From Acetobacteraceae bacterium (lineage in GTDB: Bacteria; Pseudomonadota; Alphaproteobacteria; Acetobacterales; Acetobacteraceae), in assembly GCA_027487385.1 (NCBI GenBank), contig JAIYDS010000238.1, forward strand, positions 1 through 33,301: a DNA stretch of 33,301 nt, given 5' to 3'. Position 1 is the first letter of the stretch. Every line of letters starts with the position of its first letter. This document shows positions 1 through 33,301 of the stretch, piece by piece. The notes beneath the pieces were generated by a model. That model ran no database searches, was not told the origin of the DNA, and saw only the letters and a program-made list of their open reading frames with translations. Position numbers and translations under genes: made by a program.

Positions 1-117
<117 letters not shown>

Positions 118-206
118 CGTCGTGCATCCAATCCGAAAGGGTTTCGTCAGTGCCTGCTCACAGGCACATCAATCTGTCTCAGCAAGAGCGCGCGTCAGCG
201 CGCCAA

Positions 207-683
207 TCACCAGCGATAATGGCTGAAGGCCTTGTTGGCCTCGGCCATGCGATGCGTGTCTTCGCGCTTCTTGACCGCCGTGCCGCGGTTGTTCACCGCA
301 TCCATCAGTTCAGCCGAAAGGCGCTCTTCCATCGTGCTCTCGCCGCGCTTGCGCGCGGCGTCGATCAGCCAGCGGATGGCCAGGGCCTGACGCCGCTCGG
401 GCCGAACCTCGACAGGCACCTGGTAGGTCGCACCACCGACGCGGCGCGAACGCACCTCGACGGCCGGCTTCACATTGTCCAGCGCCTCATGGAACAGACG
501 AAGCGGGTCGGCATTGGCGCCGCCCTTGCGCTTCAGCGTGTCCATCGCCGCATAGACGATGCCTTCGGCCGCGGACTTCTTGCCGTCATACATGAGCACA
601 TTCATGAAGCGGCTCAGGACGACATCGCCGAACTTCGGATCCGGCAGGACTTCGCGCTTCTCCGCGCGGTGACGACGTGACAT
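207..683 (-). CDS. rpsG: 30S ribosomal protein S7
   Basis: S7 nucleates assembly of the 3' major domain of 16S rRNA and lines the E-site/mRNA exit region of the 30S head. The 158-residue product starts [20 protein letters not shown], typical of bacterial S7, and contains the conserved [20 protein letters not shown] segment around residues 76-95. Length is normal for alphaproteobacteria. It lies 11 bp downstream of rpsL in the same orientation, as in the classical str operon, and is followed by tuf rather than fusA. S7 is the translational autorepressor of the str operon in E. coli; nothing in this short spacer lets me say whether that holds here. Confidence 0.98.
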
Positions 684-694
684 CTCTCAGTTCC

Positions 695-1066
695 TCACTT
701 CGGCCGCTTGGCGCCGTAGAGCGAGCGGCGCTTGCGCCGCTTCGGCAGACCCTGCGTATCGAGCACGCCACGCAGGATGTGGTAGCGCACGCCCGGAAGG
801 TCCTTCACGCGGCCGCCGCGGATGAGCACCACCGAGTGCTCCTGCAGGTTGTGCCCCTCACCCGGGATGTAGCTCACCACTTCGAAGCCATTGGTGAGGC
901 GCACCTTCGCGACCTTACGAAGCGCCGAGTTCGGCTTCTTCGGGGTCGTGGTGTAAACGCGCGTGCACACGCCGCGCTTCTGGGGGCAGCCTTCGAGAGC
1001 CGGAACCTTGTTCTGGCTGCGACGCGGCTCGCGCCCTTGCGCGATGAGCTGGTTGATCGTCGGCAT
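695..1066 (-). CDS. rpsL: 30S ribosomal protein S12
   Basis: S12 sits at the decoding centre of the 30S subunit and controls accuracy. I take the start at the ATG at 1066, giving 123 aa ([20 protein letters not shown]), which matches the family; upstream extension of the frame has no S12 similarity. The loop [14 protein letters not shown] and the [10 protein letters not shown] segment are intact, with lysines at the two positions (E. coli K43 and K88) whose replacement gives streptomycin resistance, so the gene looks wild type. It is the first gene of the rpsL-rpsG-tuf unit, preceded by a ~294-bp spacer with its own promoter candidate, so it need not depend on rpoBC read-through. Confidence 0.98.
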
Positions 1067-1260
1067 GACGCCCCTTCGTAATCGTTTCTGCGACCCATTC
1101 ACCAAACGACACACGGCCCGACGGGCGCTCTCGCGCTCCGAACGGGCCACCGCGTCAACTCCGGGCCTGAGCTGCCAATTTGCGGCAGTGGTGACCGAAG
1201 CAAGGCGTTTGAACCAACATACCAGGACGCAACTTGCGAAACGTCCCGGCGAGTTGCGCG

Positions 1261-1288
1261 TCTTAACCACCCCCCCGCCCAGAGTCAA
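1261..1288 (-). promoter_or_regulatory. Candidate promoter of rpsL-rpsG-tuf
   Basis: Reading leftward there is a -35-like TTGACT (1288-1283), a 16-bp spacer and a -10-like TTAAGA (1266-1261), about 195 bp before the rpsL start. The element resembles the one found upstream of rplK in this window. The rest of the 1067-1360 spacer holds no gene; a GC hairpin just downstream of the rpoC stop (stem 1326-1330 / 1338-1342) lacks a U-tract, so it is at best a weak terminator. Inferred by eye from consensus match. Confidence 0.45.
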
Positions 1289-1360
1289 GCGAGGGAGCGG
1301 CGATTTGCCCCCGAAGGAGCGCCCCTGGCCGCGCGCGGGCCAAGGGATTTCCGCATGCCG

Positions 1361-5533
<4,173 letters not shown>

Positions 5534-5603
5534 ACCGCCTCGCTCTCTTCCCAGCGCGTACGCCGGGCCTTGAAGGGGAATTCTGTCAGGGAAACTCGCG
5601 GGC

Positions 5604-9791
<4,188 letters not shown>

Positions 9792-9894
9792 GCCTGTCCC
9801 GCTTCCTTATCCTGGCGCATGGGCAAATCCCGGCGCCGGCAAAAACCATCCCCGCAAGCATTTCGGCGGCACCACACCGCCAAAACGGCGAGAG

Positions 9895-9922
9895 GGGCGG
9901 CAATCGGGCCCGATTGCCGCCC
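9895..9922 (-). promoter_or_regulatory. 28-bp perfect palindrome in the rplL-rpoB spacer (attenuator or processing site)
   Basis: Bases 9895-9922 are their own reverse complement, with half-site GGGCGGCAATCGGG. In the leftward transcript this forms a very stable stem between rplL and rpoB. No U-tract follows, so it is not a classical full terminator. In E. coli the same spacer holds a partial terminator and an RNase III site that set the ratio of L7/L12 to beta/beta'. By analogy this palindrome probably plays a similar role; that is inference. A smaller GGCGG/CCGCC hairpin lies nearby at about 9865-9881. Confidence 0.55.
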
Positions 9923-9985
9923 TCCCCGACTTGATCACTTTCCAGACCCTGCCGGCGCGGAGCCCCGGCAAAGTCCGGCCCGTCG

Positions 9986-10363
9986 TTACTTGACCTCGAC
10001 GGTGGCGCCGTTTTCTTCCAGCACCTTCTTGATCTTGTCCGCCTCGTCCTTCGAGACGTTCTCCTTCACGACCTTCGGAGCGCCCTCGACCAGGTCCTTG
10101 GCTTCCTTCAGGCCCAGGCCGGTGATCGTGCGGATCTCCTTGATCACGTTGATCTTCTTGTCGCCGGCGGCGGCAAGCGTCACGGTGAACTCGGTCTGCA
10201 CTTCGGCAGGCGCGGCAGCGGCAGCCGGGCCGGCCACGGCGGCAACCGCCACCGGAGCGGCGGCGGAGACGCCCCACTTCTCTTCGAGCATCTTGGAGAG
10301 CTCAGCGGCCTCCAGGACGGTCAGAGCGGACAGCTCGTCAACGAGCTTTGCAAGATCGGCCAT
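9986..10363 (-). CDS. rplL: 50S ribosomal protein L7/L12
   Basis: L7/L12 forms the flexible ribosomal stalk that recruits and activates translational GTPases. The product is 125 aa. An N-terminal dimerisation/L10-binding domain ([20 protein letters not shown]) is followed by an alanine/valine-rich hinge at about residues 35-55 and a C-terminal domain with the conserved [20 protein letters not shown] and [11 protein letters not shown] segments. All are diagnostic. It lies 94 bp downstream of rplJ in the same direction and upstream of rpoBC. Nothing is abnormal. Confidence 0.98.
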
Positions 10364-10457
10364 GTTCGTGTTCCTTCGATGTAATGGCTTGACTGTGGCT
10401 TGACAACCCCACCGCGACCTCGCAGCGGGGCCAGATTCGTGGAAAGCCTATCGGCCC

Positions 10458-10973
10458 CTACGCGGCGTCTTTTTCCGCGTATGCCTTCAGCACCCGTGCC
10501 AGCTGGCCGGCGGGGGCTTGCACCACCCCGGCGATGCGCGTTGCGGGGGTCTGGATCATCCCCACCAGCGACGCGCGCAGCGTATCGAGCGAGGGAAGCT
10601 CAGCCAGGGCCTTCACGCCATCGACGTTCAGGTTCTGGGTGCCAAGCGCCCCGCCCAGGATCACGAACTTGTCGTTCCCCTTGGCGAACTCCACGGCGGT
10701 CTTCGCCACGGCCACCGGGTCGGCCGACCACGCCAGCGCGGTCGGGCCCTTCAGCAGCGGCGAAATGCCCTGGAAACGGGTGCCGTCGAGGGCGCGACTG
10801 GCCAGCCGGTTCTTCGCAACCTTATACGTCGCCCCGGCAGCCTTCATCTTGCGCCGCAGATCATCCACCGCCGCGACCGTGAGCCCCTTGTTCTGGGCCA
10901 CGAGCACGAAGGAAGTCTGCGCGAAGACTTCGGCCATCGAGTCAACGAAGGCGCGCTTTTCCGTACGGTCCAA
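10458..10973 (-). CDS. rplJ: 50S ribosomal protein L10 (TTG start proposed)
   Basis: L10 anchors the L7/L12 stalk to 23S rRNA and usually represses its own operon. The frame opens further upstream (to 11084), but that extension is not L10-like. The conserved N-terminus [20 protein letters not shown] is preceded by a TTG at 10973 with GGAG eight bases upstream, giving 171 aa, close to the usual ~165-175. A GTG six bases earlier is too close to the same GGAG. The body ([39 protein letters not shown]) is typical. It is the first gene after a long structured leader and is followed by rplL. The non-ATG start may help keep translation under leader control; this is inferred. Confidence 0.93.
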
Positions 10974-11092
10974 CGTCACGTCTCCGTCGGTGGTCGAAAC
11001 CTTGTGGAAGGGCCTCGACCGGTTCACACGGGGGCAAGGGGACCATCCCCCTGCCCCGTTCGCCTGTCGTTGCCGGAAAGCCAAGCCATTCC

Positions 11093-11118
11093 ATCCCGGG
11101 CCTGCGCCCGGGCGGGAT
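11093..11118 (-). promoter_or_regulatory. GC-rich hairpin in the rplJ 5' leader
   Basis: CCCGGG (11095-11100) and CCCGGG (11107-11112) can pair across six bases, or ATCCCG (11093-11098) can pair with CGGGAT (11113-11118). This gives two mutually exclusive stems in the leftward transcript about 120 bases before the rplJ start. Together with the larger structures further upstream it could act as an attenuator or switch. Function is inferred only. Confidence 0.35.
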
Positions 11119-11173
11119 AATCTTGGTTCCCCGTCTCATGCTGGCGGGTGGAACACCCATTAAGCCCGGGCCG

Positions 11174-11306
11174 AAGCCTGGGCGCCTGCAATCTCCGACA
11201 GGTGCGGCGGCGCGGCCGAAGCCCCGCCGCCTGCGCGCCCAGGCTTACGCCAGGGCGAATTTCAAAAGCTTCGCCCGATCAGCTTTCCCGCTGGGCGGGG
11301 CTGATC
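11174..11306 (-). ncRNA. rplJ (L10) leader-like structured 5' UTR
   Basis: The 348-bp gap between rplA and rplJ holds no gene but is densely structured. A 12-bp perfect inverted repeat, AAGCCTGGGCGC (11174-11185) with its complement at 11235-11246, encloses a GCGGCGG/CCGCCGC arm. Next to it are a GGGCGAA/TTCGCCC hairpin (11253-11259/11270-11276) and a GATCAGC/GCTGATC stem with an inner CCCGC/GCGGG (11277-11306). In the RNA sense the segment contains CGGAGAUUGCAGGCGCC beside the stem. Bacterial L10 leaders in exactly this genomic position bind the L10-(L12)4 complex through a similar purine-rich internal loop. Position and fold support an L10 leader; assignment to the Rfam family was not tested. 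Confidence 0.6.
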
Positions 11307-11321
11307 AGCGCGCGCCGCAAC

Positions 11322-12008
11322 TCAGCCGTTCAGGCTGGTGACGTCCACGCTCACGCCCACACCCATCGTGGAGGAGACGGCGACCTTCTTCACGAAGGTG
11401 CCCTTCGCACCGGTGGGGCGGGACTTCTGGATGGCGTCCACGAAGGCGCGCGCATTGGCCAGCAGCGCATCCTCGCCGAAGCTCGCCTTGCCGATGCCGG
11501 CATGGATGATGCCGGCCTTCTCGGCGCGGAATTCCACCTGGCCGGCCTTGGCGGCGGTCACGGCGCCCTTCACATCCATCGTCACGGTGCCGAGCTTCGG
11601 GTTCGGCATCAGGCCACGCGGGCCAAGAACCTTACCAAGGCGACCGACGAGCGCCATCATGTCCGGCGTCGCGATGCAGCGGTCGAAATCGATCTTGCCT
11701 TCCTGCACCAGGGCAGCGAGGTCATCGGCGCCCACCACATCGGCGCCGGCTGCCTTGGCTTCCTCGGCCTTCGGGCCGCGCGCGAAGACGCCCACACGGA
11801 CCGTCTTGCCGGTGCCGTTGGGCAGGCCGACCACGCCGCGGACCATCTGGTCGGCATGGCGGGGATCAATGCCCAGGTTCATCGAGATCTCGATGGTCTC
11901 GTCGAACTTGGCCTTGGCATTCGCCTTGGCGAGCGCGATGGCTTCGCTCAGCGGGTAGGCCTTGTTCGGAGTCACGGTGGCCGCGATGGCCTTCATGCGC
12001 TTGCTCAT
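11322..12008 (-). CDS. rplA: 50S ribosomal protein L1
   Basis: L1 forms the mobile L1 stalk that guides deacylated tRNA out of the E site. The 228-aa product, [20 protein letters not shown] to [17 protein letters not shown], is full length. The conserved motif [15 protein letters not shown] (about residues 128-142) and the RNA-binding segment near [20 protein letters not shown] are intact. It starts only 2 bp after the rplK stop, so the two are translationally coupled, as is usual. In E. coli L1 represses rplKA translation; no binding site is identified here. Confidence 0.98.
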
Positions 12009-12010
12009 GT

Positions 12011-12445
12011 TCAGCCCTCCACCACGGCCATGCCCATGGCGCGGGCCGAGCCGGCCAGCTGCCGCACCGCGCTCTCGATGTCGGTGCAGTTCATGTCCTT
12101 CATCTTCACCTTGGCGATCTCATGCAGCTGCGTCTTGGTCACGCGGCCCACCATGGCGCCCTTGCCCGGCGTGGTGCTGCCCTTCTCGATCTTCGCGGCC
12201 TTCATCAGGAAATAGGTGTTCGGCGGAGTCTTGGTGATGAAGGAGAAGCTGCGGTCGGAATAGGCGGTGATGACGACGGGCGTCGGCGTGCCCGGCTCCA
12301 TCTGCTGCGTCGCCGCGTTGAATTCCTTCACGAACTGCATGATGTTCAGGCCGCGCTGACCCAGCGCGGGGCCGATGGGCGGCGAGGGGTTCGCCTTGCC
12401 GGCGGGCACCTGCAACTTGATGTAGCCGGCGATCTTCTTAGCCAT
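12011..12445 (-). CDS. rplK: 50S ribosomal protein L11
   Basis: L11 is part of the GTPase-associated centre with 23S helices 43/44. The product is 144 aa and carries the family hallmarks: [20 protein letters not shown] at the N-terminus, with the flexible proline-rich loop and the thiostrepton-site region, and the C-terminal RNA-binding segment GTAKSMGM-like [13 protein letters not shown]. It is the first gene of rplK-rplA-rplJ-rplL-rpoB-rpoC. In most bacteria secE-nusG lie immediately upstream; here the neighbour is a chemotaxis receptor gene after 251 bp, so rplK heads its own transcription unit. Confidence 0.98.
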
Positions 12446-12568
12446 GGATACTCAGTCCTCTCGTGGTTGAGAGACCCGCGGTCCTGTCGGTCGAAAGCGA
12501 ATTGGGCTTTCAACCTCCCGCGTTTCCCTGCGGCCGGAGGGCATGAGCCCCCCACCGAAGTGCGGGCG

Positions 12569-12595
12569 TCTAAACCCTCCGACCGGGCCTGTCCA
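12569..12595 (-). promoter_or_regulatory. Candidate promoter of the rplK-rplA operon
   Basis: In the leftward direction a -35-like TGGACA (12595-12590) is followed after 15 bp by a -10-like TTTAGA (12574-12569), about 120 bp before rplK. It resembles the rpsL promoter candidate at 1261-1288 (TTGACT/TTAAGA). The remaining 12446-12696 spacer shows no gene. Confidence 0.4.
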
Positions 12596-12696
12596 GCCCC
12601 TTTTCGCCAAGCGGCGGACAGCTCTGATCAAGCTTCGGCGGATGCGCCCCCGGGAGGACTTCATCGGGAGCCTGATCAACCCGTGTTGGGGACGAC

Positions 12697-14376
12697 CTAG
12701 GCCGCGCGGATCTGATCCAGGAAGCGGTCCACCTGTCCGCGCAGCCTTTCGGACTGGCGCGCCAGTTCTCCAGACGCTCCCTGCAGATCCTGCGCGGAGG
12801 TGCCGGTCCGCACCGCGCCTTCCAGCACACCCTGCGTGCTGCGGGATGCCTCCTGCGTGCCCTGGGCGGCCTCGGCCACGGCCCGGCCGATTTCACGTGT
12901 GGCCGCAGCTTGCTGCTCCGAGGCGGCAGCGACCTGGGCCGTGGTCGTATCCAGCTCCTGGATGGTCCGCCCGATGCCGGCGATGGCCTCCACCGTACGC
13001 GCCGTCTCCGCCTGCATGGAGGCGATCTGCTGGCCGATCTGTTCCGTCGCGCGCGCGGTCTGGCTCGCCAGGTTCTTGACCTCGCTCGCCACAACCGCAA
13101 AGCCTTTGCCGGCCTCGCCGGCGCGGGCGGCCTCGATGGTCGCGTTGAGGGCCAGCAGATTGGTCTGCCCGGCAATATCATTGATCAGCCGCACCACTTC
13201 CCCGATCTTGCCGGCCGCCTCCGCCAGCCCGCGCACCGTGCCATCCGTCTCCCGCGCGGCTTCCGCGGCACGGCTGGTGATGGACGCGGTCTGCCGCACC
13301 TGGCGGGCCACCTCCGCGATGGAGGAGGCAAGCTCTTCCGAAGAGGCGGCCACGGTCTGCACATTCGCGCTGGCCTGCTCCGCTGCCGAGGCCACCGCCG
13401 TCGCCTGTCGCGTGCCGTCCTCGGCCGTCTCCGCGAGGCTCGCCGCCGTGGCAGAAAGCTCGGTCGCGGCACTCGCCACGGTGCGCAACACCTCGGATGC
13501 CTCGGCCTCGAAGCCCTGCACCAGGCTGTTCACCCGGGCCGCCCGCTCGGCCTGGCTCCTGGCTTCGGCCAACTGGGCCGCTCCCAGGCGGTCCGCTTCC
13601 TGCAGGCCGGCGCGGCAGGCATCCAGGGCGCGCGCCATCGTGCCGATTTCGTCCTTATCCGCCACCTCGGTCAGCGCGAAGCTGTAGTCCCGCTGGGCCA
13701 GCCGATCCAGCGCGGCCGAGACATGGATCACCCGGCGGGTGATGACGCGCGCCAGCAGCACGGCGATGGCGCCACCGACCAGCAGCGCCAGCAGGGTGAC
13801 GGCCCCCAGGGTCACGTACCCCGTGGCCCCCGTGCGCGAGGCCGCTGCGGCCACGCTGCGCGCCTCGCGGTCATTCACGCGCACCAGCTCCGCCAGGCCT
13901 TCCGTCGCGCGGAGGAACGACTCCCGCCCGGCCATCGCAGCCGCGCGCGCCTGCGTCACGTTACCGGCTCGCAAGGCTTCGAAGGTGCGGCTGGATTGCG
14001 CCACATAGTCCCGAATCGCGCGCTCCGTGGGCGGAAAGATGCGGTGCTCATCGGGGTGGGCCACCAAGGGGCGGTAAGCATCCAGACCCTGAGCGATCAT
14101 GGGCAGGCGCCGCTCCCTCTCCTGGGTGAGCTGGGCACGCGTGCCCGGATCCTCGAAGGTCAGCATCGAGAGTTCATTGCGCCTGAGGTCAATGACTTTC
14201 TCGTTCACCTCGGACACCAAGATGAGCGAGGGGAGCCAGTTTCCGGCGATGTCCTCGATCTTGTGGTTGGTGTCGCGGATGATCCAGGCGGCAGCCCCGG
14301 CCAACACGATCAGGAGAGCGAGCAAGGCGCCCACTCCCGCCCGCAGCTTTCCGTTGACGGAGAGGCTGGAGATCAT
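12697..14376 (-). CDS. Methyl-accepting chemotaxis protein
   Basis: This is a transmembrane chemoreceptor that senses a periplasmic signal and controls CheA. The 559-aa product has TM1 at about residues 13-33, a periplasmic helical domain of about 150 residues (4-helix-bundle type by length and lack of PAS/Cache signatures), TM2 at about 187-209, a HAMP domain at about 210-262 ([20 protein letters not shown], then [11 protein letters not shown]), and a long coiled signalling domain. The conserved hairpin tip that contacts CheA/CheW is present near residue 410 ([20 protein letters not shown], then [11 protein letters not shown]). The gene stands alone with no che genes nearby. Ligand unknown. 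It occupies the place where nusG would often be found upstream of rplK. Confidence 0.93.
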
Positions 14377-14555
14377 GCGTGGGGCTCCTATTGGCTTGAC
14401 GTGGTAGCCGCGAAATATCGCGCGATGTCAGATGGCTACCACTTCGCCCTTTCCCGGCGGTTAACCCGCCGGGAGGGGTTAGCAGCCAGGGCGGGAATTC
14501 AGCGCGCCAACCGCCAGGCCGCGTGATCGCATCCGCCTGCGGCGGCGGGCACCGC

Positions 14556-16535
14556 TCAGGCGCGGAGGCGGGACGTTGCGGCGGCCGGGGTCATGGGCGA
14601 GAGGGAGGCCGCATCCAGCCGGCCATCCGCCCGCGCTGGCAGCAGCGGCGCCAATTGCTCGGCCGGCAAGGGGCGGCCGAGCAACCAGCCCTGCCCCATG
14701 TCGCAGCCCAGCCGCGTCAGGAAATCCACATCCAGCTGCTCCTCGATGCCTTCGGCCACCACCGGCAGGCCCAGGCTTTCGCCGAGGCCGATGATGGCGG
14801 CCACGATCTTCCGTGCCCCGGCATCAGAGGCCATGGCCCTCACAAAGCCGTGATCCACCTTGATCACGTCAAAGGGCAGTGCCTGCAATTCCCGCAGCCC
14901 GGAATGCCCCGTGCCGAAATCATCGAGCGCAAGCCGCACGCCCAGTGCCTTCAGTTCGGAGAGCATGGCATGGCCGCTGCGCAGATCGCCCAGCAGCGCG
15001 CCCTCGGTCAGCTCCAGCTGCAGCCGTTCGGCCGGCAGCCCGGTCTCGGCCAGGATCTGCGCCACCTGGCGCGGCAGGTCCGCCTCGGTCAGGTGCAGCG
15101 GCGAAAGGTTGAAGGAAAGGCTTACCTCCGCCGGCCAGGAGGCGGCGTCGCGGCAGGCCTGGCGCAGCAGCTGATCGGTCAGCGGCACGATCAGCCCATT
15201 CGCCTCGGCGATCGGGATGAACTCGGTGGGCGAGACGAAGCCGCGCGTCGCATGCGGCCAGCGGGCCAGCGCCTCGAAGCCCAGCAGCTGGCCGCTCGCG
15301 AGCTGGCGGATCGGCTGGTAGTGGCAGGTGAGCACCTCGCCGGCCAGCGCCTCGCGCAGCTCCGCCTCCAGGCGCATGGCGCCGCGCCGCTTGCCCAGGC
15401 GCGGATCCATGTCGGGGGTGAAGCGGCGGAAGCGGCCGCGGCCCTCGGCCTTGGCACGATACAGCGCCGAATCGGCGCGCCGCATCAGCTCGGTCGCGTC
15501 TTCCGCGTCCTCGGGCGCGAGCGCGATCCCGAGGCTGAGGCCGACGCGCACCTGCACCGTCCCCCCGCCGGCGCCGGCGCCATCCGGGTGGATGGTGAAG
15601 GGCACACGCACCACGCCCATCAGGCGCTTCGCGGCATCCTCGGCCGAGCCATCCGCATCCGCCGGGTCCAGCAGCAGCACCAGCGCGAATTCATCCCCAC
15701 CCAGCCGCGCGACAATGCCCTGGCGCTCCACCTCGCGGTCCAGCCGATGGGCGATCTGCTTCAGCAATTCATCGCCGGCCGCGTGGCCATGCGTGTCATT
15801 CACCGGCTTGAAGCCGTCCAGATCGGCCAGGGCGAGCATGATGGGCGTGCCCGTCGCCCAGGCCTCGGCGAATTCATCGCTTTCCATCGCCTCGGTGAGG
15901 CCGCGGCGGTTCCGGATGCCGGTCAGCGGGTCACGCATGGCGAGGTCCCGCGTGGCTTCCTCAGCCAGGCGGAAGCGGCGCAGGCGCCGTCGCAGCAATT
16001 GCAGGCCCAGCCCGCCCAGCGCCAGGCTCGTCAGCACCGAAATGCCGCCCACCGTCCAGAATTGCGTCGCGGCCTCGGCATGGAGGGGCCGCTTGTCCCA
16101 GGCGATGCTCACCCGGCCCACCACGGCGCCATCCGTGCTGATGGCCGAGCGCGAGATCACCATCGCCACGCCCTCCGGCAGGGTGGCGCCGGAATGCCAC
16201 CAGCTGCCCGTCAGCGGGAAATCCGTGCGGGTCCATTGGTACACGACGAGGCCGTCATTGCGCTCGAAGCGGGCGGCCATCAGCGCCGGGTTGCGCGCGG
16301 TGATCGGCAGCAGCGCGGCTTCCAAACTGGGGCCGCGGTTGAAGCGCAAGGCGGGGGCGGCCATGGCCGTCATCAGCTCGGTCTGGGCCGTCGCGGCGTC
16401 GTGCGCGCGCAACACTTCCCGCCGCAGCATGGCATGGACCACGAAATAGGAGCCGACCACCTCGGCCAGCACCAGGCAGATGGCCGCCGCGACCGCGAAA
16501 CGGGCGTCGAGCGCGCTGCGGCGCACCGGCGTCAT
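14556..16535 (-). CDS. Membrane GGDEF-EAL cyclic-di-GMP protein (MbaA-like layout)
   Basis: This is a predicted bifunctional or phosphodiesterase-type c-di-GMP enzyme, 659 aa from the ATG at 16535, which overlaps the stop of the upstream gene (ATGA). TM1 is at about 13-35, a ~125-residue periplasmic domain follows, and TM2 is at about 163-183. The GGDEF domain has the signature at 279-283 and metal-site D238; no RxxD inhibitory site is found just before it (ERQG instead). The EAL domain is complete: EALARW (421-426), FNLSP, LELTEGALL, DDFGTGHSGL, IKVDHGF, VVAEGIEE and a QGW near the end. Phosphodiesterase activity is therefore likely; cyclase activity is possible. Pairing with a solute-binding protein suggests ligand control through the periplasmic domain. 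Confidence 0.93.
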   Translation of the reverse strand: MTPVRRSALDARFAVAAAICLVLAEVVGSYFVVHAMLRREVLRAHDAATAQTELMTAMAAPALRFNRGPSLEAALLPITARNPALMAARFERNDGLVVYQWTRTDFPLTGSWWHSGATLPEGVAMVISRSAISTDGAVVGRVSIAWDKRPLHAEAATQFWTVGGISVLTSLALGGLGLQLLRRRLRRFRLAEEATRDLAMRDPLTGIRNRRGLTEAMESDEFAEAWATGTPIMLALADLDGFKPVNDTHGHAAGDELLKQIAHRLDREVERQGIVARLGGDEFALVLLLDPADADGSAEDAAKRLMGVVRVPFTIHPDGAGAGGGTVQVRVGLSLGIALAPEDAEDATELMRRADSALYRAKAEGRGRFRRFTPDMDPRLGKRRGAMRLEAELREALAGEVLTCHYQPIRQLASGQLLGFEALARWPHATRGFVSPTEFIPIAEANGLIVPLTDQLLRQACRDAASWPAEVSLSFNLSPLHLTEADLPRQVAQILAETGLPAERLQLELTEGALLGDLRSGHAMLSELKALGVRLALDDFGTGHSGLRELQALPFDVIKVDHGFVRAMASDAGARKIVAAIIGLGESLGLPVVAEGIEEQLDVDFLTRLGCDMGQGWLLGRPLPAEQLAPLLPARADGRLDAASLSPMTPAAATSRLRA

Positions 16536-17242
16536 GCGCCCACCCCCAGGAAGGGGCGCAGCAGATGGTCCAGGCTCCCATCGGCCTCCAGCTCGGCCAT
16601 GGCTTCCCGCAGGGCAGGGACCGGGATGTCCGCGCTGGCCGGGTGCAAGGCCAGCCAGGCCGGATCGGTGAAGATCGGCCGGCCGAGTTGGGCGCCCCGC
16701 CCCAGATGCGCCCGCAGCTTGGGCAATTCGCAAAACCAGCCCGACACCTCCCGTGCGCGCAGCGCGGCCAGGGCCTCGGGCCGGCCCGGCAGGGGGAGAA
16801 GGTTGGCGAAGCCGCGCTCGACCAGGAAGGCCTCATGCCGGCTGCCGGCGAGCACTGCGATCCGCGACCATTCCCGCGCCTCGGCCAGGCTGTCGGCCGC
16901 GCGCAGGCGCAGCGTGCCGAAGCCACTCGGGTCATCAAACAGATGCACGGCCCAGAGGAAGCGCGCCTCCCGGCCCGGATCCCGTGTGATAGGGGCGATG
17001 GCGAGGCCGGGCAGGGTCGCCGCCCGCGTCTCCGCCTCGGGCCAGGGCAGGAAACGGAAGACGACCTGAAGGCCGATCATCCGGAACAACTCCGCCACGA
17101 GGGTCAGCACGAAGCCCGGCTCCGGACCCTGGGCGATGGCATAGGGGTGGTGGTCGGCGGTGACGAGCTCGATCACGCCCCGGGCCTGCAGCCGGGGCGA
17201 CGCAAGAACCAGCGGTGAGGCGATCAGCGCACGGCGCTGCAT
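16532..17242 (-). CDS. Periplasmic solute-binding protein, family 3-like (sensor partner)
   Basis: The product is 236 aa from the ATG at 17242, which has AGGAG seven bases upstream; the open frame extends further but without homology or a better ribosome site. A short N-terminal hydrophobic stretch (RRALIASPLVLASP) may be the export signal. The mature part resembles family-3 amino-acid-type binding proteins: VIELVTADHHPYAI, then GFVLTLVAELFRMIGLQVVF and FRFLPWPEAE, the pattern in which the ligand site and the LVAELF helix follow the first strand. No permease or ATPase gene is nearby. Instead its stop overlaps the start of a membrane GGDEF-EAL gene, so it is more likely a ligand sensor than a transport component. 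Ligand unknown. Confidence 0.8.
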   Translation of the reverse strand: MQRRALIASPLVLASPRLQARGVIELVTADHHPYAIAQGPEPGFVLTLVAELFRMIGLQVVFRFLPWPEAETRAATLPGLAIAPITRDPGREARFLWAVHLFDDPSGFGTLRLRAADSLAEAREWSRIAVLAGSRHEAFLVERGFANLLPLPGRPEALAALRAREVSGWFCELPKLRAHLGRGAQLGRPIFTDPAWLALHPASADIPVPALREAMAELEADGSLDHLLRPFLGVGA

Positions 17243-17345
17243 GACGAACTCCTGGCCGAAGGGAATGCGGCAAGGAACAACGGTGAGGGTTAATGCCGCC
17301 TTGACACGGCTGGACGCGCGCCCGCGCCGGCCGCATGCTGCGCCC

Positions 17346-18233
17346 GTGTCCGCTCCCGCCCCGTCGCGCATCCTGCTCGGCATCCTCTTCATGCTGACGG
17401 CCGGGCTGCTCTTTCCGGTCATGGGCGGCTTCGCGAAGCTGCTCGGCCAGGATTATTCCTCGCTGCAGATCAGCTGGGCGCGCGCCTTCGGGCATATCCT
17501 GTTTCTCTCGGCGCTCTTCATGCCGCGGATGGGGCTTTCATTGTTCCGCACGCGGCGGCCGGGGCTGCAGCTGTTCCGCTCGGCCATGCTGTTCACCTCC
17601 AACCTGAACTTCTTCTATGCGATCAGTTTCATCCCGCTGGCCAAGGCGGCGGCGATCAGCCTGGCCGCGCCGCTCATCGTGGCGCTGCTGGCTTGGCCGA
17701 TGCTGAAGGAGCGCACCACGCCGGCGCGGGTGGTGGCGCTGCTGATCGGCTTCGTCGGCGTGCTGGTGGTGATCCGGCCCGGGACGGCGCTGTTCCACTG
17801 GGCCTCGATCTTCGTGCTGATCTCGGCCACCGCCTATGGCGTCTATCAGATCCTGACGCGGCGGATCGCCGGCATTGATCCGCCGGAGACTTCGGCGCTC
17901 TATTCCGCCTTCGTGGGTGGATTCGGCATGTTCCTGGTGCTGCCCTTCGTCTGGATCGCCCCGGCCTCGGCGCTGGATGTCGGGCTGTTCTGCGGGGTGG
18001 CGATGCTGGGGGCGCTGGGCCATTACTGCGTGGCACGGGCCTTCGGCTATGCGCCGGCCAATGTCCTCTCGCCCTTCCAGTATTTCCAGCTCCTGGGCTC
18101 GGTCGCCGTGGGCTGGCTGCTGTTCAGCGAATTTCCCGACGCGATGACCTGGGTGGGGGCCGCGATCATCGTGGGCGCCGGGCTGTACATCGGCTGGAGC
18201 CAGACGGCCGGGCGCGGGGCGCGGGGGGGCTGA
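17346..18233 (+). CDS. EamA/DMT-family transporter
   Basis: This is an inner-membrane permease of the drug/metabolite transporter superfamily, about 295 aa, with about ten hydrophobic segments in two EamA repeats. The first repeat runs from ILLGILFMLTAGLLFPVMGG to LLIGFVGVLVVIRPG; the second starts at ASIFVLISATAYGVYQILTR. The LAKAAAISLAAPLIVALLAW segment and the conserved glutamate after it (LKERTTP) are typical. Substrate cannot be told. I use the GTG at 17346 because the preceding in-frame sequence overlaps the divergent gene's start and is not transporter-like; an ATG at 17391 is the alternative. A TTGACA lies at 17301-17306 but no convincing -10 follows. It is divergent from the solute-binding-protein gene. 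Confidence 0.88.
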   Translation: MSAPAPSRILLGILFMLTAGLLFPVMGGFAKLLGQDYSSLQISWARAFGHILFLSALFMPRMGLSLFRTRRPGLQLFRSAMLFTSNLNFFYAISFIPLAKAAAISLAAPLIVALLAWPMLKERTTPARVVALLIGFVGVLVVIRPGTALFHWASIFVLISATAYGVYQILTRRIAGIDPPETSALYSAFVGGFGMFLVLPFVWIAPASALDVGLFCGVAMLGALGHYCVARAFGYAPANVLSPFQYFQLLGSVAVGWLLFSEFPDAMTWVGAAIIVGAGLYIGWSQTAGRGARGG

Positions 18234-18384
18234 GGCGCCCTCGATCGGCCGGGCGCGGCCTTTACCCCCTCCTGCTCAACGCGTATGCGGGGGACCGACC
18301 GGCCTGCTGCGCCAGGGCATCTTGTGCGCGTCGGGGATTGGCCCAACCCCTGTTCCCCCAAGGGATATTCGGCGACGAGATGAG

Positions 18385-19401
18385 ATGATGGGCCTCCAAT
18401 CCGGGAGCGAAAACCTGCATTCCGATCTGGGCTGGCTGTCCGCCAGGCTGCCCCAGACACTGGAATACCGGGGGGAATTCGGTGCCGAACTCCTCCTTTT
18501 CCTGCCCTTCGTCACCTGGCTCTCCCAAGCCGGGCTGCTGTCGGGACGCCGCATAGTGACCTATCAGGGCATGCGATGCTTCTATGACGACCTCGCCTGC
18601 CTGGAGTATGTCGAGCGCCCCGGCGTGCGGATTGCCCGGCAGGCGGCCAACCGGCTCGATTGCCTGCCGGCCAAGGATGAGCACGTGCTGGGACGGTCCG
18701 GCCCTTGTCCGTTCCACATTTATCCTGACCTGCGCCGCAAGTTTGGCCGATTGCCCTTCCTGTCCAGTGTGACCGGAGACCGCCGCCCCCTGCTCATTGT
18801 CCACAACAAGTACAACAACGAGTGGAATTCGGGGCCCATCAATTTCTTTAACCCATTCATCCTAGAAGAAATTTTTCAAAAACTCAAATCGCAATTCAAT
18901 ATCGTCTATATCAGACACGGCGCCCGCCAGGCCTCGGGGAGCTACAGCGAAGATGTTGATCGTCAGCTTAATCTTGAAGACCATATCCCTCTGGGCCGAC
19001 ACCCGGAGATCAAGAATTTTGATGACTTGTTTGCCGAACATCAAGCCAATGGTGGCACCGATGATTTTAATCTTTTCAAGAACAAACTATACAGCAGGTG
19101 CTATCACTTCCTGAGTGTGCAGGGGGGCGGGGCACATCATTTTGCCTATTTTAGCGGTTCACTGATGGTGATCATGCACAAGCGAGGCCACGAAAAGCGG
19201 TTCGCATATTCCCGTGGCTATTACAGCTTCCTGGCCAATCCGGCGCCCATCCGAGCAATCTGCGCCAATGAGGCCGAATTGACGTCCGCGCTGGACCTGT
19301 TCCTGGACAGTCCTGTGGCCGCCGGTCGGGTGCATCTGGGCGCGCAGGCGCAGCGGATCCTGCCGCCCTTCCTGCCACGGGCAAGCGTCAAGCCGCAGTG
19401 A
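18385..19401 (+). CDS. Uncharacterised glycan-locus protein, glycosyltransferase-like
   Basis: The product is 338 aa with no signal peptide or membrane segment. I place it with proteins seen in surface-polysaccharide loci that share a NKYNNEW-type motif (here about residues 141-147), a FNIVYIRHGA strand, and a FLSVQGGGAHHFAYFSG segment (about 242-258) like the nucleotide-sugar-binding half of GT-B enzymes. A transferase role is an inference; no catalytic residue can be named. Two ATGs (18385, 18388) are in frame and neither has a strong ribosome site. From about 18,830 to 19,230 the gene is clearly AT-richer than its surroundings, with AAA/TTT-rich codons rare elsewhere in the host part, suggesting horizontal acquisition. 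It lies in a three-gene glycan patch. Confidence 0.6.
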   Translation: MMGLQSGSENLHSDLGWLSARLPQTLEYRGEFGAELLLFLPFVTWLSQAGLLSGRRIVTYQGMRCFYDDLACLEYVERPGVRIARQAANRLDCLPAKDEHVLGRSGPCPFHIYPDLRRKFGRLPFLSSVTGDRRPLLIVHNKYNNEWNSGPINFFNPFILEEIFQKLKSQFNIVYIRHGARQASGSYSEDVDRQLNLEDHIPLGRHPEIKNFDDLFAEHQANGGTDDFNLFKNKLYSRCYHFLSVQGGGAHHFAYFSGSLMVIMHKRGHEKRFAYSRGYYSFLANPAPIRAICANEAELTSALDLFLDSPVAAGRVHLGAQAQRILPPFLPRASVKPQ

Positions 19402-19524
19402 GCAGGCTGGTGCGCCGGCGACCATGATCGGCGCCGAACCCGCCCGGCAGCCGGACATTCGCAAGACGCCCCGTCGCGAAGCCGCTATGCTCCTGCGGCG
19501 CGCGGGGACAGAGAGGAAAAACCA

Positions 19525-20331
19525 TTGGCCGTTCGAGTGAAATTCTGGCGCCAAGAGCAAGCCATTGGCAATTTTGGCGATGCGCTTGCCCTGGTCTATC
19601 GCGACCTGATGTTCACGCCGGAATGCCGGTTTTCCCATGGCACACTCTATCTGGTCGGCAGCGTGATCGAGCCCGGGCGGATCAAGGCCGCCCGTCGGAC
19701 CGGCTTCGTCACGGATGACGAGGCGGGCCAAGCCATCTTCTGGGGTTGCGGCTTGCAGCAGGCCAAGCCGCTGCCGGACGAACTGCTCCTGAACTGCTTC
19801 TTCCTGGGCGTGCGCGGCGCCCTGACGCGAGACCTGCTGGGGCTGCCGAAATCCACCCCGCTCGGCGACACCGCCTTGCTCCTGCCGCGCTTCTACCAGC
19901 CCAGGCTGGACCCGGCCACGGCGGGCAAGGTGGTCTGGGTCAACCACCTCAACTACGCGCCCCCCACCGAGCAAGACCTGGAAGGATGCCCGGATTCCGT
20001 GGTCCTCTCGCCGGCGACGGAAAACACCACCGAGGCCTGCCTCCGCTTCATTGATGCCATCGCCTCCGCCAAATTCGTCATGGCCAATGCCATGCACCCG
20101 GCGATCATCGCCCTGGCCTATGGCACGCCCTTCGCGTTCTGGGGTGGCTCCGGGATCAACTACCCGTTCAAATGGCGCGATTTTTCGAGCGGGGTCGGGT
20201 TCGATCTGCGCTTCGCCGCAAGCTACGCCGAAGGGGTGGCCCTGTATGACGAAGCGCGACCGGATCTGGCCTGGGGCAAGACCGAGCTGGATGGCCTTCT
20301 CAAGGTTGCCCCCTTCCGGTTGAAGCTCTGA
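19525..20331 (+). CDS. Polysaccharide pyruvyl transferase-like protein
   Basis: The product is 268 aa of the family that adds ketal-linked pyruvate, or performs related transfers, on surface glycans (CsaB/ExoV type). Recognisable features are NFGDALALVYRDLM near residues 16-29, the core GVRGALTRDLLGLP (95-108) followed by LGDTALLLPRF (113-123), and late VMANAMHPAIIALAYGTPFA, the counterpart of the family's RxHG-region helix. The start is uncertain: TTG at 19525 has GAGG about 9 bases upstream, and a GTG at 19537 is in frame. It follows the previous glycan gene by 123 bp in the same direction and is convergent with the next glycosyltransferase gene. Acceptor unknown; whether the donor is phosphoenolpyruvate is family knowledge. 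Confidence 0.75.
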   Translation: MAVRVKFWRQEQAIGNFGDALALVYRDLMFTPECRFSHGTLYLVGSVIEPGRIKAARRTGFVTDDEAGQAIFWGCGLQQAKPLPDELLLNCFFLGVRGALTRDLLGLPKSTPLGDTALLLPRFYQPRLDPATAGKVVWVNHLNYAPPTEQDLEGCPDSVVLSPATENTTEACLRFIDAIASAKFVMANAMHPAIIALAYGTPFAFWGGSGINYPFKWRDFSSGVGFDLRFAASYAEGVALYDEARPDLAWGKTELDGLLKVAPFRLKL

Positions 20332-20449
20332 GGCTTCCGGCGCCGGACACCGCATCTGGGCCGGCCAGGCGGCGATGCGGCTTCCCCCCCGGCCCGGCTC
20401 TTCAATGGCTGGGCGGGGCATCCGCGCACAGCCATCCCTCAGGCACCGT

Positions 20450-21436
20450 TCAGGACTCGGCTTCGGCCGTGAGCATTCGGGCGAATGGCCGATCCGGCTC
20501 CGCCAGGAAGGCCAAGTATGCGGCGCGTTCCACCTCGGAATGAAACCGCACCGGTCCTGAACCGCTCAGGATGATCTGCCCCGGTGGAAGCGGCGCGGAT
20601 GGATTGGGCACGGAGGGCGGGGTCGCCCTGGCCCGCTCGATCTCCTTGATCCATTGCCGCACATTGCCGGCGGGCAGCTGGGTCCAATCCTCGGCCAGCA
20701 CGCGCTCCAGTCCCTCATTCACCTTGAGGAATTTGTACTTGCGCAGCTTCTCGATATTGGCCCGGATCCTCTGCTCCGGCTCAAGGTTCTTCATGTGGCA
20801 AAGGATCGCATGGGCCGGATTGCCCGGCCGCGGCGCCACATTCTTGAGCTGGAAGTTGTGACACAGCATCCCCTCCACATTCACGCGGCTGGAGATGACG
20901 GATTTGCCGCCCCTGAGACCCGCCAGCTGAAGCGAAGCGGGCGCGAACAAGCGAAAGCGGTCCTCGTAGCCAAGGACATTATCGGCCCAAAGTCCGATGA
21001 CGAGATCCGCATCATGAAGGGCTTCGAGGGCCGGAACGATGTCTCGCCCGGCCAGTTGCCGACCATCCTTGTCGATCCAGACGAAAAACTCATCCGTATC
21101 GATCAACGTATAAAATTTGGTCGATTGGCGGATTGAATTATAAAGATCTGGAAACAAATGCGGGCGATGCAGGTGATTATGAAAACCACTGTATTGGAAA
21201 ACATTGATATCATCGCGGGCAGACAGCAATTCAAGAACCGAAGGATCATCTGATTCATTATCAAATATGACGATATCTTCAGGAGGAACAATATTTTGAT
21301 GATGTGTGATCCAGCGCGACAGAAAATGCCGCTCGTTGCGTGTCTTCAGGATAATCTTGAAGGTCGACTTCCGTGCCTCAATACGACGGCAAATCGCCTC
21401 CACGTCAGAACCCCAGTGAAGAAAAGCCCGACCCAT
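20450..21436 (-). CDS. Family-2-like (GT92/DUF23-type) glycosyltransferase
   Basis: The product is 328 aa from the ATG at 21436, which has GGAG six bases upstream; a TTG at 21499 would add 21 residues without support. The N-terminal GT-A fold is visible: IILKTRNERHFLSRWITHH (28-46), then EDIVIFDNESDD (53-64), and the metal/nucleotide-sugar motif FYTLIDTDEFFVW (108-120), with DTDEF as the DxD equivalent. This arrangement is that of Glyco_tranf_2_4 / DUF23 enzymes. A proline-rich linker precedes the C-terminus. The middle (about 21,080-21,330) is noticeably AT-rich compared with the flanks, like the glycan gene at 18.8 kb, again suggesting acquisition from elsewhere. Donor and acceptor sugars cannot be inferred. 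Confidence 0.8.
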   Translation of the reverse strand: MGRAFLHWGSDVEAICRRIEARKSTFKIILKTRNERHFLSRWITHHQNIVPPEDIVIFDNESDDPSVLELLSARDDINVFQYSGFHNHLHRPHLFPDLYNSIRQSTKFYTLIDTDEFFVWIDKDGRQLAGRDIVPALEALHDADLVIGLWADNVLGYEDRFRLFAPASLQLAGLRGGKSVISSRVNVEGMLCHNFQLKNVAPRPGNPAHAILCHMKNLEPEQRIRANIEKLRKYKFLKVNEGLERVLAEDWTQLPAGNVRQWIKEIERARATPPSVPNPSAPLPPGQIILSGSGPVRFHSEVERAAYLAFLAEPDRPFARMLTAEAES

Positions 21437-21634
21437 CACCTGCTCCGCCGCCCCGACATGCACGTTTCCTGTCACAAACCTAGGCGAAACCCGCTGCAAT
21501 GCCTATCCACCTCGGCCTGGCGCGCCCGGCCTCGGCCCTGCGTGCTGGGCAACAATCCGCTCGGCGCCCAGGCTTGCCCCCTCCCCCCCATCCGGCGCAT
21601 GGTCCGCCGCAAGATGCCCTGAGGAATGATCCCG

Positions 21635-23146
21635 ATGCTCGACACGCCGCACCCCACCCCCGTCGCCCCCTGCCTCGACCAGCAGAAGCTGGCCACCGCC
21701 CTCTCCGGCCTCCACTTCATCGGCGGCCGCTATGTGCCGGCCATCAGCGGCCAGAGCTTCGCCGTGGTGAACCCCGCGACCGGCATCGAAGTGGCCCGCG
21801 CCGCCGAGGGCGACGCGCAGGATGTGGACGCCGCCGTCCGTGACGCCGCCCGCGCCCAGAAGGAATGGGCCAAGGTCCCCGCCCGCAAGCGCGGCGCGCT
21901 GGTGCATCAATGCGCCGCCCTGCTGAAGGAGCACCAGGAGGAGCTGGCCCGCCTCATCGCGCTCGAAACCGGCAAGGCGCTGCGCACGGAAAGCCGCGTC
22001 GAGGCCGGCGTCGTGGCCGATGTCTTCGAATTCTTCGGCGGCCTGGGCTCCGAGCTGAAGGGCGAGAGCGTGCCCTTCGCGCCGAACGTCCTGAGCGTGA
22101 CGGTGCGGGAGCCGCTGGGCGTGGTGGGCGCCATCATCCCCTGGAACGTGCCGATGCTGCTGATGGCGCTGAAGGTCGCGCCCGCGCTGGTGGCGGGCAA
22201 CACCGTCGTCGTGAAATCGGCCGAGGAAGCGCCGCTCGCCGTGCTGCGCATCTGCGAGCTGATGAACCGCATCCTGCCCGCTGGCTGCTTCAACATGGTC
22301 AGCGGCATGGGTCCGGAATGCGGCGCCCCGCTCGTCGAGCATCCGCTGGTCCGCAAGGTGACCTTCACCGGCTCGGTCGAGACCGGGAAGATCGTGGCCA
22401 AGGCGGCCTCCCAGAAGCTGGTGCCGGTGACGCTGGAGCTGGGCGGCAAGTCGCCCATGATCGTCTTCCAGGATTGCGACTTCGCGAAGACCGTCTCCGG
22501 CGCGCTGACCTCCATGCGCTTCACGCGCCAGGGCCAGTCCTGCACCGCGGCCAGCCGCATCTACGTCGAACGCCCGATCTTCGACGCCTTCGTGGCCGAG
22601 ATGAAGAAGGCAGTGGACGGCATGGTGATGGGCGACCCGCTGGACGAGAAGACCGACATCGGCACCATCATCAGCCAGGGCCAGTTCGAGAAGGTCCAGG
22701 CCTATATCGCCGAGGGCAAGGCCACGGCCGGCGCCACCGCGCATGAATGCAGCGCCATGCCGAGCGACCCGGCGCTGAAGAAGGGCCTCTTCCTGCGTCC
22801 CGTGATCTTCACCGGCCTCGATGGCTCCTCGCGCCTGGTGAAGGAGGAGATCTTCGGCCCCGTCACCGTGATCCAGGCCTTCGACGACCCCGAGGCCGTG
22901 CTGGCCGAGGCGAATGACAGCGACTACGGCCTGGCGGCTTCGCTCTGGACGAACAATCTGAAGGTGGGGCTCGACCTCGCGCACCGCCTGGAGGCGGGCC
23001 TCGTGCAGATCAACCAGAACCTCGTGGTGCAGGCCAACCTGTCCTATGGCGGCGTGAAGTCGAGCGGCCTCGGCAAGGAGGCCTCGCTGGAGGCCATGCT
23101 GGAGCACTTCACCCACAAGAAGACAATAATGGTCAACATGGGGTAG
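21635..23146 (+). CDS. Aldehyde dehydrogenase (NAD(P)+-dependent), 3' end rewritten by the integrated element
   Basis: This enzyme oxidises an aldehyde to the acid. I use the ATG at 21635 with GAGGA nine bases upstream, giving 503 aa; the ATG at 21626 abuts that ribosome site. Hallmarks are NPATG near the start, IIPWNVPMLLMALKVAPALV, VTFTGSVETGKIV, catalytic general base E268 in VTLELGGKSP, nucleophile C303 in QGQSCTAAS, and KEEIFGPV. The full catalytic domain is present and the substrate class cannot be fixed. The last codons, from about 23,125 onward, come from the integrated element: THKKTIMVNMG and a TAG stop replace the native THKKTIMVNMA that is now at 33,185-33,217. Function should be kept. 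The downstream gene it was coupled to is now 10 kb away. Confidence 0.92.
   Translation: MLDTPHPTPVAPCLDQQKLATALSGLHFIGGRYVPAISGQSFAVVNPATGIEVARAAEGDAQDVDAAVRDAARAQKEWAKVPARKRGALVHQCAALLKEHQEELARLIALETGKALRTESRVEAGVVADVFEFFGGLGSELKGESVPFAPNVLSVTVREPLGVVGAIIPWNVPMLLMALKVAPALVAGNTVVVKSAEEAPLAVLRICELMNRILPAGCFNMVSGMGPECGAPLVEHPLVRKVTFTGSVETGKIVAKAASQKLVPVTLELGGKSPMIVFQDCDFAKTVSGALTSMRFTRQGQSCTAASRIYVERPIFDAFVAEMKKAVDGMVMGDPLDEKTDIGTIISQGQFEKVQAYIAEGKATAGATAHECSAMPSDPALKKGLFLRPVIFTGLDGSSRLVKEEIFGPVTVIQAFDDPEAVLAEANDSDYGLAASLWTNNLKVGLDLAHRLEAGLVQINQNLVVQANLSYGGVKSSGLGKEASLEAMLEHFTHKKTIMVNMG
23112..23141 (+). repeat. attL core: direct repeat at the left end of the element
   Basis: Thirty bases inside the 3' end of the aldehyde dehydrogenase gene recur at 33,183-33,212 with 28/30 identity. 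The two differences, at 23,125 and 23,128, are synonymous third positions (ACA/ATA here, ACC/ATC at the right end). A/T-ending codons are unusual for this gene, so they were probably brought by the element. That places the strand exchange in the 13-bp identical part CCCACAAGAAGAC (23,112-23,124). Confidence 0.88.
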
Positions 23147-23246
23147 CGCCTGATTGCAGGGGGCGGCCGAAAACCCCTTCTCTCAGTGGCTTAGACCTCC
23201 AAGGCATTGCGCCCCGTGCCGCATGATTGCGCGGCAGCCCGCAAAG

Positions 23247-23289
23247 GAACATAGCTAACGCCGTAACTAGCAACGGAGCGTTAGCTATG
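23247..23289 (+). promoter_or_regulatory. Integrase start hairpin and left arm-type sites
   Basis: An 11-bp perfect inverted repeat, CATAGCTAACG (23,250-23,260) and CGTTAGCTATG (23,279-23,289), has an inner CCGT/ACGG pairing (23,261-23,264/23,273-23,276). In RNA it would bury the GGAG ribosome site (23,275-23,278) and the ATG of the integrase. In DNA the half-sites match sequences near the right end: GAACATAGCTAA here versus GAACATGGCTAA at 33,131-33,142. They may therefore be integrase or excisionase binding sites giving autoregulation. Both readings are inference. Confidence 0.6.
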
Positions 23290-24417
23290 GCTGTCAAACT
23301 GACCGATGCCTTCCTTCGGGGAGTGCCACCCAAGACCTTCGTCAGGGATACCCTCGTCACCGGGCTCGCAGTCCGGCGGCAAACGGACGCCTTGTCATTT
23401 GTGTTCGTCAGCGAGGCGGGGGGTAAGCAGAAGATGCTGACCCTCGGTCGCTACCCCGGCATGTCGCTGGCCGATGCTCGCGCCCAGGCCTCCGCCTTAC
23501 GGGGCAACCTAGACGCTGGTCGGCCGCTGGAGGCCGAGCGCCCCCTCGGTGCAACCGTCAACGATCTGCTGGACGCCTACCTCGCCGACAAGACGGAGGA
23601 CGTGGCGTGGTTCCTGTCCAAGCTGCGGGAGCCCCTCGGCACGACGAAACTCACCGCGGTCACCAGGGGCGACATTCAGCGGGTGGTGGACCGCATAGAG
23701 AGCGCCAGCGTCCGGGCAGCCGTGGCGAAGTATGCAGCCGCCGCGTGGAAGTGGGGCATCCCACGGGACTTGACCGCCGCCCCGTTGATTCTGGCCAAGC
23801 CCCCTGCCGCCGAGCCCCGCCAGCGGACCCTCTCGGTGGAGGAGCTTCGCGCCTTGATGCGGTATTGGCTGCCACGAGGCGCCGACAAGCCCGCGCGATC
23901 CGGCTTCGGGGCGATCATGGCCCTTTGCACGTTGACTCTCGCCCGCCGCAGCGAGATCGCCGAGTTGACCTGGGACGAGATACGGGGGGATCGCATAGTC
24001 CTGGCGCCCAGCCGCACCAAGCAAGGCCGAACGGCGACTCTCCACCTGTCGCCCCTCGCCCAGCAAATCCTCGCCTCGGTGCCCAGGTTCCACGACAGCA
24101 TCGTGTTCCCGGTAGATCGCGCCCGCAGCGTCGGCGGCAAGGCGTCGGATCGCCCAGGCCGCGCGGGACGGGGCTTTATGAGCGGGTTCGGCCCTGCCGT
24201 TCGCAGGATGCAGCTGGACACCGGAATCAGCGAGTTCACCCCCCATGACCTGCGGAGATCGGGAGCATCCTGGCTCGCCCAAACCGGGACGCCCCCGCAT
24301 CTGGTGGAACACATCCTCAACCATCAGACGGATCGGCTGGTGCGGACCTACCAAGTCGTGGACTACACGCCCGAGATTCAGGCTGCCCTTGCCCGATGGG
24401 CCCTGGAGATTGGCTAG
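23287..24417 (+). CDS. int: Tyrosine-family site-specific integrase (DUF4102/P4-integrase type)
   Basis: This recombinase should catalyse integration and excision at the att repeats. The product is 376 aa from the ATG at 23,287 (GGAG eight bases upstream); an upstream in-frame ATG at 23,227 adds 20 unlikely residues. The N-terminal arm-binding domain has the pattern LTDAFLRGVPP, LAVRRQ, LSFVFVSEAGGKQKMLTLGR and YPGMSLADARAQA typical of P4-like integrases. The catalytic domain shows R220 (TLARRSEIAELTW), H320-x-x-R323 (TPHDLRRSGASWLAQTG), H346 (HILNH) and nucleophile Y355 (VRTYQVVDY), so it appears complete. It lies 145 bp inside attL and reads inward. Its start codon is inside a hairpin that may restrict expression. 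Confidence 0.95.
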   Translation: MAVKLTDAFLRGVPPKTFVRDTLVTGLAVRRQTDALSFVFVSEAGGKQKMLTLGRYPGMSLADARAQASALRGNLDAGRPLEAERPLGATVNDLLDAYLADKTEDVAWFLSKLREPLGTTKLTAVTRGDIQRVVDRIESASVRAAVAKYAAAAWKWGIPRDLTAAPLILAKPPAAEPRQRTLSVEELRALMRYWLPRGADKPARSGFGAIMALCTLTLARRSEIAELTWDEIRGDRIVLAPSRTKQGRTATLHLSPLAQQILASVPRFHDSIVFPVDRARSVGGKASDRPGRAGRGFMSGFGPAVRRMQLDTGISEFTPHDLRRSGASWLAQTGTPPHLVEHILNHQTDRLVRTYQVVDYTPEIQAALARWALEIG

Positions 24418-24464
24418 ACGCTGCCCCGCCGCCCCGTTGCCCGGCAGGGTGGCCCCTGGACATT

Positions 24465-24494
24465 AAGAATCCTTCACTAGACGTAAAGATTCTT
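24465..24494. promoter_or_regulatory. Inverted repeat in the spacer after the integrase gene
   Basis: AAGAATCCTT (24,465-24,474) and AAAGATTCTT (24,485-24,494) are reverse complements at nine of ten positions, separated by ten bases. No U-tract follows, and the AT-rich composition and 20-bp centre-to-centre spacing look more like an operator than a terminator. The remaining 24,418-24,640 spacer shows no gene. Confidence 0.4.
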
Positions 24495-24640
24495 CGACGA
24501 GTTCGGTAACTTTCGGCGGAATCCGGGGGGAGTCAACTATCTCCCCGGCGACAATCGGCGAGAGGCAGAAAATAATCGGGTTGATCGTCGCCCTGTGTTT
24601 CGGCAGTTCTGTAGACGTCGCAAACACAGGAGCCAACGAC

Positions 24641-24979
24641 ATGGGTTACGGTCCAATCACCGAAGAGAAGGTTTGGTGGGAGATCGATAAGATACTCCAG
24701 CAGATGATCGGCGATATCTGGGGGTATCACCAGATGGAGCTGACCATGAGTCTTATTTCCATTTCTCAGAAGAGAAGACTCAATAGACTCCACAAGCTCA
24801 TGGAGTTCGCCGAGACGCTGCCCATGCACAAGGGCAACATTCTCTATATGATGGCCGCTCCTGTCCTGGAGTCTGACAAGATGCACCGGGAAATTCGGCG
24901 TAAGTTCGAAAGCGCGAAGACCGAAGAAGAACGCAAGAACGCTCCCGCCGAATGGTATAAGTTCATCGGTATCAGGTAG
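24641..24979 (+). CDS. Hypothetical protein (112 aa)
   Basis: The start is the ATG at 24,641 with AGGAG (24,628-24,632) eight bases upstream; a longer in-frame version from 24,581 has no ribosome site. The product is mostly helical and charged: EEKVWWEIDKILQQMIGDIW, then a methionine-rich middle, then a basic/acidic helix KMHREIRRKFESAKTEEERK. No membrane segment or known motif is seen. It lies between the integrase and the first AlpA-like gene, where phage satellites often carry small regulators, but nothing in the sequence shows a function. Codon use is more AT-tolerant than the host genes. Confidence 0.7.
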   Translation: MGYGPITEEKVWWEIDKILQQMIGDIWGYHQMELTMSLISISQKRRLNRLHKLMEFAETLPMHKGNILYMMAAPVLESDKMHREIRRKFESAKTEEERKNAPAEWYKFIGIR

Positions 24980-25115
24980 ACCAAAACCGGCACCATTGCG
25001 CGTCTATGCGTTTTGTGCCAGTATAGTTCCGCCCCGTAACCGGAAGTAGAGCCCGGTCTATAAATCCCTACTGATCAAAGCTGGTGGCACCCCCTCATCT
25101 TCTTAGGAGTGTGCC

Positions 25116-25331
25116 ATGCGCTTTATGCGCGTCGAAGACGTGATCAATACGGGGCTGTTCTCCAGCAAATCGGCAGTGACCCGAGCCCACAAACGGGGGG
25201 AGCTGCCCGCCCCAATGCGGTTTGGGAACAAGCTGGTCTGGGAGACGGCAGCCTTCGAGGAGTTCATCCGCGAGAAAGCCCAGGCCGCCGCGTCGCCCCG
25301 CCGAGTGGTGGTGCGGAGGAAGCCCCGATGA
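25116..25331 (+). CDS. AlpA-like helix-turn-helix protein, copy 1
   Basis: This 71-aa protein resembles AlpA/excisionase-type winged HTH (MerR-like) DNA-binding proteins: a first helix MRVEDVINTGLFSS, a recognition region KSAVTRAHKRGELPAPMRFG, then the strand-turn NKLVWETAAFEEFIREK, followed by a basic tail PRRVVVRRKPR. AGGAG lies eight bases before the ATG. AlpA proteins activate excision or element genes in P4 and PICI satellites; the role here is inferred. Its stop overlaps the next start (ATGA). A second copy lies at 26,744, with the matching pattern G-[LM]-FSS-[KR] and GN-[KR]-L-[VI]-W. The 136-bp spacer before it has AGTATAGT at about 25,019-25,026 but no convincing full promoter. Confidence 0.8.
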   Translation: MRFMRVEDVINTGLFSSKSAVTRAHKRGELPAPMRFGNKLVWETAAFEEFIREKAQAAASPRRVVVRRKPR

Positions 25332-25534
25332 CCTGGCTCGTCCTGCCAAACGGCACTCTCGTGAACACCGATCACATCGTGTCCATCGAGATCATGGGGT
25401 TCGGCGAAACCGAGACCCCGCAAATCGTCGTCGCGCTGGTGAAGGGCAGACCAATCGTCATCGACTGCCTGAACCTGGAGGCAGCCGTCGAGCGGATGGT
25501 CGCCTTTGGGGCGATTGTGGGGGCGCGGTCATGA
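25328..25534 (+). CDS. Small protein coupled to AlpA-like copy 1
   Basis: The product is 68 aa, starting at the ATG at 25,328 that overlaps the previous stop (ATGA) and ending in another ATGA overlap with the next gene. The sequence begins MTWLVLPNGTLVNTDHIVSI, alternating hydrophobic residues as in a small beta-barrel or beta-sandwich, followed by an acidic/beta segment and a helix LEAAVERMVAFG. The N-terminal half matches the partner of the second AlpA-like gene (NG..LVN/LLN, then I.SI.[EI]). No family with known function is recognised. Strict translational coupling suggests it works in fixed ratio with the HTH protein. Confidence 0.72.
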   Translation: MTWLVLPNGTLVNTDHIVSIEIMGFGETETPQIVVALVKGRPIVIDCLNLEAAVERMVAFGAIVGARS

Positions 25535-26520
25535 TGGACCAGGCCCGCACGCTGGATCAAGCAACCAAGCGCGAGCGACAGCGCATCTTCGCTCTGCTGG
25601 ACCGTTGCCGATTGTCCGTTGTCGACCCGCCGCCTTCGGGGCTTGGGGTGATCTATGTCGTCTTGTTGCCCTGGCGCCCTCACGGGGAGCGGTGGGCGTA
25701 TCTCGGCCGGAGCAAGGAGTGGTGCCTCCGGTATCTCGGGAGCGGGAAGGCCCTGGAGAATCCGCTCCGCCTCCATGCCAGGGGGGAGTTCATCAAGCTC
25801 TGCGTTGGCGCGGCGGAGGATGGCCCCCCGTTGATCGCGCTGGAGGAGGCCCTGCAGATCCGTGCAGGCGTCCGTCGCAGCCGCGAAGACCCCCAACACC
25901 GTGATTGGTTGAATATTGTGGTGAACGGGGGCGGGGGATTGCTTGCCACGCGGGAGCAATGCGTGGCGGGTGGTGAGATCAGCGGCCCGATCCAAGGTCG
26001 CAAGAACGCCGAGTCCGGGCAGCTTGCGAGCATCGCCGGCATGGGCGGCCCCGCGACCTCACCCCGCTACAGGTCCGACCCCGCCTACCGCGATGCAGTG
26101 GACAATGCCGATCCAAGCATCTGGGGGGAACGCTTCCCAGCCCTGCCGATCAACAAGGCGACGGGGCAGAACAGCCGCATGGCGTCGATCCCCAAGACCA
26201 CATTCCTCATCGAGCCGGTCAGCCGTCCAGACAAGATGAACCCAGCCTCACGCCGAGGGTCGCTTGTCGCCCTGGCGCTCGGTTGCAGCACGTCCGCGGA
26301 GTATGCCGAGGGCTACCCCGCTATCCAGACCCTCTTCGGGGGCACGGAGACCGACTGGCGTCCGTCCTTCAGCGTCATCTGGCGGATGGGCTTCGTGCGG
26401 GTTCGCTGCCCCGACACTGGTCGCCTCTACTGCCCGGAGACCGGTCAGCTCCTCCGCCGCGTGGTGGTGCGCCCCCGTGCCAATGGCGGCACGGCCGAAG
26501 AGGCCCCGGAGACTACCTAG
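25531..26520 (+). CDS. GIY-YIG-like endonuclease with NUMOD-like tail
   Basis: The product is 329 aa, starting at the ATG at 25,531 inside an ATGA overlap. Residues 39-135 follow the GIY-YIG plan of phage homing-type enzymes: GVIYVVLL (39-46) in place of GIY, WAYLGRSKEW (55-64) in place of YIG, then RYLGSGKALENPL with the conserved arginine R67, a helix with glutamate ALEEAL (103-108), and WLNIVVNGGGG with the asparagine. Residues 148-173 (GGEISGPIQGRKNAESGQLA, then SIAGMGG) resemble NUMOD-type DNA-binding repeats found behind such nucleases. The C-terminal 120 residues, ending RCPDTGRLYCPETGQLL, are unassigned. It could cleave competitor DNA or act in element spread. Family assignment is by eye only. 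Confidence 0.6.
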   Translation: MMDQARTLDQATKRERQRIFALLDRCRLSVVDPPPSGLGVIYVVLLPWRPHGERWAYLGRSKEWCLRYLGSGKALENPLRLHARGEFIKLCVGAAEDGPPLIALEEALQIRAGVRRSREDPQHRDWLNIVVNGGGGLLATREQCVAGGEISGPIQGRKNAESGQLASIAGMGGPATSPRYRSDPAYRDAVDNADPSIWGERFPALPINKATGQNSRMASIPKTTFLIEPVSRPDKMNPASRRGSLVALALGCSTSAEYAEGYPAIQTLFGGTETDWRPSFSVIWRMGFVRVRCPDTGRLYCPETGQLLRRVVVRPRANGGTAEEAPETT

Positions 26521-26619
26521 AGACGCGCTGGAGACGGTTTGCAGGGGGGCGCCGCTACCCGTGGCCCGGTTGCCGCGTCCAAGGCCCCCTAGGACCGCCC
26601 AGCTAACCCATTCCCAGGC

Positions 26620-26671
26620 TTGCTATAAGCAACGGTTATGGCTGCCACCAAAACCGATAAATCGAATTTAT
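26620..26671. promoter_or_regulatory. Two odd palindromes upstream of AlpA-like copy 2
   Basis: TTGCTATAAGCAA (26,620-26,632) and ATAAATCGAATTTAT (26,657-26,671) are near-perfect palindromes with three-base centres (ATA and CGA), 24 bp apart, in the AT-rich spacer 26,521-26,743. They look like repressor or activator operators for the downstream gene pair. No confident -35/-10 pair was found; no gene lies in the spacer. Confidence 0.4.
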
Positions 26672-26743
26672 GGGCAAATGTCGAGTCACGTCTCGAAGAG
26701 TTCAAATATCATTGAGCTTCTAACAACTTGAAGGACAATCAGC

Positions 26744-26989
26744 ATGCGACGTATGCAAATACCAGAGCCGCTATTTTGGAGTGTCCCCGACATGTTGAGG
26801 GTCGGCATGTTCAGCAGTCGGGAGCAGTTGATGAAGGCCGTCGCTGCCGGACGCTGTCCGCGCCCTGCGAAAGCTGGGAATCGCCTGATCTGGAAGAGAC
26901 TCGAAGTTCTCAGCTGGTTCGAGCAGAACAAGATCGTGATCTACCGGCAAGACCGCCCACCCGCCAAAGGTCCGAGGATCGTGATATGA
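26744..26989 (+). CDS. AlpA-like helix-turn-helix protein, copy 2
   Basis: The product is 81 aa, with the ATG at 26,744 and AAGGA eight bases upstream. The HTH region reads FWSVPDMLRVGMFSSREQLM, then KAVAAGRCPRPAKAGNRLIW and a helix LEVLSWFEQNK. It aligns with the copy at 25,116 through G-[LM]-FSS-[KR], R/G-rich turn, P.P...GN-[KR]-L-[VI]-W and a C-terminal PR-[IV]-V. It is preceded by two palindromic sites and overlaps the next gene by ATGA, as copy 1 does. It is likely a transcriptional regulator or excisionase; two paralogues may divide these jobs. Which of them controls excision cannot be told. Confidence 0.75.
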   Translation: MRRMQIPEPLFWSVPDMLRVGMFSSREQLMKAVAAGRCPRPAKAGNRLIWKRLEVLSWFEQNKIVIYRQDRPPAKGPRIVI

Positions 26990-27216
26990 ACATCTGGGTT
27001 CAGATCAATGGCAACCATCTACTCAACATGGCGAGTATTGAGAGCATAGACGTGGAATGCGTCAAGGGTCGATGGGCGATTCGCTACCAGCTTCTCCACC
27101 CGAAGGCGGATGGTCCCGAGGGCGAGATATTTCATGGCCCGCGTGAATGCTTCCCCAGCGAGGCCGATGCAAGACGCCGATTCGCATATCTCGCCGGTCT
27201 ATTGGTATCGGCATAA
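26986..27216 (+). CDS. Small protein coupled to AlpA-like copy 2
   Basis: The product is 76 aa from the ATG at 26,986, overlapping the previous stop (ATGA). It begins MNIWVQINGNHLLNMASIES, the same W-V/x-NG-x-x-LxN-xxxIxSI pattern as the protein at 25,328, so the HTH-plus-partner pair occurs twice. The middle has beta-type sequence (VKGRWAIRYQLLH) and the C-terminus a helix SEADARRRFAYLAGLLVSA. No known function. The TAA stop lies in an A-run that belongs to a leftward terminator. Confidence 0.7.
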   Translation: MNIWVQINGNHLLNMASIESIDVECVKGRWAIRYQLLHPKADGPEGEIFHGPRECFPSEADARRRFAYLAGLLVSA

Positions 27217-27248
27217 AAAAGCCCCCGCGCCTGGGGGGCAGCGGGGGC
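27215..27248 (-). terminator. Leftward intrinsic terminator
   Basis: GCCCCCGC (27,221-27,228) and GCGGGGGC (27,241-27,248) form a perfect 8-bp stem with a 12-base loop. On the minus strand the stem is followed by six T (27,220-27,215), the classical intrinsic terminator. On the plus strand no T-run follows. It therefore best stops leftward transcription, although the only leftward gene seen in the element is at 32,698-32,997. Confidence 0.65.
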
Positions 27249-27314
27249 AGTTGGGTCAACAGGAGGGAATCACGTCACACACTCAGCAAGACGACACCAG
27301 CGACGGGACCACTG

Positions 27315-27376
27315 ATGCCTTCAACAACCAGAGTCGGAGAACCCTGATGTTCAACACCAGAGCAGTAGCACCCTGA
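27315..27376 (+). other. Two mini-ORFs in an imperfect tandem repeat, coupled to the primase
   Basis: MPSTTRVGEP (27,315-27,347) and MFNTRAVAP (27,347-27,376) are consecutive mini-ORFs joined by TGATG junctions (27,345-27,349 and 27,374-27,378), the last of which contains the primase start. They lie in an imperfect ~30-bp tandem duplication whose units end in CCCTGATGT. The second mini-ORF has GGAG seven bases upstream, whereas the primase itself has no good ribosome site, so primase translation probably depends on re-initiation. A strong AGGAGG at 27,261-27,266 has no start codon at normal spacing. Confidence 0.5.
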
Positions 27377-29847
27377 TGTCTAATCGAATTGTAGTCCGCC
27401 GCAAGGCGAGGGGACAAGGCCAATATTCTGACGCCTCTTCCAAGGAATTTAGCGCAGAGGTCGGCACAACGCCCGCCGATGCTGCCAAGATCTGGGGCGA
27501 GACCAAGAAGATCAACGGGGCGGCGATTCTTTACTTGGAGAGCCTCGGGTTGTGGCCCTTGCCCAAGGACTGCCCCCTGCGCTCCGGCACATACAGGGTG
27601 GACAAGCATCATGAATACGCGACCCTTGTTGCCCCGTTGGTCGATCCGGCAACGGATCAGCTCAAGGCTGTCCAGGTCTGGTTGCTCCGGCCCGATGGCA
27701 AGCAGGAAACGCGCGCCGACGGGGCTGCCGACCGTCGCACCATTGGCCACACGCGGGGCACCGTCTGCAAGATCGTCCCCGGTGATTTCCGGCCGGGGCT
27801 GATGCTGGTGGAAGGCGTGAAGGATGCCCTCGCGCTCGCTAAAGACCCCGACCCGAACAAGGTGGGATTGGACGTTCAGCAGATGCTTGTCGAGCGGGGC
27901 TGGACAACCCAGCGCCCCATCTGGGCGACGTGTGGCACCGCCAACATGCGCGACTTCCAGCCGCCAGAGGGTATGCGCGATCTGATCGTGTGTGCCGACC
28001 ACGATCCTCTCGGTGGGCAAGCCGCGAAGTCGTGCGTGGACAATGCGCGCCGCGCGGAAGGTGTGACTGCCCTCGCCCTTTGGTCGCCCGTGAAGGGTGA
28101 AGATCCCTACGATGTATGGAAGCGCGGAGGTGAACTCGTTCCGGCGTGGATTGATCGTCGTCGCCGCGCCCCCTATGCCATGCTGCCTCCGGAAACCGCC
28201 CTCAAACTCAAGGCGCTTCTCCTGGAGGAGTCCCCCGACATCTCCGGCTTTTGTCAGGCTAACAACGTAGTCCGAAAGAAAGAGCTTTTGGACATGATCG
28301 CCGCCGAGGAGGCCGAGCAGGCGTTCGAGGAGAATGTCCAGGGGCCGATCCTGGAGGTGATGCCCGGCAGCACGACGGAAACGCTGGATCGCATCGACAG
28401 CCTGCTGGAAGGCGCGAACCTTCTCTTTGCCATGGGCGAGGGGGGCGGCGTTCGGGTGGTGGCAGTCTCGCAGATCACAGAAGAGCGGAGGCGACAACTC
28501 GCCGAGCAACAAGTCCAGGTCTACACGGGGCAGACCGCGGTCGTTCCCGTGAACCCCCACATGCTTGCCGACATGATTGGCCGCTACGCCTATGTCTACA
28601 AAGAAACGGCGCGAGGCCCCGTCCGCACCGACATTCCGTTCTCCGTCGCCAATGCCTGGCTGGAGAGTGGTCGAGCGCGGGTGCTGCCCCTGCTGCGCGG
28701 CTTGGCTCCGCATCCCATTATCCGCCCAGATGGTGATGTGGTTGCCCGCCATGGCTACGATCCCACCTCCAAGTTCTTCATCACTTGGCGCGGCGAACAG
28801 TTCGTGAAGATGCCGGTCGAAAGGGCGCTGGCGCTGTTCTTCGGGACCGACATCCAGAAGAAGGGTGGACTCTTTCGCACCTACCCGTTCGAAGCGGTCC
28901 ATCACCGCCTCGGCGCCCTGGCGATGATGTTGCAGGTCTTGGATCGCCACAATCAGCGGCTCAGCCCCGCTTGGGCGTTCGACGCCCCCACGCCCCGGAC
29001 AGGCAAAATGCACCTTCAGCGCACGATTACCGGCGTCGCCATCAACAGCGGTCCAGTGATCTACTCCATGGGCGACGGTCCAGAGGAACGCCACAAGCGG
29101 GTCACACACGCGCTGATCGAGGGCTCGCCGGTCGTGTGCTTCGACAATATCAACGGGGCGTTCGATAGCTCCGACGTCGCCTCCTACCTGGGAGAGGGCA
29201 ACGTGTCGCTCCGCACCTATGGCATGACCGGCTTGTCGCCATCGGCCGTGAACTCCAACACCCTGACCTTCACCGGCAACAACATCGTGATGACCAACGA
29301 TATGCAGACCCGCGTTGGCAAGATTCGCCTGGATGCGAATGTCGCGTCGCCGGAAAGCCGCACCTTCGACTTTGACCCCCATGCAGAGGTCCGCGCGTTC
29401 AGGGGGCGTTATCTCCGCGCCGCCCTGTCGATCCTTGCCCATGGCTGCAAGGACGAGAAGGCCGCGAGGGCGAGGCTCGGCGGGCTGGGCATCTTCGAGG
29501 AATTCAACACCCGCATCCGCTTCCCCCTTTGGGAGTTGACCGGCGTCGATGTCGGCAAGTGCTTTGAAGACATGAAAGGCGACGATCCAGCGGCGATGGA
29601 ATTGAACATGATGTTTGGCGAACTCAGTGACTGGTTCAAGCTGGAGCCGTTCACTGCCACCATGATCGAGGCTAAGAGCAATGTGACTGAGGGGGCGTCT
29701 GCGTTTTCGAAGTTCCGGTCGGCCGCGACTATTGGGAAATGGCTTGCGTCTAGCCTGGGGGCAGTTGCCGTAGGGCGCAAATTGGAGCGTAGGGTCCGCG
29801 ATGGATACACGACGTATAGGTTGCTTGAAGTGAAAGCCCCAGATTAG
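27376..29847 (+). CDS. Toprim primase-helicase of satellite/phage type
   Basis: This 823-aa protein likely primes and unwinds element DNA. The N-terminal third has a primase-associated segment AAKIWGETKKINGAAILYLE, then SLGLWPLPKDCPLR. A Toprim domain follows, with the glutamate in LVEGVKDALAL (E146), GTANM, and the acidic pair CADHDPLGGQAA (D208, D210). The C-terminal third is a P-loop helicase-like domain: FDAPTPRTGKMHL around residues 535-547 replaces the usual GxGK(S/T) with RTGKM, Walker B is VVCFDNI (586-592), and the family block LTFTGNNIVMTND, then RTFDF, follows. The helicase P-loop lacks the S/T after lysine, so ATPase activity may be altered. No CHC2 zinc finger is visible at the N-terminus. 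Start by TGATG coupling. Confidence 0.82.
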   Translation: MSNRIVVRRKARGQGQYSDASSKEFSAEVGTTPADAAKIWGETKKINGAAILYLESLGLWPLPKDCPLRSGTYRVDKHHEYATLVAPLVDPATDQLKAVQVWLLRPDGKQETRADGAADRRTIGHTRGTVCKIVPGDFRPGLMLVEGVKDALALAKDPDPNKVGLDVQQMLVERGWTTQRPIWATCGTANMRDFQPPEGMRDLIVCADHDPLGGQAAKSCVDNARRAEGVTALALWSPVKGEDPYDVWKRGGELVPAWIDRRRRAPYAMLPPETALKLKALLLEESPDISGFCQANNVVRKKELLDMIAAEEAEQAFEENVQGPILEVMPGSTTETLDRIDSLLEGANLLFAMGEGGGVRVVAVSQITEERRRQLAEQQVQVYTGQTAVVPVNPHMLADMIGRYAYVYKETARGPVRTDIPFSVANAWLESGRARVLPLLRGLAPHPIIRPDGDVVARHGYDPTSKFFITWRGEQFVKMPVERALALFFGTDIQKKGGLFRTYPFEAVHHRLGALAMMLQVLDRHNQRLSPAWAFDAPTPRTGKMHLQRTITGVAINSGPVIYSMGDGPEERHKRVTHALIEGSPVVCFDNINGAFDSSDVASYLGEGNVSLRTYGMTGLSPSAVNSNTLTFTGNNIVMTNDMQTRVGKIRLDANVASPESRTFDFDPHAEVRAFRGRYLRAALSILAHGCKDEKAARARLGGLGIFEEFNTRIRFPLWELTGVDVGKCFEDMKGDDPAAMELNMMFGELSDWFKLEPFTATMIEAKSNVTEGASAFSKFRSAATIGKWLASSLGAVAVGRKLERRVRDGYTTYRLLEVKAPD

Positions 29848-29950
29848 GGGCCGTCGTTGCCCTGTCGATTGTTGCCTCTCACGGCGATCGCTGTAAGGAG
29901 AGTGGCGGCAGAAGGCTTTAGTGCTACCACTCCACCCTTTAGCGGTAGGA

Positions 29951-30044
29951 AAAATAGGGGGGGCTATTCTAGTCTACGTCTAAACTATCTTCTTCTATTC
30001 AAATGCTTAGATTATTCCGAGGAATATACCACCCCCCCTGTTTT
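29951..30044. repeat. AT-rich block framed by a G7/C7 inverted repeat
   Basis: AAAATAGGGGGGG (29,951-29,963) and CCCCCCCTGTTTT (30,032-30,044) are complementary at 12 of 13 positions around 68 bases of AT-rich sequence, which holds an inner palindrome TATTCCGAGGAATA (30,013-30,026). It could be a DNA-unwinding element or a large cruciform; the role is inferred. Confidence 0.5.
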
Positions 30045-30063
30045 CATACGGCCTAGGGGTGGG

Positions 30064-30094
30064 AGTGGGGGCAGTTACCCCCCTTGCCCCCACT
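30064..30094. repeat. Strong hairpin downstream of the primase
   Basis: AGTGGGGGCA (30,064-30,073) and TGCCCCCACT (30,085-30,094) form a perfect 10-bp stem with an 11-base loop. No U-tract follows in either direction, so it is a stable structure rather than a clear intrinsic terminator. Confidence 0.5.
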
Positions 30095-30652
30095 GGCCGG
30101 GGCGACCGCCAATCGGGCTGGCGAGACTCCAAGGGTGGTGCCGTTAGCTGCCTGGTGACTGTGATGCCGTTACCCAAGATCCAGGGGGCGCTCGGCCCTG
30201 GCCCCGCGCAACCGGGGCAGCCCTGCCGCATGGCACCCCAGGCGACACGCTGGAGACGCGCTGGAGACCCCTGTGGCACCCCGCCCGGTGCTGCCATGCC
30301 CCAAGCCCTGCCCAATGCCTCTCAGACGCCTCTATTTGCCTAGACGTCCACTACAGTTGCAAATAGTGGAATTTTTCTACGAGAACAATCAACAATCAAC
30401 GCCTCCACCCCGCTCGACTCGCCGATCCAATATTGAAATCCAAATCAAATCCGCGACTTTAGACCAATTAGGTCCTGTATAGGCTCCAGTCTAAACCCGT
30501 AATCTCTGCGTCTTAACGACCCGATCGGCACGGCAGGGGGGGGAGGAGCGGTAAATGTGGACACCGCCTCGAACCGACCGGCCCAGGGCGAAAACATTTA
30601 AAGTTGCCCAAAATGGACCCCGCCACGCTAGACCCGAGGTCGCCCAGATCCC

Positions 30653-30702
30653 AACCCGCCAGCAACCGCCGCAAACCCGCCAATAACCGCCAATAAAACG
30701 CC
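30653..30702. repeat. Five helically phased AAC(C)CGCC repeats (iteron-like)
   Basis: Copies start at 30,653 (AACCCGCC), 30,664 (AACCGCC), 30,674 (AACCCGCC), 30,685 (AACCGCC) and 30,697 (AACGCC), spaced 11, 10, 11 and 12 bp. CCGCCAATAA occurs as a perfect 10-bp tandem pair (30,677-30,686, 30,687-30,696). Phasing near one helical turn suggests a protein array on one DNA face: origin iterons, or an operator for the operon starting at 30,766. One further ACCGCCAAT lies at 30,105-30,113. Confidence 0.55.
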
Positions 30703-30765
30703 GCGCTGGTCGCTTCAATATCGCCGACTTTATACTTGATCTCGCAAACAACGGAGTCCAGCGAG

Positions 30766-30966
30766 ATGAGTATGTCTCCAGAAAAAGCCCGCCGATTGGA
30801 GCGGGAAAGGAAGAACCGGGAGGCGATGATTCAAGGAATCGGCATGACTCTCCGAGAGTTGAAGGCCGAGATCCTCGCCGAGCAGCAGACGGCCCTCAAC
30901 GCTCTCCGCGAGCAGGTGATCGCCCTGCAGAACCGCGTTGCCGAGCTTGAGCGGGTGCAGACGTGA
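30766..30966 (+). CDS. Small coiled-coil protein (66 aa)
   Basis: The start is the ATG at 30,766 with GGAG nine bases upstream; another ATG at 30,772 and a TTG at 30,736 are in frame. The product is highly charged and heptad-like: EKARRLERERKNREAMIQG, then LRELKAEILAEQQTALNALR and a leucine-zipper-like end VIALQNRVAELERVQT. This indicates a dimeric coiled coil without a catalytic domain. It is the first gene of an overlapping five-gene operon and overlaps the next start (GTGA). Function unknown; small coiled-coil proteins of satellites can interfere with helper phage proteins, but nothing here demonstrates that. Confidence 0.7.
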   Translation: MSMSPEKARRLERERKNREAMIQGIGMTLRELKAEILAEQQTALNALREQVIALQNRVAELERVQT

Positions 30967-31241
30967 TCATCCTCAACGTGCCGGGCGAACCCCTCAACCT
31001 CAAGCGAATCGCCGGGGGCGTGTTCACCGCGCTGAACAAGCTGGACATCGAAGATCCGTTCGATGTGGACCTCATCGGCAACTGCGTTCTCGCGAGCCCC
31101 GATCACACGGCCCTCGTCGCCCAGGAGATTCGCCGATGGGTGACGGTCATCACGTCCTGGGGCGACCCGGCCCCCGCTCACCTGATTCACATCAGCACCG
31201 CTCTCGGGGCGTTGCACTCCACTCAGGGGGGTTCCGCATGA
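30963..31241 (+). CDS. Hypothetical protein (92 aa), GTG start
   Basis: The start is a GTG at 30,963 overlapping the previous stop (GTGA), and the stop overlaps the next ATG (ATGA at 31,238), so it is tightly coupled on both sides. The product begins MIILNVPGEPLNLKRIAGGV and has no membrane segment, cysteine cluster or recognisable motif. The second half contains IRRWVTVITSWGDPAPAHLI. The GGTTCC end of the gene contains one of the element's G6 runs. Unrecognised. Confidence 0.7.
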   Translation: MIILNVPGEPLNLKRIAGGVFTALNKLDIEDPFDVDLIGNCVLASPDHTALVAQEIRRWVTVITSWGDPAPAHLIHISTALGALHSTQGGSA

Positions 31242-31543
31242 GTGCCGCCGTCCGGAAGCCTGTCGCCCCGACGCCCGGCCGCCCCGTCGAGATCAGCGCA
31301 GCGCGGAAGAACGCGGCGCTCCGCGCTCTGGGGTGGGTTGCGCTTCACGTTCAGCGCCATCGCTGGCAGTCCGTATGCCCGTGCTGCCTCCATTTTAATC
31401 TGATGATTGACGGCAGCCTCAGTGAGCCCACGGCCATGATCTGCACGAACTGCGGCGAGACCGACCCCCAGAAGATCCACGAGGCGCAAGTCAAGCACAT
31501 CCAACAGAAACTTCAGGAGATCGAAGATGTTTGTCGCTCGTAA
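31238..31543 (+). CDS. Zinc-ribbon protein, copy 1 (101 aa)
   Basis: The start is the ATG at 31,238 in an ATGA overlap. A proline/arginine-rich N-terminus is followed by ALGWVALHVQRHRWQSVCPCC and, about 27 residues later, MICTNCGETD: two CxxC pairs that should bind one zinc ion as a zinc ribbon. A helical tail (QVKHIQQKLQEIEDV) follows. The next gene encodes a second protein with the same H-x-W-Q-x-V-CPCC lead-in, so the two are tandem paralogues. Zinc ribbons commonly bind nucleic acid or protein; specific function unknown. It overlaps the next gene by 17 bases. Confidence 0.72.
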   Translation: MSAAVRKPVAPTPGRPVEISAARKNAALRALGWVALHVQRHRWQSVCPCCLHFNLMIDGSLSEPTAMICTNCGETDPQKIHEAQVKHIQQKLQEIEDVCRS

Positions 31544-31940
31544 CGCCCCCAATCCCGAGACCATTTCGCGGCAAGCCCGCGCCGAGACGCCAGTCGTCAA
31601 CGTGAGTGATCCCGACCGCTGGAATCGCTTGATGGAAGCGATGCGCGGTGTCCAGACGCACGTGATCGGCCACGCGCATTGGCAGTTCGTGTGCCCCTGC
31701 TGCAACAAGGGGATTGGCCTCGCCGGACAGGCGGTGGACAGCGCGGGGAATCTCCAGGTCGTTGCGAGCTGCAATCACTGCGGCGCTGATTTCGACGATG
31801 TCTGCAACAAGACCCCTCGCGAGCCGCTCCCCCTGAACGGAGGGGGGTTTGTGGCGCCCAAGGCCCCGCCGCCGAACTACGGCATCCCCGTCGAGGATCA
31901 GCCGAAACGACGCTGGACCTTCGGGCGGATCAAGCGCTGA
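31527..31940 (+). CDS. Zinc-ribbon protein, copy 2 (137 aa)
   Basis: The ATG at 31,527 lies inside the end of the previous gene. It contains HVIGHAHWQFVCPCCNKGIG and, after about 20 residues, ASCNHCGADF: again two CxxC knuckles. It is longer than copy 1, with a proline-rich C-terminus ending in the basic PKRRWTFGRIKR. Shared lead-in and knuckle spacing indicate duplication and divergence. It ends in a TGATG junction with the next gene. Possible nucleic-acid binding; not demonstrated. Confidence 0.72.
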   Translation: MFVARNAPNPETISRQARAETPVVNVSDPDRWNRLMEAMRGVQTHVIGHAHWQFVCPCCNKGIGLAGQAVDSAGNLQVVASCNHCGADFDDVCNKTPREPLPLNGGGFVAPKAPPPNYGIPVEDQPKRRWTFGRIKR

Positions 31941-32605
31941 TGACCACCCTCAACATCTCCCTCCGCCGCCTGCATCGGCGGTTTGGCGACGCGACATTCA
32001 CGGAGCGCGACGGCAGAGCTGTGACGAAAATCACGACCTTTGTTGCCTGGGCAGCGGCCGAGCCATCGGACAGCGCCTTCGTCCTCCGTCGCCATGGCAG
32101 CCGGTATCGCATCGAGGCATTGGAGGGCTCTGAGACGGCCCTAGAGCCCGCCGCCCCTGCCCCTGCCGTGGCACCGCCTCCGGATATTGCGGCGATCACC
32201 CAGCTGGAGGTCCACCGAAACCAGGGGCGCGAGCTTCAACGCCTCCGCGCTCACTTTGGGAAAAACGGGTTCACCACCTTTGCCGCGACCCTCTTTCTCA
32301 AAAAGCCGAACTTCGAAGAGTGGGCGAGCGACAACCCGATCCAGGGCGACCTGCAAATCATCCGGTTCGCTGAGAGATGGTTCGTCGCGGACCTCACCAC
32401 CCGGCTGGCGCAAAAGGTGGTGCCGAGGCTGAGCCAGTTGAAACAGCCGTTCTCCATTCCCGCCGCGAGCTTGATGCTGAACGGGATGCCGATCCCGGCA
32501 ACCAGCCAGATCCTCTCACGGCTCGTTCAGGGGGGCGCCGTGAAGCCCGGCAACAAGGCGGGGACATTCGCGGTCATACCGCCTCAATCAGAGTGGTGGC
32601 GCTGA
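31940..32605 (+). CDS. Hypothetical protein with winged-helix-like C-terminus (221 aa)
   Basis: It starts at the ATG of a TGATG junction at 31,940. There are three parts: an N-terminal basic/beta segment (SLRRLHRRFGDATFTERDGR), an alanine/proline linker around residues 68-82, and a C-terminal half with FSIPAASLMLNGMPIPATSQ, then ILSRLVQGGAVKPGNKAGTF. The latter reads like helix, recognition helix and beta-wing of a winged helix. No family is recognised; DNA binding is only a guess from shape. It is the last gene of the operon and is followed at once by the structured tandem repeats. Confidence 0.65.
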   Translation: MTTLNISLRRLHRRFGDATFTERDGRAVTKITTFVAWAAAEPSDSAFVLRRHGSRYRIEALEGSETALEPAAPAPAVAPPPDIAAITQLEVHRNQGRELQRLRAHFGKNGFTTFAATLFLKKPNFEEWASDNPIQGDLQIIRFAERWFVADLTTRLAQKVVPRLSQLKQPFSIPAASLMLNGMPIPATSQILSRLVQGGAVKPGNKAGTFAVIPPQSEWWR

Positions 32606-32609
32606 CAGG

Positions 32610-32703
32610 ATCACCGAACCGGGCACGCGCAATGCCCGGTTTAGCGACAGAATCACCGAACAGTGTGCATAACCCACACTATTTAGCGACGGGATCGCTA
32701 AAT
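32610..32703. repeat. Tandem hairpin repeats with conserved flanks and covarying stems
   Basis: Two 39-bp units with a 42-bp period (32,610-32,648 and 32,652-32,690) share ATCACCGAAC on the left and (G/A)TTTAGCGAC on the right. Between them lies a 6-7-6 hairpin: CGGGCA/TGCCCG in unit 1, AGTGTG/CACACT in unit 2. All six pairs differ yet stay complementary. The right flank of unit 2 also forms a perfect 9-bp inverted repeat ATTTAGCGA/TCGCTAAAT (32,681-32,689/32,695-32,703) reaching into the end of the leftward gene. It is not CRISPR-like (only two units, no spacers of fixed sort). It may be a bidirectional terminator, operator pair or structured RNA. Confidence 0.65.
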
Positions 32704-32997
32704 CGCCTCCAGCTTGATGTAGCCATTGGCGACGAAGAACCCAAGGCTGGAGCCGGGGGTTACGCCACTCATCAGTTCCGGAAAGCGAGCCAGGGCGGCG
32801 ATATAGTCGTCGGTCGTGGCGCTGGATTGTGCCAGATAAAGACGGCGCCCCCGATTTGAGGTGTTGTCCAGATCGTCGGGGTTGGCGACGGGGACAATCC
32901 GGTAGTTGACGCCTTTCAGTTTGACGGTCATCTTCTTTTGGCCCGAGACGATGACCGGCAGGTGAGCCCAGCGAGCAACGGGGCGATACTTAGACAC
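32698..32997 (-). CDS. Hypothetical leftward protein (99 aa), GTG start proposed
   Basis: This is the only leftward gene recognised in the element. I choose the GTG at 32,997, which has AGGAG nine bases upstream; a GTG at 33,027 would overlap the promoter candidate. The product begins (V)SKYRPVARWAHLPVIVSGQK and contains a beta-rich segment MTVKLKGVNYRIVPVANPDD, then RRLYLAQSSATTDDYIAALA, and ends LGFFVANGYIKLEAI. No motif recognised. It is convergent with the five-gene operon across the tandem hairpin repeats. Its position next to attR, read in opposite orientation, recalls accessory cargo genes of satellites, but that is only positional reasoning. Confidence 0.68.
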   Translation of the reverse strand: MSKYRPVARWAHLPVIVSGQKKMTVKLKGVNYRIVPVANPDDLDNTSNRGRRLYLAQSSATTDDYIAALARFPELMSGVTPGSSLGFFVANGYIKLEAI

Positions 32998-33028
32998 GGT
33001 AGAAATCTCCTGTGTGGGTTGTGGCACT

Positions 33029-33056
33029 ATACTAAGGCCCCCGCTTCGGAGAGCAA
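33029..33056 (-). promoter_or_regulatory. Candidate promoter of the leftward gene
   Basis: On the minus strand TTGCTC (33,056-33,051) and TAGTAT (33,034-33,029) are separated by 16 bp, about 30 bases before the GTG start. The match to consensus is partial. Confidence 0.35.
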
Positions 33057-33099
33057 GCGCCAGGGGGGCAGACCCGCCGCCCCGCCCGTGGTAGGCTTC

Positions 33100-33142
33100 T
33101 AGCCATGGGCAGCCGCCCCGCCATAGCTGCGAACATGGCTAA
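33100..33142. promoter_or_regulatory. Right-end arm-type sites (inverted repeat near attR)
   Basis: TAGCCATG (33,100-33,107) and CATGGCTA (33,134-33,141) form an 8-bp inverted repeat with an inner GCAGC/GCTGC (33,109-33,113/33,126-33,130). The right half extends to GAACATGGCTAA (33,131-33,142), matching GAACATAGCTAA at 23,247-23,258 in 11 of 12 positions. Each end of the element thus has one forward and one inverted copy, as expected of integrase or excisionase arm sites. Confidence 0.55.
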
Positions 33143-33182
33143 ACCACCGGAGATCGGCCTTTGCCTTGCATTTCAAGCCTTC

Positions 33183-33212
33183 CCCACAAGAAGACCATCA
33201 TGGTCAACATGG
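33183..33212 (+). repeat. attR core: direct repeat at the right end of the element
   Basis: This is the copy of the 30-bp attL sequence (28/30). It carries ACC and ATC at the two differing codons, matching host codon preference, so from the crossover rightward it is native chromosomal sequence. Confidence 0.88.
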
Positions 33213-33217
33213 CATGA
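33185..33217 (+). pseudogene. Displaced native 3' end of the aldehyde dehydrogenase gene
   Basis: In frame it encodes HKKTIMVNMA and TGA, the original C-terminus of the dehydrogenase now ending MVNMG at 23,146. Its TGA overlaps the start of the next gene (ATGA at 33,214-33,217), showing that the two genes were contiguous and coupled before insertion. Confidence 0.85.
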
Positions 33218-33301
33218 GCCTCGACCTGACGGGCAAGACCGCGGCCGAGCTCAAGGCGATGGTGGCCAATGCCGAGGCCATCCTCGCCGGCCCCAACGCC
33301 A
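33214..33301 (+). CDS. Unidentified host protein, N-terminal 29 codons (runs off the window)
   Basis: The ATG at 33,214 overlaps the displaced stop of the aldehyde dehydrogenase. The fragment MSLDLTGKTAAELKAMVANA, then EAILAGPNA, is helical and too short to identify. High-GC host codon use returns here. Before insertion it would have been the second gene of an operon with the dehydrogenase; it now lies next to element DNA, with no rightward promoter seen in the last 180 bp of the element. Confidence 0.7.
   Translation, partial: MSLDLTGKTAAELKAMVANAEAILAGPNA

Follow-up and report, generated by a model that had tools for sequence, protein, structure and literature searches.

Which kind of mobile DNA lies where an aldehyde dehydrogenase (ALDH) gene ends in the 33,301-nucleotide stretch of Acetobacteraceae DNA analysed here (the window)? 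A first-pass annotation had proposed a satellite dependent on a helper phage, bounded by 30-bp att repeats 10,071 bp apart. The repeat stands: its two copies (Table 1) match at 28/30 positions with a start-to-start distance of 10,071 bp, and none of 100 dinucleotide-preserving shuffles of positions 22000-33301 reached 28/30 (best 25). The ALDH region was found in 21/21 same-genus genomes searched, source genome included, and in nine of the 20 relatives the site is uninterrupted, i.e., ALDH-att joins the window's post-attR sequence directly (84-100% identity over 108-119 bp; 100% over 108 bp in G015). In G017, the post-attR sequence is approximately 254 bp further away from ALDH-att, and the remaining 10/20 relatives have another neighbour beyond it. 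There is also a hint that attR contains the start of contig C105. All the marks of a site-specific integrative element are present: att repeats, an integrase, and relatives in which the site is empty. This approximately 10.1-kb element is one of a small family within its bacterial family, and we consider it most likely, with a probability of roughly one half, that it behaves as a phage satellite.

Table 1. Features of the element and its insertion site, in window positions.
Feature	Position	Strand	Evidence or remark
ALDH host gene	21626..23146	+	506-aa ORF; 3' end is the integration site; family name from reading the translation
attL	23112..23141	+	28/30 direct repeat; empty site in relatives
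g1, tyrosine integrase with arm-binding domain	23287..24417	+	PF00589 E 1.3e-15, PF13356 E 7.3e-11; 49% identity to sister's
g2, orphan, 112 aa	24641..24979	+	nothing at E 0.05 or better in family searches
g3, AlpA-like protein 1	25116..25331	+	z 23.1 to sister's first AlpA-like protein; profile match 8c3t E 0.029
g4, orphan, 68 aa, overlaps g3	25328..25534	+	phrog_38178 (unknown function) E 0.0026
g5, 329 aa, slot gene between two alpA genes	25531..26520	+	GIY-YIG-like motif recognised only by eye; shares its C-terminal part with g14
g6, AlpA-like protein 2	26744..26989	+	z 15.6 to sister's second AlpA-like protein; z 13.4 to g3
g7, orphan, 76 aa, overlaps g6	26986..27216	+	no family match
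g8, Toprim primase-helicase, 823 aa, P-loop RTGKM	27376..29847	+	Toprim_3; phrog_510; phrog_29234
Non-coding stretch, candidate origin	29848..30765	.	mixed repeat evidence; phased short repeats at 30652-30702
g9, coiled-coil-like, 66 aa	30766..30966	+	only low-complexity-type matches, below cut-off
g10, orphan, 92 aa, GTG start	30963..31241	+	no family match
g11, zinc-ribbon protein 1	31238..31543	+	z 8.8 to g12; z 5.9 to sister's zinc ribbon
g12, zinc-ribbon protein 2	31527..31940	+	related to g11; phrog_6504 (unknown function) E 0.00027
g13, orphan, 221 aa, possible C-terminal winged helix	31940..32605	+	weak z 4.7 to sister's 158-aa protein
g14, 98-109 aa by choice of start	32698..33027	-	domain shared with end of g5, z 9.4
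attR	33183..33212	+	28/30 direct repeat; empty site in relatives

The genes that the first-pass annotation had placed at the core of the element hold up. The tyrosine integrase just inside attL matches PF00589 and PF13356, both above the Pfam cut-off. The two AlpA-like helix-turn-helix genes are weak singly: among the AlpA marker profiles PF05930 and PF12728, the sole match is HTH_17 (PF12728) on g3 at E 0.045, below the Pfam cut-off, next to phrog_66 at E 0.037, and g6 alone has no Pfam or PHROGs match better than E 0.1. However, a four-protein profile that includes two proteins from the sister element described below has as its best PDB match 8c3t, an AlpA-family regulator (E 0.029; next match E 1.0). 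For g8, Toprim_3 is above its cut-off (E 1.2e-8, 35.7 versus 27.2 bits), confirming a Toprim primase-helicase; Toprim_2 is the only other Pfam match, and PHROGs returned phrog_29234 (E 6.3e-41) and the DNA primase family phrog_510 (E 6.1e-19).

The helicase P-loop of g8 is altered, with GKM for GKS and thus Met at the Ser/Thr position. The P-loop alignment covered 13 of 17 other helicase-cluster members, leaving out L084, L086 and L098 (529-aa ORFs) and L093 (4.3-kb contig). L087 and L088 gave no match in a scan of 20 helicase neighbourhoods, yet their ORFs cluster with g8. By tblastn, g8 has relatives in 18 phage records (approximately 24-29% identity) and 20 plasmid records (below 30%), none reaching 80% query coverage. 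Primase peptide patterns, which reach only relatives keeping short exact motifs, found no close relatives in viral contigs or genome contigs. Cousins of the g8 helicase sit in compact elements carrying a terminase small subunit. For the adjoining non-coding stretch, previously called origin-like, the evidence for an origin is mixed: its 76 repeated 8-mers exceed all 200 shuffles (maximum 69) and it holds phased short repeats, but repeated 9-, 10- and 12-mers (28, 8 and 0) lie within the shuffle range (maxima 34, 22 and 4).

Structural, packaging and conjugation genes had been described as absent between the repeats, and indeed no such family was matched at E 0.001 or better in 14/14 proteins with Pfam and PHROGs, so that the element has the satellite trait of not being a phage. 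PHROGs gave no terminase (terS) match up to E 0.1, nor, for 10 of the proteins, up to E 5. Two PHROGs labels are at chance level: "tail" on the coiled coil (E 0.11) and "head assembly" on g5 (E 0.42). In the scans, neither outcome that the first-pass annotation had named as contrary to its reading appeared: capsid, portal, terminase and relaxase families went unmatched, and the nearest relative of the integrase sits in an element that is likewise compact, not in a full prophage.

The cargo had been described as unlike that of known satellites, which in part means just that no homologue was found. The two zinc-ribbon proteins, g11 and g12, are related to each other; a search of phages returned no relative of g12. 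The GIY-YIG label for g5 is not established: the by-eye motif has no profile match (Pfam, PHROGs) and no PDB sequence match, and the single-sequence structure prediction was unusable (mean pLDDT 31.9). A search of 328 family genomes returned only g5 itself, with none in phages or plasmids. None of 200 shuffles equals its similarity to g14 (z 9.4). For g13, structure prediction was of low confidence (mean pLDDT 43.4); in 397 family genomes we found the gene itself and weak matches in seven others (E 0.001-0.009, several with internal stops), and none in plasmids. We considered and rejected the idea that g4 and g7, the small genes following the two alpA genes, repeat one another, their similarity being not significant (z 2.4; 8/200 shuffles as good). 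PADLOC gave no match for the 9/14 window proteins scanned or for the slot gene of the sister element, and the one Rfam match fell short of the gathering score and is put down to chance.

That sister element (G346, L123:7563-18061, minus strand) comes from another genus of the same bacterial family and occupies the same ALDH att site, with att repeats 10,466 bp apart. Its integrase is 49% identical to g1 and its Toprim domain 29% identical to that of g8, and its two AlpA-like genes match those of the window in order. Downstream lies a zinc ribbon, one being found versus two in the window. The related Toprim domain is joined to a VapE-like helicase (PF05272), unlike the g8 helicase, and the slot gene between its alpA genes differs from g5 and lies on the opposite strand. 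An AbiTii-like label for this slot gene was considered and dropped, finding no support in Pfam, PADLOC or PHROGs. With this sister, the window element is not a one-off but belongs to a small integrative family that is site-specific, and the two show a recurrent mobile design.

An integrase pattern scan, limited like that for the primase to relatives keeping short exact motifs, found none in viral contigs, and a two-integrase alignment scan found three relatives (28-29% identity) in genome contigs and none in viral contigs. The att pattern, in its exact window form, was also absent from viral contigs. Since neither the att pattern nor any of three protein scans revealed element-like DNA there, we see no sign of element packaging. 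A Mu-like prophage in the element's own genome is a possible helper. The longest word it has in common with the element is 18 versus 14-16 in four control stretches, and common 14-mers occur at 0.65 per kb versus 0.10-0.43, with 12-mers within the control range. This word sharing is only slightly above controls and not decisive; the C9 element and the sister element give similar values, and therefore no packaging signal can be claimed.

A phage satellite is nevertheless the best-fitting functional reading, one under which the element would be excised, depend on a helper and be packaged. By analogy with known families, the element would be excised and re-inserted by its integrase together with one or both of the AlpA-like proteins, phage activity would switch it on through an AlpA-type activator, and the Toprim primase-helicase would copy the circle from the adjoining non-coding stretch. 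Because no structural, terminase or relaxase gene was found, the circle would exit the cell in particles made by a helper phage. The slot between the two alpA genes would hold exchangeable cargo. Speaking for a satellite are the borders with their empty site, the core genes, the lack of structural, terminase and relaxase matches in 14/14 proteins, a sister nearly equal in size and plan, the sufficiency of int, alpA and prim for excision and replication in PICMI satellites (excerpts of PMC10803314), the Mu-like prophage and the terminase-linked cousin helicases; the lack of a packaging signal and of a terminase small subunit, the P-loop Met, the empty searches of viral contigs, the near-control word sharing and larger islands at the same site speak against it. 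A more specific version, which we regard as improbable, would make this a new Acetobacteraceae satellite family at the ALDH end, with two distinct AlpA switches flanking an exchangeable cargo slot and a split primase to which the downstream zinc ribbons give template recognition in trans; on this version, the Toprim primases of both members would themselves lack a zinc-binding stretch.

The larger islands measure 23 and 45 kb, have no recognised link to a helper, and share the ALDH site with a third candidate (G410) that encodes a PLD-type nuclease. Judged from these sequences, the ALDH 3' end is a protein-gene hotspot where islands of 10 to 45 kb integrate recurrently. The occupants of the hotspot, together with the lack of a packaging gene match in the window element, favour a self-contained genomic island that integrates, excises and may replicate, spreads by uptake of some kind, such as generalised transduction or natural transformation, keeps its cargo for host benefit and is not adapted to phage packaging. 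We hold this to be possible but rather unlikely, as primase-helicase plus AlpA-like genes form the usual core of satellites (excerpts of PMC10803314 and PMC6092414) and the two sister elements are nearly equal in size. Small size, an integrase and a replication gene would also suit an integrative mobilisable element, served through its own oriT by a relaxase supplied in trans from a conjugative element; such elements are common and often unrecognised (excerpts of PMC11389934), but with no relaxase or mobilisation match in 14/14 proteins (Pfam, PHROGs) we give this little credence. Equally hard to credit is an immobile remnant of a prophage or satellite in decay: the altered P-loop and the remote helicase-domain relatives in phages would agree with decay, but the genes are open and overlapping, the att copies are near-identical, the sister is equally compact and PHROGs detected no structural-gene remnant.

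If the element is a satellite, as we prefer, the strategy extends to another bacterial group; a partial literature search returned no study of Acetobacteraceae or Roseomonas satellites. Satellite models with set AlpA and primase profiles and known sites, as far as excerpts of PMC10803314, PMC6092414 and PMC8628076 describe them, would miss or barely reach it. A satellite would also provide a defined site and a matched element pair with which helper range, primase architecture and the exchange of cargo could be tested. Should it prove to be something else, the locus still documents a recurrent protein-gene integration hotspot with islands of 10 to 45 kb.

P4 itself is near 10 kb in size, and the window element resembles P4-like satellites in that size, its AlpA-like protein, its Toprim primase-helicase and an integrase of the P4 arm-domain type; it differs in having no psu, delta or epsilon match. 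Excerpts of PMC8628076 list PF07455, PF04606, PF10554 and PF03288 as profiles for psu, delta, epsilon and alpha, and a custom profile for sid; none of these four Pfam markers appears among matches up to E 0.1 in 14/14 proteins. The integrase marker PF00589, common to P4-like elements, PICI and PICMI, is present above its cut-off. The P4, PICI and PICMI marker features examined are partly present and partly absent. Of the first-pass interpretation, the element, its borders and the integrase, AlpA-like and primase core stand. Excerpts of PMC11389934 define a phage satellite as carrying mechanisms, or signals in its DNA, by which it is packaged into phage particles. Gram-negative PICIs such as EcCICFT073, as excerpts of PMC6092414 portray them, likewise carry int at one end, AlpA and a primase-replication gene, without structural or lytic genes; the window element differs in having no terS match, two AlpA-like genes and a size below the 15 kb given as typical. 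PICMI (phage-inducible chromosomal minimalist island) of Vibrionaceae, in excerpts of PMC10803314, integrates beside fis and not at an ALDH 3' end and has a DUF3987 (PF13148) plus DUF5906 (PF19263) primase in place of a Toprim primase with an unnamed helicase; the second AlpA-like gene, zinc-ribbon and orphan genes also set the window element apart. By the same excerpts, int, alpA and prim suffice for PICMI excision and replication, and both elements are small, have a core of integrase, AlpA or AlpA-like protein and primase and no capsid genes, sit at the edge of a protein gene and hold a variable region for added genes.

The 14 predicted genes of the element (g1 to g14) lie between two copies of a 30-bp direct repeat that are identical at 28 of 30 positions and 10,071 bp apart. 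None of 100 shuffles of the region reached this match (best, 25/30), which bears out the first-pass annotation's claim of an att-bounded element. The adjoining host aldehyde dehydrogenase (ALDH) gene region is present in all 21 same-genus genomes searched, own included. Nine of the 20 relatives have the empty site, with ALDH, att and the window's post-attR DNA running on uninterrupted (84-100% identity over 108-119 bp; 100% over 108 bp in G015). In another relative, G017, the post-attR sequence is displaced by approximately 254 bp beyond the ALDH-att end, and the other 10 carry different DNA there. A second, diverged att-like copy lies approximately 254 bp behind the ALDH end of G017 (L059, near 889-919 and from 1143) and may be left over from a previous insertion. 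attR reads ACC ATC, the form of most relatives, and attL reads the variant ACA ATA, as would be expected if the incoming element rewrote the left end.

Own-genome contig C105 starts within attR and duplicates the window's last 115 bases (L002:1-115; window:33187-33301); this break may be an assembler artefact, made where only some chromosomes of the sample carry the element. Positions 1-21500 hold mainly ordinary chromosomal genes; judged from their translations, those on the minus strand include genes for an RNA polymerase subunit and for ribosomal proteins.

Features of the element and spacing of att pairs found on one contig (window positions unless a locus is named)
Feature	Position	Spacing	Remark
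attL	23112-23141		direct repeat, last codons of ALDH gene
attR	33183-33212		direct repeat, partner of attL
Peptide like R-[VI]-[VI]-V-R-R-K, end of g3	25290-25331		by eye
Same, end of g5	26455-26485		by eye
Same, start of g8	27379-27410		by eye
Same, end of first AlpA-like protein of the G346 element	L123:15698-15943		by eye
g8 P-loop	28989-29030		RTGKM
Short phased repeats	30652-30702
Paired att, window		10.07 kb
Paired att, G346		10.47 kb
Paired att, G196		23.25 kb
Paired att, G180		45.24 kb

All 14 element proteins were scanned against Pfam and PHROGs, 10 against NCBIfam and 9 against PADLOC. At E 0.001 or better, none of these scans assigned a protein to a structural, terminase, lysis or relaxase family, in line with the proposed lack of structural, packaging and conjugation genes. 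The predicted tyrosine integrase, g1, has phage integrase and arm-binding domains (Pfam). The reading of g8 as a Toprim primase-helicase also held, with a Toprim domain above the Pfam cut-off and a match to phage primase family phrog_510 (E 6.1e-19); its second half matches phrog_29234 (E 6.3e-41), a phage family of unknown function. The zinc-ribbon proteins g11 and g12 are mutually related (z 8.8), as proposed. For the two AlpA-like genes, the claim stood in part: g3 and g6 are related (z 13.4, 0/200 shuffles as good), and a four-protein profile from this and the G346 element has as its best PDB match the AlpA-family regulator 8c3t (E 0.029; next 1.0), but taken singly they give weak AlpA/HTH_17 matches. 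g5 and the opposite-strand g14 have a common domain (z 9.4, 0/200 shuffles; 210 protein pairs compared), and the remaining proteins had no usable family match in these scans.

A gene order on the same plan, of the kind that the first-pass annotation had proposed looking for at other loci, was found in G346, from another genus of the family. Among 328 family genomes, g1 matched only itself and this relative (E 1.3e-88) at E 1e-40 or better. This sister element adjoins the same ALDH gene (82% identical DNA) between 33-bp repeats (94% identical, 10,466 bp apart) and encodes, in the window direction, an integrase (49% identical to g1), an AlpA-like protein (pairing with g3, z 23.1), an other-strand gene in the slot between the alpA genes, a second AlpA-like protein (pairing with g6, z 15.6) and a Toprim primase, followed by approximately 1.5 kb of little clear coding and small genes including a zinc ribbon. 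The Toprim parts are 29% identical (E 3.9e-15), but the sister helicase is VapE-like (PF05272, E 2.9e-48), unlike that of g8, and the sister slot gene has no family match in Pfam, PADLOC or PHROGs. One plan, one site and near-equal size, but different helicases and slot genes, point to a mobile family that would exchange modules; fainter resemblance between the zinc ribbons (z 5.9) and between g13 and its counterpart (z 4.7) goes in the same direction.

A degenerate att pattern matched in 117 of 397 family genomes (reversed control, 0). Eight genomes have two matches, four of them on one contig. The pair in G134 was rejected as an occupied site, both matches being ALDH genes on separate contigs. 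In G224, G321 and G410, just one of the two matches sits at an ALDH gene, so the island is likely split across contigs. Islands lie at the ALDH 3' end beside different integrases in G180 (L132-L134, 45 kb), G196 (L135, L136, 23 kb) and G410 (L145). An AAA_25 protein is encoded in both G196 and G410. In G196 it is accompanied by an integrase, a Prim-Pol and an HTH_17 gene; in G410, by an AlpA-like stretch, a PLD-type nuclease (NgoFVII-like) and an integrase that shares 38% identity with that of the sister element. The site is a hotspot at which islands of different kinds insert.

Relatives of g8 occur in 40 of the 397 genomes, own included, at E 1e-20 or better, with 26-35% identity over its second half among the matches listed (self excluded). 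In the g8 P-loop, Met replaces the usual Ser/Thr; among 13 relatives aligned, the motif is GSGKS or GTGKS in 12 and GTGKG in one. The change raises real doubt about its ATPase, or may mark a variant. Neither g8 nor the sister primase has a zinc-binding stretch ahead of Toprim, and each element encodes separate zinc ribbon(s), whose profile gave generic PDB matches only. One testable idea is a split primase, in which the Toprim protein and the ribbons would act together. The missing stretch proves little by itself, because several stand-alone Toprim relatives also lack one: of eight inspected, CxxC pairs precede Toprim in two (L016, L018), a zinc-binding-like stretch is seen by eye in L015, and the other five show none.

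For the proposed origin-like DNA the evidence is mixed. The 918-bp gap between g8 and g9, without a convincing gene, has phased repeats and 76 8-mer repeats (maximum 69 in 200 shuffles), but its 9-, 10- and 12-mers are not above all shuffles; in the sister gap 8-, 9- and 10-mers are, and 12-mers are not. A replication origin there is plausible.

Integration is the step of the cycle shown by sequence. Most likely, the integrase would then excise the element with AlpA help, an AlpA switch would turn it on when a phage is active, g8 would replicate it and helper-phage particles would export it; we infer these steps from accounts of published satellites (PMC10803314, PMC6092414, PMC8628076). A possible helper is the Mu-like prophage on own-genome contig C199 (33.9 kb; L125, L126), which encodes a tail sheath, major head protein, head protease, large terminase, transposase and transposition protein. 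Words common to it and the element are only slightly above controls, and the one portal family searched, PF04860, was not found in the own genome.

Compact elements with a g8-related D5-type helicase, a DNA methylase (ParB-N6/N4) and a terminase small subunit (phrog_309; E 3.1e-13 and 3.9e-14) lie in the own genome (L110:1961-10238; contig C9, 21960-30237), there with a serine recombinase, and in G015 (L127:1637-7729). No large terminase was recognised beside them in the part of their ORFs scanned, and large-terminase family phrog_2 occurs in one place in the own genome, on a contig other than C9. They are themselves satellite-like, and candidate satellites of another build.

On its sequence, the element under study is real, recurrent, satellite-like and integrative, so that the object is as the first-pass annotation described it; it may depend on a helper phage and may be a PICI. 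Judged on the features tested, it belongs to neither the P4-like satellites nor PICMI.
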